DNA from: Gemmatimonadota bacterium
Lineage (GTDB): Bacteria; Gemmatimonadota; Gemmatimonadetes; Gemmatimonadales; Gemmatimonadaceae
Direction: 5' to 3'
DNA length: 64,000 nucleotides
NCBI GenBank assembly: GCA_026387935.1
Contig: JAPLKU010000019.1
Location: 124,001-188,000, forward strand
The notes below the pieces were generated by a model. That model made no database searches. It saw nothing but the letters and a program-made list of their open reading frames with translations, and was not told where the DNA came from. How positions within the stretch are numbered: the stretch's first letter is position 1; every line of letters starts with the position of its first letter. The position numbers were made by a program, and so were the translations under genes. Shown piece after piece: positions 1 through 64,000 of this stretch.

Positions 1-144
1 ATTGAGTCGGGCAATGCGGCAGGGGTGGAAACCGTCGGCGTTACGTGGGGGGCGTTTTCACGCGAAGAGATCGCGCACGCCAATCCGAACGCATGGATCG
101 CGTCGATGCCCGAGTTGATGCCACTCGTGGATCGCGCCCGGTAA
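1..144 (+). CDS. HAD-superfamily phosphatase, C-terminal fragment
   Basis: The window opens inside this gene; only the last 47 codons are present, in frame from base 1 to the TAA at 142-144. The visible sequence (GNAAGVETVGVTWGAFSREE, then a short tail ending PLVDRAR) matches the C-terminal end of phosphoglycolate-phosphatase-type HAD hydrolases, where a conserved A-G-x-x-x-V-G-V-x-W-G strand closes the Rossmann-like core. The nucleophile Asp and cap domain lie outside the window, so the substrate cannot be judged. A HAD assignment is likely; phosphoglycolate as substrate is only a guess. Confidence 0.65.
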   Translation: MESGNAAGVETVGVTWGAFSREEIAHANPNAWIASMPELMPLVDRAR

Positions 145-588
145 ACACACGATACGCAATGGAACGGGTGTCATCGCAGTGAGTTGATGATGGATCTGCC
201 GGACGGCTGGGCGACCGCCCTCGCGGCTCCCAGCGGTCGCGGCCCGGGTTGGCCGCCTCCGCGCCATGATCACTTCGGCGACCGGTGCGGCGGTGGAACT
301 GCACCTTCGGGCTATGCTCGGGCGAGTGGCCAACGACACGGACTGGCTGGACGAGTTTGAATCCCGGCTGAGGGGGCTCTCGAGGCGTTCACCGGCGGTA
401 GACCGTCCGGAGATCGTCGCGCTCCTGCTGCTCCGTGCTCCCGCCGCACGCACCGGGCAAACCCGCCCGGCCAGGCCAATCGGCACCCTTATAGATGGTG
501 CTCGCTAGCCCCTAGCCATCGGCCCGGCAAGCAATTATCGTTATTGGGCTGGGTCGACCACATCGGCCGTCCCAGCACTGACTGACTT
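145..588. other. Intergenic region, possible small ORF only
   Basis: No convincing gene is seen in this 444-base stretch. An 80-codon open frame on the + strand (266-508) encodes an amphipathic, Leu/Arg-rich sequence (for example VANDTDWLDEFESRLRGLSR) that could be a small protein, but it has no clear ribosome binding site and overlaps open frames on the other strand. I list the region as unassigned. A transcript ending at the hairpin just downstream (589-622) would start in this region. Confidence 0.35.
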
Positions 589-622
589 GGGCCTCGCTCA
601 ACGCGGTGCCCTTTTTCTTTTT
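589..622 (+). terminator. Terminator-like hairpin in the cold-shock gene leader
   Basis: GGGC at 589-592 pairs with GCCC at 608-611 and CGC at 595-597 pairs with GCG at 603-605, with one mismatch and one wobble, followed by a TTTTTCTTTTT tract. This has the form of an intrinsic terminator. It lies about 100 bases upstream of the cold-shock ATG, so it either ends an upstream short transcript or acts as an attenuator in the leader. Confidence 0.55.
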
Positions 623-721
623 CAGTCGAACCGGCGTGGCGGATTTTCCACGAAACAACACGTAGTCGGGAAGTACGGCAAAGTCCGAACTCCGACCACA
701 CCATCAGGAAGGAGTTTTACA

Positions 722-934
722 ATGCGTACGACCGGCACAGTGAAGTGGTTCAACGACGACAAGGGTTTCGGCTTCATCACGCCTTCGGACGGTTCGAAGG
801 ATTGCTTCGTGCATCACTCGGCCATCCAGGCACAGGGCTTCAAGAGCCTGGCCGAAGGCCAGAAGGTTGAGTTCGACGTGGTTCAGGGCCAGAAGGGTCC
901 GGCCGCCGAGAACGTCGTCAAGGTTGGCGAGTAA
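722..934 (+). CDS. cspA: Cold-shock domain protein
   Basis: A 70-residue single cold-shock domain (OB fold) that binds single-stranded RNA/DNA and acts as an RNA chaperone in the cytoplasm. The sequence shows the N-terminal GTVKWFN, RNP1 (KGFGFI, about residues 15-20) and an RNP2-like FVHHSAI. The start at 722 is supported by AGGAAGGAG at 706-714, 7 bases upstream; the longer upstream open frame has no family sequence. One difference from the usual motif is Cys in CFVHH where Val or Ile is common. The long leader, with a terminator-like hairpin at 589-622, suggests control at RNA level as in other csp genes. rpsU follows 39 bases downstream. Assignment to the family is certain; which paralog this is cannot be told. 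Confidence 0.95.
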
Positions 935-973
935 CACGCCAATTTACCCGCCGCGACGAATAGGGAGAACGCG

Positions 974-1168
974 ATGATCGAAGTCACCCTCGATGAAGGC
1001 GATAAGATCGACTGGGCACTCAAGACCTTCAAAAAGAAAGTCATGAAGTCTGGTCTCCTCAAGGAATTGCGGAAGCGCCGGCATTATGTGAAGCCGAGCG
1101 CTGCCCGTCAGCTCAAATCGGCGGCAGCTCGCCGTCGCGGCAAGACGAAGAAGCGGCGCGAGACGTAG
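974..1168 (+). CDS. rpsU: Small ribosomal subunit protein bS21
   Basis: A 64-residue, strongly basic protein matching bacterial ribosomal protein S21, which binds near the anti-Shine-Dalgarno region of 16S rRNA and helps initiation. It shows the family start (IEVTLDEGDKIDWALKTFKK), the central LLKELRKRRHYVKPS and a Lys/Arg-rich tail. The start has AGGGAGA 6-12 bases upstream. It sits directly after the cold-shock gene, an understandable pairing of two translation-related proteins that may share a transcript. A very stable hairpin (1184-1221) follows the stop. Confidence 0.97.
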   Translation: MIEVTLDEGDKIDWALKTFKKKVMKSGLLKELRKRRHYVKPSAARQLKSAAARRRGKTKKRRET

Positions 1169-1183
1169 TCGCCCGTTTCGACC

Positions 1184-1221
1184 AATCGCGCGCGCCAGGA
1201 ATCATTCCGGCGCGCGCGATT
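1184..1221 (+). other. Very stable hairpin after rpsU
   Basis: AATCGCGCGCGCC (1184-1196) is perfectly complementary to GGCGCGCGCGATT (1209-1221), and the inner bases GGAAT (1198-1202) and ATTCC (1204-1208) pair as well. The loop is a single base, with one bulged base in the stem. No T tract follows, so it is not a standard intrinsic terminator. It may protect the 3' end of the rpsU mRNA or assist termination. Confidence 0.6.
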
Positions 1222-1264
1222 GCGTGTCACCAACAAATAATTCAGCCCCCCGGGGGAAAAGCCG

Positions 1265-1582
1265 ATGATCAAGGATGTCAACTTCGAGCACGACGGCCGC
1301 AAGTATGAATGCACCGTCGAGACTCAGCGCGGAGCCGGCGGCCAGGCGCGGTGGTGGTTCTCCGTGACCGGAGACCAGCAGCGCTACGCCCCGATCGAAG
1401 CCGTGTCCAGCGATACGCAGGCCTCGGTCAAGACGCGCATCATCGCCTTCTACAAGCAGCACCTCTTCATTCGCTCGCAGCCCCCCGCCGCCCGTGGTCA
1501 CTTTGGGCAGCGCGGCCGTCCACCTGCCGCCATCAAGGCGCTGCAGGCGGAAAACGCTGCAGCAGACGCCGCCGGCCAGTAG
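1265..1582 (+). CDS. Hypothetical protein, 105 aa
   Basis: I do not recognise this protein. The N-terminal 70 residues look folded: short beta-rich segments (KDVNFEHDGRKYECTVETQR, ARWWFSVTGDQQ) followed by an amphipathic helix (TQASVKTRIIAFYKQHLF). The last 35 residues are Pro/Arg/Ala-rich and probably disordered. The ATG is preceded by a GGGGGA stretch 9-13 bases upstream. It is followed by an intrinsic terminator (1614-1649). No signal peptide or membrane segment is visible, so a cytoplasmic location is likely. It follows rpsU in the same direction. Confidence 0.7.
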   Translation: MIKDVNFEHDGRKYECTVETQRGAGGQARWWFSVTGDQQRYAPIEAVSSDTQASVKTRIIAFYKQHLFIRSQPPAARGHFGQRGRPPAAIKALQAENAAADAAGQ

Positions 1583-1613
1583 GGGTTTTTAGACCGCGGT
1601 CAGGTTTTTCGGA

Positions 1614-1649
1614 GAGCCGGTCGAGCTAGCGTGCTAGCTTGGCCGGCTC
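1614..1649 (+). terminator. Intrinsic terminator overlapping a convergent stop codon
   Basis: GAGCCGG (1614-1620) pairs with CCGGCTC (1643-1649), with an inner GCTAGC/GCTAGC stem, followed on the + strand by TTCTGCTTTTC. The T-rich side is on the + strand, so it ends the 1265-1582 transcript. The stop codon of the opposing gene (1626-1628) lies inside the hairpin. Confidence 0.65.
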
Positions 1650-2150
1650 TTCTGCTTTTCCGGCCATCAGCTTGGACTGAAAGCGCTGCGCCTCGGTGAC
1701 GCGCTCCATCTCGATGGCCAGCGCGTCTACCGACTGCTGCAGCTGCTCGATCTGGGGCGCAAGCGTGTTCGTTCCGCTCGCCAGCGCGTCCGACCGGCGG
1801 TCCATGCGCCGCGCAAAGGCGCGCGCGAGCGGCAATCCGACCACGCAAAACCCGATCGTGATGAAAAACGCCAGGGAAATGTCTACCGCGCCCTGCGGAA
1901 CGGCGTTCCTGAGGTTGAAGTCCGAGGGAATGTTGATCGTCGGGTTGCCGCCATTGCGAACGCCGTTCCGGATGTCGTTCCGGATGTCGTTCCGGAGCTG
2001 ATCGCGGATTTGCTGCGCGGTCAGTGGTTGGACCACAGCGGCCGGCGCAGCGGCCTGACCGGGAGCCGCCTGCGGCGGCGTCTGCGGCGGCGCAGCATTC
2101 GCAGCGCCCTGCCGATCAAAAAATCCACCGTTCAGCGCAACTGACCGCAT
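1626..2150 (-). CDS. Single-pass membrane protein with C-terminal coiled coil
   Basis: I do not recognise a named family. The 174-residue product has a Pro/Ala/Gln-rich N-terminal region (about residues 15-50), a helical Asn/Arg/Asp repeat region (QLRNDIRNDIRNGVRNGG, about 55-75), one strong membrane segment (VDISLAFFITIGFCVVGLPL, about 94-113), a positively charged stretch (ARRMDRR) and a C-terminal predicted coiled coil (IEQLQQSVDALAIEMERVTE). The start at 2150 is chosen because GGGAGA precedes it at the right distance; the longer frame upstream has no such site. It is probably an inner-membrane protein with the coiled coil in the cytoplasm. Confidence 0.65.
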   Translation of the reverse strand: MRSVALNGGFFDRQGAANAAPPQTPPQAAPGQAAAPAAVVQPLTAQQIRDQLRNDIRNDIRNGVRNGGNPTINIPSDFNLRNAVPQGAVDISLAFFITIGFCVVGLPLARAFARRMDRRSDALASGTNTLAPQIEQLQQSVDALAIEMERVTEAQRFQSKLMAGKAEEPAKLAR

Positions 2151-2383
2151 GGTATCTCCCGCCGTGAATGGTGTCCGTTTCCCTACGGAATGTACCCCCA
2201 CATTGTGTCGTATCGACCCCAATGCCGGCGGCGAAGAGCTCACGCAGGACATGTTCGTACGCGTCCGGAAAAAACTCGGACAGATTCACGTCGAGAGCGG
2301 GTTCTCTATATGAGCTAAGTCGTTCGTATATAATGCTTTAGATAGAACCAATGGACCCAGGAACTGCGGGGGTCCCGGGGTGC

Positions 2384-2389
2384 TATAAT
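2384..2389 (+). promoter_or_regulatory. Candidate -10 box for the BI-1 gene
   Basis: A perfect TATAAT at 2384-2389 would place transcription start near 2395, at the base of the hairpin at 2393-2420. No good -35 match is seen 17 bases upstream. A second TATAAT lies at 2329-2334. Confidence 0.5.
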
Positions 2390-2392
2390 TAT

Positions 2393-2420
2393 GGGTAGGC
2401 TGTTTGCAGTCGTCCTACCC
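2393..2420 (+). promoter_or_regulatory. 5'-end leader hairpin of the BI-1 gene
   Basis: GGGTAGG (2393-2399) is complementary to CCTACCC (2414-2420). With the -10 box at 2384-2389 the mRNA would begin with this hairpin, ending 24 bases before the start codon and just upstream of the GGAG site at 2430-2433. It could stabilise the mRNA or modulate ribosome access. Confidence 0.45.
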
Positions 2421-2444
2421 GTTTCCATTGGAGTGCAACACCGT

Positions 2445-3137
2445 ATGGGCTTTTCGCGGTTTGAAACGCTAAATCCGACCGGGCTGGTTTACTCGGGCGC
2501 AGAGCGCGCTCAGCTGGTTCGCCGGACGTACACGCTCGTGCTCGCCTGTGTGTTCGTCACGATCGGCGGCACGGCTTTCGGCTTGCAGAACGAATCGATC
2601 ATGATCGCGACGGCGCAGCATCCGTTCATTACGATGCTGCTCGCCTTCGTCCCACTCTGGGCTGCGCAGGCGGCGCGAAACTTGGCCGGCCCGCAGCGGC
2701 TCGGCCTCATTGTCCTGTTCTCCGCCATGATGGGCGTCGCGATTTCGCCTGTCATGTTCGCCGTTGGGCGCTCGCAGCCGGAAATCATCTGGCAGGCCGG
2801 TGCGCTTACGGCGAGCGCATTCACGGTGCTCACCGCCTATGCATGGTTCAGCCGCCGCGACTTCAGCGCCTGGGGCAGCTTTTTCGTCGTCGGGTTGTTC
2901 GTGGTGTTTGCGACGTCGCTGCTAAACATCTTCTTCCAGAACCAGTCGGCGCAGCTCTGGATTGCCGGCGCCTCCGTGCTGGTGTTCAGCGGATTGCTGG
3001 TGTTTGATACGTGGCGACTCAAGAACGTGTACGGCCCGGACGATTACATCATCGCGGCCGTCCAGATCTATCTCGACTTGCTCAACATGTTCATGGCGGT
3101 TCTGTCGCTCTTGGGCGGGAATCGACGCAGCAGCTAG
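2445..3137 (+). CDS. Bax inhibitor-1/YccA family membrane protein
   Basis: A 230-residue polytopic membrane protein of the BI-1 (TMBIM, YccA/YbhL) family, whose members are inner-membrane channel-like proteins; YccA binds the FtsH protease in E. coli. Seven hydrophobic segments can be picked out, from LVLACVFVTIGGTAFG near the N-terminus to LDLLNMFMAVLSLLGG at the end. The family signature in the last third is present: LLVFDTWRLKN, then YIIAAVQIYLDLLNMF. The start at 2445 has GGAG 11-14 bases upstream; the longer open frame begins inside the leader hairpin. A bidirectional terminator follows (3162-3193). The family is clear; the exact role is not. Confidence 0.9.
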   Translation: MGFSRFETLNPTGLVYSGAERAQLVRRTYTLVLACVFVTIGGTAFGLQNESIMIATAQHPFITMLLAFVPLWAAQAARNLAGPQRLGLIVLFSAMMGVAISPVMFAVGRSQPEIIWQAGALTASAFTVLTAYAWFSRRDFSAWGSFFVVGLFVVFATSLLNIFFQNQSAQLWIAGASVLVFSGLLVFDTWRLKNVYGPDDYIIAAVQIYLDLLNMFMAVLSLLGGNRRSS

Positions 3138-3161
3138 CACTACCAAGGTCCCGGTAAAAAC

Positions 3162-3193
3162 GAAGGGCCGTCCAGAAAATCGGACGGCCCTTC
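3162..3193. terminator. Bidirectional terminator between convergent genes
   Basis: GAAGGGCCGTCC (3162-3173) and GGACGGCCCTTC (3182-3193) form a perfect 12-bp stem with an 8-base loop. GTAAAAAC on the left gives a U tract for the minus strand; the + side is less T-rich. It separates the BI-1 gene from the minus-strand operon that ends at 3221. Confidence 0.8.
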
Positions 3194-3220
3194 GTCGTTC
3201 CCTCTGCTGCACCGCGCACC

Positions 3221-3529
3221 TTACCCCGTCCCCGCCCCCGTTCCCACTGCGGCATCCATGTCTCGCGCGAGTTCGAAGTCGAGCTTGGTGAGCCCGCCGG
3301 CCGAGTGGGTTGAGAGCGTCGTGGTGATCTTGTTGTAGCGGATATCGAGATCGGGATGATGATCGAGACGCTCGGCGATGAGGGCGACGCGATCAACCCA
3401 GGCGATGCCATCGAGAAACGTCGCGAACGCAAAGGTTTTCGTGATGGCGGCGCCGGCGCGAGTCCAGCCCTTGAGACTGGCGAGCGCGTATTCGACCTCG
3501 CCCTCGTCGAGTTTGGCGGGCCTCATCAT
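3221..3529 (-). CDS. Pterin-4a-carbinolamine dehydratase
   Basis: A 102-residue protein of the PCD/DCoH family, which dehydrates 4a-hydroxytetrahydropterins during pterin recycling in the cytoplasm. The active-site segment is visible: ERLDHHPDLDIRYNKITTTL, with the HHPD motif, followed by STHSAGGLTKLDFELA. Length matches the family. Its ATG overlaps the stop of xdhC by four bases (ATGA), so the two are translationally coupled. No aromatic amino acid hydroxylase is in the window, so the pterin may be part of molybdopterin or folate metabolism instead; similar proteins are known in Moco contexts. Confidence 0.92.
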   Translation of the reverse strand: MMRPAKLDEGEVEYALASLKGWTRAGAAITKTFAFATFLDGIAWVDRVALIAERLDHHPDLDIRYNKITTTLSTHSAGGLTKLDFELARDMDAAVGTGAGTG

Positions 3530-4614
3530 CGCTCCGATGCTTCGGGTTCGCCGGCCATCTCGGTTGCGCCCGCAGCGTTAGCGGCGAGTACGGCATCGAT
3601 GCCTCCGCGACGCGACGAGGCGGCACGGCGCACGGCAATCATTTCCGCGACGACACTCACCGCGATTTCTTCAGGAGTGTCCGCGCCAATGGACACTCCA
3701 ATTGGCGCGCGGATCTGGGCGACGGATTCTTCCGTCACATCCCACTCGCGGAGCTGCTTGGCGGTGAGCGCGGCCTTGCGGCGGCTGCCGAGCATGCCGA
3801 TGTAGCGGAGCGATTTGGGGGCCACCTGTGCGGCGATGATGGCGTCGTGCTGGTGGCCACGCGTGGCAATCACGACGTAGGTGTCGGGATCGAAGCGCGT
3901 ACTGCTGAGCACGTCGTGGAACTCACAGGTGACGACGCGATCGGCAAAGGGTAGCCGCGTGGAATCAGCGAATTCGGCGCGATCGTCAACGATGGTCACG
4001 TGCCAGCCGGCGAACGATGCGGCTTCTCCGACGCGCGCACCCACGTGGCCGGCGCCGAAAACAACGACGCGCGGGCGGCCGACGATCGGCTCGATCAGGA
4101 AATCGTTGGTGAAGAGCGGTTCATTGGCATACGGATCGAGAAGTTGTGCGGCCGCTTCCAGTTGTTCGTCGCCGCCGGCCCCCAGCACCAGCTTGCGCGG
4201 TCCATTGCTCCAGTCCATTGCCGTGACCATCACGCCACGCTCGCCACGAGCGATCAGCGCGTTGGCTTCGTCGTAGGCGCGCGCGAGGACTGGATCGGGG
4301 AACAGCGGCTCGATGAAAATCTCGGCCGTGCCGCCGCAGGTGAGTCCGTAGTCGCCGGCGAGTTCGTTGTTCAGTGAATAGGTAGAGAGCGCGGGCATGC
4401 GGCGTTCGAGGACGTCCATGGCCCGTTCAATAACCTCGGCTTCGAGGCAGCCGCCGCCCACAGTACCGATGCGCGCGCCGCTGGCGGTGATCAGCAGCTT
4501 GGCCGTGGCGCTCATGGGCAATGAGCCGCGCCGCCGTGCGATGGAGGCAAGTGCACCTGCTCCAGACCCCGAGGCGAGGCGGGCACATTCAGCGAGGACG
4601 ACGGGGCGGCTCAT
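3526..4614 (-). CDS. xdhC: XdhC/CoxI family molybdoenzyme maturation factor
   Basis: A 362-residue XdhC-family protein, which binds the molybdenum cofactor and protects or sulfurates it before insertion into xanthine-dehydrogenase-type enzymes. The N-terminal XdhC/CoxI domain shows GTVGGGCLEAEV and GLTCGGTAEIFIEP (with its conserved Cys); the C-terminal Rossmann domain shows VVFGAGHVGARVGEAA and YIGMLGSRRK, both typical. The start at 4614 (MSRPVVLAECARL) is the natural family start; the upstream open frame is low-complexity. No xanthine dehydrogenase subunit is in the window. It is coupled to the downstream pterin dehydratase gene. Confidence 0.9.
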   Translation of the reverse strand: MSRPVVLAECARLASGSGAGALASIARRRGSLPMSATAKLLITASGARIGTVGGGCLEAEVIERAMDVLERRMPALSTYSLNNELAGDYGLTCGGTAEIFIEPLFPDPVLARAYDEANALIARGERGVMVTAMDWSNGPRKLVLGAGGDEQLEAAAQLLDPYANEPLFTNDFLIEPIVGRPRVVVFGAGHVGARVGEAASFAGWHVTIVDDRAEFADSTRLPFADRVVTCEFHDVLSSTRFDPDTYVVIATRGHQHDAIIAAQVAPKSLRYIGMLGSRRKAALTAKQLREWDVTEESVAQIRAPIGVSIGADTPEEIAVSVVAEMIAVRRAASSRRGGIDAVLAANAAGATEMAGEPEASER

Positions 4615-4675
4615 ACCGGAATGTGGCGCGCGCGGGGTGGCTGGCGCCACCCGCCAAACGGGCTCCTCCTGCTGG

Positions 4676-5128
4676 CTACTTGACCGCGACCAGCTGCACG
4701 CGGAAGAGCAGAACGGCGTTGGACGGGATGGGGCCGACTTCCTTCCAGCCATAGCCCAGGTGCGGCGGAATCACGAGGATGCGGGCACCACCGGCATGCA
4801 TTCCTCGGAGGCCGATCTGCCACCCCTTGATGACCTGACCGCTGCCCATCTTGAATGTCAGGCCGGCGGAACTGTCCACCTGCGTGCCGTTGGCAAGCAG
4901 TCCACGATAGGCGACGGTCACCTTGCTGCGGTCGTCGGCCACGGGTCCATCACCGACGGTGACATCCTTGTAGAAGAGCCCCTCGGGCGTGCGCGTGTAC
5001 TCGGCGAGGTTGATACCGAGGGACGGGGCGATGGCCGAGGCGGGGATGTCGTCAGTGACGGGCGACGGGCCACCAGCGCAGGCGATTGCGAATACTGCGC
5101 TGGCCAGAAGGACGACGCGTCGGTTCAT
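4676..5128 (-). CDS. FKBP-type peptidyl-prolyl isomerase, lipoprotein
   Basis: A 150-residue exported prolyl isomerase. The N-terminus is a lipoprotein signal (MNRRVVLLASAVFAIACAGG) with Cys after AIA, so the protein should be lipid-anchored in the envelope. The FKBP domain fills the rest: VTVAYRGLLANGTQVDSS, GSGQVIKGWQIGLRGM, ARILVIPPHLGYGW and the C-terminal VLLFRVQLVAV. The start at 5128 is chosen over 5140 because AGGAG precedes it by about six bases. The role is folding of exported proteins. Family certain, specific clients unknown. Confidence 0.93.
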   Translation of the reverse strand: MNRRVVLLASAVFAIACAGGPSPVTDDIPASAIAPSLGINLAEYTRTPEGLFYKDVTVGDGPVADDRSKVTVAYRGLLANGTQVDSSAGLTFKMGSGQVIKGWQIGLRGMHAGGARILVIPPHLGYGWKEVGPIPSNAVLLFRVQLVAVK

Positions 5129-5175
5129 GCGACTCCTCATGCGCGCATGAAGTCTTCGAGATCGGACATGGAACC

Positions 5176-5544
5176 CTACTTCCGCAAGTACGAGTCGGTC
5201 TTGGCGAGCCAGTCGGCGCGCGGCGGATCGAAGACGTCGAGATCGAGCGTGTCTTCCAGCGCTTCGGCCTTGTGCCACACCATGGACGGAATGTGGAGCA
5301 CCTCGCCGGCCATCACGTCCTGCACCTGCTTTTCATCTTCGCCAATCCAGAAGCGCAAGCCGCCGGAAATGATGTAGGTGTACTGCTCATTCTCGTGCTG
5401 GTGGCGCGGCACGACGAATCCTTTTTTCAGGAATACCTGGGCGAGCATCATCTTCTGGCCGGTGAGCAGCTTGCGGCTGAATTTATCCGAGATGACTTCG
5501 AGCTCGACGTCTTTCCAGGGGGTGAACGTGACGGACTGGGACAT
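5176..5544 (-). CDS. Single-domain cupin protein
   Basis: A 122-residue cupin. The two cupin motifs are visible: RHQHENEQYTYIISGGLRF (metal-binding H-x-H with Glu) and the second with LHIPSMVWHKAEALEDT. This family includes metal-binding sugar-related and dioxygenase-like proteins and pectin-degradation KdgF-like cupins; the ligand cannot be deduced. No signal peptide is present. The FKBP gene starts 47 bases downstream in the same direction, so the two may share a transcript. Confidence 0.85.
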   Translation of the reverse strand: MSQSVTFTPWKDVELEVISDKFSRKLLTGQKMMLAQVFLKKGFVVPRHQHENEQYTYIISGGLRFWIGEDEKQVQDVMAGEVLHIPSMVWHKAEALEDTLDLDVFDPPRADWLAKTDSYLRK

Positions 5545-5620
5545 GAAAAATCTCCGTTGATAGTGATAAAAACGTCGCGCACGGACAGCGGCGTTGCAAG
5601 CTCCGTTGCCCGCTTAAAGC

Positions 5621-5654
5621 CTTCGCGGCAGCCGATGATCCGGCTGCCGCGAAG
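5621..5654 (-). terminator. Terminator hairpin after the amidohydrolase cluster
   Basis: CTTCGCGGCAGCCG (5621-5634) and CGGCTGCCGCGAAG (5641-5654) form a perfect 14-bp stem with a 6-base loop. On the minus strand it lies 22 bases past the stop of the last amidohydrolase gene and is followed by GCTTTAAG, only modestly U-rich. Confidence 0.65.
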
Positions 5655-5675
5655 CACTTTGGGAACTGTCGATCG

Positions 5676-6992
5676 TTACGGCTTGATCGGAAGCGGACGT
5701 GACTTGTACTTGAGGTACAAGCGGTGATGGCGGTCATCATCGGGGATCTGGCGACCCTTGATGAACACTTCGACCACCTGTGTGCGCAGGTCCATCGGGT
5801 CGCCCGTCGTGATGAAGAGGTTTGCGAGCTTCCCCTTCTCGATCGAGCCGATTTCCTTCTCCGCGCCGAACATCTCGGCGGGCCAGATGGTGAGCGCCTT
5901 GAGCGCGCCCTCGGGCTTGAGACCGTAGGCGACTGCGAGCGCCGCGTGGAACACCACGTGGCGCGCATTGGAGCCACCGCCCGTGGAGAAGGCGAACTTC
6001 ACGCCGGCATCATAGAGCAGGCCGGGCATGGCATAGATCTCGTCGTAGGGCACGTCGTCGCCGGGCGCCGCTTCAATCGAGTTGAGGATGACGGGAATGT
6101 TCTTCGCCGCAAGAACCTTGCGGACCTTCCAGGCATCGTTGCCGCCCTGAATCACCAGGCGGATGCTCCACTTCTCAGCGAACGCGATAGCCGCGAGAAT
6201 GGCCGGCTCGCCGTTGGCAGGGATGATGGCCGGAATTTCCTTGTTGAACACCGGACGCATCGCCTCATAAATGAGGTCTACCTTGCCGCCGCCGGCCTTA
6301 CGGGCCGTGTTGTAGTCACGCGACTCGGTCATGAACTGCTCGAAGTCGGCGACGACGTTGGCGTTCACCGTACCGCCACCGCCACGACCACCGCGGCCAC
6401 CACCGCCGCCGCGGCCACCACGACCGCCGCCGCCGGGGAGGGTGATCATCATGCCGGCAGACTTCATCACGGCGAGGTCTTCCCACGTCCAGCCGGCAGT
6501 GTTGATCAAGGTCGCCTGCCCGCTGATCACACCACCCGTGGGCGAGGTGATCACCGAGGTCACGCCATTCATGCGCGTGACGCCGAGGAGTTCGCTTTCC
6601 ACGTTGAGTCCGACGAGTGCGCGCATGTGCGGGTTGAACTCGCCCATTTCGCTGCGCATGGACATCGTCTGCACGCTGCCGATTTCCGACAGGCCGATGC
6701 CGGTGTTGGCGTCAATCATGCCGGGGTAGACGAACTTCCCCGTGGCATCAATGACCTTGGCGTCCGTGGGCGATGCGGCCGCACCGACTTCGACGATCCG
6801 GTTGTTCCGAACGAGGATGTTGGTGTTGGGCATCTTCTGCCCGTTCGGGTTGACGACCGTGCCACCCTTGATGAAGTACGTGCCTTCTTCACCGGCGCCG
6901 GCCTGCGCTCCTGCTGTAGCCGCCGGGGTCGCCGCCGCGACGAACGCGACGGCGGTGAAGAATGCTGCGAGGTGTTTCCGGGAAGACCGCAT
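5676..6992 (-). CDS. Exported amidohydrolase-family protein lacking HxH
   Basis: A 438-residue exported protein with an N-terminal signal peptide (FFTAVAFVAAATPAATAGAQ). It has the amidohydrolase composite fold: an N-terminal beta-sandwich strand (NPNGQKMPNTNILVRNNRIV), a TIM-barrel body and the C-terminal GSIEKGKLANLFITTGDP. The metal-binding H-x-H after the first barrel strand, normally in PGxIDAHTH, is replaced (YPGMIDANTGIG), and the late Asp region reads FSTGGGSNAR. It is therefore probably not a classical metal hydrolase. A Gly/Arg low-complexity insert sits near residues 185-210. It is the last gene of three; its ATG overlaps the previous stop by one base (TAATG). Confidence 0.85.
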   Translation of the reverse strand: MRSSRKHLAAFFTAVAFVAAATPAATAGAQAGAGEEGTYFIKGGTVVNPNGQKMPNTNILVRNNRIVEVGAAASPTDAKVIDATGKFVYPGMIDANTGIGLSEIGSVQTMSMRSEMGEFNPHMRALVGLNVESELLGVTRMNGVTSVITSPTGGVISGQATLINTAGWTWEDLAVMKSAGMMITLPGGGGRGGRGGGGGRGGRGGGGTVNANVVADFEQFMTESRDYNTARKAGGGKVDLIYEAMRPVFNKEIPAIIPANGEPAILAAIAFAEKWSIRLVIQGGNDAWKVRKVLAAKNIPVILNSIEAAPGDDVPYDEIYAMPGLLYDAGVKFAFSTGGGSNARHVVFHAALAVAYGLKPEGALKALTIWPAEMFGAEKEIGSIEKGKLANLFITTGDPMDLRTQVVEVFIKGRQIPDDDRHHRLYLKYKSRPLPIKP

Positions 6993-8287
6993 TAGTACTG
7001 GCCTCCTGGTGTCTTCTCGGCAACCTTGCGGAGCGTGTTCGCTTCAGCGCGCTCGAAGAGCACCTTGCCGTCGACGATGGTGTATTCGACCATCGCTTCG
7101 GGCGCGAACGGATGCGCGGAAAACACGGCGATGTCGCCGTCTTTTCCGGTCTCGATGGAGCCGACCATCTTGTCGACGCCAAGCTGACGTGCCGGGTTGA
7201 GCGTGACCATCTTGAGCGCTTCGTTCACGGCCATGTTGCCGTAACGAACGCCGATGCCCGCTTCTTGATAGAGGCGACGAATGCGCTCGTCGGAGTCGGA
7301 GTTCACCGACACCACTACACCGCGCTGCGTCATGAGGGCCATGTTGTACGGAATTGCGTCGTAGGCCTCGACCTTGTAGGCCCACATGTCGGCGAAGGTG
7401 GACGCCATGGCGCCGTGCTTCGCGATTTCATCCGCGACCTTGTACCCCTCGAGCACATGCTGGAAGGTGTGGATCTTGAAGCCGAGTTCATCCGCGACGC
7501 GGATGAGCATCAGGATTTCGTCGCCACGATAGCTGTGCGAATGGACCTTGAGGTCACCGTGCAGAATGTCGGTGAGCGCTTCGAGGCGCAGGTCGCGCCG
7601 CGGCATGATCAGGTTCGGATTCGCCTTCACGCCATCGCGGTACTCCTTCCACTCCTGGTCGTACTCCTTGGCCTTCGTGAACCAGTAACGCACCGTGAAC
7701 TCGACGCCCATGCGGGTCATCGGGAAGCGGCGTTCGTCAGCGGGCGCCGCGGAGCTGGCGCGCGTGACGTTTTCGCCGAGCGCGAACTTCACGATTCGGA
7801 AGGCACCCTTGAAGTACATGGAGTCAGCGGACTGGCCCCAACGCATCTTGATGACCCGTGCCTGGCCGCCAATGGTGTTGGCGCTGCCATGGAGCAGAAG
7901 GGCCGCCGTCACGCCGCCGGCGAGGGCGCGGTAGATGACGGGATCGTCGTTCTTGAGCTGCACCTGCACTTCGGGCGTGACCGATTCGGCGCCTTCGTTG
8001 ATGCCGTTTTCGAGCGCGGCATGCGAGTGGGCGTCGATGATGCCGGGCATGACGAACTTGCCCGTGCCATCAATGGTGCGGACGCCGGCCGGGATGGCCA
8101 CGTTCGCGCCGACCGCCGTGATCTTGCCGCCGCGCACGAGGACCGTGGCGTTGGGGATGTCACCGCGTGTGATGGTGATGACCGTCGCGTTCTTGATCGC
8201 GACGTCCTGAGCCACGAGCGCGGCCGGCAGTGCAGTCAAAGCGACGGCTCGGAAAATTCCTGAAAGGATTCGCATATGCGTGTCCAT
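6992..8287 (-). CDS. Exported metal-dependent amidohydrolase
   Basis: A 431-residue exported amidohydrolase of the imidazolonepropionase/prolidase-like group. A signal peptide precedes AQDVAIKNATVITI. Metal ligands are intact: KFVMPGIIDAHSHAALENG carries H-x-H, with later histidines in LKVHSHSYRGDEIL and IHTFQHVLEGYK, and a late Asp in VSVNSDSDERIRRL. The C-terminal GSIETGKDGDIAVFSAHPF closes the sandwich domain. It lies between two paralogs that have lost these ligands. Spacing is 2 bases to the upstream gene and a one-base overlap to the downstream gene, so the three are one operon. The substrate is unknown; related exported enzymes act on cyclic amides or dipeptides. Confidence 0.9.
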   Translation of the reverse strand: MDTHMRILSGIFRAVALTALPAALVAQDVAIKNATVITITRGDIPNATVLVRGGKITAVGANVAIPAGVRTIDGTGKFVMPGIIDAHSHAALENGINEGAESVTPEVQVQLKNDDPVIYRALAGGVTAALLLHGSANTIGGQARVIKMRWGQSADSMYFKGAFRIVKFALGENVTRASSAAPADERRFPMTRMGVEFTVRYWFTKAKEYDQEWKEYRDGVKANPNLIMPRRDLRLEALTDILHGDLKVHSHSYRGDEILMLIRVADELGFKIHTFQHVLEGYKVADEIAKHGAMASTFADMWAYKVEAYDAIPYNMALMTQRGVVVSVNSDSDERIRRLYQEAGIGVRYGNMAVNEALKMVTLNPARQLGVDKMVGSIETGKDGDIAVFSAHPFAPEAMVEYTIVDGKVLFERAEANTLRKVAEKTPGGQY

Positions 8288-8289
8288 GG

Positions 8290-9687
8290 TTAGTAGATCC
8301 GCCCTTCGATGAAGACGTGCTTGATCGGGTTGGTCGCGGCGAAGAGGTCGTTGCCAGACACGATGACGAAGTTGGCGAGCTTGCCGACTTCAATCGTGCC
8401 GACCGCGGCGCTGACACCGAGGACGGCGGCCGGGGTCACCGTCGAGGCGCGAAGCGCGTCGTCGGGGCTCATGCCGGCTTCAATGGTCATGCGAATACGG
8501 TCGCGGAAGGTGAGGCCGCTCTCGCCACCGTACGAGGCAAGCGCCACCGGGATGCCGGCCTTGGCCAGCGCCGCGGCGTTGCCGTGCACTTCTTTCGTTT
8601 CGGCTGCCGTTGCCGCCGGAGCCGTGCCCGTCTTGCCCGAGCCGACCGCGAGGAACTCGCGACCGGTGATCGAATCAGCGGACGGCCACTGGAGGCTGAC
8701 CACTGCCGTTGCACCAGCCGCCTTCAGGTTGGCAATCACGCGCCACCCTTCCTGCGAGCCGACGACCACGGGACCCTTGAGTCCGAGTTCCTTGGCGATT
8801 TCGCCAACCCGAACGATCTGACGTTCGGTGGAGGCGACGAACCACGAGGACATTTCATTCGTTGCGGCGGGCATCATCGCGCGGCGCATCGGATCGTTCG
8901 ACGGGCGCGCGCCGGGGATGCCGGCCTTGAACGCCTTGTCGAGACGGGCTTCGTATTGCGCGTCGAGGAATGCCTGGCGGATATACGCCACGGCGCCGAT
9001 CCCGGTGCCGGGATACACACCACCACGCTTCGTGCCGAACGCAACGTCCTGACCGGCTGCGGCGCGGAGCGCGAGCGGAGCACCACCGCGAGTGCCGGTG
9101 AGTGCGGCGCCGACGCGACCCGGGAAGAGACCGCCATCGAAGACAAGTCCGACCGTGGTGACACCGCCGGCGCGGAACGCCTTCAACTGATCGTCGGTTG
9201 GAGCGAACATGTCGGCCGCTTCTGCACCGGCATCGATTTCCGGGAGGACCACCGGGGCCGCCGGCGTCGCGCCACGGCCGAGGGGAACCCCGCGGCCACC
9301 GGCACCACCACCGCCGCCACGACCGGCGGCCGGTCCAGCCGCCGCATTTGCCGTCGCCGGCAACGCACGGCTCGGGCTCGGCAGGCCGATGCTCGTTGCC
9401 GCATCAATCAGACCGGCATACACCGTGTGTCCGGTGAGGTCCATCTGCGTGACGCCTGCCGGGATCTGCACGGTGGCGCCAACGGCAGCGATGCGACCGT
9501 CACGCGTCAGAACGGTGCCTTTTTCAATCACCTTACCCGGCGAGACGACGATGCGAACATTCGTCAGCGCATAGTCGGTCCGCGGGGCTGCCGCGGTCGC
9601 CTTGCCCGGATCTTGTGTTTGGGCGGAGGCTGTCGCGACGGCGACGGCCAACGCGGTGGGAATAGCCAGGAAGTGTCTGCGGGCCAT
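8290..9687 (-). CDS. Exported amidohydrolase-family protein lacking HxH
   Basis: The first gene of the trio, 465 residues, with a signal peptide (FLAIPTALAVAVATASAQ). The amidohydrolase architecture is clear (TDYALTNVRIVVSPGKVIEK at the start; GTIEVGKLANFVIVSGNDLF at the end), but the first-strand metal motif is replaced (YAGLIDAATSIGLPS has no H-x-H) and the late strand reads VALASYGGESGLTFRDR. It is probably a non-metal or structural paralog of the intact middle gene. A Gly/Arg insert (AAGRGGGGGAGGRG) lies near residues 140-155. A 156-base gap separates its start from the yceI remnant. Confidence 0.85.
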   Translation of the reverse strand: MARRHFLAIPTALAVAVATASAQTQDPGKATAAAPRTDYALTNVRIVVSPGKVIEKGTVLTRDGRIAAVGATVQIPAGVTQMDLTGHTVYAGLIDAATSIGLPSPSRALPATANAAAGPAAGRGGGGGAGGRGVPLGRGATPAAPVVLPEIDAGAEAADMFAPTDDQLKAFRAGGVTTVGLVFDGGLFPGRVGAALTGTRGGAPLALRAAAGQDVAFGTKRGGVYPGTGIGAVAYIRQAFLDAQYEARLDKAFKAGIPGARPSNDPMRRAMMPAATNEMSSWFVASTERQIVRVGEIAKELGLKGPVVVGSQEGWRVIANLKAAGATAVVSLQWPSADSITGREFLAVGSGKTGTAPAATAAETKEVHGNAAALAKAGIPVALASYGGESGLTFRDRIRMTIEAGMSPDDALRASTVTPAAVLGVSAAVGTIEVGKLANFVIVSGNDLFAATNPIKHVFIEGRIY

Positions 9688-9843
9688 GCGTGGCGCTCCG
9701 GAAATCAGGGGGCGGTGGGGACTACTACCGAATTACGCTGCCACCGCCTTGGATGCTGGCAGGCAATTCATACAACATTCACAATTGTTCTATGATGATG
9801 GGGTCCAAGCCGTCGATTTGGCTAGGGTAGCGGCGACCGCGAA

Positions 9844-10211
9844 CTAGCTGGCCTTCTTCGTGGCCTCGATGTCGAGCGTGATCGTGATGTCGTCGCCGAC
9901 CACGGCCGCACCTTCCACGAGCCGACTGTAGTTCAATCCAAAATCGTGACGGTTGATCTTCGTCGTTGCGCTCGCGCCGACGCGAAGGTTCGCGCCCTGC
10001 TTCACCGGTGCGGCGGGGCCTTCAACGTCGAGCACGACTTCCTTCCCTTGAGGTCGTTGTCGCGCATCGCAACGCGGGTGTCTACGGTGGCCGCGTCAAT
10101 CGAGACATTCACCGACATCGTATTGGCATCCTGCGCGGACGCCGAACCGGCAATCGTGGCCAGGGCGAGTACGGCAGCGAACCTACGTCCTGCAGTCATG
10201 CGGATTCTCAT
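9844..10211 (-). pseudogene. yceI: yceI family remnant with internal deletions and frameshift
   Basis: Two overlapping frames together hold pieces of one YceI protein, an exported lipocalin-like isoprenoid-binding protein. The first frame (from 10211) has a signal peptide (FAAVLALATIAGSASAQ) and runs directly into NTMSVNVSIDAATVDTR and MRDNDLKG, skipping the usual N-terminal beta strands. The second frame resumes at KEVVLDVEGPAAPVK and ends GDDITITLDIEATKKA. Intact YceI proteins have about 50 residues before NTMSV and a further stretch between NDLK and KEVVLD. The joint lies in CTCAAGGGAAGGAAGTC and shifts the frame. I read this as a decayed gene with two deletions; an assembly error is the other possibility. 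Confidence 0.75.
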
Positions 10212-10282
10212 GGGCTGGCGTGGATTGCTCAGTACTTAGATATACGCCACAGCACCCAATTTGTTGCCGCGCCCGATCCAAG

Positions 10283-11110
10283 TCAGCCGCGCGGTGCGCC
10301 GAACACCAGACTCAGGCAGGTCACTCCGCCCTCGGCCTTGGCAAACTCGGAGAGCGGCGTCGTGCGCGAGTCAAACCCAAGCGTGCCAATGAGCGCCGCC
10401 GCCTGTGGATGCTCAGCCGCGCTCACCACGCTCCGGCCAATCGTGAGCACGTCAGCCGAGAACGGTTCGGCAGGTGGAATCTCCACGATGTCGAACCCGG
10501 CGAGATCCTTGAGTTCAACCCAGGCCGGGTTGACGAGCAATCGGCCGTCGGGGAGCGCGGTGCAAGCGCTCTTGAGATGGAGGCAGTCATGCATGCCGAC
10601 GGTGCGCACGATGTAGCCGAACGGACGCACGATGGCTGCGAGCGATGCGGCCCCTGCGGCATTCGTGCGCGCCGACATGCCGACGAGAACGACTCGGCCT
10701 GTGATGGCGACGTCGCCACCATCCAGCGTCGCCGGCAGCGCGATGCGTTCGACGGTTCGGTACTTCTTCAGCTCGGCTTCGATCCCTGCCACCTCGCCCC
10801 GGCGCGACTCAGCGCCCGGCGAAGCCATCACGGCGAGTTCGTCGAAGACGAGCGCCGTGTCCTCGACAAACACCGCATCGGCGTGCGACGCATTCACGTT
10901 CAGCGTCGTGACGGCGCAGCCGAGCTCGGCAAGCAACGCGCAGTATGCCGCATGCTGGGCCCGCGCGACGTCCATGTCGATTGGGTCACGGCCCACAAAA
11001 CTCCGCTCGCCGCGCTCGAGCGAGGTGGGCGGCGTGTGCGTGACGGCGATGCGCTTGGGAGACGGGATGCCGGCGGCGACGCCGGTGCTCGCGCCTTCGT
11101 GCGTGCTCAC
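10283..11110 (-). CDS. Dimethylargininase (DDAH) / amidinotransferase family
   Basis: A 275-residue cytoplasmic guanidine-modifying enzyme of the DDAH family, which hydrolyses N-omega-methylated arginines to citrulline plus methylamines. Visible family elements: FVEDTALVF (substrate-binding Glu-Asp), PATLDGGDVAITGR, the catalytic His region GMHDCLHLKSACTAL, and the C-terminal catalytic Cys in EGGVTCLSLVF. The start overlaps the preceding MFS/spermidine-synthase stop by four bases (11107-11110), so the two are co-translated. The neighbour suggests a link to arginine or polyamine metabolism; this is inference. Confidence 0.88.
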   Translation of the reverse strand: MSTHEGASTGVAAGIPSPKRIAVTHTPPTSLERGERSFVGRDPIDMDVARAQHAAYCALLAELGCAVTTLNVNASHADAVFVEDTALVFDELAVMASPGAESRRGEVAGIEAELKKYRTVERIALPATLDGGDVAITGRVVLVGMSARTNAAGAASLAAIVRPFGYIVRTVGMHDCLHLKSACTALPDGRLLVNPAWVELKDLAGFDIVEIPPAEPFSADVLTIGRSVVSAAEHPQAAALIGTLGFDSRTTPLSEFAKAEGGVTCLSLVFGAPRG

Positions 11111-13560
11111 TGACCGATCACGAGCGCACGGAGGTGCTCCACGCTCGACGCCGTCCCGACGAAGAGATCCGCCGGAAAGGTGCGATAGCGGAGCATGGCG
11201 TCACGAATTGCGCTCTGGCGGTAATAGTTGAAGCCGAAACCGGCGAGGTACTGCAGGCGGAGGTTTCTGTCGCGGTTGATCTCCGCATTCACCACCCAGG
11301 GCCCGAGATCCTTGCCTCGACCCGTGTAGGTCTTGAGCACGTCGAAGGCGTTCGCGTACCCAACCTCGGCGAGCGAGGCTTTGACAGGGGCGTATTCGGG
11401 CCGGTCGAGCTTCGCCTGCCACGCGTCCACGTCAATCGGTTTTTCGTCGAGGCGCCCGACGAGCACGACGTCGTACCCGCTGCCGTCGGTGTAGTCGTTG
11501 CGCCACACCGTGCCGTTGGGGAACACCTCGAGGAAGGTCGCGACTTCGCTCTTCACGACTTCTTCGGTGCTCTCGTAGAGCGGCACCCACTGGGTGACCA
11601 CGCCGCCGGGATTGAGGTGCGCCTTCACATGCTCGAAATACTCCTTGGTGTACAGCGTCGCGGCGCCCTTCACCCAGGGATGAATGGGATCCGACGTGAT
11701 GACGTCGAACTTCTCATTCGTGGTGAGCACATAGTGGCGCGCGTCATCGTACCGGATCTCCACGCGCTTGTTCTCGGCGACCGCGTGATTGGCATCGCGG
11801 AAGTAGGTCGCAACCGTCTTGGGGATCAACGGCTCCATTTCGCAAATCACCATGCGCTGCAACGTCGGATGAATGCTGATGGCACCCGCGGTGACGCCGG
11901 CGCCGAATCCAACGACGAGCACACTCTTGGGATCGTCGTGCATGAGCGCGGAGAGGTGGCCGAGGAGACGCTGCAGCCGCATGTCCTGCGGCTCGGTGCT
12001 GGCCTCGACCTTTCCGCTCACATGGAAGTTCCGGTAGCCGTTCGATTCCTCGGTGACGGCGATGGACGAGTTGATGCCCTCGCCCACGAAGAGCGCGTTC
12101 GGGTCACCCTGCCAGGGGAACGAGCGGCCCCAGGCAATAAGGCCTGGTGGCACGGGCGAGACTTGCATGACGAAGTAGAGCGCCGCGACGGCGAGTGCCC
12201 CGGCGCCGATCACGCTGCCAGCACCCAGTGATCCGGCTTTTCGTTCGCCCGTCGCCGCATCCGCGGCGCCGGCACGAATGAGCGGCACCAGCGAAGCGAG
12301 TCCAGAGACTATCGACAACACGACGAGCACGCGTTGCGCACCCTGCGTGCCGCCCCACGGAATGAGAATCAACCCGGTGATCATTGAGCCGACGATCGCT
12401 CCGAGCGTGTTGGCGGCGTACACGCGACCGACCACGCGACCCGGATCAGCAGCGCGCTGACTTGCGGCGGCGAGCGCCAGCGGGAAGCTCGCCCCCCAGA
12501 GCACCGCGCCGGGGAGAATCGTGAAGAGCGACCGCGCGACGTCGAGCTGGAAGTTGAACCACGGCGTCGCTGCGAGCGATTCGTTCACCGGCCAGCGCGG
12601 GAGACCATGCGAAAGGAGCCAGGCGCCCCAGAGGGTCGTGAAGGCAATGAGCAACTGCACCCATCCGAGCACCGCGCGCGGGTTCCGTGAGTCTTTTGCG
12701 ACGGCCGAGCCGGCAACGCTGCCGAGCCCGAGTCCAATCAGGAACACGGCGAGAATCACGGAGAAGGCGTATGTCGTCGCACCGAACATCAGCGAGAGCA
12801 GGCGCGTCCAGACGACTTCGGCGCCCAGCGCCGTGAGTCCTGAGAGTGCAATCGCAATGAACACACCGCGCGGCTGCCAAGCGGCCATGCCAACGACCGC
12901 ATCGCTCGCGGTGGACGCCGCGGTCTCTTCCGCCGGCTCATACGTCGCGCGTTTCGAGAGCAGCAGCGCCGCGCCGGCCACAATCGCATTCAACGCTACC
13001 GCGACGAGCGCCGCGGTGGTGAGATCAAACTTGCGGAGCAAATAGAACCCGGCCGCGAGACAACCCACCACAGCGCCGGCGATGTTGCCGCCGTAAAAGA
13101 ATCCGAGCCACGACACACCGGTCGGCGTGGATTCCACATAGCGCGAAATGGCCGGCAGCGTCGCGCCCATCAGGATCGTCGGCGGCAAGAGCAGGAGTAC
13201 GCACACCACGGCGCGGAACAGCACGCTGGCGGGACCGCCGCCATCAACCGCCGTGTAGAGCGATCCGACAAGGGGCATCAGTACGATGAGCACCGCGCCA
13301 ACCACGCCGATCATCCCCTCGAGCTTGGCATAGACCACGAGTGGGTGCTGGTCGCGCTTCACAAAACGGGTGAGCAGCAGCGATCCGAGGCACATGCCAC
13401 CCATGAACGTTCCGAGCAGCACCGCCAGCGAGATCGCGGACGACCCGATCACCAGCTGGAGCACCTGGAACCAGACGATTTCATAGATCAGCGCCGCGCA
13501 GCCACTCCCGACGAACAGGAGGAGCATGAACGGCAAGAAGCGCGCAGTCGGTTGTCTCAT
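11107..13560 (-). CDS. Fused MFS-like transporter/spermidine-synthase-like protein
   Basis: About 817 residues. The N-terminal half (to about residue 480) has many membrane segments, beginning FLPFMLLLFVGSGCAALIYE, typical of the polyamine-transporter-like domain fused to spermidine synthase. The C-terminal third is a SAM/dcSAM-binding Rossmann domain: VLVVGFGAGVTAGAIS, an acidic strand end (VICEMEPL), YDDARHYV, and FDVITSDPIHPWVKGA. In true spermidine synthases the last motif contains D-S-x-D-P; here it is SDPIHP, so activity is uncertain. I start at ATG 13560; a GTG at 13584 gives eight more residues. A paralog lies at 27211-29652. It is coupled to the downstream DDAH gene. Confidence 0.85.
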   Translation of the reverse strand: MRQPTARFLPFMLLLFVGSGCAALIYEIVWFQVLQLVIGSSAISLAVLLGTFMGGMCLGSLLLTRFVKRDQHPLVVYAKLEGMIGVVGAVLIVLMPLVGSLYTAVDGGGPASVLFRAVVCVLLLLPPTILMGATLPAISRYVESTPTGVSWLGFFYGGNIAGAVVGCLAAGFYLLRKFDLTTAALVAVALNAIVAGAALLLSKRATYEPAEETAASTASDAVVGMAAWQPRGVFIAIALSGLTALGAEVVWTRLLSLMFGATTYAFSVILAVFLIGLGLGSVAGSAVAKDSRNPRAVLGWVQLLIAFTTLWGAWLLSHGLPRWPVNESLAATPWFNFQLDVARSLFTILPGAVLWGASFPLALAAASQRAADPGRVVGRVYAANTLGAIVGSMITGLILIPWGGTQGAQRVLVVLSIVSGLASLVPLIRAGAADAATGERKAGSLGAGSVIGAGALAVAALYFVMQVSPVPPGLIAWGRSFPWQGDPNALFVGEGINSSIAVTEESNGYRNFHVSGKVEASTEPQDMRLQRLLGHLSALMHDDPKSVLVVGFGAGVTAGAISIHPTLQRMVICEMEPLIPKTVATYFRDANHAVAENKRVEIRYDDARHYVLTTNEKFDVITSDPIHPWVKGAATLYTKEYFEHVKAHLNPGGVVTQWVPLYESTEEVVKSEVATFLEVFPNGTVWRNDYTDGSGYDVVLVGRLDEKPIDVDAWQAKLDRPEYAPVKASLAEVGYANAFDVLKTYTGRGKDLGPWVVNAEINRDRNLRLQYLAGFGFNYYRQSAIRDAMLRYRTFPADLFVGTASSVEHLRALVIGQ

Positions 13561-13570
13561 GAAGAGAAAA

Positions 13571-13852
13571 TTACCCGCCTGCACCGCAACTGCCGCCAGG
13601 TTGAGAAACTGCTTCCAGGCGTGGCTTGACGAGTCGCGTGCTATCCCAAGTCGTCTTTACGCCGTCCGAAGTCGTCCGAGCGCCGTCCGAAGTCGTATTA
13701 GCGCCGGCCGAAGTCGTCCGAGCGCCGGCCGAAGTCGTCCGAGCATGAGCTTTTCTTGGTTGTGCAGGTGGGATGAACGGTTGGTGCACCGGATCTACTA
13801 GTTCGTGCACCGGATCGAATGGGTCGTGCATCGGATCTGATAGGTCGTGCAC
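13571..13852 (-). CDS. Possible heptapeptide-repeat ORF upstream of MFS/spermidine-synthase gene
   Basis: Ninety-three open codons run antisense through both 21-bp repeat families. Because each repeat is 21 bases, the product is built of heptapeptides: first D-P-V-H-E-x-x type, then ARTTSAG type. The frame ends 10 bases before the ATG of the MFS/spermidine-synthase gene. A second frame (13976-13698) continues the first repeat type beyond a 19-bp unit that shifts the frame. No ribosome site or family match is visible; the open frame may simply follow from the repeat length. Confidence 0.25.
   Translation of the reverse strand: MHDLSDPMHDPFDPVHELVDPVHQPFIPPAQPRKAHARTTSAGARTTSAGANTTSDGARTTSDGVKTTWDSTRLVKPRLEAVSQPGGSCGAGG
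13642..13746. repeat. 21-bp tandem repeat, family A (about 5 units)
   Basis: Four full units and a partial one of the pattern AGTCGTCCGAGCGCCGTCCGA, with variation at the CCGAG and GTCC positions. It lies between the MFS/spermidine-synthase start and the second repeat family. There are no unique spacers, so it is not a CRISPR array. Confidence 0.75.
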
Positions 13853-13986
13853 GATCTGATAGGTCGTGCACCGGATCGAATGGTTCGTGCACCGGATCTA
13901 CTAGTTCGCGCATCGGATCGAATGGTTCGTGCACCGGAACTAACGGTTCGTGCACCGGATCGAATAGGTCGTGCACCCGAACGAGC
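13780..13986. repeat. 21-bp tandem repeat, family B (10 units)
   Basis: Ten contiguous units of GGTCGTGCACCGGATCGAATG and variants; all are 21 bp except the fourth (13843-13861), which is 19 bp. Nearly every unit has the palindrome GTGCAC or a one-base variant at the same place, and unit ends alternate between GAATG, CTACTA and GATA forms. It lies between divergently read sequence and the terminator of the sortilin-like gene. Confidence 0.85.
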
Positions 13987-14019
13987 GCCGCCTCAGGCCG
14001 ACCGATTGGCTGAATGCAG

Positions 14020-14054
14020 GACGGGCGCCCCGGAATCTCTCCGGAGCGCCCGTC
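14020..14054 (-). terminator. Hairpin downstream of the sortilin/BNR gene
   Basis: GACGGGCGC (14020-14028) pairs with GCGCCCGTC (14046-14054) and the inner CCGGA pairs with TCCGG. It lies 20 bases past the stop of the minus-strand gene that ends at 14074 and probably terminates it, although no strong T tract follows. Confidence 0.6.
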
Positions 14055-14073
14055 GCCGTCGTGCGAGTCGAGG

Positions 14074-17000
14074 CTATTTCTCGTTCATCCAGATGTCCGC
14101 CATCACCGTGACCGGCTTGCTGACGGTCTTGCCATTCACGCTGAGCGTGACGTTGTACGTACCCGCGGTGAGCGCGCCGGCCCCGCCACGACCACCACCG
14201 CCGCCACGACCACCACCGCCTGCGCCTTCACAACCGGTGTTCGGCGGACCGGCCGGACCGCGTCCACCACCACCGCCACCGAAACCAGCTGCACCGGCCG
14301 CCCCGGCGAGCATCGGTGTACCGAGGTTCCAGTGCACGCGATTGATGCCCGCATTTTTCGGCCCGTCGCTCGTGCACAGCGTGCGTCCCTGGGCATCGGT
14401 CACCGAGATCTTGACGTCGGCCGTGGCGGCCGACTTCAGGTAGTAGCTGATGGCCGTACCGCGCGGCGCGTTTTCGCCGAGCCAGAGCTTCTGGCCCGCC
14501 ACCTGCTGGCCATCCTGGCGATTATTGAGATAGGCAACCGCCGGGCGAACATCGAAGAGGTGCACGTCCTCGGCGCGAACCGCCGCCGTGAACTGCTGGA
14601 GCGGCGTGATGTCGTCCGCGATCCAGACGCTGCGTCCGTGCGAGCCGATGATCAGGTCGCCGTCACGCGGATGGACGAGGATGTCGTCCGTGCGAACGGT
14701 CGGATAGTTGTTCATGAACTTCTGCCAGTTTTTCCCGGCGTCGAGCGAGACGAAGATCCCGAACTCCGTGCCCACGTAGAGCAGGTCGCGGTTCTTCGGG
14801 TCTTCGCGAATCACCTGCAGGTTGCCGTACGCCGGCAGGTTCGACGAAATGCTCGCGAAGGTGCGGCCGTAGTCCTTCGTGACGAAGGCGTACGGCTTGA
14901 GGTCGTCGCTGCGGTGACCGTCCACCGCGACGTACGCGGTGCCGGCGTCGAAGTGCGACGCGTCAACGCGCGCGACCCAGTAGTCGTGATTCGCCGGGAG
15001 GCCCGGGAGGTTCTTGCCGACTTCCGTGAACGTGATGCCGCCGTCGCGGCTCACCTGGAGGTTGCCGTCGTCGGTGCCGGCCCATACGACACCCGGCATC
15101 ACCGGCGATTCGGACACGGCGATGATCGTCGAGTACGCCACGACGCCGTCGTTCTTCGAGAGCTGCGTCCGGTCGCCCGGCGCGCCCATGAGGTTGATCT
15201 TGCAGCGGTCCACCTGCTTGGTGAGATCGGCGCTCTGCGTGTACGTGTCGCCGCGGTCGAGCGAGCGATACAGCCGCGCGCCACCGTACCAGACGATGCT
15301 CGGGTTGTGCGGCGAGAGCTGGTATGGCGTGTTCCAGTTGAAACGGGCGGCATCGCCCGGCTGGCCATTGACCACGTTGCCGTTCGCGTTGCCACGACCA
15401 CCACCGCCCCCGCCGCCACCACCACCACCGCCGCGACCACCCGCGGTCACGACGCGACCGTCAACGCAGGTTGCCCCTGCTGCGGCACCGCCTGCACCAC
15501 GGCCACCGGGGCCCGGCGGAACCGGACGAATACTCTTCTGCGCCCCGGTAAACAGGTCGTACCGGCTCGTGCTGCCGTCCTGCGATTCGGTGTAGACGAT
15601 GTTGTAGTTCTGCGGATCGACCTGTGTCTGGAATCCGTCGCCGCCGCCGATGCCGAACCAATGCGAGTTGAGTATCCCGTCGTTGTTACGCGTGGAGCTC
15701 GGGCCGCCCCACGAACCGTTGTCCTGCAGGCCCGTGTACACGTAGTACGGACGGCGCATGTCGGCACTCACCCAGTAGGCGAGGCCGGTGGCCATCGTGC
15801 TCACATAGTCCCAGGTGCGCCCCTGGTCCCACGAGATGTCGAGACCGCCATCGTTGCCGATCATCAGGTGCTTGGGATTCTTCGGGTCGATGTACATCGC
15901 GTGGTTGTCCACGTGACCCGCAGTGTTATTGCCACCGGCAGCATCGAGCGTGGCGAAGGTCTTGCCGCCGTCAGTCGACTTGGCCCACGGTAGCCCCGAC
16001 ACGTAGAGCGTGTTCGGGTTCATCGGATCGACGCGCACCTGGCTGAAGTACATCGGCCGCGCGTTGCAGTTGCTGACGAGCGTCCAGCTCTTGCCCTTGT
16101 TGTCGGAGCGCCAGAGACCGCTGGTGTTCGCGTTGAGCCCCGGAGGAGCGGCTGGGGCCGCACCCGCGGCCGCACCACGACCGCCACGGCCCGTCGCCGT
16201 GGAACCATTGTTGCACCAGTCAAATCCGCCGCGACCGCCGCCGGGTGCCGCACCCTCGGCCGGCGGTGCTTCGGCCGCCGCTGCCGCGCCGGGCGTGCCG
16301 GCGTCGCCGACTTCGATCTGCATGTACACCGTGTTCGGGTTCGACCGCGACACGCCAATCGCGCTGCGGCCGAACGTCCCACTCGGCAGACCGTTGCCCG
16401 TGAGTTTGTTCCACGTGCGGCCCGCGTCGTCAGACTTCCAGAGCGCGCTGCCGGGGCCGCCACCGTTGAAGCAGCAACCCGAGCGGCGGCGCTGGTAGCT
16501 CGCCGCATAGAGCGTGCTCGAGTTCGACGGATCCATCGCGAGATCGGTGAAGCCGGTGTTGTCGTCAACGAACTTGATCTTGGCCCAGGTCTTTCCACCG
16601 TCGGTCGTCTTGTAGAGTCCGCGATCGGGGCTCGCTCCGAAGAGGTGGCCATTCGCGGCCACGTACACGACTTCCGGATTGCGCGGATCGATCACGATCC
16701 GCGAAATGGTCTGCGTTTCGCGCAGGCCGAGATGCGTCCAGGTCTTGCCGCCGTCGGTGGTCTTGTATATGCCGTTGCCGAACGACGCCGTCTGGCGATT
16801 GTTCGCTTCGCCGGTGCCGACGTAAACAATGTTCGGGTCCTTCGGATGGATGGCGATGTCGCCGATCGAGGCGGTGGGCTGCTCATCGAAGACCGGCGTG
16901 AACGTCGTGCCATTGTTCTCCGACTTCCACACGCCGCCGACGGCGTACCCGATATAGATGATGTTCGGGTCGGTCTCGCTCGCTTCGATGTCGTCGATGC

Positions 17001-17172
17001 GGCCGCCCATGCTGGCCGGGCCGATCGAACGGAACTTGAAGTTGGTGAGCATCGGGTCCGACGATCGATTGACCATCGGCGCATTCGCGGGCGCCTGCGG
17101 CGGCTGGGCCGCGACGACCTGCGCGAGGGCGAGCATCGTGAGCGATGCGACCACGCGGTGAACTGTGCGCAT
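14074..17172 (-). CDS. Exported VPS10/sortilin-type BNR-repeat protein
   Basis: A 1032-residue exported beta-propeller protein. The signal peptide is VVASLTMLALAQVVAAQ. I count about ten Asp-box (BNR) motifs of the form S/T-x-D-x-G-x-T-W/F, for example TTDGGKTWTHL, SDDAGRTWNKL, STDGGKTFATL, SWDQGRTWDYV, SRDGGITFTEV and TKDYGRTFASI, as in sortilin VPS10 and glycosidase-type propellers. Three Gly/Arg/Ala-rich inserts interrupt the propeller. The C-terminal domain (about the last 130 residues) is an added beta-sandwich ending KTVSKPVTVMADIWMNEK. AGGAA precedes the start at 17172. Such proteins are common and multicopy in Gemmatimonadota and Acidobacteriota; substrate unknown. Confidence 0.88.
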   Translation of the reverse strand: MRTVHRVVASLTMLALAQVVAAQPPQAPANAPMVNRSSDPMLTNFKFRSIGPASMGGRIDDIEASETDPNIIYIGYAVGGVWKSENNGTTFTPVFDEQPTASIGDIAIHPKDPNIVYVGTGEANNRQTASFGNGIYKTTDGGKTWTHLGLRETQTISRIVIDPRNPEVVYVAANGHLFGASPDRGLYKTTDGGKTWAKIKFVDDNTGFTDLAMDPSNSSTLYAASYQRRRSGCCFNGGGPGSALWKSDDAGRTWNKLTGNGLPSGTFGRSAIGVSRSNPNTVYMQIEVGDAGTPGAAAAAEAPPAEGAAPGGGRGGFDWCNNGSTATGRGGRGAAAGAAPAAPPGLNANTSGLWRSDNKGKSWTLVSNCNARPMYFSQVRVDPMNPNTLYVSGLPWAKSTDGGKTFATLDAAGGNNTAGHVDNHAMYIDPKNPKHLMIGNDGGLDISWDQGRTWDYVSTMATGLAYWVSADMRRPYYVYTGLQDNGSWGGPSSTRNNDGILNSHWFGIGGGDGFQTQVDPQNYNIVYTESQDGSTSRYDLFTGAQKSIRPVPPGPGGRGAGGAAAGATCVDGRVVTAGGRGGGGGGGGGGGGRGNANGNVVNGQPGDAARFNWNTPYQLSPHNPSIVWYGGARLYRSLDRGDTYTQSADLTKQVDRCKINLMGAPGDRTQLSKNDGVVAYSTIIAVSESPVMPGVVWAGTDDGNLQVSRDGGITFTEVGKNLPGLPANHDYWVARVDASHFDAGTAYVAVDGHRSDDLKPYAFVTKDYGRTFASISSNLPAYGNLQVIREDPKNRDLLYVGTEFGIFVSLDAGKNWQKFMNNYPTVRTDDILVHPRDGDLIIGSHGRSVWIADDITPLQQFTAAVRAEDVHLFDVRPAVAYLNNRQDGQQVAGQKLWLGENAPRGTAISYYLKSAATADVKISVTDAQGRTLCTSDGPKNAGINRVHWNLGTPMLAGAAGAAGFGGGGGGRGPAGPPNTGCEGAGGGGRGGGGGRGGAGALTAGTYNVTLSVNGKTVSKPVTVMADIWMNEK

Positions 17173-17297
17173 GTACGTTCCTGGTGAGGGGGTTCCGAGA
17201 GCTACGCGCCTCGAATGTGCCACGTTGTCTCCGGTGGCACGAGCAATCATGAACGAATGATGAATTGCAGCACCGGTGATCACCGGCAGCGCGCGCT

Positions 17298-18476
17298 TCA
17301 CGCCGGCCAGATGTTCCCGAGCACGCGCGCCCAGTTCCCGCCGAGCATGAGCTTGATGTCCGCGTCGGAATGCTTGCGGCGAATGAGCCCCTCGGCGAGG
17401 TCGTACGCGCGCTTCGGATGATCGAGCTTCTTCGTGGTGATCGTGCTGTCGGTATCCCGATGGAACAGATAGCGACTGAAGTTGGGCTGGTTGGTCGGCT
17501 CCGGCACGCCCATCGGATTGGGATTGCCGATGGTGTCCATGTCGCTGCCGATACCGACATGCTCGACTCCAACGAGCTTCACGGCGTGATCGAAATGGTC
17601 GAGCGCATGCTCGATCGTCACCGGCTCCTGCGTACGGAGCATGAAACGGAGAAACGGGATTCCCATCACACCGCCGGTCTTCGCCATGTTGCGAATCATT
17701 TCATCGGTCTTCGCGCGCAGGCCACCGGGCAGCAGCGCGCGGCAGCTGGCATGCGAGAAGATCACCGGCTTCGTGCTCGCGGCAATGCCATCAAGCGTCG
17801 TCCTGTCGCCCGAGTGCGAAACATCCACCGCCATACCGACGTCGTTCATCTGCTTCACGACCTCGGCGCCGAAGGGCGTGAGCCCGATATCCGTATCTGC
17901 CAGAAATCCGGAGCCCAGCCTGTTGGTCGCATTGTAAGTGAGCTGCGACACGCGCTGGCCGAGCGCGAAGAATGTGTTGACGTCGTCAGGCGTGCGGAAA
18001 TGGTCGGCATTCTGCATCGTGAGCATGACGCCGATGCGTGACTTGTCGCGCGCGAGGCGGCCGAAGTCGCTCACGTCGTCGATGCGGAGGAACCAGTCGC
18101 TGTACCCAGCGAAGAATCCGTTCCAGTCGGCGGCCCACTTGACCGCACTCTCATATGAAGAGCCACCGGCCCCGAGTGCGAAGACGCGCGTGCCACTGCT
18201 ACGATAGAGGTCGTAGTCCGCGCGCGTGAACGAGCCCGGCTTCTGCATCCAGAGCTGACTCTTGACCGGATTTTCGCGGAAGTCCGGAAAGCGGAACTGA
18301 TTGAGCAGGTCCACCACGACGGTGCCTTCGACGAGCTTGATGGCGCGCGCGGAATACTCGGCCGTCGAGAATGCGAAGAGCCGGTAGCGATTGCGCAGGA
18401 TTGCCGGCGCAGCGACGATGCCCAGCGCGCCGAGTCCGAGCGCGCCCAGTACATCGCGCCGCGAGATATCGCTCAC
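17298..18476 (-). CDS. Tat-exported M19-like membrane dipeptidase family protein
   Basis: A 392-residue protein of the renal dipeptidase (M19) family. The N-terminus is a twin-arginine signal (SRRDVLGALGLGALGIVAAP). Conserved barrel parts are VDVSHSGDRTTLD, VIFSHASCRALLPG with the following RNMAKTGGVMGI, and HVGIGSDMDT. The first H-x-D metal pair of classical enzymes is absent (VVVDLLNQF) and the bridging Glu position reads TMQNADHF, so the metal site differs from the renal enzyme; I believe this is a subfamily feature. The GTG start at 18476 overlaps the upstream stop by four bases. Confidence 0.82.
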   Translation of the reverse strand: MSDISRRDVLGALGLGALGIVAAPAILRNRYRLFAFSTAEYSARAIKLVEGTVVVDLLNQFRFPDFRENPVKSQLWMQKPGSFTRADYDLYRSSGTRVFALGAGGSSYESAVKWAADWNGFFAGYSDWFLRIDDVSDFGRLARDKSRIGVMLTMQNADHFRTPDDVNTFFALGQRVSQLTYNATNRLGSGFLADTDIGLTPFGAEVVKQMNDVGMAVDVSHSGDRTTLDGIAASTKPVIFSHASCRALLPGGLRAKTDEMIRNMAKTGGVMGIPFLRFMLRTQEPVTIEHALDHFDHAVKLVGVEHVGIGSDMDTIGNPNPMGVPEPTNQPNFSRYLFHRDTDSTITTKKLDHPKRAYDLAEGLIRRKHSDADIKLMLGGNWARVLGNIWPA

Positions 18477-19744
18477 GGTTGTACGCGAACCGCCGGTGCG
18501 GGCTTGGAGTGATCTTCGTAGGGCCGGAGATACCAGTCGAAGAATGTCCAGGTGCGATTCCACGAATCGATTTGATCCGGAGAATCGACACGCTCGAGCG
18601 TTTTGGGATCGACGCGGCGAGAAAACGCGTGCCCGACCGACGCGCCCCACCCTGGCGGATCGACGTAGACCTTGGTCTCGGTAAGATCGGCTTTGGTGGC
18701 GCGGAGTTTCCAGATGAGCTGCTGGTCTTCGACGTAGTTCACGTCCAGGTCGTTCGTGGCGACATGCACGAGCATCGGGATTCGCAGGTTCTCCACTTGA
18801 TAGAGCGGCGAGCGCTTGATGTATTCGTCCGGCTTTTCGAATGGCAGTCCGCGAATGCCCGGCTCGGCGGCAAAGTCGCGCTGGTAGCTCGGGCCTTTGA
18901 GCGAGAGCCGGAAGAGGAGATTCGTGACCGGCACGATGGCGGCGGACGCCTTGATCGGCGTGTTGGCCGCGACCGAGTTGAGGACGGTGATGTATCCGCC
19001 GTGGCTCCAGCCCATCATCCCGAGCCGGTCCATGTCCACGTACGGAAGGGTCTTGAGATAGTCCACGGCGCTGAGTGCGTCGGCCACTTCGTTGCCGCCG
19101 TAGTCGATGGCCATGTGCAGCGCTTCGCCGTGGCCCGTGCTGCCGCGATAGTCGGGCGTGATGATCACGTAACCACGCTCAACGGCTTCCTGCACGAACG
19201 GGAGCATGTTCTGGTCCCAGTTGCCGTGCACGCCGCCATGCACCCAGATCATGACCGCGTGGCCCTTGGGGCCGCGCTTGTTGATGGGCGAAAAGAGATA
19301 GGCCGGGATTTCCATGCCGTCGGCGCGGCTCTTGTAGGTGACTTTCTTGAAATCGATTTTGCCGGCGAAGCGCGCGGCGTAGATGCTGTCCGTGGCCTTC
19401 TTGGCGATTTCATTCGCGCCGAAGTTTCCCTTGGGCAGGTCCTTCGGATCGTTGCTGACGTAGAGCTGGCGCGCGCGGGCGCTGTCGATGACGATGGACG
19501 ATCCGCGACCACCGCGTCCGCCGCCTGGTGGCGCGACTGGTGGCGCGACTGGTGGAGCAGCTACCGGCTGATCCGCCGGCACCGTCTTCACACCCGACTG
19601 CGTCGTCACGACACGCGGCGGGCCAGTCGGCGCGGGCGCGGTTGTGGGCGCCTGGGTCGTGGCCGCCGAACAACCGGCGATCAGCGCAGCGATCAGCGCA
19701 GCGGCGCAGCTAAGGAGCGCAAAGCGATGGGAGCGATTTGTCAT
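18473..19744 (-). CDS. S9-type alpha/beta hydrolase, lipoprotein
   Basis: A 423-residue exported serine hydrolase of the prolyl-oligopeptidase type without the beta-propeller. The lipoprotein signal is LLSCAAALIAALIAGC. The catalytic triad is visible: Ser in MMGWSHGGYIT, Asp in ATNDLDVNYVED and His in ASVGHAFSRR. A Pro/Thr/Gly-rich linker containing PPGGGRGGRG follows the lipobox. It is a close paralog of the next upstream gene and is coupled to the M19-like gene downstream. It probably cleaves peptides or esters in the periplasm. Confidence 0.9.
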   Translation of the reverse strand: MTNRSHRFALLSCAAALIAALIAGCSAATTQAPTTAPAPTGPPRVVTTQSGVKTVPADQPVAAPPVAPPVAPPGGGRGGRGSSIVIDSARARQLYVSNDPKDLPKGNFGANEIAKKATDSIYAARFAGKIDFKKVTYKSRADGMEIPAYLFSPINKRGPKGHAVMIWVHGGVHGNWDQNMLPFVQEAVERGYVIITPDYRGSTGHGEALHMAIDYGGNEVADALSAVDYLKTLPYVDMDRLGMMGWSHGGYITVLNSVAANTPIKASAAIVPVTNLLFRLSLKGPSYQRDFAAEPGIRGLPFEKPDEYIKRSPLYQVENLRIPMLVHVATNDLDVNYVEDQQLIWKLRATKADLTETKVYVDPPGWGASVGHAFSRRVDPKTLERVDSPDQIDSWNRTWTFFDWYLRPYEDHSKPAPAVRVQP

Positions 19745-19764
19745 GGGAGTCTCTCGATTTTTGA

Positions 19765-20871
19765 CTACGGCTGAACGCGCGGCGGGACCGGCGGCTTCGA
19801 CTTGTCTTCGGAGGGCCGGAGATTCCAGTCGAAGAACTGCCAGATGCGATTCCACGAGTCGATCTGTTCCGGTGTGTCGAGGCGCTGCAGCGTGACGGGG
19901 TCCACGCGCCGATCGAATGCGTGACCGACCGTGCCGCCCCATCCCGGCGGATCGACATAGATCTTCGTCTCAGCGAGATCGGGCTTCAGCGCCTTGAGTT
20001 TCCAGACCATCTGCTGGTCTTCGACGAAGTTCACGTCGAGGTCATTCGTGGACACGTGCACGAGCATCGGGATGTCGAGCTTCTCCACCTGATAGACGGG
20101 AGAGCGCTTGATGTACTCCTCGACCTTCTCGAACGGCGCACCGCCCATGCGCGCCATTGCGGAGAAGTTCTGGATGTAGCCGGGGCCTTTGAGCGAAAGG
20201 CGGAAGAACAAATCAGTCACCGGCACGAGAGACGCTGCGGCCTTGAGGCCATGCCCTGCCGTCGTGGCGTTGAGCATCGTGATGTAGCCGCCATGGCTCC
20301 ACCCCATCATGCCGACGCGCCCCATATCCACGTACGGAAGCGTCTTCAGGTAATCCATCGCGCTGATGACATCGACGACTTCGTAGCCGCCGTAGTCCTG
20401 GGCGCGATAGAACGCTTCGCCGAAGCCGGTGCTGCCGCGATATTCGGGCGTGATCAGCACATAGCCCTTGTCCACCGCTTCCTTCACGAACGGGAGCAAC
20501 GATTCATCCCAGTTCGCGTGGATCCCCTGATGTACCCAGATCATTGCCGCGTGGCCGTTGTTGCCACGTTTGTTGATGGGCGCAAAGATGTACGCGGGAA
20601 TTGTCAGGCCATCGGCGCGACTGGCGTACGTGATTTTCTTCACGTCGACGAGGCCCTTGAACCGTGCGAACCAGATGCTGTCGGTGCGGTTCTTCTGTGA
20701 GATCTGCTGCGCGTAGCTGCCGCCAGGCAGATCCTTGGGATCGTTACTGATGTAGAGTTGGCGGAGGCGAACGGAATCCATGGTTCCCTGGAATCCACGC
20801 TGCGCGAGCAGAGGCGCAGCGAGCGTCAGGCTGAGCAGCAGGGTCCTGCGAATCATCATCGGAAGCATCAT
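19765..20871 (-). CDS. S9-type alpha/beta hydrolase, secreted
   Basis: A 368-residue paralog of the adjacent gene, with the same triad (MMGWSHGGYIT, STNDLDVNFVED, GTVGHAFDRR) and the same core spacing. The N-terminus is a Sec signal (IRRTLLLSLTLAAPLLAQRG) without a lipobox. Several ATGs are possible between 20871 and 20856; I take 20871. The 3' end of the metallo-beta-lactamase gene lies 16 bases upstream. The pair looks like a tandem duplication. Confidence 0.9.
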   Translation of the reverse strand: MMLPMMIRRTLLLSLTLAAPLLAQRGFQGTMDSVRLRQLYISNDPKDLPGGSYAQQISQKNRTDSIWFARFKGLVDVKKITYASRADGLTIPAYIFAPINKRGNNGHAAMIWVHQGIHANWDESLLPFVKEAVDKGYVLITPEYRGSTGFGEAFYRAQDYGGYEVVDVISAMDYLKTLPYVDMGRVGMMGWSHGGYITMLNATTAGHGLKAAASLVPVTDLFFRLSLKGPGYIQNFSAMARMGGAPFEKVEEYIKRSPVYQVEKLDIPMLVHVSTNDLDVNFVEDQQMVWKLKALKPDLAETKIYVDPPGWGGTVGHAFDRRVDPVTLQRLDTPEQIDSWNRIWQFFDWNLRPSEDKSKPPVPPRVQP

Positions 20872-20887
20872 ACCTACTAATGTATTC

Positions 20888-21745
20888 TCAATCGATTCGC
20901 GCCACACGCTTGGCAGCCACCGGGAACCGGGTGAACACGGTCGCATCGTGACCCGGCACGATCAGGCCCGGTTTCGCGGCCAGCGTCGCCATTCGCGCCT
21001 GAGCCGCGAGGTTTGACGCGGCATCCAGCGTCTGGTTGATGGCGATGTGCTTCTCGAGATTCTCGTAGAGGTAGGCGTTGTCAGACGCGAGCACCACCGT
21101 GCCACTCCGCGTGGCCACGCCGACGAACTGCGACGCAAAGGTGTGCTTGCCGCCGGTGTACACCGAGATCCCCGGCATGATCTCCTGCGCGTCGCCATTC
21201 ACGAGGTTGACGCGCCCAGCCGCCTTGAGCCCGAACATCATCTTCGCGACGTCGGCATCAATAGCCCGTTGCTTCACCGTGCCGCTGTCGGTGATGTAGT
21301 ACTCGTACTCCTCCTTCTGCAGCCAGATCTTTGCGCGCGGAAAGAGATCAGCGCCGTCGGCATGATCCCAATGGATGTGCGAGATGACGATGTCGGTCAC
21401 ATCCTCGGGCTTGATACCCAGCGCGCCGATGGCCTCAAACGGCTTCACGTAGTCCACCGGCTTCCACTGGCGCATGAACTTCTCGCGGTAGAACCCGGCG
21501 TCAACGAGAATCGTGCGACCACCGCCGCGTACCACCCAGACCATCAGGGCGATGTCGAGCGAGTCTGCGGCCGGTGCACCGGCAATCAACGAGCGTTTCG
21601 GAAACTTTGCGAGCGTGCCAAAGCGAACGGCGTGGACTTCGTAACGAGGGGCGGCCGCTGGTCCGCCACGTCCGCCGAGCGACGGCGCGGCGCAACCGGC
21701 CGCGAGCAGCATGCAAACACGAAGTGCTCGGTTGACCGATCTCAT
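20888..21745 (-). CDS. Metallo-beta-lactamase-fold hydrolase, lipoprotein
   Basis: A 285-residue exported MBL-fold protein. Ligands are present: HIHWDHADG (HxHxDH), His in GGKHTFASQF, Asp in VVLASDNAYLYENLE and the closing PGHDATVFTRF. The arrangement is closest to N-acyl-homoserine lactonase-like MBL enzymes, but lactonase activity is only one option. The signal is lipoprotein-like (VCMLLAAGCAAPS). Its ATG overlaps the stop of the small upstream ORF by four bases, so it belongs to the same transcript. Confidence 0.9.
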   Translation of the reverse strand: MRSVNRALRVCMLLAAGCAAPSLGGRGGPAAAPRYEVHAVRFGTLAKFPKRSLIAGAPAADSLDIALMVWVVRGGGRTILVDAGFYREKFMRQWKPVDYVKPFEAIGALGIKPEDVTDIVISHIHWDHADGADLFPRAKIWLQKEEYEYYITDSGTVKQRAIDADVAKMMFGLKAAGRVNLVNGDAQEIMPGISVYTGGKHTFASQFVGVATRSGTVVLASDNAYLYENLEKHIAINQTLDAASNLAAQARMATLAAKPGLIVPGHDATVFTRFPVAAKRVARID

Positions 21746-21981
21746 TCGTCGTCTCCTGCCTTGAGTTCACGCGCGCGCCGAGCGCTCTCCATCTGCAATG
21801 ACCTGCCGAGAAGTGGGTTCAACACCGAATTGACGGGTCTCGGCGCTATCGCGGGTGGCAGACCAATACCGGACGACTCGGATGTCTTGGCGACAGAAAC
21901 TCTGGGCGAAACGACGCCGACGGTGCCGGCAATCATCAGCGCCTTTGACATACGCTCCGGCGTCGCGCCATCGTCCGTCAC
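21742..21981 (-). CDS. Hypothetical small protein, 79 aa
   Basis: I do not recognise it. The case for a real gene is the context: its GTG start overlaps the ornithine-cyclodeaminase-like stop (GTGA) and its own stop overlaps the MBL start (ATGA), so it fills the gap between two genes exactly, with coupling at both ends. The product has a short hydrophobic N-terminal part (ALMIAGTVGVVSPRVSV), a Pro-rich middle and an Arg-rich end. No domain is visible. Confidence 0.5.
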   Translation of the reverse strand: MTDDGATPERMSKALMIAGTVGVVSPRVSVAKTSESSGIGLPPAIAPRPVNSVLNPLLGRSLQMESARRARELKAGDDE

Positions 21982-22871
21982 CTACCGCGCGCCTTGAGCA
22001 CGAGGTCCGCCGCGACAACATCCTCGACCGCCATCCCGAGCGACTTGAACCAGGTGACGTCGGCATCCGACGTTCGTCCCGGATGCTTACCAAGAATCAC
22101 TTCGCCAAGTTCAGCGTCAATGCGGCCCGCGGCCCGCACGTCGCCTGACTCCACCTCAGCGCCGGCCCTCGAATCGACGAACACCGTCGCGCGAGCAACG
22201 CAGGCGTCGTCGAGCTCGCGCCAGTCTGGTCGTGCCGCACCGACACTATTGATATGCGCGCCATCGGCGAGCCATGCGCCATGAAGCACGGGGGTTGCCG
22301 ACGTCGTCGCCACAACAATCACATCTGCGCCGCGCACACACGATTCAGCGTTCGGTGAGGCAATCACGCCGTGGGTCCGCGCGAAAGCCGCGCCTGACCT
22401 CGGACTGAACACGCGCACTTCCTTGAAACTCCGAACGTGGCTTAACGCGGCGAGGTGACTGCGCGCCTGAACTCCTGCGCCGAGTATGGCCAGCACAGAG
22501 GCCTCGCGACGCGCGAGTTTGTCTGTCGCCACGGCCGAGACGGCGGCGGTGCGCATTTCCGTGACCAACGAGCCATCCATCGACGCCAACGGCTCGCCCG
22601 TCTCCGGCTTGAAGAGCTGAATCGTCGCGAAGTGCGACTCGATGCCGACGTTCTTCGGAAAGAAGGTCACGAGTTTCGCACCGAGCGCGCCGGACGCGAA
22701 CGCCGGCATGACGAAGAGGAACCCTCCGTGCTCACCGACGGGAATCGTCGTCCGCACAGGTTGCACGGCCTTCCCGGCCGTGTAATCCGCGAGCGCGCGT
22801 TCCATCGCAGGAATGAGCGATTCGTACGTGAGCGTCGAACGAACGTCGTCGTCCGTGATGTGCGTGGCCAT
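21978..22871 (-). CDS. Ornithine cyclodeaminase/mu-crystallin family protein
   Basis: A 297-residue NAD(P)-dependent enzyme of the OCD/mu-crystallin family, whose members include ornithine cyclodeaminase, alanine dehydrogenase and imine reductases. The Rossmann motif is ILGAGVQARSHLAAL; other family parts are the GGFLFVMPAF and LGAKLVTFFPKN segments and the substrate-side MDGSLVTEMRTAAVSAVAT. GGAGGAAC precedes the start. The stop of the upstream membrane-protein gene overlaps the start by one base (TGATG). The substrate is not clear from sequence. Confidence 0.88.
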   Translation of the reverse strand: MATHITDDDVRSTLTYESLIPAMERALADYTAGKAVQPVRTTIPVGEHGGFLFVMPAFASGALGAKLVTFFPKNVGIESHFATIQLFKPETGEPLASMDGSLVTEMRTAAVSAVATDKLARREASVLAILGAGVQARSHLAALSHVRSFKEVRVFSPRSGAAFARTHGVIASPNAESCVRGADVIVVATTSATPVLHGAWLADGAHINSVGAARPDWRELDDACVARATVFVDSRAGAEVESGDVRAAGRIDAELGEVILGKHPGRTSDADVTWFKSLGMAVEDVVAADLVLKARGR

Positions 22872-23239
22872 CAGTTCCTCCAGTAGCCAAGCGCCGGGAT
22901 CAGCGTGGCGCCAAGCGCCGCGACTGATGCGACCACCGCCAGGAATCCACCGACGAAGCGCGCGAACATCCACCACAGCAGCTGCCCACGTGGCGAACCT
23001 GGCGTCGCATAGAGTCTCGCGAGCGCGTGATCGGCAATGCCCCAGCCGCCGTACGCGCCGATGGCAAGGAGTGCGGCCGCGCCAAGCCACCCTTTGCGGC
23101 CGAGGACGAGCACGACAATAGCGGCGCCGACGAGTCCGGACATCATCATCGTCGCAAGGCGCGCATCCGTTGCGCGTCTCGCGACGATGGTGAGAATCTC
23201 GCCGAGCGATTCTGGTGGAGCGGGCGGGTCAGCAATCAT
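22871..23239 (-). CDS. Small integral membrane protein
   Basis: A 122-residue protein of unknown family with about three membrane segments: MMSGLVGAAIVVLVLG, AAALLAIGAYGGWGIADHAL and FVGGFLAVVASVAALGATLI. The first 30 residues are soluble and Pro/Glu-rich. The start at 23239 is the most likely; an upstream alternative adds low-complexity sequence. It is coupled by a one-base overlap to the OCD-family gene. Confidence 0.65.
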   Translation of the reverse strand: MIADPPAPPESLGEILTIVARRATDARLATMMMSGLVGAAIVVLVLGRKGWLGAAALLAIGAYGGWGIADHALARLYATPGSPRGQLLWWMFARFVGGFLAVVASVAALGATLIPALGYWRN

Positions 23240-23330
23240 GACGATGAATAGCGCCCCGCCGCATCGCGAACGCAAGTCCGCGCCCGCCATCCTTCACCCG
23301 ATGCGCGTGCGCGCGGGCAGCGCGCTGGTG

Positions 23331-23798
23331 CTACTTCCCCTTCGCCGTCGTTTTCCGAACCGCGCGATACATCTCGATGTATTTCTTCATCGGCACCGAC
23401 TTGATCGCGTGCTTCACCGCCGGCAGCACGAGTTCATCCATCTTCTTGAAGCGCAGGCAGGCCTTGCCCATGTCGAGCTTCTTCCCCGCCTTCTTGTACT
23501 CCGCCTTGAACTCGTCCTCTTGTTCCTTGTGACCGTACACGCTCATCAGGTAGAGCGAGAACCCCGCTCTCGTCGCCGCGAAGGCGACGTACCAGAGTGC
23601 CTGTCCATTGTACGTGTCCGGCAAGACCGTGAGCGGCACGCTCCAGGTAACGAAGCCGAGGGCCATCGATTCTTCGTAACCCTTCGGAATGTTTTTCCGG
23701 ACCAGCGCGAGGACCTCAGACGCCACTTCCCGCCGGTCGGCGGGAAGGGCGTCGAGGAACTGCACTACCGTTTTGGACTTGCCATCGAACATTCCCAT
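23331..23798 (-). CDS. DUF1801 family protein
   Basis: A 155-residue cytoplasmic protein of the DUF1801 (YdhG-like) family. It shows KTVVQFLDALPADRREVASE, the conserved LVRKNIPKGYEESMALGFV and the C-terminal half with DMGKACLRFKKMDELVLP. The function of the family is not established. It begins 9 bases after the stop of the M14 gene, with weak ribosome binding (GGCGG), so it is probably co-transcribed with it. Confidence 0.85.
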   Translation of the reverse strand: MGMFDGKSKTVVQFLDALPADRREVASEVLALVRKNIPKGYEESMALGFVTWSVPLTVLPDTYNGQALWYVAFAATRAGFSLYLMSVYGHKEQEDEFKAEYKKAGKKLDMGKACLRFKKMDELVLPAVKHAIKSVPMKKYIEMYRAVRKTTAKGK

Positions 23799-23807
23799 CG
23801 AAGCCGC

Positions 23808-26800
23808 CTACTTCGCGTCGATTTTCCGACCCGCGTTGAGGTTGTCGAAGTTCAGAATTGTATTGAACACGAAGAAATAGCTGCCGAACGTCTCCCCGCG
23901 GTACATCGGGTTATTCGCGAAGAGAATGACATGTCCTTTGTCGAGCGGCGAATCCACCACGACCGGCCGCTGCGCAATGTCACCGCCGCCGGCGAGCAGG
24001 CCGGACACAAGGAGTCCGTTCGCGTCACCCCACCGTGCGACCACGCGCGGCCGCTGATCGGGCGGAAGAATGTTGAGCGGGCTGCGGAGGGCTTCGTCGG
24101 TGACCGGCGCATACTCCCACGGCTGCACCGTCGGTCCCGGAATCGGGAGGAACCGCGCTTCGAGTTGCGGGAAGCCTTGCACCTGGTCGCGATCGTCCGT
24201 CGTGCCGCGGCCAGTTTCGCGCGCACCGCCCCCCGCCCCGCCACGGCCACCGCCACCGCCCCGGCCGCCGCGCGAGTTACTCACACCGAAACTTTTTCCA
24301 TCGTCGGTGTATAGCGCGAGGCTGTCGGGCATGCCGTATGCGATCGGACTCGCACCGTCCACGATGCGCGAGCGGAGGTAGCTCCCGACCACCGAGCGGG
24401 CGGCGGCGTTGTTCGACGCCACTCCGTTCGTGAGGCCGAATTGCACGGCCCATTCGGCGCTCTGGTTGGCGGTGATGAGTACGCCGCCGTTCTTTACGTA
24501 CGTCTTGAGCATCTCGAGCCCGTTCCAGCCAAGGCCTGGGCGCTGGTCATCGGTCTGCGACCAGGTTGGCAGGTTCGGTGTTTCGGGCGTGTTCTTGAAT
24601 GGCATGGCGTTGCGGTACATCGGCAGGCCGTCAATCACTGCCTGGCCGCCAACACCGGGGCCGAACACGATCACGTCCCACTTCGCGTTCAGGTTTGCCG
24701 TCTTCGCGATGTCCTGTGTGCTGATGTAGTCGTACGGCACGCCGACGGCGTCAAACGCCTGCCGCCACCACCCTTCGGTCTGCGTGCTCTGCCAGGTGTG
24801 CATGATGGCCACGCGAGCCGCGCGCACGGGATGCATTTTCACCGACGGCGCCGCGGCGAGTGCGACCGCCTTAAGGCCGAGTTCCTTCGTGGCCTTGTCG
24901 AGCTCGGCCTGCGGAACGCCGCGAATGACGAACGAACCGCGGTTGAATTTCTGACCGTTGGCATCGAACGATTCTTCGGCCGCCTGGAAGTCGGCGGTCT
25001 TGAAGCGATAGCGCAGCGTGGCCAGCGCGTTGTCGGCATTGTGATTGATCGCGAATACGGAACCTGATCCCGCGACGCCGCCCGGTGCCGTGATCGTGCC
25101 GGTGACCTTTTCGATCGGCGCGTCGAGCACTTTGATGTCGTTCACGCGGATCGCCGCCGTCGCAAACGCTTCCGGAAACGTCCAGCCAGTGTCGTCGTAC
25201 GGGGTACGTTGCGGATCGTTCGGCGCCCAGAACTGGTAGTCGAGCAGCGCGTCCGCGATGCGCGAGAAGGGCTGGTCCATGCGGATGATGTAACTGCCCG
25301 CCGGGAACTCGCGCGCTTCGGTCTGGGGGAGCACCGGTCCCGCGGGAACCGCGGGAGCCGCGGGCGCATCGCCTGCCGCTGCGCCGCGACCGCCGCGACC
25401 GGCGGCTGCACCACCACGTCCAGCCGCCGCGCGTCGCACCGGCACCTGTACCGTGAACGCCGCCGTGGCGCGCGAAATCTCGACGTGCTGCAACTGCATG
25501 ACCTTGAGCAGGTCGGCCTGCGTCCCGAGGCGCGGATCATTCGCCGGCAGTACATACGCCGCGGGACCTTCCATCTTCGGCTTGTTGATCGACCGCTTGC
25601 TCTTCTCCCAGAAGTTCTGGAGGAAGGTGGTGCGGTTGTTGGCCGTGTACGCGAGCGACACGAGGAGCCCGGTCTGCTCGTAGTTGTTGTTGTTGCGCAG
25701 CGACCAGCGCACACGCGGGAGCGGTGGGTTCTGCTTGAACCAGGTGCGTGCCGTTTCGTTCGCGCCGAGCGTGCGCTCCTGCGTTTCGGCGGTACCACCG
25801 TTGCCGAACGTTTCGTACAAGCGGCTAATGCCGTTGTGCGTGGCCGCCATGAACATCAGGTAGCCGGGCGACCAGGTGTCGAAGTTCCCGTGCGCGAACA
25901 CGCCGGGCATGCCGTACCGCGTCATCTCCTGCACGTTGTTCCAGCCGATCATCTGCCACTCGTTGGTGAGCAGTGGATCCATCCAGGAGTTGTACGGGCC
26001 ATCGCCAATCGTGTTGTCGTAGAGATACGCGACCGACTCGTGCAGGTCGTGCAGCACGATGGCCTTCGTCTCGAGGTACGCGTCGAGGATGTTGCGTGAG
26101 AGCGCGAGCGTCATGCCCATCGCGTCGCGGTTGTTGTCGTGCGCGACGTACTTGCCCCAGTACGAAAGGTTCGGCGGGACCTGCCCCGGATGCGCCACCT
26201 TCCATCGGGCCAGGTCCACCATCTTGTCTCGCCCGTCCACCTCGACGATCGGCGTGATGATCGTAATCACATGATCGCGGATGTTCTTGACATACGGGCT
26301 TTCGTCCACCGCGAGGCGATACGCGAGTTCCATCAGCGCGGTGGGCGCGCCGGCTTCCGTGGAGTGAATGGTGCCGGTGATGTAGTACACCGGCACGGCT
26401 TCCTGCACGAGCTTGGCGGCCTGCGCGTCGTCGAAATTGATCGAACGCGGATCCGCCAACTTTGCGAGCTTGGCCTTGTTCTCCTCGTACTTCGCCATCA
26501 GGGCATCGCTGCCGATGGCAACAGCGATATGATCGCGGCCTTCTTCGGTCTTCCCGATGTTCCACGTGCGCACGCGCTTGGGCGCCGACTTGGCGAGCAG
26601 GCGCATGTACTCGTACACCTCGCTCGAGTACGGCAGCTTGGTCGGCGCGCCGGCGATGTCACCGAGCGTCGCGGCTGGCGTGGGGATGCCCTTCGCGGCG
26701 GGCATGTAGTCCACGAGCGGCGAGAGGAAGAAGGTCTCGGTCGTGTACTCCTTGATCTTCTTCGTGTACGCTGAGTCGATGGGCTGCTTGGGATCGCGGC

Positions 26801-26897
26801 CGGGCTTGATGGCCTGCGGATCGAGTTGAGCGGCGGCGATCGACGGAATGAGCGCGAGAAACGCTGCGGCGAGCGCGCGCGCGAAAGTGCGATGCAT
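23808..26897 (-). CDS. Exported M14 zinc carboxypeptidase family protein
   Basis: A 1029-residue exported protein with a signal peptide (AAAFLALIPSIAAAQ) and an N-terminal M14 domain. The zinc motif H-x-x-E is in TGTIHSTEAGAPTALMELA; the preceding WNIGKTEEGRDHIAVAIG and the later IVLHDLHESVAYLYDN (third ligand region) are also typical. The long C-terminal part contains a glutamine-amidotransferase-like region (VIFGPGVGGQAVIDGL, NGGVLITANQSAEWAV). Gly/Arg/Ala-rich inserts occur in the middle and near the end. A paralog lies at 31118-33826. It is the first gene of a minus-strand run toward 20888. Confidence 0.88.
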   Translation of the reverse strand: MHRTFARALAAAFLALIPSIAAAQLDPQAIKPGRDPKQPIDSAYTKKIKEYTTETFFLSPLVDYMPAAKGIPTPAATLGDIAGAPTKLPYSSEVYEYMRLLAKSAPKRVRTWNIGKTEEGRDHIAVAIGSDALMAKYEENKAKLAKLADPRSINFDDAQAAKLVQEAVPVYYITGTIHSTEAGAPTALMELAYRLAVDESPYVKNIRDHVITIITPIVEVDGRDKMVDLARWKVAHPGQVPPNLSYWGKYVAHDNNRDAMGMTLALSRNILDAYLETKAIVLHDLHESVAYLYDNTIGDGPYNSWMDPLLTNEWQMIGWNNVQEMTRYGMPGVFAHGNFDTWSPGYLMFMAATHNGISRLYETFGNGGTAETQERTLGANETARTWFKQNPPLPRVRWSLRNNNNYEQTGLLVSLAYTANNRTTFLQNFWEKSKRSINKPKMEGPAAYVLPANDPRLGTQADLLKVMQLQHVEISRATAAFTVQVPVRRAAAGRGGAAAGRGGRGAAAGDAPAAPAVPAGPVLPQTEAREFPAGSYIIRMDQPFSRIADALLDYQFWAPNDPQRTPYDDTGWTFPEAFATAAIRVNDIKVLDAPIEKVTGTITAPGGVAGSGSVFAINHNADNALATLRYRFKTADFQAAEESFDANGQKFNRGSFVIRGVPQAELDKATKELGLKAVALAAAPSVKMHPVRAARVAIMHTWQSTQTEGWWRQAFDAVGVPYDYISTQDIAKTANLNAKWDVIVFGPGVGGQAVIDGLPMYRNAMPFKNTPETPNLPTWSQTDDQRPGLGWNGLEMLKTYVKNGGVLITANQSAEWAVQFGLTNGVASNNAAARSVVGSYLRSRIVDGASPIAYGMPDSLALYTDDGKSFGVSNSRGGRGGGGGRGGAGGGARETGRGTTDDRDQVQGFPQLEARFLPIPGPTVQPWEYAPVTDEALRSPLNILPPDQRPRVVARWGDANGLLVSGLLAGGGDIAQRPVVVDSPLDKGHVILFANNPMYRGETFGSYFFVFNTILNFDNLNAGRKIDAK

Positions 26898-27210
26898 TTG
26901 TAGCCTCGAAAAGGGAGAATCTGTGTGGGTCAAAACTAGCCTTTCGACCATGGTCTCGTTGCTATTGCGGGTGGCGGACAACAGCCGAGCGTAGCAGAAG
27001 CCGAGCGTCATGAAGGCCGCTTTCTCGAACTCCAAGGCGAAGCCCCTCTCGGGACCGCCCTCGAGCTTCAAATTCGCCCTCCCTTGGCGGGTCGGAAGTT
27101 GCGGCCAGCCGAGCAGTCTGGTCTGGCACCGCGTAAGAGAGGTGCAGCCGACCGTGCCGCGCGGTAAGTTTTCCCGGCTCGCCCACCCCTGAAAAACGCA
27201 CAACCACACG
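26898..27210. other. Divergent intergenic region
   Basis: This 313-base region separates two divergent genes and must hold both promoters. A GGGAGA lies just upstream of the M14 start on the minus strand. I see no clear -35/-10 pair, repeat or RNA structure. A 60-codon open frame (27010-27192) lacks any supporting signal. Confidence 0.5.
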
Positions 27211-29652
27211 ATGAACGCTCCGACCGCGTCCACCACACACAATACGCAGCGCCCCCTGCTCCCCTTCCTTGTCCTGCTCTTCATTGGGAGTGGCTGCGCC
27301 GCGCTGATTTATGAAGTCGTCTGGATGCAGCTCCTCTCCCTGATCGTCGGCTCCAGCGCGATCTCGATGGGCGTCATCCTCGGCACCTTCATGGGCGGCA
27401 TGTGCCTCGGGTCGCTCTTCCTCTCCAAATACGTCTCGCGGAGCCAGCACCCGCTCAAGGTGTACGCCTACCTCGAACTCGGCATTGGCGCGTTCGGCAT
27501 CCTGATTCCGCTCATCCTGCCGCACGTCGGCGGGCTGTACACGGCGATCGGCGGCACGGGAATGTTCGGCATCATGGTGCGCGCGATTTTCTGCGCGATT
27601 GTCATCCTGCCGCCCACCCTCATGATGGGCGCGACACTCCCCGCGATTTCGCGGTACGTCGAGACGAGCCCGAGCGGCATCTCGTGGCTCGGATTCTTCT
27701 ACGGTGGCAATATTTTCGGCGCGGTCGCCGGCTCGCTGCTCGCGGGCTATTACCTGCTGCGCAACTTCGACATGACGACGGCCTGCCTCGTGGGCGTCGC
27801 GATCAATGCCGTTGTTGGCGGCGTCGCGCTGATGCTGTCGAAACGGTCCGAGCACAAGGCACCGGCAGATAATGCCGCCACCGTTTCGCCGACGGCCGCG
27901 CCGGGGGCAAAGCTCGTCTACGCGACGATCGCGCTCTCCGGCATGTCCGCGCTCGGATCGGAAGTGGTATGGACGCGCCTCCTCGGCCTCTCGCTCGGCC
28001 AGACCACGTACACCTTTTCGCTGATTCTCGCGGTCTTTCTCTTCGGCCTCGGCATTGGCAGCAGCGCCGGCTCGTACGTCGCGCGCAACGGCCAGAGTGC
28101 GCGCACCGCACTCGGCTGGTGCCAGTTTCTCCTCGTGATTGCGCTTGGCTGGGCCGCCTGGTCGGTGGATCAGGCGATGCCCTACTGGCCCATCAATCCG
28201 CTCCTGAACACCAGCTTCTCGGTCGTGTTCCAGGTTGACCTCGTGAAGTCGCTCTGGATGGTGCTCCCGGGCGCGATTCTCTGGGGCGCCAGCTTCCCGC
28301 TCGCGCTCGCGGCCATCAGTCAGAAGGGACAGGACCCGGGCCGCCTCGTCGGCACGGTGTACGCGGCGAACACCGTCGGCGCGATTGTCGGCGCACTCGT
28401 CGCGAGTCTCTGGCTGATCGCGGCCATCGGCACGATGAATGGCCAGCGCGTGCTGATCGTGATTGCCGCGGTGAGCGCCCTGCTCATGCTCGCCCTGCAG
28501 GTGAAGGAGGATGGCGGCGTCGCGTTCACCGCCAAGGGCGCCGGGTTTGGTGTGGCGATCGTGGCGGTGGCACTCTGGGTGGGATCAACGGTGATTCCTG
28601 TCCCTGCGCTGCTCGTGGGCTATGGGCGGTTCTCCGCGCCGCGCTACAACGATCATGGTGAATGGGTGTTCGTCGGCGAAGGCATGAACTCGTCGATGGC
28701 CGTGTCGAAGCTCTACAACGGCGTGCTCAACTATCACAACGCCGGCAAGGTGCAGGCGTCGAGCGAACCGCAGGACATGCGCCTGCAGCGCATGCTCGGT
28801 CACCTTACCACGCTCATCCCGAAGAATCCGCGTCGTGTACTCGTCATTGCCTGCGGTGCCGGTGTAACCGCAGGCGCGGTGAGCATTGATCCGATGGTCG
28901 AGCACCAGACAATCGTCGAGATCGAGCCGCTCGTGCCGTCGGTGGTCTCGAAGTATTTCGGCAACGAGAACTTCCACGTCGTGGACAATCCGAAGGTCCA
29001 TGTCGAAATCGACGATGCGCGCCACTTCGTGCTCACCACGAAGGAAAAATTCGACGCGATTACGTCTGACCCGTTCGACCCGTGGGTGAAAGGCGCGGCC
29101 ACGCTGTACACCAAGGAATTCTTCCAGCTGGCCAAGGACCGCCTGAACCCGGGTGGCGTGGTCACGGTATTCGTGCAGCTATATGAGAGCAACCTCGCCG
29201 CGGTGAAGAGCGAAGTCTCGACGTTCCTCTCCGTCTTTCCAAACGGGATGGTCTTCGCCAACGAGTACCAGGGCGGCGGCTATGACGTCGTCGTCGTTGG
29301 CCTGAAGGACGATGGCCCGATCAACATTGACGATATCGAGGCGCGGCTGGCGCGGCCCGAGTATGCGCCGGTGCGCGCATCGCTCGCCGAAATCGGATTC
29401 TTCTCGGCGACGGATGTGTTTGCGACCTTCGCCGCGCAGGGTCCGGCGCTCGCGCCCTGGATGGCTGATGCGCAGATCAACTACGACAAGAACCTTCGCC
29501 TGCAGTATCTCGCCGGCATGAGCCTCAATCAGTACGAGCAGGGGCCCATCTATGCCGACATGATCAAGTACCGCAAGTATCCGGAAGGATTGTTCACCGG
29601 GGCGCCGGAACGCATCGCACGCATCCGGAACGCAGCGAACGGCGGACGATAG
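27211..29652 (+). CDS. Fused MFS-like transporter/spermidine-synthase-like protein
   Basis: An 813-residue paralog of the gene at 11107-13560, with the same order: about twelve membrane segments beginning LLPFLVLLFIGSGCAALIYE, then a spermidine-synthase-like Rossmann domain with VLVIACGAGVTAGAVS, IVEIEPLVP, IDDARHFVLTT and FDAITSDPFDPWVKGAATLY. The last motif (SDPFDP) differs from its paralog (SDPIHP) and is closer to the active D-x-D-P arrangement of aminopropyltransferases. The two genes are far apart, so this is an old duplication. The stop abuts the convergent lipid-kinase stop with no gap. Confidence 0.86.
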   Translation: MNAPTASTTHNTQRPLLPFLVLLFIGSGCAALIYEVVWMQLLSLIVGSSAISMGVILGTFMGGMCLGSLFLSKYVSRSQHPLKVYAYLELGIGAFGILIPLILPHVGGLYTAIGGTGMFGIMVRAIFCAIVILPPTLMMGATLPAISRYVETSPSGISWLGFFYGGNIFGAVAGSLLAGYYLLRNFDMTTACLVGVAINAVVGGVALMLSKRSEHKAPADNAATVSPTAAPGAKLVYATIALSGMSALGSEVVWTRLLGLSLGQTTYTFSLILAVFLFGLGIGSSAGSYVARNGQSARTALGWCQFLLVIALGWAAWSVDQAMPYWPINPLLNTSFSVVFQVDLVKSLWMVLPGAILWGASFPLALAAISQKGQDPGRLVGTVYAANTVGAIVGALVASLWLIAAIGTMNGQRVLIVIAAVSALLMLALQVKEDGGVAFTAKGAGFGVAIVAVALWVGSTVIPVPALLVGYGRFSAPRYNDHGEWVFVGEGMNSSMAVSKLYNGVLNYHNAGKVQASSEPQDMRLQRMLGHLTTLIPKNPRRVLVIACGAGVTAGAVSIDPMVEHQTIVEIEPLVPSVVSKYFGNENFHVVDNPKVHVEIDDARHFVLTTKEKFDAITSDPFDPWVKGAATLYTKEFFQLAKDRLNPGGVVTVFVQLYESNLAAVKSEVSTFLSVFPNGMVFANEYQGGGYDVVVVGLKDDGPINIDDIEARLARPEYAPVRASLAEIGFFSATDVFATFAAQGPALAPWMADAQINYDKNLRLQYLAGMSLNQYEQGPIYADMIKYRKYPEGLFTGAPERIARIRNAANGGR

Positions 29653-30546
29653 TCAGGGCACCAACACGTTCACGACGCCGCCCGGTTCCATCGCAAAGGG
29701 CGTGTACTCGACACCCTCGCCATTCACGTGCGCTTCGACCTCGACATCCGATTCGCTCTCGACCAGCGCCCGCACCATTCGCGCCGTGCGCACGCCGGGC
29801 AGCGTCAGCGGGCGCCCGCCGGGGAGCATCATTAGCGTCCAGAACGCCATGAGGTGCAGCAGCGACTTCCGCTCGAGCACGACAACATCGATGTAGTCGT
29901 CGCTCGGGTCGGCCTGCGGAATTCCGGTGTTACCGCCGGCCCAGCGCTTGACGGTGGCGAGAATCACCGAGGTGCCGCGCATGGTGATTTGCTCGCCATG
30001 GTCATCCGTTCCGGTCACGACGAGCGGCGGGAACTCATAGCGCGCCATTTCTCGAAGTCCGACCAGCGCCACACCGGTGCGGCCGAGCCGACGCTTCATT
30101 GACGTCGGGGAGTTCCACATCACGCGCGCATCCCATCCCACGCCGCCGCCGAGCACCGCCGTGTGCTCGCCGACGGTCCAGGTGCGGAGCGGCACGGTGC
30201 GCTCGCTCGCCTCGAGTTGGCGAACGGCCTTCTTCGTCCACATCGAAATGCCGTACTCACGCGCAAGCACATTTGTCGTGCCGCACGGGATGATGCCGAG
30301 CCCGACGTTCGTCCCGGCGAGCGCCGCGGCTACGTCGCCCACGGTGCCGTCGCCGCCAATGGCGTACACGCGCGTCGTATCTGACGTGAGGTGCGTGCGC
30401 ACCTGCTCGGGGACGGAGCCCGGCACTGTGCCGTGGATCTGAGTTCCCGGTACAGACGCGAGCATTTCCACGGCGCGCATTGTGCGCTCCGCGATCCATG
30501 CGGACCCTGACGAAGGATTGAAAAAGACGAGACGGGTGGCAGGCAT
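29653..30546 (-). CDS. Diacylglycerol/sphingosine-kinase-type lipid kinase
   Basis: A 297-residue kinase of the DAGK/LCB5 (YegS-like) family, which phosphorylates lipid alcohols at the membrane. It shows FFNPSSGSA at the N-terminus, the nucleotide-binding YAIGGDGTVGDVAAAL, and IIPCGTTNVLAREYGI; the C-terminal domain with ADPSDDYIDVVVL and VNGEGVEYTPF is also typical. I start at ATG 30546 (MPATRLVFFNPSSG) because the family motif begins there; the longer upstream frame is unlike the family. Confidence 0.92.
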   Translation of the reverse strand: MPATRLVFFNPSSGSAWIAERTMRAVEMLASVPGTQIHGTVPGSVPEQVRTHLTSDTTRVYAIGGDGTVGDVAAALAGTNVGLGIIPCGTTNVLAREYGISMWTKKAVRQLEASERTVPLRTWTVGEHTAVLGGGVGWDARVMWNSPTSMKRRLGRTGVALVGLREMARYEFPPLVVTGTDDHGEQITMRGTSVILATVKRWAGGNTGIPQADPSDDYIDVVVLERKSLLHLMAFWTLMMLPGGRPLTLPGVRTARMVRALVESESDVEVEAHVNGEGVEYTPFAMEPGGVVNVLVP

Positions 30547-30709
30547 ATGGCGCGGTGAGTCTACTCCATGAACATCACATATACACACACTTGCGGGTTC
30601 GGCTTTCATTCGGCATGCTAGAAGTCCACTCAGCGTAGGACTTCGCAGATGGCAGACGCACTCCCGGAATTGGGCACGCACTACGTGGAACTCGGCGTGT
30701 CGCTGATCA

Positions 30710-31039
30710 ATGGCGCGTGACGAGCTGCAGGACCTTCCTGGCATAGGGCCATCGCTTGCGGCAGACCTGCGGCACTTGGGCGTCACGTCCATCAAGTCAC
30801 TCGTCCGTCGTGATCCGGAGCGGATGTATGCACTGCTCTGCGACCTGACGAACGAGAAGCAGGATCCCTGTGTGCTCTATGTGTTCCGGTGCGCCGTGTA
30901 TGCCTCGCGTACGGCGCTGCCGGACAGGGAGTTGCTCAAGTGGTGGAACTGGATGGAACGACGGTTCGATGCGAACGGGAGGATCGTCGCGACAGCCAAA
31001 GGTGTGCCGGCGAAGTATTCGAGGCACAAGCAGGGCTGA
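30710..31039 (+). CDS. Helix-hairpin-helix protein of the Cdd1 type
   Basis: A 109-residue protein with an N-terminal helix-hairpin-helix (LQDLPGIGPSLAADLRHLGV) followed by VTSIKSLVRRDPERMYALLC and a conserved Cys/Trp-containing tail (YVFRCAVYAS, LLKWWNWME). This matches the family called pathogenicity locus Cdd1; HhH motifs suggest DNA or protein binding, but the function is not established. A 23-codon frame with a better ribosome site (30649-30720) overlaps the start and could couple its translation. Confidence 0.82.
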   Translation: MARDELQDLPGIGPSLAADLRHLGVTSIKSLVRRDPERMYALLCDLTNEKQDPCVLYVFRCAVYASRTALPDRELLKWWNWMERRFDANGRIVATAKGVPAKYSRHKQG

Positions 31040-31117
31040 GGTCTCGGCTCTATAGAAGCGCGCCCGGCGCGTTGCGCTTAACTTCGCGGGACGCTGGCCC
31101 CACCACGGAGTTCTCGC

Positions 31118-33826
31118 ATGAATGTGTTTCTTCGCGCCCGTCTCGCCGCCTTGGTCTCCCTCGGAATCGTCGGCGCACAGCTCCTCGAGGCTCAGGCGCG
31201 TGTCACGACGCCACTGCAGCAGTTCGGCCACAACTTCGGCGATGACTACTTCCTCGCCAACTACAAACAAATCTCCGAATACTGGCTCAAACTCGAGCGG
31301 GAATCCGATCGCATCCACGTGGTGGAGATCGGCAAGACTGCTGAGGGGCGCCCGCACTACATGGCGATTGTCACCTCGCCGGAGAACTGGAAGAACATCA
31401 CGCGGCTGAAGGAGATCTCCAGGCGCATGGCGCTCGCAGAAGGGCTCACTGACGCCGACGCGCGCGCGATGTCGCAAGAAGGCAAGGCGGTCGTCTGGAT
31501 TGATGGCGGGCTCCACGCCACGGAAACGGTCGGCGCGCAGCAGCTCGGCGAAATGGTCTACCAGATGGTGAGCAAGACCGACGACGAGACGATGCGATTC
31601 CTGAATGACTGCATCACGCTCTTGGTGCACGCGAACCCCGACGGCAACGATCTCGTCGCCGACTGGTACATGCGAAATCCGGTGCCCACCGAGCGCTCGA
31701 TGAACAACCTGCCGCGCCTCTACCAGAAGTACATCGGGCACGACGACAACCGCGAGTTCTTCACGTCAACGCAGAACGAGACCAAGAACGAGAACCGCAT
31801 TCTGTACCACGAGTGGTTCCCGCAGATCATGTACAATCACCACCAGAGCGGCCCCGCCGGCGCGGTGGTGTATTCGCCGCCACTGCGCGATCCGTACAAT
31901 CCGAACCTCGACCCGATGCTCATCCTCGGGCTGCAGTCGCTCGGCGCCGCCATGCACACGCGGCTGGCGGCTGAGGAAAAGGGCGGCGCAACAATGCGCT
32001 CGGGCGGCCCGTACGACGGCTGGTGGAATGGCGGCATCCGCAACACGGCGACGTTCCACAACATGATCGCGATGCTTACCGAGATCATCGGCAGCCCCAC
32101 GCCGATGCGCGTGCCATTTGTGGCGGCGCGACAGATTCCGGGCGCGGACCTCGCGTTCCCGGTGCCGCCAGGCGAGTGGAAGTTCCGCCAATCCATTGAC
32201 TACTCGATTTCGCTCGACCGTGCGACGCTCGACTTCGCGTCGCGCCAGCGGGAAAATCTGCTGTACAACATCTACACGATGGGCAAGCACTCCATTGAGC
32301 GCGGCAGCCGAGACAACTGGACGGCGAACTACCGTCGGATCCAGGCGACGGGCGCCACCTGGGAATCGATTCACACGACGGAGCTGCGCGACCCGCGCGG
32401 GTTCATCATCCCGAGCAGCCAGGCCGATTTCCCAACGGCGGTGAAGTTCATCAACTCGCTACGGGCCACGGGCATCGCGGTCCATCGCGCGACCGCGGAC
32501 TTCAGCGTGGCGGGCAAGGCATACGCGAAGGGATCGTTCGTCGTATTCTCGGCGCAGGCCTTTCGTCCGCACCTGATTGACATGTTCGAGCCGCAGGCGC
32601 ATCCCGATGTCTTCCCGTATCCGGGCGCGCCGCCAACTCCGCCGTACGACATCGCCGGGTGGACGCTCGCGTACCAGATGGGAATCCAGTTCGACCGCAT
32701 CCTCGACGGATTCACGGGACCATTCGAAAAGGTGACGGATTGGAGTCTCAGTCCGCCGGCAGGAACCGTGGCGGTCGCAGCCGGCAATGCGGGCTTTGTG
32801 ACCAGCTCACGCACCAACAACTCGTTCACGGCGCTCAATCGCCTGCTCAAGGCGGGTGAGGACGTGCATCGGCTTGGCGCACCCATGACGATCGGTACGA
32901 CGACCTATCCCGCCGGCTCATTCTATGTGAAGCCGAAAGCCTCCACCCGCGCGCAACTCGACAAGATCACCGCCGACCTCGGCCTGAGTTTCGAGGGCAC
33001 GCGCACGCCGGTGCCGGCGAGCGCCTCGAAGATGAAGGCGCTGCGCATCGGGCTCTGGGACAACTACGGCGGATCGATGCCGAGCGGGTGGACGCGGTGG
33101 ATCATGGAACAGTTCGAGTTTCCGTTTGAGCGCGTCTTTGCGCCAACACTCGACGCGGGCGACATCGACAAGCAGTTCGACGTGCTGATTTTCGTGACGG
33201 GCGCGATTCCGGGTTCCGGTGGCGGCCGCGGTGGACGCGGCGGTGGCGCACCCGTGGACCCGGCGACGATTCCGGCGGAGTATCGCGACCAGCTCGGCGC
33301 GATCACGGCGGCCAAGACGCTGCCGAAGATCAAGGAATTCATCGAGAAGGGCGGCACGGTGCTCGCGATTGGATCGTCGGCAGCGAATCTGTCGGCGTTC
33401 CTGCAGCTGCCGGTGGAGAGCCAGCTCACTGAGAATGGGGCGCCGTTGCCCCAGACGAAGTTCTATGTGCCTGGCTCGGTGCTGCGCACGAAGGTGGATG
33501 TGAGTGATCCGCTCGGATTCGGAATGAACGAGCAGACCGACGTGTTCTTCGACGACAGTCCTGCGTTCAAGCTCGGCGCGGGCGCCGCAGCAGCCGGTGT
33601 GAAGAAGGTGGCGTGGTATGACAGCAAGACACCGCTGCGGAGCGGATGGGCGTGGGGCCAGGAAGTGCTCGACCAGGGCGCGGCAGCCGTGAGCGCCAAG
33701 GTCGGCAAGGGGAACGTGTTGCTCTTTGGTCCGGAGATTCTCCAGCGCGCGCAGCCGCACGGGACGTTCAAGTTTCTGTTCAACGGGATTTTCTACGGGC
33801 TCGTGAAGCCCCAAATCGCGCAATAG
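31118..33826 (+). CDS. Exported M14 zinc carboxypeptidase family protein
   Basis: A 902-residue exported protein with a signal peptide (LAALVSLGIVGAQLLEAQ) and an N-terminal M14 domain: VEIGKTAEGRPHYMAIVT, zinc motif H-x-x-E in DGGLHATETVGAQQLGEMVY, LLVHANPDGNDLV, and the third His region in YHEWFPQIMYNHHQSGPAG. The C-terminal half resembles that of the paralog at 23808-26897 and includes a Gly/Arg insert ([12 protein letters not shown]). A GGAG lies about 8 bases before the ATG. A small membrane-protein gene follows 2 bases after the stop. Confidence 0.9.
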   Translation: MNVFLRARLAALVSLGIVGAQLLEAQARVTTPLQQFGHNFGDDYFLANYKQISEYWLKLERESDRIHVVEIGKTAEGRPHYMAIVTSPENWKNITRLKEISRRMALAEGLTDADARAMSQEGKAVVWIDGGLHATETVGAQQLGEMVYQMVSKTDDETMRFLNDCITLLVHANPDGNDLVADWYMRNPVPTERSMNNLPRLYQKYIGHDDNREFFTSTQNETKNENRILYHEWFPQIMYNHHQSGPAGAVVYSPPLRDPYNPNLDPMLILGLQSLGAAMHTRLAAEEKGGATMRSGGPYDGWWNGGIRNTATFHNMIAMLTEIIGSPTPMRVPFVAARQIPGADLAFPVPPGEWKFRQSIDYSISLDRATLDFASRQRENLLYNIYTMGKHSIERGSRDNWTANYRRIQATGATWESIHTTELRDPRGFIIPSSQADFPTAVKFINSLRATGIAVHRATADFSVAGKAYAKGSFVVFSAQAFRPHLIDMFEPQAHPDVFPYPGAPPTPPYDIAGWTLAYQMGIQFDRILDGFTGPFEKVTDWSLSPPAGTVAVAAGNAGFVTSSRTNNSFTALNRLLKAGEDVHRLGAPMTIGTTTYPAGSFYVKPKASTRAQLDKITADLGLSFEGTRTPVPASASKMKALRIGLWDNYGGSMPSGWTRWIMEQFEFPFERVFAPTLDAGDIDKQFDVLIFVTGAIPGSGGGRGGRGGGAPVDPATIPAEYRDQLGAITAAKTLPKIKEFIEKGGTVLAIGSSAANLSAFLQLPVESQLTENGAPLPQTKFYVPGSVLRTKVDVSDPLGFGMNEQTDVFFDDSPAFKLGAGAAAAGVKKVAWYDSKTPLRSGWAWGQEVLDQGAAAVSAKVGKGNVLLFGPEILQRAQPHGTFKFLFNGIFYGLVKPQIAQ

Positions 33827-33828
33827 CC

Positions 33829-34032
33829 ATGGAACTGAACGTGATCGGCCTCAACTTCGCGTACGCCGTGCTCGGCGTGATTCTCATGTGGATCAGTTAT
33901 CGCCTCTTCGACAAGATGACGCCCGAGGTGGATTTCGCGGCGGAACTCAAGAAAGGGAATGTGGCGGTGGCGATTTTCATCGCGGCGCTGTTTATCTCAA
34001 TCGCGCTGATCATTGGGCATGCGCTCAATTGA
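33829..34032 (+). CDS. DUF350-type small membrane protein
   Basis: A 67-residue protein with two membrane segments (GLNFAYAVLGVILMWISYRL and VAVAIFIAALFISIALIIGH) separated by a charged loop (DKMTPEVDFAAELKKGN), the pattern of a single DUF350 repeat. It lies 2 bases after the M14 gene. Function unknown; a role at the inner membrane is implied by the segments. Confidence 0.75.
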   Translation: MELNVIGLNFAYAVLGVILMWISYRLFDKMTPEVDFAAELKKGNVAVAIFIAALFISIALIIGHALN

Positions 34033-34061
34033 GTAGGCAGTGGGCAGCAGGTAGTTGGCAG

Positions 34062-34717
34062 GTGGCGCGCGCCGCGCGCTTCTGCGTGACCTGCATGACC
34101 TGCATGACCTGCGTGCTCGGCGGACTCTTTCCGGCGCGCGGACTTGCTCAGGTGCCGGCGCCCGAGCGTTCGACTGGTGCGCTGGCCAAGGCATCTTCCG
34201 CCCGCGATGCAGCGAAGCGCGTCGAGCGATTCGATCCGATTTTCAAGAAGTACACCAAGCGGTACTTCGGCATCGGATTTGACTGGCGCCGGTTCAAGGC
34301 GCAGGCCATGGCCGAGAGCAATCTCGACACGGCCGCGACGAGCTATGTGGGTGCGCGCGGATTGATGCAGCTGATGCCATCCACTTATTCCGTGATTCAG
34401 ACGGCGCGGCCGGACTTCGGCGCGATTGACGATCCCGAATGGAACATCGCCGCCGGCATCATGCACGACCGGTATCTCTGGAAGGCCTGGCCGGCAATCG
34501 AGCCCGACACCGAGCGCGTGCGATTCATGTTCGCGAGCTACAATGCCGGCGAAGGCCCGATCACACGCGCACATGCGGCAGCGCTCGCGCGGCAGCTTGA
34601 GGCGGCGCGATGGGCGAGCATCGAGGAGGTCGCGCCGAACATCGCGCGGTGGCGCTACCGCGAAACGCTCGGCTACGTGCGCAAGATCGACAACAATTAC
34701 GAGCGACTGCGCAGACC

Positions 34718-34721
<4 letters not shown>
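34062..34721 (+). CDS. Exported lytic transglycosylase, SLT domain
   Basis: A 219-residue murein lytic transglycosylase. The SLT domain shows [20 protein letters not shown] (catalytic Glu in AMAESNLD), [16 protein letters not shown], and [16 protein letters not shown] choose the GTG at 34062, which gives a signal peptide ([20 protein letters not shown] then ARGLAQ); a TTG at 34029 overlapping the previous stop is possible. The signal peptide contains a tandem 9-base repeat (ACCTGCATG), giving an unusual Cys-rich hydrophobic region. Its TAG stop and that of the opposing gene share the palindrome CTAG (34718-34721). Confidence 0.85.
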
Positions 34722-37063
<2,342 letters not shown>

Positions 37064-37250
37064 GTTGGATGTCCTGAACAGTGGGAAGGCTGCCATCTAT
37101 ATGCGCCAGATCGGGCGGGCGTTCAAGACGATACACGCGAAAACAGTCGGATCTGACGGAGAAGGCAACGCCAACTACTTGGCGGAACTGCAAACGACAG
37201 CGCGCAGGCCTGCTTAGACTTAGACCTCGACCCGCAGCCCCGGAGGCACC

Positions 37251-37583
37251 ATGTACGTCACCACCACCCTCGCATTCGAAGGCTACCGCATTACGGAGTA
37301 CAAGGGCGTCGTGCGCGGCATAGTCGTCCGCGCGCCGACCATCATACAGGGCCTCTTCGGCGGGCTCAAGCAGATCATCGGCGGCAACATCGGCGCGTAC
37401 ACCGAGATGTGCGAGCAGGCCCGCGAAGAAGCCTTCGAACTGCTCGTCCAGCACGCCACGGCACGTGGCGCGAACGCCATCGTCGGGCTCCACTACGATG
37501 CGTCTGACCTTGGCGGCCACCGCACCAGTGCAACCGAAGTGCTCTGCTATGGCACGGCGGTTGTGATCGAGCCCGTCGCGTAA
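37251..37583 (+). CDS. YbjQ/UPF0145 family protein
   Basis: A 110-residue protein of the YbjQ (UPF0145, heavy-metal-binding-domain-like) family, recognised by the pattern EGYRITEYKGVVRGIVVRA, the central GGNIGAYTEMCEQAREEAFE and the end ARGANAIVGLHYDASDLG. Members form pentamers; function is unknown. Its TAA overlaps the next ATG by one base (TAATG), so it is coupled to the PLP-enzyme gene. Confidence 0.9.
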   Translation: MYVTTTLAFEGYRITEYKGVVRGIVVRAPTIIQGLFGGLKQIIGGNIGAYTEMCEQAREEAFELLVQHATARGANAIVGLHYDASDLGGHRTSATEVLCYGTAVVIEPVA

Positions 37584-38689
37584 TGCCGGCGTCGCTCACC
37601 GGGGTGCGCACCCCCGCACTCCTCATTGACCCCGCGCGAGTCGAATCCAACGTGCGGGCCATCGTCGCACAGCTTGGGGGCAACGCCGCGCGCTGGCGCC
37701 CGCATGTGAAAACGGCAAAGCTCGGCGCGGTCATGCAGCTCATGCTCGACGGCGGCATCACCCGCTTCAAATGTGCGACCACGCTCGAACTCAAGGCGCT
37801 GCTCGACGTCGGCGCGCGTGATGCACTCGTCTCCTTCCCGCATGTCGGCGCGAACGCCGCGCGCATTCGCGAACTCGCGGCGGCACACCCGAACGCGCGC
37901 GTGATGGCGCTCATCGAGGGAGAGGCGCATCTCGCGAGCTGGCGCGGCAGCGGCCTCGGGCTCTTTCTCGACCTCAACTCGGGCATGAATCGCACGGGCG
38001 GCACGCCCGACCTCGCCCGCATCACGACCGTCGCGCGCGCGGTGGTCGCTGCCGGATGCGAGTTCCGCGGACTGCACTGGTATGACGGCCATATGCATGC
38101 GTTCGACGATCGCGCCGCGCGTGACAGCGCCGCGCAGGCCGGCTACGCAATCCTCGGCGCGATCGTGCGTGGGCTCACCGCCACCGGCATCGCGGTTCCG
38201 GAAGTGATCGTCGCCGGGACACCGGCGACATCGTCGGCCGCGGCGTACGCGGGCTTCGCGCAATGGCCGACGGACGTGCAAGTGTCTCCGGGTACCGTGG
38301 TCTACAACGACACCACGAGCCTTTCCCAGTTGCCGGAATCATGGGGGCTCCGCCACGCGGTGCATGTCCTCACCACCGTGGTCAGTCATCCGTCGCCCTC
38401 ACGCTTCACCTGCGACGCCGGTCACAAGTCCGTTGCCGCCGACGCGGGCGTGCCTACCTGTGACGTCGTCGGCCATGCGGAGTGGATGCCCGATCGTCCG
38501 AGCGAAGAGCACCTGCCGGTGGACGTCCCGCCGGGCACACCGTTGCCGCCCATCGGGACGCAGCTGCTCCTCGTCCCGCGCCACGTCTGCCCGACCGTGA
38601 ACAACTTCGACGACGCCATCTTCATGTCCGGCACGACGGTTGATCATCTGGAACGGGTCACCGCACGCGGCCGCGAGGCACCGTTATAG
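37583..38689 (+). CDS. D-threonine aldolase/D-serine dehydratase-like PLP enzyme
   Basis: A 368-residue fold-type III PLP enzyme. The N-terminal alanine-racemase-like barrel has TPALLIDPARVESNVRAIV and the PLP-lysine segment WRPHVKTAKLGAV; the C-terminal part has a metal site near PRHVCPTVNNFDDAIF, as in metal-activated D-threonine aldolases and D-serine dehydratases. The likely reaction is on D-3-hydroxyamino acids. The strict order with a YbjQ protein is of unknown meaning. Confidence 0.85.
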   Translation: MPASLTGVRTPALLIDPARVESNVRAIVAQLGGNAARWRPHVKTAKLGAVMQLMLDGGITRFKCATTLELKALLDVGARDALVSFPHVGANAARIRELAAAHPNARVMALIEGEAHLASWRGSGLGLFLDLNSGMNRTGGTPDLARITTVARAVVAAGCEFRGLHWYDGHMHAFDDRAARDSAAQAGYAILGAIVRGLTATGIAVPEVIVAGTPATSSAAAYAGFAQWPTDVQVSPGTVVYNDTTSLSQLPESWGLRHAVHVLTTVVSHPSPSRFTCDAGHKSVAADAGVPTCDVVGHAEWMPDRPSEEHLPVDVPPGTPLPPIGTQLLLVPRHVCPTVNNFDDAIFMSGTTVDHLERVTARGREAPL

Positions 38690-38872
38690 TTGCATATCGT
38701 TCCAACCAACCGTACCGTTTAGGCCTGTGGATTCGACCCCCTACCGGATCACGCTGCTCAGCCAGCCGGCGCCCCTCAGGCACGCGCCTTTGCCGACGGC
38801 GATGAGCGGCGCGAAGCTCGCGGAACAGGTGCGTGGCGTGCGGCGCAACGTACGCTCCCGCAGATCGCCCCT

Positions 38873-40096
38873 TTGAACGTGAAGGGACGCCGCGCGGCCG
38901 TTCGTTTCATCTTCATCACCGTCGTCCTCGACGTGATTGCTATGGGGATCATCATCCCCGTACTGCCGTCGCTGATCCGTGAGTTCGTGCACGGCGACAT
39001 GGTGCGAACGTCCACGTACTACGGCGTCTTTGGCACCGTGTGGGCCCTGATGCAGTTCTTCTGCTCGCCGATCATCGGCATGCTGTCGGACCGGTTTGGC
39101 CGCCGCCGCGTGATTCTCCTCGCGAACTTCGGGTTGGGACTCGACTACATCGTGATGGCGCTCGCACCGTCAATCGGCTGGCTGTTTGTTGGGCGAATTA
39201 TTTCGGGCATCACCGGGGCGAGCTGGACCACGGCGGGCGCGTACATCGCTGATGTGACGGAGCCCGAGCATCGTGCCAAGGGGTTCGGCATACTCGGCGC
39301 GGCGTGGGGCGTGGGGTTTGTACTCGGCCCCGCCCTGGGTGGCGTGCTTGGCGGAGTGGATCCGCGGTTGCCGTTCTGGACGGCGGCCGTGCTGACGTTG
39401 GCGAACGCGATGTACGGATTGTTCGTACTACCGGAATCGCTGCCGCTGGAGAAACGCACGGCGTTCAACTGGAAGCGCGCGAATCCGGTGGGCGCGCTCA
39501 CGTTGCTGCGCTCGCATCACGAACTCCTTGGCCTCGCGGCAGTCAACGCGATCTACTTTCTCGCGCACCAGGCCTTTCCGAGTATGTTCGTACTCTACGC
39601 CGGCTATCGATATGGCTGGGGGCCGCGCGCGGTGGGGCTCACCCTCGCGGTGGTTGGGGTGTGCACGGCGATCGTGCAGGCCGGCCTCATCCACAAGGCG
39701 GTGGTCCGGTTCGGCGAGCGTCGCTGCCTCGTGGCCGGCCTCGCGTTTGGTGTGGTGTCGTTCTCCGTGTGGGGCCTTGCGTCCGTCGGATGGGTGGGCC
39801 TGTTTGCCATTCCGTTCGGATCGATGATGGGACTCTTCAGTCCATCGGCGCAGGGGCTGATGTCCAAACGCGTCAGCGCATCGGAGCAGGGGCAGCTCCA
39901 GGGCGCGGCCGCGAGCATCATGGGCATCACGGGTATGATTGGCCCGGCGCTCTTCACGATGACCTTCGCCGCGTTCATTGATGGCAAAGGCTTTCAGTTG
40001 CCCGGCGCACCCTTCTTTCTGGCCGCCGCACTGGCCACGCTGGCCATGCTGGTCGCGTGGCGAGTGACGCGACCGCAGGCTGCGACGCCCGCCTGA
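38873..40096 (+). CDS. MFS transporter of the TetA-like type
   Basis: A 407-residue 12-segment drug:H+ antiporter-type MFS protein. The A motif is clear (GMLSDRFGRRRVILLANFG), as are the entry segment MGIIIPVLPSLIREFV and the motif C-like GVGFVLGPALGGVLGG. The start is TTG at 38873 or GTG at 38879; neither has a good ribosome site. Similarity is to the Tet/TCR group in general, and it should not be taken as a tetracycline resistance gene. Confidence 0.85.
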   Translation: MNVKGRRAAVRFIFITVVLDVIAMGIIIPVLPSLIREFVHGDMVRTSTYYGVFGTVWALMQFFCSPIIGMLSDRFGRRRVILLANFGLGLDYIVMALAPSIGWLFVGRIISGITGASWTTAGAYIADVTEPEHRAKGFGILGAAWGVGFVLGPALGGVLGGVDPRLPFWTAAVLTLANAMYGLFVLPESLPLEKRTAFNWKRANPVGALTLLRSHHELLGLAAVNAIYFLAHQAFPSMFVLYAGYRYGWGPRAVGLTLAVVGVCTAIVQAGLIHKAVVRFGERRCLVAGLAFGVVSFSVWGLASVGWVGLFAIPFGSMMGLFSPSAQGLMSKRVSASEQGQLQGAAASIMGITGMIGPALFTMTFAAFIDGKGFQLPGAPFFLAAALATLAMLVAWRVTRPQAATPA

Positions 40097-40118
40097 GTTA
40101 CGCCGGCGCGCGACGCGC

Positions 40119-40124
40119 TTGACA
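40119..40124 (+). promoter_or_regulatory. Candidate -35 box of the panB leader
   Basis: TTGACA at 40119-40124 is a perfect -35 hexamer. A weak -10 (TAGGTT, 40143-40148) lies 18 bases downstream. A start near 40155 would give a leader of about 170 nt that includes both terminator-like hairpins. Confidence 0.45.
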
Positions 40125-40176
40125 TTCAGCGCGGGGCAAGGATAGGTTATTTCTACAATTGAAGTCGTGGTCATTT

Positions 40177-40267
40177 GCCGCCTATTGCAGCCACGTAAAA
40201 TAAATGCTAAAAATGCGACCGCCGGGCGGCGTTCCTTACTGCCCCGGCGATTTTGTTTATAGGCGGC
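40177..40267 (+). promoter_or_regulatory. Candidate structured RNA in the panB leader
   Basis: GCCGCCTAT (40177-40185) is perfectly complementary to ATAGGCGGC (40259-40267), forming a 9-bp closing stem around 73 nt. Inside lies a second stem, CGCCGGG (40220-40226) with CCCGGCG (40243-40249), followed by ATTTTGTTTAT. The 3' side of the closing stem shares its last three bases with the 5' arm of the terminator at 40265-40304, so the two could be mutually exclusive. This is the layout of a leader switch; the ligand is unknown. Known panB leader elements such as the pan RNA motif should be compared. Confidence 0.5.
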
Positions 40268-40304
40268 CGTGTCTCCTCGAATTCCTGGAGACTCGGCCTT
40301 TTTT
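40265..40304 (+). terminator. Intrinsic terminator immediately upstream of panB
   Basis: GGCCGTGTCTCC (40265-40276) pairs with GGAGACTCGGCC (40287-40298) with one mismatch, followed by TTTTTT (40299-40304). The run of T ends 20 bases before the panB ATG, leaving no room for a promoter between. panB transcription must therefore read through it, which makes it an attenuator. Confidence 0.75.
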
Positions 40305-40324
40305 CGTTTGACGGAGGAGTGGGG

Positions 40325-41182
40325 ATGGGAGAAGCACAGGCGGCACGGAAGGTCACGACGCACACGTTGCGAGAGTTGAAGGCGAAGGGACAGCGGGCGG
40401 TGTGCGTCACCGCGTACGACTACCCGACTGCGACGTTCGCCGACCGCGCCGGAGTGGACCTGATTCTCGTCGGCGATTCGGCGGCCATGACCGTCCTCGG
40501 CCACGCCAACACACTGTCCATCACGATGACGGAAATGCTCGTGTTCGCTCGCGCGGTTGCGCGCGGCGCCAAGCGGGCATTCGTCCTCGGCGACCTGCCT
40601 TTCCTTTCGTATCAAGTCTCCGATGCCGATGCGATCACGAACGCCGGCGCATTTCTCGCGGCCGGTTGCGATGCCGTGAAGTGCGAAGGTGGGCGCCGAG
40701 TGGCGCCGCGCGTTCGCGCGATGACGGACGCCGGCATCGCCGTGATGGGACACATCGGACTCACGCCGCAGGCGCTCGGCCAACAGGGTGGCTATCGCGT
40801 GCAGGGGAAGACGCGCGCGCAGACCGCGGTGATTCTCGATGACGCGAAAGCGCTCGAAGATGCCGGCGCCTTCGCGATTCTCCTCGAAGCCCTTCCGCCG
40901 GAATCGGCCGCGTTCGTTCGCGAGAACCTCTCGATTCCGGTGTACGGCATTGGTGCCGGCGCGCAGGTGGACGGCCAGCTCGTCATTTCGCACGACCTGC
41001 TCGGCAACTTCGTGGGTGAAGTGAAGCCGCGTTTTGTGTCGCGGCTCGCGAGCGTTGATGCCGTCGTGACCGAAGCATTCAGCACCTATGCCGACCAGGT
41101 GCGCTCCGCCCAGTTCCCGGCGCCGGAGCACTGGTACTCGCTCGACTCCAAAGAACTCCTCTCACTCGCCGCCGCTTCCTGA
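40325..41182 (+). CDS. panB: 3-methyl-2-oxobutanoate hydroxymethyltransferase
   Basis: A 285-residue enzyme of pantothenate synthesis that transfers a hydroxymethyl group from 5,10-methylene-THF to 2-oxoisovalerate. Family features: ITAYDYPTATFADRAG-like start (here VTAYDYPTATFADRAG), LILVGDSAAMTVLGHANT, LPFLSYQ, AVKCEGGRRVAPRVRAMTDA and GHIGLTPQALGQQGGYRVQG. GGAGGAG lies 5-11 bases before the ATG. It heads an operon with a sulfur-carrier protein, MoeZ-like enzyme and threonine synthase. The leader carries an attenuator (40265-40304). Confidence 0.95.
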   Translation: MGEAQAARKVTTHTLRELKAKGQRAVCVTAYDYPTATFADRAGVDLILVGDSAAMTVLGHANTLSITMTEMLVFARAVARGAKRAFVLGDLPFLSYQVSDADAITNAGAFLAAGCDAVKCEGGRRVAPRVRAMTDAGIAVMGHIGLTPQALGQQGGYRVQGKTRAQTAVILDDAKALEDAGAFAILLEALPPESAAFVRENLSIPVYGIGAGAQVDGQLVISHDLLGNFVGEVKPRFVSRLASVDAVVTEAFSTYADQVRSAQFPAPEHWYSLDSKELLSLAAAS

Positions 41183-41192
41183 GACCATACAT

Positions 41193-41465
41193 ATGCCAGC
41201 CACACTCTTTCTGCCCGCCATTCTCGCCAAGCTGGCCGACGCCAAACAGTTCGAAGTCAGCGGCGACACGGTTGGCGAACTCGTCTCCGACGCCGCCACG
41301 CGCTTTCCTGCGCTCGGCACCCGCCTTCGCGACCCGAATGGCGAACCGTACGCGTTCGTCACATTCTACCTGAACGATGAAGACATCCGGTTTCATGGCG
41401 GGTTTGGCGCCAAGGTCAGCGACGGAGACGAACTCACCGTCGTACCCGCCATTGCGGGGGGCTGA
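41193..41465 (+). CDS. MoaD/ThiS/CysO-type sulfur carrier protein
   Basis: A 90-residue beta-grasp protein ending in Ala-Gly-Gly, the C-terminus that is adenylated and turned into a thiocarboxylate. It has the family pattern: FLPAILAKLADAKQFEVSG, VGELVSDAATRFPAL, and SDGDELTVVPAIAGG. By itself it could serve molybdopterin, thiamin, cysteine or methionine synthesis. Because it lies between panB and a MoeZ-like enzyme and next to threonine synthase, not with moaE, I favour the CysO/amino-acid type. It starts 10 bases after the panB stop; the next gene follows at +3. Confidence 0.88.
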   Translation: MPATLFLPAILAKLADAKQFEVSGDTVGELVSDAATRFPALGTRLRDPNGEPYAFVTFYLNDEDIRFHGGFGAKVSDGDELTVVPAIAGG

Positions 41466-41468
41466 GTA

Positions 41469-42620
41469 GTGGAACTCCCAACCCTCACGCACGAAGAGAT
41501 TCTTCGCTACAGCCGGCATCTGATTCTGCCGGACGTCGGCGTGGAAGGCCAGCGCAAGCTCAAGGCCGCGCGCGTGCTGCTCATTGGCGCCGGTGGGCTC
41601 GGCTCGCCACTCGCGTTGTACCTCTCCGCCGCCGGTGTGGGCCACATCGGCCTCGTGGACTTCGACGTTGTCGATGTCACCAACCTGCAGCGTCAGGTGT
41701 TGCACGGCACCAGCGACGTGGGCACACCAAAGATCGCGTCGGCGCGCAAGCGAATCGCGGAAATCAATCCGCACGTCGAGTTGACCACCTACGAGACGCC
41801 GCTGAACTCGACCAACGCGCTCGAGATCTTCAAGGATTACGACATTGTCGTTGACGGCACCGACAACTTCCCCACGCGCTACCTCGTGAACGACGCGTGC
41901 GTGCTGCTCGGTATTCCGAACGTGTACGGCAGCATCTATCGGTTCGAGGGTCAGGCGTCGGTGTTCGCGACACAGGACGGGCCGTGCTATCGCTGCCTCT
42001 ATCCCGAGCCGCCACCGCCGGGACTGGTACCGAGTTGCGCCGAAGGCGGCGTGCTCGGCGTCCTGCCGGGGCTCGTCGGCACGCTGCAGGCGACCGAAAC
42101 GATCAAGCTCATTCTGGGCATCGGCGAATCACTCGCCGGGCGGCTGCTCCTCATCGACGCGCTCGGCGCAAACTTCCGCACCGTGAAAGTGCGCAAGGAC
42201 CCGAACTGTCCCGTGTGCGGCACGCACGAAATCACGACGCTCATTGATTACGAACAATTCTGTGGTTCACCACATGTGGGAGGAGACCCGAAAGTGAGTT
42301 TCAACGTTCCGGAAATCACGCCGACGGACGCCGCCGCGCGACTGGCGAAGGGCGAGATCGACATCGTGGACGTGCGCGAGCCGCACGAACTGCAGATCGC
42401 GAAGTATCCGAAGGTGACGGCCATTCCGCTTGGCCAGCTCGTCGACCGCATCGCCGAATTGCCGCTCGATCGTGATCTCGTGCTCGCGTGTCGGTCTGGC
42501 GTGCGCAGCGCGAAGGCCGTGCAGCAGCTGCAGGCGGCAGGGTTCACCCGCGTGTCGAACCTCGCGGGCGGGATTCTGCGGTGGATCGACGAGGTCGACC
42601 CGTCGCAGCCGAAGTACTGA
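41469..42620 (+). CDS. MoeB/MoeZ-type adenylyltransferase-sulfurtransferase
   Basis: A 383-residue E1-like enzyme that adenylates the carrier C-terminus and loads sulfur on it. The adenylating domain shows LLIGAGGLGSPLALYLSAAG, FDVVDVTNLQRQ and the zinc CxxC pairs CYRCLYP and CPVCGTH; the C-terminal rhodanese domain (about residues 285-380) has the active Cys in VLACRSGVRSAKAVQQL. This is the MoeZ two-domain layout of Mycobacterium and MOCS3. The GTG start lies 3 bases after the carrier gene. Confidence 0.92.
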   Translation: MELPTLTHEEILRYSRHLILPDVGVEGQRKLKAARVLLIGAGGLGSPLALYLSAAGVGHIGLVDFDVVDVTNLQRQVLHGTSDVGTPKIASARKRIAEINPHVELTTYETPLNSTNALEIFKDYDIVVDGTDNFPTRYLVNDACVLLGIPNVYGSIYRFEGQASVFATQDGPCYRCLYPEPPPPGLVPSCAEGGVLGVLPGLVGTLQATETIKLILGIGESLAGRLLLIDALGANFRTVKVRKDPNCPVCGTHEITTLIDYEQFCGSPHVGGDPKVSFNVPEITPTDAAARLAKGEIDIVDVREPHELQIAKYPKVTAIPLGQLVDRIAELPLDRDLVLACRSGVRSAKAVQQLQAAGFTRVSNLAGGILRWIDEVDPSQPKY

Positions 42621-42653
42621 CAAGCAATACGAAAAACACCAACTTCAGCGACC

Positions 42654-43910
42654 ATGACGCAGGCAACGATCGCGCGCGAAAGCGCACTGGCAGTTCTCCC
42701 GCAGCACTGCAAACTCTGCGGTACCGAGTATCCCGCCGAGGCGAATGCCATCTGCGGTGAATGCCTGGGGCCGCTCGAGCCGACGTATCCGAAGGATCGG
42801 GTCCTCCCCGACCGTGAGGACATCGCACGGCGCGCGCCGAATCTCTGGCGATACAAGGAGTGGCTGCCGTTCATTGGCGAGCCGGTGTACTCAAAGGAGA
42901 CGGGTTTCACGCCGCTCATTGAAGTGCCGCGCCTCGCCGAGAAACTCGGTGTCGCGCGAGCGTGGGTGAAGAACGATGCTGTGGCGCAGCCGACGCTTTC
43001 GTTCAAGGATCGTGTGGTCACCACTGCGATCAACGCGGCGCACGCGCTGGGCTTGGGCGTGATTGGTTGCGCGAGCACGGGGAACCTCGCGAATGCCGTG
43101 GCGGCACACGCCGCCCGCGCGGGACTGCCGGCGTGGATTTTCATTCCGGAGGATCTCGAGCCGGCGAAGGTGATCAACACGGCGGTGTTCGGCGCGAATC
43201 TCGTGCGGGTACGCGGCCACTATGACGATGTGAATCGTCTCTGTTCGCAGCTCGCAGACCGGTTTGGCTGGGGCATGGTGAACGTGAACCTGCGCGGCTA
43301 TTACGGCGAAGGGTCGAAGACAATGGCGTTTGAAATCGCCGAGCAGCTCGGGTGGCGCCTGCCGACGGCCGTCGTGGCGCCGATGGCCGGCGGGTCGCTG
43401 ATCACCAAGCTCCGAAAGGGATTCGGCGAGTTCCAGGCGGCCGAGCTCGTAAGTGGTGCGAGCCCGCGACTTTACGGCGCGCAGGCGAGTGGGTGCGCGC
43501 CCATCGTGCGGCTCGTGGAGTCTGGTGCGGCAACGCTGACGCCCGAAATTCCGAACACGATTGCGCGGTCGATTGCAATCGGGAATCCGGCCGATGGACC
43601 CTTTGCCGCGCGCGCGATGGTGGAGAGCGGCGGCTGGGGCGCGCATGTTTCTGACGAAGAGATCGTGTCCGCGATTCGGTTGCTGGCCGAGACGACGGGC
43701 GTGTTCACCGAGACGGCGGGCGGCGCGACGGTGGGCGCGGCGCTCAAGCTGGCGGCTCAGGGACGCCTCACGCGCGACGATGAAGTGGTCATCTGCATTA
43801 CCGGCAACGGGCTCAAGACGACGGACGTGGTGCGGGATGTGCTGCCGCAGGCGCCGATCGTGGATGCGAAGGTGCGTGAGGTGGCGGCGCTGGTGGCGGC
43901 GAGGTCGTAG
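42654..43910 (+). CDS. thrC: Threonine synthase-like PLP enzyme with zinc ribbon
   Basis: A 418-residue fold-type II PLP enzyme. The N-terminus has a zinc-ribbon-like pair of CxxC motifs (CKLCGTEYPAEANAICGECL), the PLP lysine is in PTLSFKDRVVTTA, and the asparagine/Ser loop is IGCASTGNLANAVAAHA. Threonine synthase converts O-phosphohomoserine to threonine. It lies 33 bases after the MoeZ-like gene in the same operon, an arrangement that suggests a link with protein-bound thiocarboxylate, for example to form homocysteine or cysteine. That second role is inference. Confidence 0.87.
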   Translation: MTQATIARESALAVLPQHCKLCGTEYPAEANAICGECLGPLEPTYPKDRVLPDREDIARRAPNLWRYKEWLPFIGEPVYSKETGFTPLIEVPRLAEKLGVARAWVKNDAVAQPTLSFKDRVVTTAINAAHALGLGVIGCASTGNLANAVAAHAARAGLPAWIFIPEDLEPAKVINTAVFGANLVRVRGHYDDVNRLCSQLADRFGWGMVNVNLRGYYGEGSKTMAFEIAEQLGWRLPTAVVAPMAGGSLITKLRKGFGEFQAAELVSGASPRLYGAQASGCAPIVRLVESGAATLTPEIPNTIARSIAIGNPADGPFAARAMVESGGWGAHVSDEEIVSAIRLLAETTGVFTETAGGATVGAALKLAAQGRLTRDDEVVICITGNGLKTTDVVRDVLPQAPIVDAKVREVAALVAARS

Positions 43911-43977
43911 GCAGCGGCCCAAGCGTCACCGCGTGGCGGGTACCACGGCCGCCCGTGCACATGACTAATCTGCTACC

Positions 43978-45219
43978 GTGCACACGAGCGACATCTTGAC
44001 CACGGCCGCCGACCAGATCGCGTCGAACAAGATTCGATCTTTTTTCACTCTGCTCGGCATCATGGTCTCCGTGGCCTTCCTGGTTGCCGTCGTGGCGATC
44101 ATCCAGGGCATGAACGCGTACGTGACGGAAAACGTCGCCGGCGCTGTCATCGGCGCGAACTCGTTCCAGGTGCGCCGCACTCCCCTCACGGTTGGTCCGT
44201 TCGATGACGAGGCGTGGCGTCGCGTCCAGCGACGGCCGTCAGTTGATCGGCGGGACGAGGCCGCCGTGCGCGCGGCGCTTCCAGAGGCGGAGGCCATCGC
44301 GCTGACATCGGGCTTTCCCACGCCGGTCACCGATGTCGTCTGGCGCAACCAATCCCTCGGCGGCATCGCGGTGACAGGTGTCACGCCGGAATACCAGATC
44401 GTCCAGGACTACCGATTCGACTCGGGTCGCCCCATCTCGAGCCTGGATCTCGAGCAGCGCCGCGCGGTTGCCGTCATCGGCCACGACGTCGCGGACAAGT
44501 TGTTTCCGAGTGTCGACCCGGTCGGGCAGGACGTGCGGCTCGGCGGCGAGCACTTTGAGGTGATCGGGGTCGTCGCGGCGAAAGGCAGTGTCCTCGGCCA
44601 GTCCTTCGACACCTTCGCGCTGATTCCGTACACGCGATTCGAGATGCTGTACGGCCGCCGCCAGACGGTGACGATTTCGGTGAAGATGCGCGATCCCGAA
44701 ACCATCACGCCGGCCATGGCGCGCGTCGTTGAGGCGTTGCGCGTCACGCGACGGCTTCGCCCGGGACAGGAGAACACGTTTTCGGTCGAGACGGCGGAGG
44801 CGCTGGTGGCGTTCTGGAAGAACCTCACGCGGGTGCTCTTCAGCGTGGTGCCCGCCATGGTGGGAATCGGCATCGTCGTGGGCGGTATCGTGATCATGAA
44901 CATCATGCTCATGGCCGTCACCGAGCGCACCCGCGAAATCGGCATTCGCAAGGCGGTGGGGGCCCGCGCACGTGATATCGAGCGGCAATTCCTCGCGGAG
45001 GCCGTGATGCTCTCCGCGCTCGGCGGCGCGTTGGGGATCGTTGCCGGCTGGGCCGTCGCCGGCCTTGTCGACGCCGTCTCCCCTCTCCCGGCACGGATCA
45101 CCGGGTGGTCCGTTGCGGTGGCCCTGCTCCTCGGCGTGAGCATCGGCGTGATCTTCGGCGTCTATCCGTCGCGTCGCGCCGCGCGCCTCGACCCGATCAC
45201 CGCGATGCGGGCCGAATGA
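43978..45219 (+). CDS. MacB-type ABC transporter permease
   Basis: A 413-residue permease of the FtsX/MacB type: an N-terminal membrane segment (FFTLLGIMVSVAFLVAVVAI), a large periplasmic MacB_PCD domain (about residues 45-270), then three segments in the FtsX-like domain, with the conserved ERTREIGIRKAVGARARDIE loop that contacts the ATPase. The GTG start is at 43978. No ATP-binding subunit lies in the window next to it. It is coupled to a second permease gene by a four-base overlap. Confidence 0.9.
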   Translation: MHTSDILTTAADQIASNKIRSFFTLLGIMVSVAFLVAVVAIIQGMNAYVTENVAGAVIGANSFQVRRTPLTVGPFDDEAWRRVQRRPSVDRRDEAAVRAALPEAEAIALTSGFPTPVTDVVWRNQSLGGIAVTGVTPEYQIVQDYRFDSGRPISSLDLEQRRAVAVIGHDVADKLFPSVDPVGQDVRLGGEHFEVIGVVAAKGSVLGQSFDTFALIPYTRFEMLYGRRQTVTISVKMRDPETITPAMARVVEALRVTRRLRPGQENTFSVETAEALVAFWKNLTRVLFSVVPAMVGIGIVVGGIVIMNIMLMAVTERTREIGIRKAVGARARDIERQFLAEAVMLSALGGALGIVAGWAVAGLVDAVSPLPARITGWSVAVALLLGVSIGVIFGVYPSRRAARLDPITAMRAE

Positions 45220-46469
45220 CCGCACCGATCAACGGCGACCGCATCCGCGAAAACTTCGCCATCGCGATTGACAATCTCCGCGCGAACAAGCTCCGGAGCG
45301 GGCTGACTATCCTGGGGGTTGTCATCGGTGTGGCTACGGTGATGACTATGGCCACGATCGTCGATGGGATACAGTCGCAGATCGTACGATCGTTCGAAGT
45401 GGCCGGCCCGACGACGTTCTACGTGCTTCGGATTTTCAGCACGGCCCGCACCGACCCGAATAATCCTCCGAAGTGGATTCGCATTCGGCCGGAACTCACG
45501 CCGGCCGAAGCCGAGGCCATTGCCGCCCTCCCGGAAATCGCCTACTCCGCCATCTGGGCACGGGCCCAGGGCCGTATCGAGTACCTCGGTAGTCGGACGC
45601 AGCCGCTCGCCATCTGGGGCGCCGACGATCGCTTCACCGACGTGCAGGGGGGAGGCCTCGAGGCGGGTCGCTGGCCAACGCGGACGGAATTGAAGATCGG
45701 TGCTCCGGTCGGCGTCATTGACGCCGAGCGCGCACGGCAGGTCTTTGGACGGATCGAACCCATCGGAAAGACCATTCAGCTCGGCGGCCGTCCCTTGCAG
45801 GTAATCGGCCTCTACCGGCCACAGGACAATATTTTTCAGCCGCAGGGACAGGAGATCGGCGCCATCGTGCCGTACCGGTTTGCGCTCTACAACTTCACGA
45901 TCGATCGGCTGCGCTCCCTTTGGATTCCGGTGAAGCCGCGTGACGGTGTGTCCGTCACGGAGGCGCAAGAGGCGGTGACCGTACTGCTCCGTACGCGCCG
46001 CGGGCTGCGACCCGGCGACCCGGACACGTTCGACCTCGTCACGCAGGGCCAGATCCTGGACACCTTCAACAAGATCACCGACGCGTTCTTCCTCGTGATG
46101 ATCGCACTCGCATCAGTAGCCCTGATGGTCGGCGGGATCGGCGTCATGGCGATCATGACCGTTTCAGTCACGGCACGTACGCGCGAGATTGGCGTGCGGA
46201 AGGCGCTCGGTGCGACGCGCCGCGACATCTTGATTCAGTTCCTGACCGAAGCCGCGACGCTGACACTCATTGGTGGCGCGATTGGCATCGTGACCGGCCT
46301 CGTCCTCGGCCAAATAGCGACGACGTTGATCAAGATCGAGGCCACGACGCCGATCGGCTACACGCTCATTGCCGTCGCCGTCAGCATCCTGATCGGCGTC
46401 GTCTTCGGCGTGGCACCGGCCCGGCGGGCCGCCAAGCTCGACCCGATCGACGCGCTCCGGTACGAGTAG
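45216..46469 (+). CDS. MacB-type ABC transporter permease
   Basis: A 417-residue permease of the same family as its neighbour: an N-terminal segment (LTILGVVIGVATVMTMATIV), a periplasmic domain and the C-terminal FtsX domain with ARTREIGVRKALGATRRDIL. The ATG at 45216 overlaps the previous stop (ATGA), so the two are probably made in equal amounts and form a heterodimer. Their sequences are clearly diverged, so they are not a recent duplication. The ATPase must be encoded elsewhere. Confidence 0.9.
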   Translation: MTAPINGDRIRENFAIAIDNLRANKLRSGLTILGVVIGVATVMTMATIVDGIQSQIVRSFEVAGPTTFYVLRIFSTARTDPNNPPKWIRIRPELTPAEAEAIAALPEIAYSAIWARAQGRIEYLGSRTQPLAIWGADDRFTDVQGGGLEAGRWPTRTELKIGAPVGVIDAERARQVFGRIEPIGKTIQLGGRPLQVIGLYRPQDNIFQPQGQEIGAIVPYRFALYNFTIDRLRSLWIPVKPRDGVSVTEAQEAVTVLLRTRRGLRPGDPDTFDLVTQGQILDTFNKITDAFFLVMIALASVALMVGGIGVMAIMTVSVTARTREIGVRKALGATRRDILIQFLTEAATLTLIGGAIGIVTGLVLGQIATTLIKIEATTPIGYTLIAVAVSILIGVVFGVAPARRAAKLDPIDALRYE

Positions 46470-46557
46470 GAGCCCCGGCCCCTGCACCCATTCCGGCCCC
46501 TCGGCCGCCTTGAAGATTCCCGCCCCGCGGGCCATTCTCTCTATGGTTGCAAATCCC

Positions 46558-46567
46558 ATCTATAGAT
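46558..46567 (+). promoter_or_regulatory. Perfect 10-bp palindrome before the formate operon
   Basis: ATCTATAGAT at 46558-46567 is a perfect dyad that ends 12 bases before the chosen ATG (46580). It could be an operator or contain a -10 (TATAGA). No -35 box is obvious at the correct distance. Confidence 0.35.
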
Positions 46568-46579
46568 AGGGTCTCAAGA

Positions 46580-48541
46580 ATGCAGGCTGGGTCCACTGCT
46601 CGTCGCTCGAAAAAAGGCGCCAAGGAGTACGTCCGTATCACGCAGCCGATGGTGCGCGAGAACGGTGTCCTGAAGCCCGTGTCGTGGGATGTTGCCCTCG
46701 ACGCGGCTGCTGAGGGATTTCGCCGGAACATCGCGGCCCGCGGTCCGAATTCGACCGGCATTTTCTCCTGCTCGAAGTCCACGAACGAAGTGAACTTCGC
46801 GGCACAGAAACTCGCCCGTGTCGCATTCGGCACGCACAACATCGACAGTTGTAACAGGACGTGACACGCTCCTAGCGTCGTCGGTCTGGCGACGGTTTTC
46901 GGTGCAGGCGGAGGCACGAGTTCGTACGCAGAGGTCGAGGATACGGACGTCATCCTCCTCTGGGGTTCGAACGCGCGCGCCGCTCACCCCATCTGGTTCC
47001 ATCACCTCCTGAAAGGGGTGCACAATGGCGCACGCCTGTATGTGATGGACCCTCGCCGCACCGAAAGCGCCCAGTGGGGCGACGTCTGGATGGGTCTGCA
47101 CGTCGGGAGCGACATTGCGCTCTCGAATACGATGGCGCGCGAGATCATTCACGCGGGCGTCTACAACAAGGAGTTCGTCGCCAACGCCTGCTCCGGCTTT
47201 GAGGAGTACAAGGCGAGCGTCGAGTCGTACACGCTCGAAGTCGGCGAACAACTCACCGGCGTCCCGGCCGACGTCATCCGCGAATGCGCGCACACCTTCG
47301 CCAAGGCGAAGAAAGCGATGATCTGCTGGACGCTCGGCATCACCGAGCACCACGACGCCGCCGACAACGTCCTCGCGCTGATCAACCTCGGCATCCTCAC
47401 CGGGCACGTGGGCAAGTGGGGCTCGGGGCTCAATCCGTTGCGCGGACAGAACAACGTCCAGGGCGGCGGCGACATGGGCGCCATCCCCAACAAGTTTCCT
47501 GGCTTCCAGGATATTCTCGATCCCACTATTCGCGAACGCTTCGAGAAGCACTGGGGCGTGAAGCTCCAACCGAACCTCGGCTGGAACCTCACCGAAATGA
47601 TTCGCGCGATGGACCGTAAGGAACTCACCGCGCTCTATGTGATTGGCGAAAACCCGGCGCAGTCTGACGCCGACGCAAATCATGTGCGGCACTGCCTCGA
47701 AGGACTCGACCACTTGGTCGTGCAGGAGATCTGCATGACGAAGACGGCAGAGATGGCGCATGTACTGCTCCCCGCGAGCGCGAGCTGGTGCGAGAGCGAC
47801 GGCACGGTGACCAACAGCGAGCGCCGCGTGCAGCGCTGCCGCAAGGTGATTGACCCGCCCGAAGGCGCGAAGGACGAGCTCTGGATCATCAACGAAATCG
47901 CCAAGCGGCTCGGCAAGGATCTCAACGCCACGGATCCCGAAACGGTCTGGAATGAATTCCGCACAGTGGCGCCGCACTTTGCCGGCGGCATGAGTTACGC
48001 GCGCCTCGCGGAACATCAGGGACTGCAGTGGCCCTGCCCCGACGAGCACAGTCCCGGCGCGACCTTCCTGCACGATCGGCTCTGGAAGACGGGCGTCGAG
48101 CGCGGCATGGCGGCGCCATTCACCGTCGTGAAGCACGAAGGCCCGGTGGAGAAGCCGGACGTAGATTATCCGTTTACGCTCACCACGGGGCGTCATCTCG
48201 ATGCGTACAACACGGGCGTGCAAACGGCCGCGTACGGTTCGCCGCTCTTCCGTGGTGAAACGCTCGATATTTCGCCCGAGGATGCGGCAAAGATTGGTGT
48301 GATTGACGAAGACACCGTGCGCGTGACGTCGCGCCGCGGCTCGCTGCTCGTGCCAGTGCGCGTGGACCGGTCGCTGCGACCGGGACTGGTGTTCATGACG
48401 CTGCACTACCCCGACGAAGCAATGACAAACGTGCTGACGATTGATGCCTCGGATCCAAAATCGGGCACGGCCGAGTTCAAGGCGTGCGCGGTGAACGTGG
48501 TGCTCGCGACGAGCGCCGTGCGCGTGTACGCGAAGACATAA
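46580..48541 (+). CDS. Selenocysteine formate dehydrogenase, catalytic part of alpha subunit
   Basis: A 653-residue molybdo/tungsto-pterin formate dehydrogenase catalytic domain. An in-frame TGA at 46862-46864 (codon 95) lies in NIDSCNRT-U-HAPSVVGLA, exactly where formate dehydrogenases have Sec or Cys followed by His; the reading frame continues unbroken to 48541. A SECIS hairpin follows (46876-46894). Later motifs are typical: LLWGSNARAAHPIW, YVMDPRRTESAQ, CWTLGITEHHDAADNV, LNPLRGQNNVQGGGDMGA and YVIGENPAQSDAD. The [4Fe-4S] CxxCxxxC domain that should precede residue 1 is absent and is instead at the end of the 50451-51392 product. The four genes to 52208 are nearly contiguous and form one operon. 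Confidence 0.93.
46862..46894 (+). promoter_or_regulatory. Selenocysteine codon with SECIS element
   Basis: UGA at 46862-46864 is followed after 11 nt by CGTCGTC (46876-46882), loop GGTCT (46883-46887) and GGCGACG (46888-46894): seven base pairs, one of them G-U, with a GGUCU apical loop. The E. coli fdhF SECIS has the same 11-nt distance and the same GGUCU loop recognised by SelB. The upper stem sequence differs, so structure rather than sequence is kept. Confidence 0.9.
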
Positions 48542-48547
48542 TCGTCC

Positions 48548-50449
48548 GTGGACATCAAGATTTCCGACGCGACGCCGTCGCCAGATGAACGTGACGCCGT
48601 AGACCGGCGGCTCGGGCCGCCGCGCGCGTCATGGGATGGCGCAGAACTGCGCACTGCGCGCGACATGCATGTTGGGTTCGGCGGAAAGGAGCAACGCGAT
48701 CGCCGTCATCTGCTGCTGCCTGCGCTGCAGGCGCTGCAGGAACGCATCGGCTGGATCAGCGAAGGTGGCTTCAACTATGTCTGCGAGCGCCTGAGCGTTC
48801 CCCCCGCTGAGGCGTGGGGCGTCGCGACGTTCTACATGATGCTCTCGACGCAGCCGCGGCCGCGGCGCGTGCTGCATGTGTGCGACGACATCGCGTGCAA
48901 AGTGAAGGGTGCCAAGGAAGTGTGTCGCGGATTGCGCACGCACCACAGTCCCCCGCTGCCACATGGCGTGGTGGGCGGGCATTCGGAAGAACCGCGCGGC
49001 GCGCACGCCACGCTCAATGAGCATCATGGCGCGTGGACCACATCGCCCTGCCTCGGACTCTGCGATGTGGCACCGGCGGGCCTGCTGATTGAAGCCGGGC
49101 CAGTTGTGGTGGAACGATCTATTGGCGAACTGAGCTCCGAGTATGCGATGGGGCTGCTCGGCGGCGGCGCGGAACCCGATGATGTACTGACGCAGGCCAC
49201 GACCATCGGTGGCATCGGTGCACTCCGCCTGCTGAAGCGTATCGGCAAGGTCGATCCGACTTCCCTCGACGACTACAAGGCATCCGGCGGCTACAAGGCG
49301 CTGGAGAAAGCGTTTCAGCTCGGTCCCGAAGGCGTAATTCGCGAAGTCACTGAGGCCAAGCTGCTCGGGCGCGGCGGCGCGGCATTCCCCACGGGACGAA
49401 AGTGGGAAGCCGTGCGCACGCAGCCCGAGAAGACGCGCTACATCATCTGCAACGCGGACGAGTCGGAGCCGGGCACGTTCAAGGATCGCATTCTCCTCAC
49501 GGGTGATCCCTTCGCGCTCGTCGAGGCGATGACGATTGCCGCCTTCGCCGCCGGCTGTTCGCGCGGCTACTTCTACATTCGCGGCGAATATCCGCTGGCG
49601 GCCAAGCGGGTGCAGCACGCCATCGACATGGCCCGCGCAGCCGGGCTGCTCGGTCCGACCGTGATGGGCACATCGTTCGCCTTCGAGATCGAAGTGCGTC
49701 GCGGCGCCGGCGCGTACATCTGCGGCGAAGAAACGGCGATTTTCGAGAGCATCGAAGGCAAGCGCGGCGAACCGCGCAACAAGCCGCCCTTCCCGGTTCA
49801 GCACGGCCTGTTCAACAAGCCGACGATCATGAACAACGTCGAGACGCTGGCGAATGTGCTGCCGATCATCATTGACGGTGGCGCTGCGGCAGCGCGGATT
49901 GGCACCGAGCAGAGCGCAGGTACGCGACTCTTCTGCCTGAGCGGCCATGTGGCGAAACCCGGCGTCTACGAAGTCCCGATGGGCACCACGCTCGGCGAAC
50001 TCATGACACTCGCCGGCGGCGTGAGTGGCAACGGCACACTCCAGTGCGCACTCCTCGGCGGCGCGGCGGGATCATTCGTTCGCGCCGACGAAATGGGCCT
50101 GATCCTCACGCACGAAGACACGCGCGCAGCCGGCGTCTCACTCGGCTCTGGCGTCGTGGTCGCGTTTGACAGCTCGGTGGACATGAAGGACATCCTGCAC
50201 CGGATCGCGAAGTTCTTCCGCGACGAATCGTGCGGCCAGTGCGTCCCCTGCCGCGTTGGCACGGTGCGCCAGGAAGAGGCCCTGCACCGGATCGCCACGA
50301 AGAAAACCATTGGCGGCGTGAAAGGCGAACTCGCCTTGCTCGAAGAAATTGGCCTCGCAATGAAAGACGGTTCGATCTGTGGACTCGGCCAGACCGCGTA
50401 CGCCGCTGTCGAAAGCGCTATCAAGCGACTGAACTTGTACCCTGTCTGA
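48548..50449 (+). CDS. Fused NuoE-NuoF-type diaphorase subunit of formate dehydrogenase
   Basis: A 633-residue fusion of the gamma (FdsG/NuoE) and beta (FdsB/NuoF) subunits that pass electrons from formate to NAD. The N-terminal part (to about 210) has the [2Fe-2S] thioredoxin-like cysteines HVCDDIAC and SPCLGLCDVAP. The NuoF part has the FMN/NAD site LLGRGGAAFPTGRKWEAV and RGAGAYICGEETAIFESIEG, and the [4Fe-4S] cysteines in ESCGQCVPCRVG plus ICGLGQ. GTG start 6 bases after the catalytic gene. In Fds-type enzymes G and B are usually separate genes. Confidence 0.93.
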   Translation: MDIKISDATPSPDERDAVDRRLGPPRASWDGAELRTARDMHVGFGGKEQRDRRHLLLPALQALQERIGWISEGGFNYVCERLSVPPAEAWGVATFYMMLSTQPRPRRVLHVCDDIACKVKGAKEVCRGLRTHHSPPLPHGVVGGHSEEPRGAHATLNEHHGAWTTSPCLGLCDVAPAGLLIEAGPVVVERSIGELSSEYAMGLLGGGAEPDDVLTQATTIGGIGALRLLKRIGKVDPTSLDDYKASGGYKALEKAFQLGPEGVIREVTEAKLLGRGGAAFPTGRKWEAVRTQPEKTRYIICNADESEPGTFKDRILLTGDPFALVEAMTIAAFAAGCSRGYFYIRGEYPLAAKRVQHAIDMARAAGLLGPTVMGTSFAFEIEVRRGAGAYICGEETAIFESIEGKRGEPRNKPPFPVQHGLFNKPTIMNNVETLANVLPIIIDGGAAAARIGTEQSAGTRLFCLSGHVAKPGVYEVPMGTTLGELMTLAGGVSGNGTLQCALLGGAAGSFVRADEMGLILTHEDTRAAGVSLGSGVVVAFDSSVDMKDILHRIAKFFRDESCGQCVPCRVGTVRQEEALHRIATKKTIGGVKGELALLEEIGLAMKDGSICGLGQTAYAAVESAIKRLNLYPV

Positions 50450-50450
50450 C

Positions 50451-51392
50451 ATGACCTCGCCCCACCTGCAGCTCGTCCAGCTCTCCCGCCCTGCCACCAC
50501 CCCAAAGGTGATGGTCGAGCTGTCTGTTGATGGCCACAGTGTGAAGGTTCCTGAGGGCAGCACCATCCTGAACGCCTGCCAGCAACTCGGCATCGAAGTG
50601 CCGACCCTCTGCTGGCTCGAGACACTGAAGCCCGTGAACGTCTGCCGCGTGTGCGTCGTGGAAGTTGAAGGCGCACGCGTACTCGTGCCGAGTTGCTCGC
50701 GCACGGTGGAACCGGGGATGAAGGTGAAGACGCGAAGCGATCGCGTGAACCTCACGCGCAGGCTCGTGCTCGAAATGCTCGCGTCGTCGGTTGACCTGTC
50801 CACGGCACCGGGCATGGCCGAGATGCTCGCGGAGTATGATGCGAAGCCGGAGCGTTTTGGTCCTGACGCCGAGACGGTGGCGCAGCCGGTGAAGGTGGAC
50901 AACGATTTGTATATCCGCGATTACGCCAAATGCGTGCTCTGCTACAAGTGCGTGGAGGCGTGCGGCGAAGATCATCAGAATACGTTTGCGATTGCCGTGG
51001 CTGGGCGCGGATTCCACGCGCACATCTCGACGGAGTTCGTGGTTGAACTTCCCGAGTCGGCGTGCGTGTACTGCGGCAACTGCATCGCGGTATGCCCTAC
51101 TGGCGCGCTGATGTCCAAGCGCGAATGGGAACTGCGTCAGGCCGGCACCTGGAATGAGTCGAAGCAGACCGCGACGGATACGGTGTGCCCTTTCTGCGGC
51201 GTGGGCTGCACACTCACGCTACATGTGCAGGACGGCGAGATCGTGAAGGCGACCTCTCCGCTCGACAACGACATCACGGTGGGCAATCTCTGCATCAAGG
51301 GCCGCTTCGGTTGGAGGCATGTGCAGAACGGGCACGCCTCGCGTGGACCGAGTGCCGATCCCACAGCGCCGCGCGCTCCGGCGAACCACTAG
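50451..51392 (+). CDS. Fe-S N-terminal part of formate dehydrogenase alpha subunit
   Basis: A 313-residue protein equal to the N-terminal third of a full FdsA/FdhF subunit: a [2Fe-2S] ferredoxin domain (about 18-95, cysteines in CWLETLKPVNVCRVC and VLVPSC), two [4Fe-4S] sites (YAKCVLCYKCVEACGEDHQN and CVYCGNCIAVCP) and then the bis-MGD-enzyme cluster domain with CPFCGVGCTLTLHV and NLCIKGRFGW (the Lys of CIKG passes electrons between cluster and metal in FdhH). It stops shortly after, where a full subunit would continue into PLIRRNG. The continuation is the 46580-48541 gene. Confidence 0.92.
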   Translation: MTSPHLQLVQLSRPATTPKVMVELSVDGHSVKVPEGSTILNACQQLGIEVPTLCWLETLKPVNVCRVCVVEVEGARVLVPSCSRTVEPGMKVKTRSDRVNLTRRLVLEMLASSVDLSTAPGMAEMLAEYDAKPERFGPDAETVAQPVKVDNDLYIRDYAKCVLCYKCVEACGEDHQNTFAIAVAGRGFHAHISTEFVVELPESACVYCGNCIAVCPTGALMSKREWELRQAGTWNESKQTATDTVCPFCGVGCTLTLHVQDGEIVKATSPLDNDITVGNLCIKGRFGWRHVQNGHASRGPSADPTAPRAPANH

Positions 51393-51395
51393 TCC

Positions 51396-52208
51396 GTGAC
51401 CGACCTCGGCCGTCTCCCGCCGGCGCAGTCGCGCGGGTTTGTTCGGATTGACGGCGGCGCTTCGTCGCAGGAATCAGCGCAGGTCGCTGAAGAAATACCC
51501 GTCGCTTTTGTCTATGGCGGCAAGCCGCATGTGGTGATGATGTGCACGCCGGCCGATCTCGACGATCTCGCGGTTGGGTTCACACTGAGTGAAGAGATTG
51601 CCTCGCGCGCGAGTGACATTGCGCGACTCGACGTGGTGCGCCATGCGCGCGGCATTGAAGTGCAGATGGAACTGCCGCCCGAGGCACAGGCACGTGTCGC
51701 CAATCGCACGCGCGCACTCGCGGGCCGCACCGGTTGTGGCCTTTGCGGAATAGATGCGATTGAGAACGCCATTCGCCCACCGCACATCGTGACATCGAAG
51801 GCGACGTTCACCGCAGCCGCGATCACGCGCGCCGGTGATGCGCTCGCAGCGCAGCAGCCCGTGAACAATGAAACGCGCTCGGTACACGCCGCGGCGTGGG
51901 CGACCGCGGACGGCACGCTGCACGTTGTTCGCGAGGATGTCGGCCGGCACAACGCCCTCGACAAAGTGATTGGTTCCCTCGCGCGCTCGAATACCGATCC
52001 ATCGTCCGGCTTTTTTGTGGTGACCAGCCGCGCCAGCTACGAACTCGTGCAGAAGGTAGCCGTCAGCGGCTCTCCACTCCTCGCGGCCGTCTCCCGCCCC
52101 ACCGGCCTGGCGATTCGGTTCGCCGAAGACGCCGGCCTCACGCTGGTCGGCCTTCTGCGCGGCGCAACCGCCAACGTCTACACGCACTCCGCCCGTATCA
52201 CACTGTAG
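51396..52208 (+). CDS. fdhD: Formate dehydrogenase accessory sulfurtransferase
   Basis: A 270-residue FdhD protein, which moves sulfur from IscS to the bis-MGD cofactor so that formate dehydrogenase becomes active. It has the conserved CxxC in TGCGLCGIDAIENAI, the flexible DLAVGFTLSEEIA, and the later TSRASYELVQKVAVSGSPLL. GTG start 3 bases after the previous stop, so it belongs to the formate operon. Confidence 0.95.
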   Translation: MTDLGRLPPAQSRGFVRIDGGASSQESAQVAEEIPVAFVYGGKPHVVMMCTPADLDDLAVGFTLSEEIASRASDIARLDVVRHARGIEVQMELPPEAQARVANRTRALAGRTGCGLCGIDAIENAIRPPHIVTSKATFTAAAITRAGDALAAQQPVNNETRSVHAAAWATADGTLHVVREDVGRHNALDKVIGSLARSNTDPSSGFFVVTSRASYELVQKVAVSGSPLLAAVSRPTGLAIRFAEDAGLTLVGLLRGATANVYTHSARITL

Positions 52209-52246
52209 TTTCTGCGCTGCCCCGCACTCTTTCCCCTCCTGATCTC

Positions 52247-53914
52247 ATGTTGTCAGACATTGCCATCGCGCAGTCCGTCAAACCGCGCCCCATCACCGAT
52301 GTCGCGCGCGAATTGGGCCTCAGCCCCGATGACATCGACCTCTACGGCAAGTTCAAGGCAAAGCTCCCTGACGAGGTGAGCCAGCGGCCGAGCAAGGGCA
52401 AGCTCGTCCTCGTCACCGCCATCAGCCCCACGCCCGCTGGCGAGGGCAAGAGCACGGTGAGTGTTGGCCTCGCCCAGGCACTGCGCAAAATCGGCACGAA
52501 CGCCGTGCTCTGCATTCGCGAGCCATCGCTAGGCCCAGTGTTCGGTGTGAAAGGTGGCGCCGCGGGCGGCGGGTATTCGCAGGTCATTCCGATGGTGGAC
52601 ATCAACCTCCATTTCACGGGCGACTTCCACGCGATTTCGAGTGCGCATTCACTCCTGAGCGCGATGCTCGACAACTCGATTTTCCAGGGCAACCCGCACA
52701 ACATCGGCACGGACCGCGTTACCTGGCCGCGCACCATTGACATGAACGATCGCGCGCTACGCCACGCCACGATTGGCTTGGGCGGCGGCACGAATGGCAT
52801 CGAGCGCAAGGAACGCTGGGTGATTATTCCTGGTTCTGAGGTGATGGCGATCGTCGCACTCGCGTCGAGTCGCGCGGATCTCGAGAAGCGACTCGGCGAC
52901 ATCGTTGTTGGCGCCACCGCCGGCGACGAGCGCCGCCCCGTGCGTGCGCGCGAGCTCAAGGCCACCGGCGCGATGACGATTCTGCTCAGCGATGCCATCC
53001 GTCCCAACCTTGTGCAGACGCTCGAAGGCGGCCCCGCCCTTGTGCACGCAGGCCCGTTCGGGAATATCGCGCATGGCTGCAACTCCATTCTCGCAACGAA
53101 GGCTGGCCTCGCGCTCGGCGACGTTGTTGTCACGGAAGCGGGCTTTGGATCGGACCTCGGCGCAGAGAAGTTCTTCGACATCAAATGCCGCTTTGGTGGG
53201 CTGAACCCGGAGGCCGCCGTGCTCGTGGCTACGGTGCGCTCACTCAAGATGCAGGGCGGCCTCGACAAGAAGCAGCTCACCACCGAGGACTTGGGCGCGC
53301 TCGAAAAAGGACTGCCCCACCTAGAGCATCATATCAGGAATGTGCAGCAGTTCGGCGTGCCGGTGGTCGTCGCGATCAATCGCTTCGCCGCTGATACCGA
53401 CGCTGAACTCAAGATGGTCGAGAATCATGCCGCCAAGCTCGGCGTGCGCGTGGTGCTCTGCGAGGTGCATGCGAAGGGCGGCGCGGGCGGCGAGTCACTT
53501 GCGCGCGAAGTGATGGCCATGCTGAGCGCTGGCGGCTCGCACTACGCTCCGCTCTATGACACGAAGCTCCCGATCAAGGACAAGATCGACACCATCGTCA
53601 GGAAGGTGTACGGTGGCGACGGCGCCGACTATAGCGAAGCCGCCCAGGGGCAGATCGCGTATCTCGAGGCGAACGGCATGGGCGCGACGCCAGTCTGCAT
53701 CGCGAAGAATCAGTATTCACTGACCGACGACGCCACCAAGCTCGGCAAGCCGACCGGTTTCCGCATCGCCATCAAGGAAGTGTACGGCTCGGCGGGCGCG
53801 GGATTCGTGGTCGCAAAGGCGGGCACGATCATGACGATGCCCGGGCTGCCCAAAGTGCCGGCCGCCGAGGGGATGTCGATCGATGCGAAGGGCGAGATTA
53901 TCGGGCTGTCGTAG
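52247..53914 (+). CDS. fhs: Formate-tetrahydrofolate ligase
   Basis: A 555-residue ligase that uses ATP to join formate to tetrahydrofolate, making 10-formyl-THF. The P-loop is in SPTPAGEGKSTVSVGLAQAL; other family segments are EPSLGPVFGVKGGAAGGGYS, the LHFTGDFHAISSAH segment and NPHNIGTDRVTWPR-like sequence. Length equals the family. There is no clear ribosome site. Following fdhD at 38 bases, it links the formate module to folate C1 metabolism. Confidence 0.97.
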   Translation: MLSDIAIAQSVKPRPITDVARELGLSPDDIDLYGKFKAKLPDEVSQRPSKGKLVLVTAISPTPAGEGKSTVSVGLAQALRKIGTNAVLCIREPSLGPVFGVKGGAAGGGYSQVIPMVDINLHFTGDFHAISSAHSLLSAMLDNSIFQGNPHNIGTDRVTWPRTIDMNDRALRHATIGLGGGTNGIERKERWVIIPGSEVMAIVALASSRADLEKRLGDIVVGATAGDERRPVRARELKATGAMTILLSDAIRPNLVQTLEGGPALVHAGPFGNIAHGCNSILATKAGLALGDVVVTEAGFGSDLGAEKFFDIKCRFGGLNPEAAVLVATVRSLKMQGGLDKKQLTTEDLGALEKGLPHLEHHIRNVQQFGVPVVVAINRFAADTDAELKMVENHAAKLGVRVVLCEVHAKGGAGGESLAREVMAMLSAGGSHYAPLYDTKLPIKDKIDTIVRKVYGGDGADYSEAAQGQIAYLEANGMGATPVCIAKNQYSLTDDATKLGKPTGFRIAIKEVYGSAGAGFVVAKAGTIMTMPGLPKVPAAEGMSIDAKGEIIGLS

Positions 53915-54042
53915 CGGGCGCGGTACGGCCCGTCCTAGAGGGCCGACGTTGAGTCGTGGCAAAGGATGATTCTGCAGTCAATTCGGTAACAGCGCGTAAC
54001 AATTGGTGATGGCCTGGCGAGGACCATGTCCGATCGTACGGC

Positions 54043-54984
54043 ATGACAGGCACAGGATCATATCAGCCGTGGATCCCGCCGGTGCGGAGGGAGGAGGCGT
54101 ACGTCGGCTGGATTCGCCGGTACGTCGCGTTCCACGGCACTCGTCACCCGCAACTCCTCGGTGAGCGCGAAATACTCGCATTCATGACGCATCTCGCCGT
54201 GAGTGCCAAGGTCAGTGCCTCGACGCAAAATCAGGCGCTGGCGGCGCTGCTGTTCATGTATCAGCAGGTCTTACGGCAGCCGATCGGTGACCTGTCGCGG
54301 ATGGTGCGCGCCAAGAAACCGGCACGACTGCCGAGCGTTCTCACGCGCGAGGAGACACGCCTGGTGATGGCAGAGATGCGCGGCGTGACGCGACTCGTCG
54401 CGTTGCTTCTCTATGGAGGCGGCCTGCGGTTGATGGAGAGCCTTCGCCTGCGGGTCCACGACGTCGACTTTGAACGACAGGTGCTGACGGTGCGGGGCGG
54501 GAAGGGCGACCGCGACCGCGTGACGGTGTTGCCACGCGCGGCGATTCCCGCGTTACGGGCGCAGTTGTTGAATGTTCAAAGCCGGCACGTGCTCGACCTG
54601 ACAGCCGGTCACGGGTGCGTCGAGCTTCCCGGAGCGCTCGACCGCAAGATTCCATCGGCGCCGCGGGCCTGGGAATGGCAGTGGATATTTCCTGCGTCCA
54701 GGTTGTATGTCGATCGCGCCACCGGTGAGATGCGACGGCATCATCTCCATGAGACAGTAGTACAACGCGCTGTGACTGAAGCCGCGCGCCGGAGCGGTGT
54801 GACTCGGCGTGTGAACTGCCACACGTTTCGGCATTCGTTTGCGACGCACTTACTCGAAGACGGATACGACATTCGAACCATTCAAGAGCTGATGGGCCAC
54901 CGGGATGTCCGCACGACGATGATCTACACCCACGTGCTCAACCGCGGCGGCCGAACCGTGAACAGTCCGGCAGACCATATGTAG
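54043..54984 (+). CDS. intI: Integron integrase
   Basis: A 313-residue tyrosine recombinase. The IntI-specific extra helix region is present ([20 protein letters not shown], then [18 protein letters not shown] and [14 protein letters not shown]), which separates it from XerCD and phage integrases. Catalytic residues: Arg in [14 protein letters not shown], His-Arg in [13 protein letters not shown], His in [10 protein letters not shown] and Tyr in [10 protein letters not shown]. Slightly shorter than class 1 IntI (337). It recombines attC sites as folded single strands with attI. The start at 54043 is the first in-frame ATG. Confidence 0.95.
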
Positions 54985-55227
54985 CGACCCGCGCGGCCTG
55001 GATGTGCTTCTCTAGAACCCTATGAGCGACTTGTTGATCGCTGCCGGTTTAGGCTGCGACGCCTCGCAGCATTTTCACCACCTCGCAGTGACCCAGATCA
55101 CGCCAACCCGTTTGCGCGCGGTGACTTGCAGCCCGATATTCAATCCACTCCCGTCACAAGGCAGCGAATCCATGCAGTCTTTCACGCAGCTTCGCAGCCT
55201 AAACAGACGGTCTAATACTCGTTATGC
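54985..55227 (+). other. Candidate attI region with inverted repeats
   Basis: This region between intI and the first cassette gene ends in a core site GTTATGC (55221-55227). It contains GTTTAGGCTGCGA (55047-55059) and, 132 bases on, its exact complement TCGCAGCCTAAAC (55192-55204); the first copy can also pair with TCGCAGC at 55064-55070 as a tight hairpin with a 4-base loop. An open frame of 99 codons (55021-55321) crosses it but has no coding signs. By position it should hold attI, at the 3' end of intI. Confidence 0.55.
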
Positions 55228-55252
55228 GCATCGAGCTAGGGTGATCTTGGCC

Positions 55253-55281
55253 TTGCATTCGGTATATGCCCATCATATACT
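55253..55281 (+). promoter_or_regulatory. Promoter of brnTA-1, likely leaderless
   Basis: TTGCAT (55253-55258), 17-base spacer, TATACT (55276-55281); the ATG starts 6 bases after, at the expected transcription start. Confidence 0.7.
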
Positions 55282-55287
55282 GTGTCC

Positions 55288-55596
55288 ATGCTCGATATCG
55301 ACGCGCTCCTTGGCGGAATAGAGGGCTTTGAGTGGGACGCCGGCAATACGGCCAAAAACGTGCTTGGCCACGACGTCACTCAATCGGAAGCCGAAGAGAT
55401 CTTCTTTCACGCCCCGGTCGTCTTGCTTGAGGACGCCAAGCATTCCACGACCGAGCGTCGGTTTTTGATTTACGGTCCGACGAATGCGGGCCGGCTACTC
55501 ACGGCTGCGTTCACGATGCGAGCCAAGCAAGTGCGCGTCATTTCGATCCGAGACATGAGCCGCCAGGAGCGCCGCAGATATGCCAAAGCCCCGTAA
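55288..55596 (+). CDS. brnT: BrnT family ribonuclease toxin
   Basis: A 102-residue toxin of the BrnT family (RelE-like fold, mRNA cleavage). Family signs: IEGFEWDAGNTAKNVLGHDV, EAEEIFFHAPV, HSTTERRFLIYGPTNAGRLL and ISIRDMSRQERRRY. The brnA start overlaps its end by 17 bases. It is the first cassette gene after intI. Confidence 0.9.
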   Translation: MLDIDALLGGIEGFEWDAGNTAKNVLGHDVTQSEAEEIFFHAPVVLLEDAKHSTTERRFLIYGPTNAGRLLTAAFTMRAKQVRVISIRDMSRQERRRYAKAP

Positions 55597-55897
55597 GAAG
55601 CTGAAGCCGATTCCACGCTTTCGCTCGCATGAAGAAGCGGGCGAGTTCTGGATGACGCACGACACGACCGAGTACCTCGACTGGAGCAAGGCGCGGCGGG
55701 TGTCATTCCCCAACCTGCGACCGTCGACGGCAACGATTTCACTTCGCCTGCCGCAGGGCCTGCTGGATGAACTGCGAACGCTCGCAAATCAGCGCGATGT
55801 GCCGTACCAGTCGCTGCTGAAGGTGTACCTCGCCGAGCGTATTGCCCAAGAGCGGCGCCCCGTGCGGCCGCGACGACGATCGCGTGCGAGCGCATAA
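55580..55897 (+). CDS. brnA: BrnA family antitoxin
   Basis: A 105-residue antitoxin with an N-terminal Lys/Pro-rich part, the conserved EYLDWSKARRVSFPNLRPS and a ribbon-helix-helix DNA-binding end (ATISLRLPQGLLDELRTLAN, VPYQSLLKVYLAERI). It neutralises BrnT and represses the operon. Its TAA stop lies inside the R'' core of the cassette's attC (GCATAAC). Confidence 0.9.
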   Translation: MPKPRKKLKPIPRFRSHEEAGEFWMTHDTTEYLDWSKARRVSFPNLRPSTATISLRLPQGLLDELRTLANQRDVPYQSLLKVYLAERIAQERRPVRPRRRSRASA

Positions 55898-56020
55898 CCA
55901 AGGGTTGGTGCCGTCGTGGCGTGCGGCGAGCATGAACGTGTTGCGCCTTCGAGCTTGGCGTGCGAGCATCAATGTGTCGCGCCCGGCGAGTGCCACGCGG
56001 CACAACCCTGATCGTTATGC
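55892..56020 (+). other. attC site 1 (129 bp)
   Basis: R'' GCATAAC (55892-55898), L'' GGGTTGGTGCCG, L' CGGCACAACCC and R' GTTATGC (56014-56020). The arms pair over most of their length. It ends the brnTA-1 cassette. Confidence 0.9.
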
Positions 56021-56055
56021 AAGCACCCGGGGATCGTCGCTTCGGTGAGGTAGGC

Positions 56056-56084
56056 TTGCGCGGGTATACGAAATATTGTATACT
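56056..56084 (+). promoter_or_regulatory. Promoter of the higBA-like operon, likely leaderless
   Basis: TTGCGC (56056-56061), 17-base spacer, TATACT (56079-56084), then 5 bases to the GTG start. Confidence 0.7.
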
Positions 56085-56089
56085 TCGCC

Positions 56090-56425
56090 GTGATCACCAA
56101 GGACGTTGTCTGGGTCGGAACCTCGCGCGCTGACCTTCGGGCATTACCCGAATTGGCTCGGCGCCAGCTGGGTTTCGAGCTGCGCGAGGTTCAGTCCGGC
56201 GGCCTGCCACAGGACTGGAAACCCATAACGACCGTTGGGTCAGGCGTCATAGAGATGCGCGTCCGCATCGATGGGGCGTTTCGTCTGATGTACATCGCCA
56301 AGTTTGCCGAAGCGATTTATGTGCTACACGTGTTCCAGAAGAAGTCACAGAAGACGTCACCGCTCGATCTGGCCGTGGCCAAGGCACGGCTCGCGGCGGT
56401 TCGACGTACTCGCCGGGGAGGGTAG
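56090..56425 (+). CDS. RelE/HigB-like toxin (phage Gp49-type)
   Basis: A 111-residue RelE-superfamily toxin of the HigB/Gp49 type, which cuts mRNA on the ribosome. Visible: WVGTSRADLRALPELARRQL, IEMRVRIDGAFRLMYIAKFA and the C-terminal YVLHVFQKKSQKTSPLDLAV motif. GTG start. The antitoxin gene begins 4 bases after its stop, in the toxin-first order of higBA. Confidence 0.87.
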   Translation: MITKDVVWVGTSRADLRALPELARRQLGFELREVQSGGLPQDWKPITTVGSGVIEMRVRIDGAFRLMYIAKFAEAIYVLHVFQKKSQKTSPLDLAVAKARLAAVRRTRRGG

Positions 56426-56429
56426 CCAC

Positions 56430-56729
56430 ATGGCCATTCGTATGCAACGATCGTCGGGCAACGTGTTCACCGATGCCGGGTTCCCGAAAGAGGAAGCGGC
56501 GCACCTTCTCATTCGCGCGGATCTCATGATTCAGCTTAAGGCGCTCATCGAGGAACGTGGACTGACGCAGAAGAGCGCAGCGGAAGCACTCGGTGTGACG
56601 CAGCCTCGAATCAGTGATCTGGTCCGTGGCCGCATCGATCTGTTCAGCATCGATACGCTCGTCGAGATGCTCACGCATCTGGGCGTCGCGGTCACGCTCA
56701 AGACCAAGCGCCGCGCGCGTGTTGCATAA
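56430..56729 (+). CDS. XRE/HigA-like antitoxin
   Basis: A 99-residue antitoxin with a helix-turn-helix of the XRE type (LKALIEERGLTQKSAAEALG, VTQPRISDLVRGRIDLFSID). The N-terminal 30 residues (SGNVFTDAGFPKEEAAHLLI) match the family that partners Gp49-type toxins. Its stop codon overlaps the R'' core of attC site 2. Confidence 0.9.
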   Translation: MAIRMQRSSGNVFTDAGFPKEEAAHLLIRADLMIQLKALIEERGLTQKSAAEALGVTQPRISDLVRGRIDLFSIDTLVEMLTHLGVAVTLKTKRRARVA

Positions 56730-56849
56730 CTAAGGGTTGCTGCTGCCGCGGCGCGGGCACTCGTAGCAATTCGCGCCCTGGCGTTTTGCGCAGTAGCATC
56801 AATGGCAGTGGCCCGCAGGGCCGCGCAGCAGAGCCCAAGCTCGTTATGC
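56724..56849 (+). other. attC site 2 (126 bp)
   Basis: R'' GCATAAC (56724-56730), L'' GGGTTGCTGCTGC, L' GCAGCAGAGCCC and R' GTTATGC (56843-56849). It contains the CATCAATG segment also seen in other attC sites here. Confidence 0.9.
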
Positions 56850-56871
56850 GTCCCAAACGCGTCGATCTCGA

Positions 56872-59013
56872 TCAACGAGGCGGAGCGGGGCGCGCCGGGA
56901 GCGGCCCAAAACCGGGGGGCGGCACGCGGTGTTTCGTCTTTGCCTCGTAGGCCGACCCGATCCGCAGTAACATCGGCTCCCCGAACGGCAATCCCAGGAA
57001 GTCGATCCCGATCGGAAGTCGCGCCGGCGTCGGGCCGGTGAGACGAAGGCTGTCGCGCGGCGCGCTCCCTCGTCGCGTCGTATCGCGCGGCGTCGTATCG
57101 CGCACACGGTCATACGTGATCGTGGTGAACCCGGCGGGGACAGTCATCGCCGGGAAGCCCCTGCTATTCACGAAGGACCACACGCCGGGGGGCCGGTCAT
57201 TCTTCACCGGCTCGTCCGGGTTCGTCAGGATGGGCGCCGGCACGCTTCCCGACGGATAGAGCACGGCGTCGAGATTGTGCTGCGCAAACGTCGAAAAGAC
57301 GATCGTCTGGACCACGAAGCGATCGGCCAGCGCGTTCCCGACTGCTAGCGTCATGACCGAATCGCCGCGGATCATCGCGGTGCGGCGGTTGGTGAACTGC
57401 GAATCGTTCCAGAAGTTGGCCTTCTCGACCAGATCGTGGTTTCGCTTGATGATCGCATCGCTGCGTTCACGGAGGTACGTCTCCACGTTGTACTTCGCGT
57501 CGCCGACATCGCCGTCACCCGCGGTTGCGCCACGCCCAGCTGCTGCACTTCCGGGGCCGCGTGCCCCTCCGGTCCCGCGCGCACCGGGCACAAGTGTCGT
57601 GTCCGCCGTGCCGCGCCCGCGCCCGCCTGCAGGTCCGCCTCCACCGCCGCGAGCGCCACCCAGGCTGCGAAAGTTCGGCCGGCCGGCCGAATCATGTGGC
57701 ACGAGCTTTGGGTCGGCGTACATATCCACGAGCTTCGCGATGTGATCGGTCGAGTCCGGAAACACCGCGGGGAACTGACGGATGAAGGCAGCGCTTCGCC
57801 ATGCCGGCACGACCCGGTCCACGGCATCCTGGAAGAGCGCCCCGCCCGGCCCCGGGTCCACAATGGTTGCGCCGAGCGCGCGGAGGTCGGCAATCGCGCG
57901 TTCGATGAGCGTGATGGACTCCGTGTCTGCGACCGAGAGGAGCTCGCGATTCATGTACTCGCGGACGACGCCGATCCGGACGCCATCGAGCCGCCCTCCC
58001 CGTGCGAACGTAGCGTACGGCTGGGCCGGCTTCCGCCCCATGCTGAACGCGGTCAGTTCGTCCTTGGGATCGTAGCCCGCGTAGGCGTCGAGGATCCGGG
58101 CGACGTCGCGCACCGTGCGGCAGATTGGGCCGACGCGCGTGATGATGCCGCGCTGCATCATTCCATTGGCGCTGACCAGCTCACGCGTGGGCGCGAGCCC
58201 GACCGCGCTCGCGTTCTTCGCCGGTTCGCGAACGGACGTGCCGGATTCCTCCGCGATGGCGCAGGTCACCAGGTTCGCGCCTACCGAGTTCCCCGAGCCG
58301 CCGCTCGACGCGCCGGGGTCTCGCTCCGTGTCATACGCGTTGCAGTTGACTCCGCCGAACCCGCTGCGCGTACCGGGAATTCCGCCCTGCGCATACTCCC
58401 CCATGTTCGCCTTGGCGAGGATGATCGCCCCGGCGGCCCGCAGCCGCGTCACGAACGTGGCGTCGTCGGGTGGACGGTCGTTCGCGTAGAACGCGTCGGC
58501 GCCCGACGTCGTTCGCATATCACGCGTGTCGTACTGGTCCTTGATCGCCAGCACGACGCCGTGCAGCGGACCGACCAGCTTGCCGGTACGCGCGAACTGC
58601 GCGTCCTGGGCGGCCGCCACCTCTAACGCGTCGGGCATCGTGGAATCGCTGTCCGTGGCGTCAGTCATACTGCGGCCCTTGCGATCGTCGAAGCCCCATG
58701 CGCGGCGCGTCGCCGGCCGGAGGTTCAGCGTGAGCAGGGCATTGATCTTTCCCGCGTTCCTGATCGTCGTGACCTTGCCGAGGATTCCCTGCGGCTCGTT
58801 CACGCACGCGCCGTTGTAGGCCTTGATGCGCGCGAGGTAGAGTTCGACCAGTCGCTTCGACGTAATCTCTTTCCGCTGGATGGCGGACTGGATGCTCTCG
58901 ATCGTGGCTTCTTCGACCCGGAAGGGCGCGCGTTGCGCGAGCCCCGGCCGGCCAGGGAAATGGAGGAGAGCGGCGGCGAGTGCGAGCGCGGTCACGGCGC
59001 GGAAGGAGCGCAT
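56872..59013 (-). CDS. Exported amidase-signature enzyme in reversed cassette
   Basis: A 713-residue amidase of the amidase-signature family, with a signal peptide (VTALALAAALLHFPGRPGLA). Ser-Ser-Lys triad: Lys in GVVLAIKDQYDTRDMRT, central Ser in DPGASSGGSGNSVGANL, and the nucleophile loop EESGTSVREPAKNASAVGL. It is much longer than the usual 450-500 residues, mainly because of a Gly/Arg-rich insert near residue 450-500. It lies against the cassette direction, between attC 2 and attC 3. The Gly/Arg insert resembles those of chromosomal genes in this window, which suggests a related source. Confidence 0.9.
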   Translation of the reverse strand: MRSFRAVTALALAAALLHFPGRPGLAQRAPFRVEEATIESIQSAIQRKEITSKRLVELYLARIKAYNGACVNEPQGILGKVTTIRNAGKINALLTLNLRPATRRAWGFDDRKGRSMTDATDSDSTMPDALEVAAAQDAQFARTGKLVGPLHGVVLAIKDQYDTRDMRTTSGADAFYANDRPPDDATFVTRLRAAGAIILAKANMGEYAQGGIPGTRSGFGGVNCNAYDTERDPGASSGGSGNSVGANLVTCAIAEESGTSVREPAKNASAVGLAPTRELVSANGMMQRGIITRVGPICRTVRDVARILDAYAGYDPKDELTAFSMGRKPAQPYATFARGGRLDGVRIGVVREYMNRELLSVADTESITLIERAIADLRALGATIVDPGPGGALFQDAVDRVVPAWRSAAFIRQFPAVFPDSTDHIAKLVDMYADPKLVPHDSAGRPNFRSLGGARGGGGGPAGGRGRGTADTTLVPGARGTGGARGPGSAAAGRGATAGDGDVGDAKYNVETYLRERSDAIIKRNHDLVEKANFWNDSQFTNRRTAMIRGDSVMTLAVGNALADRFVVQTIVFSTFAQHNLDAVLYPSGSVPAPILTNPDEPVKNDRPPGVWSFVNSRGFPAMTVPAGFTTITYDRVRDTTPRDTTRRGSAPRDSLRLTGPTPARLPIGIDFLGLPFGEPMLLRIGSAYEAKTKHRVPPPGFGPLPARPAPPR

Positions 59014-59116
59014 TGGGTTTTCCTCGAAGGCGTCGCGCGGAATGTGCGTCGGCCGGCGCGACATTGCCACCCATGGCCGATGTGCCGCCCATGGACCCGC
59101 TCCATACCCGCGAGGC

Positions 59117-59250
59117 GCCTAACGACGGTTGGTGCTGACGGCGGCGTTGTGGTGGCGAAAGCGGGGCTGGCGCTTCATGTTCTCGAAGGTTGGCGCCCAC
59201 CCCGCATTCATTATATGGATGCCGCCGCAGCACAACCTCATTCGTTATGC
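59117..59250 (+). other. attC site 3 (134 bp)
   Basis: R'' GCCTAAC (59117-59123), L'' GGTTGGTGCTG, L' CAGCACAACC and R' GTTATGC (59244-59250). It bounds the reversed amidase cassette on the right. Confidence 0.88.
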
Positions 59251-59279
59251 AGCATTGAGTGCTTCGCGCCCGGCGACTC

Positions 59280-59408
59280 GTGACGATTCTTGTTATTGTG
59301 GCGATTTCCATCGTTGCCGGGATCGCACTGCGCGACTACTTCACTATCGATGCCTGTTTGGATTCAGGCGGTCGCTGGAACGCCGACTTGCGCGTGTGCG
59401 AGCGCTAA
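59280..59408 (+). CDS. Small membrane-anchored cassette protein, 42 aa
   Basis: A 42-codon gene that starts with GTG 30 bases after the recombination point. The product is a hydrophobic segment (TILVIVAISIVAGIALRDYF) followed by a short Cys-containing tail with the pattern CLDSGGRWN...RVCER. Small proteins with a membrane anchor and a C-x-D-x-G-G-x-W...C tail are common in proteobacterial genomes; their function is unknown. No ribosome site is visible. Position and orientation are those of a normal cassette gene. Confidence 0.65.
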   Translation: MTILVIVAISIVAGIALRDYFTIDACLDSGGRWNADLRVCER

Positions 59409-59503
59409 ATGACTGGCCTCGCCTGTCATGCCTCACTCCGACGTTTCTGGTTTCCCTTGTCCAGCGGTAGCCGGCGACGGCGACGGCGCCGGCGCCGGCG
59501 AGC

Positions 59504-60730
59504 CTACACTTGCTCGATCGTGACCTGGCGGGTGTAGTAGCGGGAGTCGAGCCGACGTTGTGGTACGGTGGGGTCGGCGACCTTGAGCGCGATGTCGTAC
59601 GTCCCGGGCGTGGTCGGCTTCCATGTGTATTCCCACAACGACCACATGACGTGCGTCTTGGGAGTTGGACACACCTCGAACGGTTCGTACGGCCCATTCA
59701 CGGCGGCGGTCGCCGCCGCGGCGCCAGCATCGGGCCTGGGGCTTCGGGGTTGAATCCGGATCGCCAGCTGATCGACTGCTTTCGTGCCACCCCACAAGAT
59801 CCCGACGATTCGGTAGTGGATGCCCGATGCGGTGCGTCGTTGCTCTACACGCACCGGTGTTGCGGCGGTCTGGATTTCGGCTGGCGCGTATTCCCGGGCG
59901 AGCTTGAACGACTCGGCCTGGTGCGTTCGGCCGGCGAACTCGGTCATCTGCGTGGTGGCCGGTTCATCAGGGCCGACGAGGCGAATCTCGTTCACCCACT
60001 TGATCCAAGTGCAGCCGTACCAGCCGGGGACGACAAGCCGAACGGGCTTGCCATGGTCCGCTGGTAGCGGCTCGCCATTCATACGTACGGCGAGGAACGC
60101 GCCGAGTTTGTTGAGCGAGGCAAGCGGGAATACCCAACTGGCGCCGACGGTGGAGCGCGAGGAGACCTGTCCGACGTGGTCGAAGCCGCTCACGAGCACG
60201 CCCGTGGCATCGCTGCCGGGCTTGAGGCCGGCCACGATGTCGGTCAGCGGAATGCCGTCCCATTCGGCAACGCTCATGAGGCCGAAGTTCGACGGATTGG
60301 CGTTTCCGGAGCATTCGAACAAGTGCGGGCCCATGCTCCTCGCCTGCTTGCTGATGGCGTCGAGGTTGAGCGTGCCGTCCTTCTCGAGTCGGCCGCCGGT
60401 GGCAATGGTCCATGGCCCCGTGTGGGCCGCAGCGGCCGCCGGGATCTCGGTACGGATATAGGCCAGGTCGTTGGCGGTGATCAGCTTGCCTGGCTCGAGA
60501 AGCGAGAGGTCGGTCACCATGCGTGCATCGAGCCCTGATCCTCCGTATTTCACGCCGAAGGCCTGTAACTGCCGCCCCAGCGGCAGCGTGCCCAGCAACT
60601 CGCCGACCGGGGCCGACGGCGTGCAGGGGGCACCGGTGGCGAGCCAATCCGGTACACTACCGCGGTCGAACAGAGTAGCTGCGCCAGCGCCTGCCAGCGA
60701 GAAAAGAACTTGTCGGCGAGTGGGATTCAT
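59504..60730 (-). CDS. Sulfite-oxidase-like molybdopterin enzyme, Tat-exported
   Basis: A 408-residue protein of the sulfite oxidase/YedY type. The twin-arginine signal is PTRRQVLFSLAGAGAATL. The Moco domain has the Mo-coordinating Cys in HLFECSGNANPSNFGLM and the pterin-binding ADHGKPVRLVVPGWYGCTWI; a C-terminal dimerisation domain follows. There is no heme domain, so a separate electron acceptor is needed. It is reversed within its cassette. The Moco-enzyme theme recurs with xdhC and the formate dehydrogenase. Confidence 0.88.
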   Translation of the reverse strand: MNPTRRQVLFSLAGAGAATLFDRGSVPDWLATGAPCTPSAPVGELLGTLPLGRQLQAFGVKYGGSGLDARMVTDLSLLEPGKLITANDLAYIRTEIPAAAAAHTGPWTIATGGRLEKDGTLNLDAISKQARSMGPHLFECSGNANPSNFGLMSVAEWDGIPLTDIVAGLKPGSDATGVLVSGFDHVGQVSSRSTVGASWVFPLASLNKLGAFLAVRMNGEPLPADHGKPVRLVVPGWYGCTWIKWVNEIRLVGPDEPATTQMTEFAGRTHQAESFKLAREYAPAEIQTAATPVRVEQRRTASGIHYRIVGILWGGTKAVDQLAIRIQPRSPRPDAGAAAATAAVNGPYEPFEVCPTPKTHVMWSLWEYTWKPTTPGTYDIALKVADPTVPQRRLDSRYYTRQVTIEQV

Positions 60731-60891
60731 CGGCGGGTTTTACTGGCGGAGGAGCAACGTCCGTCGGGATAATGGCGCACGGCCGGGGGAGTCGGCAAGC
60801 CGGGCGCTGGGACGCAGCCTCCGGGGACACCCACCGCGCTGGCCCAGGCGGCGCGTCAAAACGCGTGCGACTGCCGCGGCTGCGTAACCGA

Positions 60892-61008
60892 GGCGTTGCT
60901 GCTGCCGGGGTGCGCGGCGGCATCAATGGTTGCGCTTTCCGCTTTCATTAGAGAGCATCATGGCATGCGCTCAACAAGTCCCCGCCGCAGAACGCCCACT
61001 CGTTAGGC
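60892..61008 (+). other. attC site 4 (117 bp)
   Basis: R'' GCGTAAC (60892-60898, one base off the consensus), L'' GGCGTTGCTGC, L' GCAGAACGCC and R' GTTAGGC (61002-61008). It bounds the sulfite-oxidase-like cassette. Confidence 0.85.
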
Positions 61009-61029
61009 GAACGGCCAACCGACGACACA

Positions 61030-61557
61030 TTGGCAACCATTCGGCGAGCAAACCGAAGCGATGCGCCCGAGCTTGCCGAACTGGCCGAGCGGACCTTTCG
61101 GGACGCATTCGCACACGCTAACCGCCCCGAGGATCTGGATCTTCATTGTCGATCCCACTACGGCATCGAGCACCAAGCGACCGATATTCAAGATCCCGCG
61201 ATGGCTACTTTCGTCTGTGAACGCGACCGCGCACTCGTCGGTTATGGACAGCTTCGCTGGCACGCGCCCGCGGCCGGCGTACATGGCGCGCAACCGGCCG
61301 AGATTCAGCGCCTCTACGTCGATCAGCGCTTTCACGGCACGGGCGTTGCGCAGGCGCTCATGTCTGCGCTCCAGGATGCGGCCGTCACCGGCGCTGCCGA
61401 CGTCCTCTGGCTTGGGGTGTGGGAACACAACCCTCGGGCCATCGCGTTCTACACGAAGGCAGGTTTCACGCCGGCGGGTGAGCAAGTATTCGTCTTGGGC
61501 CGCGACCCGCAGCGCGATCTCGTCCTCAGCAAGAATCTGTACCATGCCGCCGCCTAA
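61030..61557 (+). CDS. GNAT-family N-acetyltransferase
   Basis: A 175-residue GNAT acetyltransferase. The acetyl-CoA motif is in IQRLYVDQRFHGTGVAQALM, followed by LWLGVWEHNPRAIAFYTKAG (motif B region). The TTG at 61030 starts it 28 bases after the cassette border. The substrate is unknown; the group includes RimI-type and small-molecule acetyltransferases. It ends within a truncated attC. Confidence 0.88.
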   Translation: MATIRRANRSDAPELAELAERTFRDAFAHANRPEDLDLHCRSHYGIEHQATDIQDPAMATFVCERDRALVGYGQLRWHAPAAGVHGAQPAEIQRLYVDQRFHGTGVAQALMSALQDAAVTGAADVLWLGVWEHNPRAIAFYTKAGFTPAGEQVFVLGRDPQRDLVLSKNLYHAAA

Positions 61558-61569
61558 TACTTGTTAGGC
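61552..61569 (+). other. Truncated attC: R'' and R' cores only
   Basis: GCCTAATACTTGTTAGGC at 61552-61569 reads as an R''-like core (GCCTAAT) four bases from an R' core (GTTAGGC). The L boxes and all central sequence are missing. The GNAT stop codon lies within it, as with other attC sites here. Confidence 0.6.
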
Positions 61570-61592
61570 CCTCCGCCGGCGAGCTTGGTTCC

Positions 61593-61621
61593 TTGACTGC
61601 CGTATATACTGGATATATACT
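61593..61621 (+). promoter_or_regulatory. Promoter of brnTA-2, likely leaderless
   Basis: TTGACT (61593-61598), 17-base spacer, TATACT (61616-61621), then 6 bases to the GTG start. A second TATACT lies in the spacer (61605-61610), giving a direct repeat that may bind the antitoxin. Confidence 0.72.
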
Positions 61622-61627
61622 TATCCG

Positions 61628-61975
61628 GTGACCGATGACATCTACGATCGGCTCGCGCGCTGCGAGGGATTCGATTGGGACGAAGGCAATGCTCCCAAGG
61701 TGCGCGCGCGTCATGACGTTGAACCGGGCGAATGTGAGCAGGCCTTCGTCAGCGAGCCGCTGTTGGTCTCTGGCGACCCAGGCCATTCGCAGCACGAAGA
61801 ACGATGGCGCGCACTCGGCGGCACGCTCGGCGGGCGGCGTCTGTATCTGGTATTCACGATTCGGCGTGGTGTGTTGATCCGTGTGCTCGCGGCACGCGAT
61901 ATGAATCGCAAGGAGCGAACGACCTATGAGCAAGCCAAAGCGCGCGCTGAAGAAGATCCCGACGTTCAAATCTGA
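61628..61975 (+). CDS. brnT: BrnT family ribonuclease toxin
   Basis: A 115-residue BrnT toxin, a second and diverged copy: CEGFDWDEGNAPKVRARHDV, ECEQAFVSEPLLV, HSQHEERWRALGGTLGGRRL and VLAARDMNRKERTTYE. GTG start. The overlap with brnA is 50 bases, longer than in the first pair, because the toxin has a C-terminal extension. Confidence 0.9.
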   Translation: MTDDIYDRLARCEGFDWDEGNAPKVRARHDVEPGECEQAFVSEPLLVSGDPGHSQHEERWRALGGTLGGRRLYLVFTIRRGVLIRVLAARDMNRKERTTYEQAKARAEEDPDVQI

Positions 61976-62234
61976 GGACGCAGAGCGGGAGTTCTGGGCC
62001 ACGGCCGATTCGACCGAGTATGTCGATTGGTCGAAGGCCCGAATGGTGCGGTTCCCAAACTTGCGACCGTCGTCGACGGCAATTTCCGTGCGCCTGCCGG
62101 AAACGTTGCTCACGGAGTTGAAGTTGCTCGCCAATGAGCAGGACGTCCCGTATCAGAGCCTCCTCAAGGTGTATCTGTCGGACCGCGTGCGCGCCGAGCG
62201 GCGACAGCATCCTCGGCAGCGGGCAGGGGCCTAA
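61926..62234 (+). CDS. brnA: BrnA family antitoxin
   Basis: A 102-residue BrnA antitoxin with the family centre EYVDWSKARMVRFPNLRPSS and the ribbon-helix-helix end (AISVRLPETLLTELKLLANE, VPYQSLLKVYLSDRV). Its TAA stop lies in GCCTAAC (62229-62235), an R'' core, but no complete attC follows. It is clearly homologous to brnA-1. Confidence 0.9.
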   Translation: MSKPKRALKKIPTFKSEDAEREFWATADSTEYVDWSKARMVRFPNLRPSSTAISVRLPETLLTELKLLANEQDVPYQSLLKVYLSDRVRAERRQHPRQRAGA

Positions 62235-62293
62235 CCATGCGCCGCGAGGATGCGGGGGTCGATGTCTCAATTCAGCATTAAAGGACGAATCTA

Positions 62294-62782
62294 ATGAAGC
62301 GTTCGCTTTGGTTACCCCTGATGGCAGCGGCAGTGATCGCTGTGGTTCTCGTTCGCGCGACGGCAGATCGCGATGCCCCGCAATCGGAGAAGGCGAGGCA
62401 CATTGCTTCCCTAGTGGATAAGGCGGCCGGCTTGATCCAAGAGCAAGGACGGGCCGCTGCTTTCGCCGAGTTCCGGAAGAAAGGGACCATGTGGTTCACG
62501 GGGGATATTTACATCTTCGCCGATGACATGGCTGGGAATGTCCTGCTGAACCCCCCCTCCCCCCAGAACGAGGGGAAGAATGCCATCGACCAAAAGGACG
62601 CGAACGGAAAGCTGTTGCAGAGAGCCATGGTCGAGCTTCTGAAAGAGAAGGAAGCTGGGTGGGTTGACTACATGTGGCCCAAGCCAGGTCAGACCAAGCC
62701 ATCTCTTAAGTGGAGCTACGTTCGGCGGGTAAACTTCGATGGTATACCCGGGCTGGTCGGTGCCGGTTTCTATCCGGAGTAA
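62294..62782 (+). CDS. Exported Cache-like single-domain protein
   Basis: A 162-residue protein with an N-terminal signal or anchor (SLWLPLMAAAVIAVVLVRAT) and a periplasmic single Cache-like domain: IASLVDKAAGLIQEQGRAAA, GDIYIFADDMAGNVLLNPPS, KNAIDQKDANGKLLQRAMVE and GWVDYMWPKPGQTKPSLKWS. Such domains bind small ligands, usually as part of receptors; here there is no signalling domain. AAAGGA lies 8 bases upstream. It follows brnA-2 with no attC between. Confidence 0.8.
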   Translation: MKRSLWLPLMAAAVIAVVLVRATADRDAPQSEKARHIASLVDKAAGLIQEQGRAAAFAEFRKKGTMWFTGDIYIFADDMAGNVLLNPPSPQNEGKNAIDQKDANGKLLQRAMVELLKEKEAGWVDYMWPKPGQTKPSLKWSYVRRVNFDGIPGLVGAGFYPE

Positions 62783-62826
62783 TGGGGTCCAACAAACGCA
62801 TCAGCAAGCGCGAACGGGCTTCGGTC

Positions 62827-63087
62827 CTACCGCCGGTAGACCTCACGGCGATTCCCGACGCGGACGACAGTCACGATCAGCTCGGCGTCCACGATCTCGT
62901 ACAGGATGCGATAGTCGCCCTGGCGGATCCGGTACTTCTCATCCCCGCTGAGCTTCTCGACGCCGACCGGTCGCGGGTTGCGAGCGAGGCTTCCGATCTT
63001 GGTGACGATGCGCTGCCGGTCCTTGGTCGGTACGCTTTCAAGCTCCTTTGCGGCCGACTTCGTCAGTAGGACGCTATAGCTTGCCAC
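62827..63087 (-). CDS. relE: RelE/ParE-type toxin
   Basis: An 86-residue toxin of the RelE superfamily: YSVLLTKSAAKELESVPTKD, the conserved LSGDEKYRIRQGDYRILYEI and VRVGNRREVYRR. GTG start, overlapping the antitoxin end by 14 bases. Reversed relative to the cassette array. Confidence 0.92.
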   Translation of the reverse strand: MASYSVLLTKSAAKELESVPTKDRQRIVTKIGSLARNPRPVGVEKLSGDEKYRIRQGDYRILYEIVDAELIVTVVRVGNRREVYRR

Positions 63088-63304
63088 GCTTCTTCAGATC
63101 GCGGACGACCGCCTCGAACGATACGCGGGGTTCTTTCGAGCGCTCATGGAACGCCGCAAGATCTTCAGCATCTTCGGCCAGGCTGTGCCGAACCGCCGTG
63201 TTCACGAGTTCCGAAATACTGGCTTCGGTTTCGGCGGACTTCAGTCGAAGCGCGCGGTGCAGTGGCGCATCGAGGTATACGGTGGCGCGTTTTGTCGCAG
63301 GCAT
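63074..63304 (-). CDS. Ribbon-helix-helix antitoxin
   Basis: A 76-residue antitoxin with an N-terminal RHH (RATVYLDAPLHRALRLKSAE, ASISELVNTAVRHSLAED) and a C-terminal tail that would bind the toxin (EERSK-like region, VVRDLKKRGKL). Its promoter region carries three TAACGT repeats. Confidence 0.88.
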   Translation of the reverse strand: MPATKRATVYLDAPLHRALRLKSAETEASISELVNTAVRHSLAEDAEDLAAFHERSKEPRVSFEAVVRDLKKRGKL

Positions 63305-63310
63305 AGTGTA

Positions 63311-63339
63311 TGTGTAACGTTATAACGTCATAACGTCAA
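63311..63339 (-). promoter_or_regulatory. Promoter and operator of the RelE/RHH operon
   Basis: On the minus strand, TTGACG (63339-63334), 17-base spacer, TACACA (63316-63311), then 6 bases to the ATG. TAACGT occurs three times on the + strand at 8-base spacing (63315, 63323, 63331), inside the spacer and -35, as expected of an RHH operator. Confidence 0.7.
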
Positions 63340-63346
63340 GACGCCT

Positions 63347-63473
63347 TGCTAACTAAGCGTTGCTGCGGTCGGGGCGCTCAACGGCATCATGGCTTGCGCT
63401 CGGCGCCATCCAGCACAACCATCAATGGATGCGCTTAATGATCGCCCCGCAGCAGAACGCCAATTCGTGAGCC
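63347..63473 (+). other. attC site with degenerate R' (127 bp)
   Basis: R'' TGCTAAC (63347-63353), L'' GCGTTGCTGCGG, L' CCGCAGCAGAACGC and R' GTGAGCC (63467-63473). The L arms pair well, but R' has lost the GTT that the integrase cuts. Confidence 0.75.
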
Positions 63474-63499
63474 GGACGAAACGACAGAGGACACCGATA

Positions 63500-64000
63500 A
63501 TGGATCCCATCAGACGCAAGATACTGAAAGCGGGCGCCCTGGCGACGGTGATGGCCGCAGCGCCGCGCGTGTTTGCACAGCAGACTGGGCAACGAGGAGC
63601 TGCCATGTCCTACTACGAAAGGGGCCCTGTTCGCATTCACTATGAGGAGGCCGGCTCCGGTTTCCCATTGCTGCTCATCGCCGGCGGAGGGCTGAATTCG
63701 ACGATCGCCGCCTTGGCGAGTCCCTTCAACCCGATAGAGGAGTTCAAGGGCGAGTACCGCTGCATCGCGTCGGATCTGCGCAACGCCAACGGTGGTCAGT
63801 CGTCGGGCCCGCTCGAAGTCGACCGGCCGTGGGATGCATTTGCCGATGACCATCTCGGTCTGATGGACCACCTTGGCATCGACAAGTTCATGGTGATGGG
63901 CTTCTGCATTGGCGGCCCCTTTATCTGGAACCTGTTGAAGCGGGCGCCCGATCGTGTTGTCGCAGCTGTGATAGCGCAGCCGAGCGGGTTTCGGCCGGAG
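63500..64000 (+). CDS. Tat-exported alpha/beta hydrolase, N-terminal part
   Basis: At least 167 residues, cut by the window end. The N-terminus is a twin-arginine-like signal (IRRKILKAGALATVMAAAPR). The alpha/beta hydrolase fold follows: RIHYEEAGSGFPLLLIAGGG (oxyanion region), CIASDLRNANGGQSSGPLE, and the nucleophile elbow VMGFCIGGPFIWN. The elbow has Cys in place of Ser, as in dienelactone hydrolase; the His and acid lie beyond the window. ATG at 63500. Confidence 0.8.
   Translation, partial: MDPIRRKILKAGALATVMAAAPRVFAQQTGQRGAAMSYYERGPVRIHYEEAGSGFPLLLIAGGGLNSTIAALASPFNPIEEFKGEYRCIASDLRNANGGQSSGPLEVDRPWDAFADDHLGLMDHLGIDKFMVMGFCIGGPFIWNLLKRAPDRVVAAVIAQPSGFRPE

Follow-up and report, generated by a model that had tools for sequence, protein, structure and literature searches.

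What does the leader of a panB-like gene sense when it carries two terminator hairpins ahead of the start codon? The question is raised by an operon in the window, as the entire 64,000-nt stretch of Gemmatimonadaceae DNA analysed here is called. The operon comprises four genes:

40325..41182, forward strand: panB-like gene (PanB-II clade), ATG at 40325 (PF02548, 328 bits; TIGR00222, 275 bits, cut-off 207.6)
41193..41465, forward strand: MoaD/ThiS-like sulfur-carrier gene (PF02597, 43 bits)
41469..42620, forward strand: MoeB/ThiF-rhodanese gene (PF00899 and PF00581)
42654..43910, forward strand: threonine synthase-like gene (ThrC, PALP fold; TIGR00260, 243.8 bits, cut-off 167)

A preliminary description had read the region in front of panB as a riboswitch-type leader, with pantothenate, an amino acid or sulfur as suggested ligands. 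None of these ligands proved right, the class being SAM-II; the architecture itself stands, with a SAM-II match and the same layout in seven same-genus leaders. The leader is a SAM-II member with an unusual tandem platform and an unusual target.

A SAM-II aptamer in front of panB

The leader contains the following elements:

40119..40148, forward strand: promoter (TTGACA 40119-40124, 18-nt spacer, TAGGTT 40143-40148)
40157..40231, forward strand: SAM-II (SAM_alpha, RF00521) aptamer, 35.3 bits, gathering score 36, E about 1e-6
40166..40171, forward strand: P1 5' strand CGTGGT, pairs with 40190-40195
40177..40185, forward strand: L1 switching segment (GCCGCCTAT), 5' strand of both antiterminators, overlaps P2
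40179..40181, forward strand: P2 pseudoknot 5' strand CGC in loop L1, pairs with 40215-40217
40190..40195, forward strand: P1 3' strand GCCACG, pairs with 40166-40171
40215..40217, forward strand: P2 pseudoknot 3' strand GCG, pairs with 40179-40181
40220..40258, forward strand: terminator 1, inner hairpin 40220-40249 (about -16 kcal/mol) and T-rich tail 40250-40258 (ATTTTGTTT after the hairpin)
40225..40230, forward strand: antiterminator 1 partner GGCGGC inside terminator 1, pairs with L1 40177-40182
40259..40267, forward strand: antiterminator 2 partner ATAGGCGGC, 3' arm of the long stem, 9/9 complementary
40265..40305, forward strand: terminator 2, stem 40265-40298 (about -20.5 kcal/mol), then TTTTTT

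Judged by its sequence, the segment 40157-40231 almost certainly belongs to the SAM-II class, and the window RNA is accordingly predicted to bind SAM. The match came from an E-value-based Rfam scan of the leader with SAM riboswitch models among those suggested beforehand; at gathering thresholds Rfam gives zero matches across the whole window, the aptamer scoring 0.7 bits below the gathering score. Its L1 is shorter than in the RF00521 consensus, and the SAM-II long loops model (RF01726), of the same class, reaches 30.9 bits, well below its gathering score of 44. The pairing itself was counted in an alignment of 72 leaders. P1, the stem that closes a loop, is paired in 98.8% of cells and the three pairs of P2 in 93%; the outer P2 pair is C-G in 31 sequences and G-C in 28, and 29 sequences are changed on both sides. 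For P1 and P2 together, 96.9% of cells are paired vs. 92.5% in shuffles (0/500) and 31 cells are changed on both sides vs. 15 (0/500). Paired cells, double changes and covariation score all exceed those of every one of the 500 shuffles and of all slid versions.

The class is widespread in the family: at E ≤0.01, SAM-II is found in 167 of 179 Gemmatimonadaceae genomes and in 0 of 14 control genomes. The best copy of the source genome (G000:C1:18819, 49.5 bits), ahead of the window copy in second place, lies directly upstream of two genes that we take, from reading their protein sequences, to be metF and metH. The element is found in each of the seven leaders of close PanB relatives from the same genus and in panB leaders of other genera; among these matches and the metF copy of the source genome, several exceed the gathering score. 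Further family copies precede MetH-, MetX-, MetY- and MetK-like, homoserine dehydrogenase and ThrC genes, in the last two cases directly. Family copies are thus located at methionine and SAM genes, as is used as a criterion for SAM-II, and the window target would have its place in the same metabolism.

Other copies have different neighbors. SAM-II precedes genes resembling those of sulfate/sulfite assimilation (elongation-factor-like CysN, sulfite reductase-like) in leaders L142, L147 and L164. In L117, L153 and L159 the element is a SAM-II-like variant whose L1 is longer (GTCGCGATTTGAnCGGCCAGCTTGTGGCGCGAC); the downstream genes there are not methionine-like, and one has AAA-ATPase-like features. 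Divergent copies precede metK-like genes in L114 and L157; their L1 is GAAGCGA, with no clear complement in the terminator.

Published examples of SAM-II come from alpha-Proteobacteria and a small number of other groups (PMC1273637, PMC2258182). Commonly, terminators follow P2 and a near-consensus promoter lies immediately upstream of P1 (PMC1273637). The window leader resembles RF00521, the metA element, in this arrangement of promoter and terminator as well as in P1, the P2 pseudoknot and the conserved ATTTG and GCTAAA segments (PMC1273637); it differs in its host, Gemmatimonadota instead of alpha-Proteobacteria, and in its tandem terminators, panB-like target and shorter L1. No report of SAM-II was found in the Gemmatimonad literature.

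The promoter scored under the cut-off of a simple promoter scan, and a simple terminator scan detected neither leader hairpin. The same pattern, TTGAC(A), 18-nt spacer and TANNNT, also precedes SAM-II in relatives L010, L012-L015 and L020. Because it lies upstream, at 40119-40148, the aptamer and both terminators are placed on one transcript. A transcription start downstream of 40304 would have counted against a riboswitch; the conserved promoter lies upstream of that position.

Loop L1 and the two terminators

The tandem terminators proposed earlier are present, terminator 1 throughout the genus with counterparts across the family, and a second terminator in all seven same-genus leaders. The long stem between 40177-40185 and 40259-40267 is likewise perfectly complementary over its 9 bp, and bases 40265-40267 are common to this stem and the 5' arm of terminator 2. 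The stem had been described as the mutually exclusive structure of the leader. Exclusivity is supported, but the stem is one of two pairings of L1, and the other, to terminator 1, is the one seen family-wide; the long stem to terminator 2 is confined to the source genus. The first pairing (antiterminator 1) consists of an 8-bp helix, 40176-40183/40224-40231, plus 5 bp, 40185-40189/40214-40218. For RNAs ending at 40236-40244 it is the minimum-energy fold, and for those ending at 40270-40295 the long stem (antiterminator 2) is; each antiterminator is thus favored shortly before its terminator is complete. In fold energies, the terminators outcompete the antiterminators once they are complete.

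The pairing of L1 with terminator 1 was evaluated in 93 leaders with 37 L1 types, permuted 2000 times. The mean duplex energy with the leader's own L1 is -9.74 kcal/mol vs. -8.40 (sd 0.25) when permuted (0/2000), a figure that overstates independence, as L1 types track lineage. Typical L1/terminator pairs are GCCGCC-GGCGGC, GCCGCG-CGCGGC and GGAGGC-GCCTCC. Several L1 types, including ACGGCAAC, AACGGCAAC and GCGGCGTA, have little or no excess complementarity, so that the mechanism need not apply to every leader. By column counting, 68% of the cells of the L1-terminator helix are paired, and the covariation score rises when the helix is slid by +1; a gap misplaced by the aligner in the GCCGCG leaders is the probable reason. 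Covariation in related leaders, which had been proposed as a check, is therefore found for P2 and for L1 with terminator 1, but not for the long stem to terminator 2. In six of the seven genus leaders the 7-bp core of this stem does not vary, and AGGCGGC at the foot of terminator 2 faces an invariant L1 (GCCGCCT). In the seventh leader, L011, the foot keeps GCGGC.

The leader very probably acts as a SAM-II riboswitch that turns its operon OFF by transcription attenuation, the direction being taken over from known SAM-II switches. Transcription would begin at about 40154-40158. In the SAM-bound RNA, P1 and the P2 pseudoknot would form and occupy L1; terminator 1 and then terminator 2 would fold, and RNA polymerase would halt upstream of panB. 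Without SAM, the first partner of L1 would be terminator 1, in its 5' side and loop (antiterminator 1); if terminator 1 had folded but transcription continued, L1 would turn instead to the foot of terminator 2 and form antiterminator 2. The panB-moaD-moeB-thrC operon would then be transcribed. Because the P2 strand sits within L1, SAM binding should exclude either antiterminator, and an OFF switch that checks twice is to be expected from this exclusivity; the order of folding and the competitive strength of each antiterminator are what we infer from the folds. Attenuation driven by L1 at terminator 1 is the likely part of this scheme, while the odds for a role of antiterminator 2 are only slightly better than even. 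A close parallel is the metZ SAM-II switch of Sinorhizobium meliloti, for which SAM-induced termination of transcription is also predicted and the terminated sRNA rises at high SAM (PMC9373788); it has one terminator instead of two, and its gene is metZ (PMC9373788). The control of expression by SAM-II has so far seen little experimental work (PMC2258182, PMC9373788).

A rival account, which appears less likely, accepts the aptamer and regards the long stem as incidental. Regulation would proceed via terminator 1 alone, and terminator 2 would be a constitutive attenuator or, in a variant, an insulator blocking read-through from the upstream MFS gene. In leaders from outside the genus, terminator 1 is the only one seen, and it is with this one that L1 covaries; moreover, antiterminator 2 displaces just 3 bp of terminator 2, which prevails at full length (-52.4 vs. 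-48.3 kcal/mol). Conversely, the retention of AGGCGGC in six of the seven genus leaders amid variable flanking bases, and the range of RNA ends over which the long stem is the minimum-energy fold, argue for the second check.

Taken by itself, without homology, the long stem is weak evidence: a perfect stem of at least 9 bp occurs in 5.8% of 500 dinucleotide-shuffled leaders, and the fold z-score of the leader against shuffles is modest (-1.45). These values would suit plain intergenic terminators of the upstream MFS gene joined by a chance stem, with no riboswitch. Such a reading is nevertheless highly improbable: the leader is homologous to SAM-II, a conserved promoter precedes the hairpins, and PanB-II genes in many genomes have leaders arranged in the same way. 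It is the SAM-II match and the seven same-genus leaders of identical layout that raise the long stem above chance.

The PanB-II clade and a possible homoserine route

In a tree of 98 PanB proteins, the window PanB falls in a Gemmatimonadota clade of 40 rows (support 98/92), PanB-II, apart from most other Gemmatimonadota PanB, which adjoin PanC genes. PanC was near PanB-II in none of the clade loci examined. Many of these loci have the order SAM-II, aminotransferase, panB, thrC, thrB, moaD, moeB; some have the riboswitch between the aminotransferase and panB. A search of PanB loci with a model built from the leaders found SAM-II in 28 of the PanB-II loci from named genomes, in one additional genome, and in 0 of the other PanB loci searched. 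PanC (PF02569) was not found in the source genome nor in 16 of 17 congeners, and is present in 9 of 14 controls. PanD was absent from most of the genome sample and was therefore uninformative. The target gene appears to serve threonine and methionine synthesis rather than vitamin B5 synthesis, and its annotation as PanB is probably wrong. Control by pantothenate, through the pan motif of panB/panC/panD leaders, which precedes panB operons in other bacteria (PMC2864571), or through a pantothenate sensor, would fit a first gene annotated PanB but is most improbable, given the clade not found beside PanC, a source genome without PanC, and a scan for the motif, as recommended in the preliminary description, that gave no Rfam match up to E 10 in 40060-40360 and no likeness in sequence or structure.

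Homoserine dehydrogenase (PF00742) was not found in the source genome or in most PanB-II genomes. Among genomes at least 90% complete, it is present in 2 of 15 with PanB-II vs. 36 of 53 without (Fisher p 2.4e-4, uncorrected for relatedness). One low-completeness exception, G010, has its only aspartokinase-homoserine dehydrogenase at L278, on contig C196, whose GC content is 53% vs. 65-67% in the other contigs, which suggests contamination. A search with a MetX model gave 0 genomes above the model cut-off and was set aside as evidence. ThrB and a second ThrC are present in the source genome.

From these patterns of gene content and neighborhood we tentatively propose, at somewhat less than even odds, that SAM-controlled PanB-II is a natural 4-hydroxy-2-oxobutanoate synthase that feeds homoserine synthesis and replaces homoserine dehydrogenase. 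PanB-II would add the one-carbon unit of methylene-tetrahydrofolate to pyruvate, giving 4-hydroxy-2-oxobutanoate, and the aminotransferase often encoded just before panB would convert this to homoserine; no aminotransferase is adjacent to the window panB operon. From homoserine, ThrB, ThrC and the MoaD-MoeB sulfur carrier would lead on to threonine and, perhaps, to homocysteine. The reverse of the 4-hydroxy-2-oxobutanoate step is catalysed by engineered variants of PanB. Such a role of PanB-II would explain a SAM riboswitch upstream of the operon. Three congeners (G002, G014, G016) have neither homoserine dehydrogenase nor any PanB and keep thrB and thrC, so that PanB-II alone does not account for the loss of the dehydrogenase. 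4-Hydroxy-2-oxobutanoate has been described as absent from canonical metabolism and is used in an engineered one-carbon cycle (PMC8719824); no report of a native PanB-based homoserine route was found in the open-access literature.

At 40325-43910, genes for a ThrC-like protein, a MoaD-like carrier and a MoeB-rhodanese protein lie together within the SAM-II regulon of the family. By analogy with CysM-CysO, they could provide a thiocarboxylate route to homocysteine.

The locus places a known SAM sensor upstream of an unexpected gene, and comparison across leaders suggests a candidate for the antiterminator strand within the aptamer. For the family, the SAM-II regulon points to a possible natural homoserine route through 4-hydroxy-2-oxobutanoate.

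Follow-up and report, generated by a model that had tools for sequence, protein, structure and literature searches.

The catalytic chains of formate dehydrogenases (FDHs) normally include a [4Fe-4S] domain at their N-terminus. FDHs that use selenocysteine (Sec) are in themselves a known and ordinary kind. E. coli FdhF (FDH-H) has its own N-terminal [4Fe-4S] domain, is a member of formate hydrogenlyase and has no diaphorase. In FdsABG of R. capsulatus (PDB 6tg9), a NuoE/NuoF-like diaphorase accompanies FdsA, a single chain of 958 aa that joins the HoxU-like ferredoxin, the [4Fe-4S] (Fe4S4) and the molybdenum (Mo) domains. In Actinomycetospora chiangmaiensis DSM 45062, formate is reported to accumulate without selenium and hardly at all with selenium, three Sec FDHs are predicted, and one of them, FDH3, is cytoplasmic, is called NAD-dependent, consists of subunits of 640, 614 and 316 aa with a predicted Sec and was detected by proteomics (PMC7176365).

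The locus described here lies in a window of 64,000 nucleotides, whose contig is assigned to Gemmatimonadota from its closest named relatives (85–87% identity), and it is a variant of the FdsABG/FdhF kind. By sequence match, it resembles FdsABG in its NuoE/NuoF-like diaphorase, HoxU-like ferredoxin, Fe4S4 and Mo domains, and it resembles FdhF in the Sec-His active site, the SECIS position, the GGUCU loop and the catalytic fold. Unlike FdsABG, it has a permuted gene order and fused NuoE and NuoF parts; unlike FdsA, it is cut after the Fe4S4 domain and has a predicted Sec in place of the active-site Cys of FdsA. Very probably, the product of the locus is a soluble, NAD(H)-linked Sec FDH with a catalytic chain encoded in two pieces by two genes. 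The split catalytic subunit, and not Sec, is the unusual feature, which was missed in the earlier note on this DNA.

The first of the two genes (46580–48541, forward strand) is an fdhA-type gene for a Mo/W-bisPGD catalytic chain of 653 aa, with Sec as residue 95 and without an N-terminal [4Fe-4S] domain; the assignment draws on TIGR01591, Pfam, an AlphaFold model and residue mapping onto E. coli FdhF. The TGA at 46862–46864 (forward strand) is the sole interruption of this frame, shares its phase with the ATG at 46580 and the stop at 48539–48541, and stands in the context NIDSCNRT-U-HAPSVVGL, so that the coordinates, phase and context agree with the earlier description of two in-phase frames split by this codon. 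Alignment with E. coli FdhF revealed that U95, H96 and R288 correspond to U140, H141 and R333. The Pfam domains Molybdopterin (PF00384) and Molydop_binding (PF01568) indicate that the bis-PGD-binding domains are present, and the AlphaFold monomer model (mean pLDDT 79.3) matches FDH-H (1fdi) with a TMq of 0.85.

Standard gene calling without recoding yields an ORF of 105 aa (from TTG 46547) and an ORF of 507 aa (from GTG 47018), as it would if the UGA were a true stop within a decaying pseudogene or between two separate short proteins. Against a true stop, the residues flanking the UGA on both sides are invariant across the family, and the same codon occurs in every split Gemmatimonadota homolog and also in relatives from two more phyla. 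A real truncation in close relatives was sought and none was found, with all Gemmatimonadota homologs of at least 62% identity carrying the same UGA. The codon at this position could be read in 70 homologous loci, including a few duplicate fetches; it is UGA in 59 of them and a Cys codon in the other 11.

Downstream of the UGA, a candidate bacterial SECIS hairpin spans 46876–46894 (forward strand), with a 7-bp stem (46876–46882 paired with 46888–46894) and a GGUCU loop at 46883–46887. It starts exactly 11 nt after the UGA, the geometry that had been claimed for it, and the E. coli K-12 fdhF gene indeed has GGUCU at the same position, 22–26 counted from the U of its UGA. Single-sequence folding of the 39-nt stretch gave an energy that is not significant (z = −0.65), with the minimum-energy structure in a slightly different register, and an Rfam search of the UGA region returned one chance match and nothing relevant; the case for the hairpin therefore rests on conservation and covariation, together with the position seen in E. 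coli fdhF. The GGUCU loop and all six inner stem pairs are formed in 59 of 59 UGA loci, and GGUCU is absent from 11 of 11 Cys-codon loci. In 46 distinct UGA sequences, 95.7% of the stem cells are paired and four pairs are changed on both sides, and none of 500 shuffles reached the observed value on any measure. Several of the stem changes are synonymous and affect third codon positions, as does the change of the 18–30 pair from C-G to G-C. A covariance model of the hairpin gave one strong match in the whole genome, at this locus (61.3 bits), with the next at 17.5 bits. Four Actinomycetota Cys homologs group together (SH-aLRT 100) within the Sec clade and no longer have the loop, which is the pattern expected of Sec-to-Cys replacement. 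This covariation, with the hairpin lost exactly where Cys replaces Sec, also argues against a true stop. Split FDHs with Cys for Sec and a lost SECIS loop, placed inside the Sec clade, were observed in the Actinomycetota loci L137–L140, several of them in genomes of 6–10 Mb.

The source genome (2.8 Mb, 95% complete) contains selA, selB and selD as well as a tRNA-Sec (79.5 bits; ARAGORN anticodon tca), the last located on contig C25 about 110 bp after selD. The presence of the complete selA/selB/selC/selD set had been named beforehand as a test, and the full machinery further opposes the reading of the UGA as a stop, which we regard as extremely improbable. The sequence comparisons lend good support to UGA 46862 as a selenocysteine codon. 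It had also been stated that selenoproteins are little reported in organisms of this kind; the literature is sparse, and a search of it, incomplete in coverage, returned no report of selenocysteine in Gemmatimonadota, yet Sec use is not rare, with selA found in 221 of 298 sampled Gemmatimonadota genomes (74%). Comparison of two lists from this 298-genome sample placed selA in 31 of the 33 carriers of the split gene, and selA is present in 7/7 separately tested UGA-carrying genomes. At the threshold used, no FDH was matched in some of the selA-bearing Gemmatimonadota genomes, a hint that there are other selenoproteins. Other families of Gemmatimonadota commonly have a second FDH, which is unsplit, measures about 920–1000 aa, has one in-frame TGA and a GGUCU hairpin, and was observed in the genomes G054, G056, G075, G199 and others (L098–L100).

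Analysis of the catalytic frame with the TIGR01591 Fdh-alpha profile indicated that it matches positions 52–672 only and, because the first domain is missing, falls under the single-chain cut-off (658.5 versus 666.25 bits). A Pfam search found no Molybdop_Fe4S4 domain (PF04879) in the 46580–48541 protein, and a missing N-terminal part could not fit in upstream, where the neighbouring gene ends at 46469. The earlier note had taken this ORF as a complete FDH catalytic subunit, which does not hold, the iron-sulfur domain being encoded elsewhere in the operon. Since the in-cis cluster domain was tested for and is absent, we do not count the locus as a full member of Fdh-alpha, a single-chain family.

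The missing profile positions (1–50) match residues 244–293 of the protein encoded at 50451–51392 on the forward strand (43.4 bits). This protein of 313 aa is a HoxU/NuoG-like ferredoxin subunit, with the ferredoxin part in its first 235 residues and the FDH [4Fe-4S] domain fused at its C-terminus, as identified by Fer2_4, Fer4, Molybdop_Fe4S4 and the matches to TIGR01591 and FdsA. The relocated domain comprises residues 241–293 (51171–51329, forward strand; PF04879, 1.2e-17), in which C246, C249, C253, C281 and K283 correspond to C8, C11, C15, C42 and K44 of E. coli FdhF. Comparison with FdsA (6tg9_A) revealed that the two proteins tile it, with residues 306–933 covered by the catalytic chain and residues 23–303 by the ferredoxin subunit, so that in this alignment the break falls cleanly between domains with no overlap. 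The cluster ligands and the active-site residues are conserved on two different chains.

The split chains might form no normal FDH, with the Fe4S4 domain serving another partner and the catalytic chain lacking a proximal cluster or using a different acceptor. Known FDH catalytic chains have this domain in cis, and the model of the HoxU-Fe4S4 monomer is poor (mean pLDDT 58.6), both of which would fit such an arrangement; nevertheless, we consider it quite unlikely, as the operon with the catalytic chain invariably also has the Fe4S4 domain and the two are complementary without overlap, none of the four Cys nor the Lys that matches FdhF K44 varies among 25 aligned homologs, and only one FDH-like gene was found in the genome at the threshold used.

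Between the catalytic gene and the HoxU/Fe4S4 gene lies a gene for a fused diaphorase subunit of 633 aa (48548–50449, forward strand), which combines a NuoE/FdsG-like [2Fe-2S] part with a NuoF/FdsB-like FMN/NAD/[4Fe-4S] part (Pfam 2Fe-2S_thioredx, Complex1_51K, SLBB and NADH_4Fe-4S; NuoF/NuoE models). On the 3' side, fdhD (51396–52208, forward strand; TIGR00129, 200.8 bits, above cut-off) encodes the FDH accessory sulfurtransferase and adjoins the operon in most relatives. It is followed by the gene for formate-tetrahydrofolate ligase (FTHFS; 52247–53914, forward strand; PRK13505, 805 bits, above cut-off), which is found downstream in many relatives of the same family and is likely a functional partner of the FDH. 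Both neighbours, fdhD and the ligase gene, speak for the assigned function.

Directly 3' of the ligase gene, an integron integrase is encoded at 54043–54984 (forward strand; TIGR02249, 407 bits versus a cut-off of 265). It is followed by small ORFs (54985–56872) with an attC-like inverted repeat (55047–55062/55189–55204, GTTTAGG...CCTAAAC), and the small genes at about 55282–55897 and 56090–56729 look by eye like toxin-antitoxin pairs. This region of integrase and attC-like repeat may be a chromosomal integron. Farther along, at 59504–60730 on the reverse strand, lies a gene for a SoxC/SorA-like protein of the sulfite-oxidase family, which is far below curated cut-offs (65.7 versus 420 bits).

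The HoxU and Fe4S4 parts are fused in frame in 51 of 51 Gemmatimonadota and Actinomycetota loci that cover the region (48 distinct), and three Bacillota loci with the same split bring the total to 51 distinct loci in three phyla. The gene order in the split loci is invariant: Mo, then the fused diaphorase (GB), then U/Fe4S4. Longer upstream fusions, such as the open frames in L161, turned out not to be real extensions, with Fe4S4 downstream there too. A close UGA homolog was present in 33 of 298 sampled Gemmatimonadota genomes; matches at E ≤ 1e-170 came from 44 of 396 sampled Actinomycetota genomes, a few of them being unsplit or having Cys; and the split was found in at least 3 of 299 sampled Bacillota genomes. 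A plasmid search returned only relatives below 60% identity, the best at about 41%. In a phylogeny of 65 catalytic chains, a single change accounts for the split, which defines one clade (SH-aLRT 87). The sister group consists of unsplit chains with 51–53% identity from Mesobacillus and some Actinomycetota, in which the UGA is present. These relatives (Mesobacillus maritimus L059/L165 and Actinomycetota L145–L149) share the UGA and the GGUCU SECIS with the locus but differ from it in having Fe4S4 contiguous with the catalytic domain.

Two routes to the split differ in its origin only. In one, an ordinary fdsGBA operon was circularly permuted by tandem duplication and trimming; in the other, the Fe4S4 domain moved from an FdhF-like unsplit ancestor onto the HoxU gene. 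In favour of the first route, a circular permutation of GB-(U+Fe4S4+Mo), as arranged in L061 and L164, gives Mo-GB-(U+Fe4S4). Against it, the nearest unsplit relatives (L059 and L145–L149) have a single chain with Fe4S4 and Mo, and neither HoxU nor the diaphorase was matched in the stretch covered. The Fe4S4 domain, at 50 residues, is too short to be placed reliably on a tree. We give circular permutation slightly less than an even chance; it is a possible origin that the catalytic-chain tree does not favour.

The subunits of A. chiangmaiensis FDH3 (640/614/316 aa) are a close fit to those encoded in the window (653/633/313 aa), and FDH3 is, judging by subunit lengths and annotation, probably a described relative. 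The split family is therefore not wholly unseen, a probable member having been detected by proteomics; the passages of PMC7176365 on FDH3 make no mention of a relocated iron-sulfur domain. The literature search, which was incomplete, returned no description of a split FDH catalytic subunit, and this is weak evidence of absence; the "split genes" of PMC7325909, considered as a precedent, are acsE and other genes and not FDH. We think it likely that the family represents an undescribed architectural class of FDH: a selenoenzyme that receives its cofactor-proximal [4Fe-4S] domain in trans from the electron-transfer subunit, has one origin, has come to be distributed among Gemmatimonadota, Actinomycetota and Bacillota, and includes a natural Sec-to-Cys series.

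The analysis establishes the order of the genes, their domains, the conserved residues and the covariation of the SECIS. In the scheme that we infer, from Sec insertion through complex formation and NAD linkage to the direction of the reaction, SelB and Sec-tRNA would, judging by comparison, read UGA 46862 as Sec by means of the hairpin at 46876–46894. Sec95 and His96 would form the Mo/W active site, at which formate would be oxidised. The electrons would leave the cofactor via the [4Fe-4S] cluster at the C-terminal end of the HoxU-like subunit, and this subunit would have to dock onto the catalytic chain. Homology to FdsABG suggests that their onward path would run along the ferredoxin clusters and over the FMN/NAD diaphorase to NAD+. 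With the [4Fe-4S] domain provided in trans, the contact between cofactor and cluster would be a subunit interface. The three chains most likely assemble into one soluble NAD-dependent Sec FDH, which FdhD would mature. As FTHFS shares formate as a substrate, the enzyme may be placed in one-carbon metabolism.

The metal-dependent FDHs matched here have the cluster proximal to the active site inside the catalytic chain, whereas the split family has it on another subunit. Assembly, maturation and electron entry could therefore be dissected as separate pieces, which is relevant to the engineering of CO2/formate catalysts. Sec and Cys versions also occur naturally within the family and can be compared, with the SECIS kept or lost accordingly. 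Standard annotation truncates the UGA-containing gene and also misses why it looks incomplete. In Gemmatimonadota, selenocysteine use is common, though the literature reports little of it.

Follow-up and report, generated by a model that had tools for sequence, protein, structure and literature searches.

Five genes on the forward strand of the 64,000-nucleotide Gemmatimonadota stretch analysed here (the window) run in the order catalytic chain, NuoE-NuoF fusion, Fe-S chain P2, FdhD and Fhs. The catalytic chain (46580..48541) is encoded by 653 codons read through a single in-frame TGA, carries the pair Sec95-His96 and the conserved motif RGQNNVQGG, and shows only Molybdopterin (PF00384) and Molydop_binding (PF01568) domains in Pfam. 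The selenocysteine codon, UGA (46862..46864), lies in the context DSCNRT-U-HAPSV (codon 95), and a SECIS-like hairpin with a 7-bp stem and a GGUCU apical loop (46876..46894) begins fourteen bases past the first base of the UGA. The gene between the two halves discussed below (48548..50449) encodes, in addition to what the first-pass annotation described, a NuoE-NuoF fusion with a thioredoxin-like [2Fe-2S] domain, an FMN/NAD domain, SLBB and a [4Fe-4S] site, and so has the FMN/NAD and Fe-S sites of the NuoE- and NuoF-like partners. P2 (50451..51392) carries a [2Fe-2S] site (C54/C65/C68/C82), two [4Fe-4S] sites (C161-C171 and C205-C215) and a C-terminal Molybdop_Fe4S4 domain (51171..51329; PF04879, 68.4 bits) with C246, C249, C253, C281 and Lys283 (NLCIKGRFGW). 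The formate dehydrogenase sulfurtransferase FdhD (51396..52208; PF02634, 244 bits) and, as functional context, the formate-tetrahydrofolate ligase Fhs (52247..53914; PF01268, 805 bits) follow. A phage-type integrase gene (54043-54984) lies immediately 3′ of the ligase, and a few genes upstream of the operon a ThiF/MoeB-like protein with a C-terminal rhodanese domain (41469-42620) possibly has a role in molybdopterin synthase sulfurylation.

The first-pass annotation had read this locus as a split and permuted formate dehydrogenase alpha subunit, and Pfam agrees: the catalytic gene lacks Molybdop_Fe4S4, which forms the C-terminus of P2 (residues 241-293, after Fer2_4 and a two-cluster Fer4 region), P2 is encoded behind the catalytic gene, and the cluster and relay lysine fall on P2 and the selenocysteine on the catalytic chain. 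The frame 5′ of 46580 conceals no Fe4S4 domain, since it is closed by a stop some 24 codons ahead of the ATG. Four PF04879 sites occur in the entire genome, one of them in a NuoG-like open reading frame on contig C11, and among them P2 alone is a short stand-alone chain of the Fds type. A phmmer comparison with solved structures pairs P2 with residues 23-303 of Rhodobacter capsulatus FdsA (6tg9) and the catalytic chain with residues 305-933, two complementary, non-overlapping matches to one chain. The claim that the joined products give a normal FdsA stands as far as this end-to-end match goes; it does not hold for the His-Cys3 [4Fe-4S] site of the FdsA branch, which is absent from the split loci inspected, or for NuoE and NuoF, which are fused, and the layout is closer to that of FDH1. 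TIGR01591 (Fdh-alpha) is by far the top family for the catalytic chain, which covers positions 51-672 of the model, positions 1-50 lying on P2; alone, the catalytic chain scores 658.6 bits, below the cut-off of 666.25 for a single-chain equivalog, because the 50 N-terminal positions are missing. The operon holds the full alpha domain set of the FdsABG/FDH1 type, with Sec/Cys-His and the conserved arginine, and divides over two genes what that type has in a single chain (Fe4S4, Molybdopterin and dinucleotide-binding domains).

In fused relatives, the linker at the site of the cut reads CVKGRFG-xx-FVxHxDRLTxPL. P2 of the split loci ends a median of 13 residues past KGRFG (minimum 4), typically as KGRFGWxxVQN.... 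RLTxPLVR follows the start of the catalytic chain after a few to several tens of residues, so that the cut loses nothing of the fused chain. Residues C246, C249, C253 and C281 and Lys283 of P2 are invariant in 24 sequences, as are the Sec-His pair and the RGQNNVQGG arginine motif, both typical of formate dehydrogenases, in the catalytic chains aligned. Both halves have dN of ~0.10-0.25 against dS of 0.7-1.3, an excess of dS that rules out gene decay. Near residue 140 (alignment A1, columns 141-164), between Fer2 and Fer4, P2 of the window and of its closest relatives is missing ~24 residues that are present in many of the order's other split members. AlphaFold gives a poor model of P2 (pLDDT 56.7); the model of the catalytic chain (pLDDT 70) has its best fold match in FDH1 (7vw6_A, E 1.7e-49).

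The division raises the question of whether the two halves belong to one enzyme. A survey of the phylum covered 395 genomes: 43 had the split catalytic chain and 44 had P2, and both were found together in 42 of the 45 carriers. The three carriers of one half only have it at a contig end: the contigs of G002 and G013 stop within NuoF and NuoE, and in G231 the catalytic gene sits on a contig of 8.9 kb that leaves too little space 3′ of the gene. The pairwise distances of the halves are also correlated (r = 0.85, 86 loci; Mantel 0/999), a result that may stem from linkage and common ancestry and not from contact. Together with the adjacency of the genes, the co-occurrence and the congruent distances strongly suggest that the two chains form one enzyme. 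It is very unlikely that the catalytic chain instead works with another Fe-S partner, P2 and NuoEF being a separate NADH-linked module. In favor of such a separation, two Chloroflexota encode the catalytic gene elsewhere than NuoEF-P2, in one case on a separate small contig and in the other (L221; G400:C135, 1-5000) starting next to what read as selD and selA genes; against it stand the near-perfect co-occurrence and correlated divergence of the halves, the lack in the genome of another stand-alone Molybdop_Fe4S4 chain of Fds type, and the invariant four cysteines and lysine of P2, which would be useful beside a bis-MGD site. The two Chloroflexota do indicate that the parts are truly separate genes that can be unlinked and that their joint expression is not obligatory. 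The gene beside selD and selA would also be compatible with an exchangeable catalytic chain, in which two or more Fe-S partners would reversibly bind the bis-MGD/Sec chain and the active site, complete only in the complex, could be regulated or swapped, a refinement that we regard as unlikely.

We propose that the operon very probably encodes a cytoplasmic, NAD(P)-linked, Mo- or W-dependent formate dehydrogenase in which the alpha subunit was cut once, the operon was rotated, and the bis-MGD pocket is assembled from two chains. The domains, their order, the Sec site, the recurrence of the locus, the single origin of each half and the co-occurrence of the halves are established by the data, and the docking of the chains, the electron path, the substrate and the direction of catalysis are inferred. 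The catalytic chain would hold the bis-MGD and Sec95. Docking of P2 on this chain would add the proximal cluster and relay lysine to the bis-MGD pocket and so complete it. The predicted electron route leads from the Mo-Se site through the Molybdop [4Fe-4S] cluster, the two Fer4 clusters, the [2Fe-2S] cluster and the [4Fe-4S]/FMN of NuoF to NAD+. FdhD would activate the cofactor and Fhs would link formate to tetrahydrofolate; the adjoining genes for these two proteins place the enzyme in formate/C1 metabolism. An alternative substrate could be read from the sub-threshold TIGR01591 score of the catalytic chain, and we consider it quite improbable, since the missing N-terminal positions account for the shortfall, the Sec-His pair and the arginine motif are invariant, and fdhD and fhs adjoin.

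The arrangement recurs in about 100 loci, far beyond chance. A first set of 24 loci from three families of the same order had the identical arrangement as far as the contigs reach. A scan of one genome per species, from which the best 80 matches were taken and in which the true number is larger, found P2 as a stand-alone gene, with a stop after P2, in 80 of 80. The combined set comprises 106 loci, a few of which are one genome reached by two tools; among the matches listed, the complete order of catalytic chain, NuoE, NuoF, Fer2, Fer4 and Molybdop_Fe4S4 is found in 93, with Fhs at the equivalent place in 17 of these 93. Eleven of the remaining 13 have contigs that end before the catalytic gene, and the other two are the Chloroflexota with an unlinked catalytic gene. 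Judged by record titles, from which the phylum was taken, the split loci span at least seven phyla: Gemmatimonadota, Acidobacteriota, Chloroflexota, Planctomycetota, Actinomycetota, Vulcanimicrobiota (Eremiobacterota) and Rokuibacteriota; a single Dormiibacterota contig, on which the catalytic gene is partial, is also among them. Actinobacterial isolates with the split form include Amycolatopsis, Streptomyces, Streptosporangium, Nonomuraea, Lentzea and Kutzneria. In the plasmid collection, all matches were below 60% identity and no close relative of the split form was found. The catalytic gene of two MAGs, from Eremiobacterota (L139) and Actinomycetota (L136), appears as two overlapping open reading frames, probably through a frameshift or a sequencing gap. 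The window does come from a draft assembly (2.8 Mb in 28 contigs), but that assembly or binning broke up and reordered an originally contiguous alpha gene, the outcome that would have undone the first-pass annotation, is effectively refuted by the identical order in independently assembled relatives of three families and in public loci that include cultured Amycolatopsis, Streptomyces, Nonomuraea and Kutzneria, with the stop after P2 throughout the best matches.

The selenocysteine codon is TGA in 64 split loci, namely 44 public loci from seven phyla, including three actinobacterial MAGs, among the matches listed, and 20 further Gemmatimonadota loci; it is TGC or TGT in 22 actinobacterial isolate loci among those matches. 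The stem and loop of the hairpin are retained in 59 of 62 Sec loci versus none of 22 Cys loci, and the stem shows covariation, with 10 cells changed on both sides and 0 of 500 shuffles as high. An Rfam scan of the window gave nothing at the gathering threshold, and the SECIS assignment thus rests on the alignment. The genome also encodes SelA (450 bits), SelB (345 bits) and tRNA-Sec (79.5 bits), so that the in-frame UGA, SECIS hairpin and Sec machinery by which a bacterial selenoprotein is recognized are all present. There is next to no chance that the split is a normal selenoprotein gene seen as two open reading frames with its UGA called a stop: the catalytic frame is indeed interrupted at 46862, but the cut precedes the UGA by about 75 codons, other genes stand between the permuted pieces, and the actinobacterial Cys members, which have no Sec, carry the identical cut. 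A possible advantage of the split is that termination at the UGA wastes a 94-residue peptide and not a truncated chain carrying all clusters. Because the Cys members retain the split, its persistence is not accounted for by this advantage.

In both trees, built from 65 rows for the catalytic part and 61 rows for the Fe-S part, all split loci fall on one side of a single branch with a long stem (SH-aLRT 100), indicating that each half has a single origin and forms one clade apart from the fused enzymes. In the catalytic tree, the fused enzymes closest to the split loci (SH-aLRT 89) are the Sec-containing L059, L192 and L193 of the same class. Fused relatives such as L064, L059, L182, L185, L186 and L189 are ordered NuoE-NuoF-[Fe-S-cat]. 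A single cut, in the linker that joins the proximal [4Fe-4S] domain to the remainder of the bis-MGD protein, would have divided the alpha subunit, and the operon would have been cyclically rotated from an ancestral NuoE-NuoF-[Fe-S|cat] to cat-NuoE-NuoF-[Fe-S]. We speculate that a tandem operon duplication followed by loss of the outer parts may have produced the split and the permutation together. In another family of the same class, L191 (G086:C7, 5136-8523) has Fer2-Fer4 in one open reading frame followed by a Molybdop_Fe4S4-catalytic frame, non-permuted, possibly an independent fission, with a frameshift as the alternative.

This cut was not found described in the open-access literature, in agreement with the initial impression that no such enzyme was known, although such a search cannot prove absence. 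None of the matched solved structures is of the split form, and no purified protein of the split clade was found. Papers on C1 metabolism in Gemmatimonadota and Rokubacteria name formate dehydrogenase in general terms only (PMC5103831, PMC11264602). A separate Molybdop_Fe4S4 protein cluster, with PTH_1711 adjoining PTH_1712, has been reported (PMC12727194); we set it aside as a parallel split because many members also carry a Molybdopterin domain, which makes a UGA-split annotation most likely. We regard the locus as a real and apparently undescribed form of formate dehydrogenase, similar in mode to FDH1 and FdsABG but without their defining single-chain alpha subunit. In the bis-MGD formate dehydrogenases compared, the proximal [4Fe-4S] and pterin-binding domains share one chain, with the relay lysine between cluster and cofactor; a natural and widespread two-chain junction implies that assembly of the pocket in trans is feasible. 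The split form would offer direct access to the proximal cluster, through study of the catalytic chain in the presence and absence of that cluster, of cofactor insertion ahead of docking, and of mutant Fe-S chains supplied in trans, and it provides a natural Sec/Cys pair within one fold that includes cultivable actinobacterial members. The genes are likely labelled as a generic molybdopterin oxidoreductase and a 2Fe-2S protein, and formate dehydrogenase may thus be overlooked in soil and sediment genomes.

Among known systems, FDH1 of Methylorubrum extorquens has a beta subunit that is a fused NuoE-NuoF. The split enzyme resembles FDH1 (FdhAB, PDB 7vw6/8j83) in its Fer2-Fer4-Molybdop_Fe4S4-catalytic domain content and in the top fold match of the catalytic chain, at a catalytic identity of only ~33% in the fold alignment; the FDH1-like fused relative L187 from Methylobacterium shares the NuoE-NuoF fusion and lacks the His-Cys3 cluster. 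The alpha subunit of FDH1, unlike that of the split form, is a single chain with the Fe-S part preceding the catalytic part. FdsABG of R. capsulatus (PDB 6tg9/6tga) shares the NuoE and NuoF partners, and its FdsA is jointly covered over residues 23-933 by the two products, but FdsA is one chain, FdsG and FdsB are separate, and FdsA has the His-Cys3 cluster (compare the fused relatives L064, L182 and L185) that P2 lacks. This cluster is absent as well from L187 and from the Sec-containing fused enzymes L059, L192 and L193. By sequence score, the catalytic chain is closest to the FdhF-type subunit of hydrogen-dependent CO2 reductase (PDB 7qv7; 527.9 bits) and also matches Escherichia coli FdhH (1aa6; 447.5 bits), both of which have Sec or Cys at the same place. 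Enzymes of the FdhF/FdhH type differ in having Molybdop_Fe4S4 in the same chain (L177, L178, L181 and L184) and no Fer2, Fer4 or NuoEF. Formylmethanofuran dehydrogenase FwdB/FwdD is a bis-MGD enzyme with its catalytic unit spread over two chains, the C-terminal dinucleotide-binding domain being separate and the Fe4S4 domain remaining with the catalytic chain. FwdB/FwdD and the proposed split enzyme are both two-chain catalytic units, and in the enzyme described here it is the Fe4S4 domain that is the separate part.
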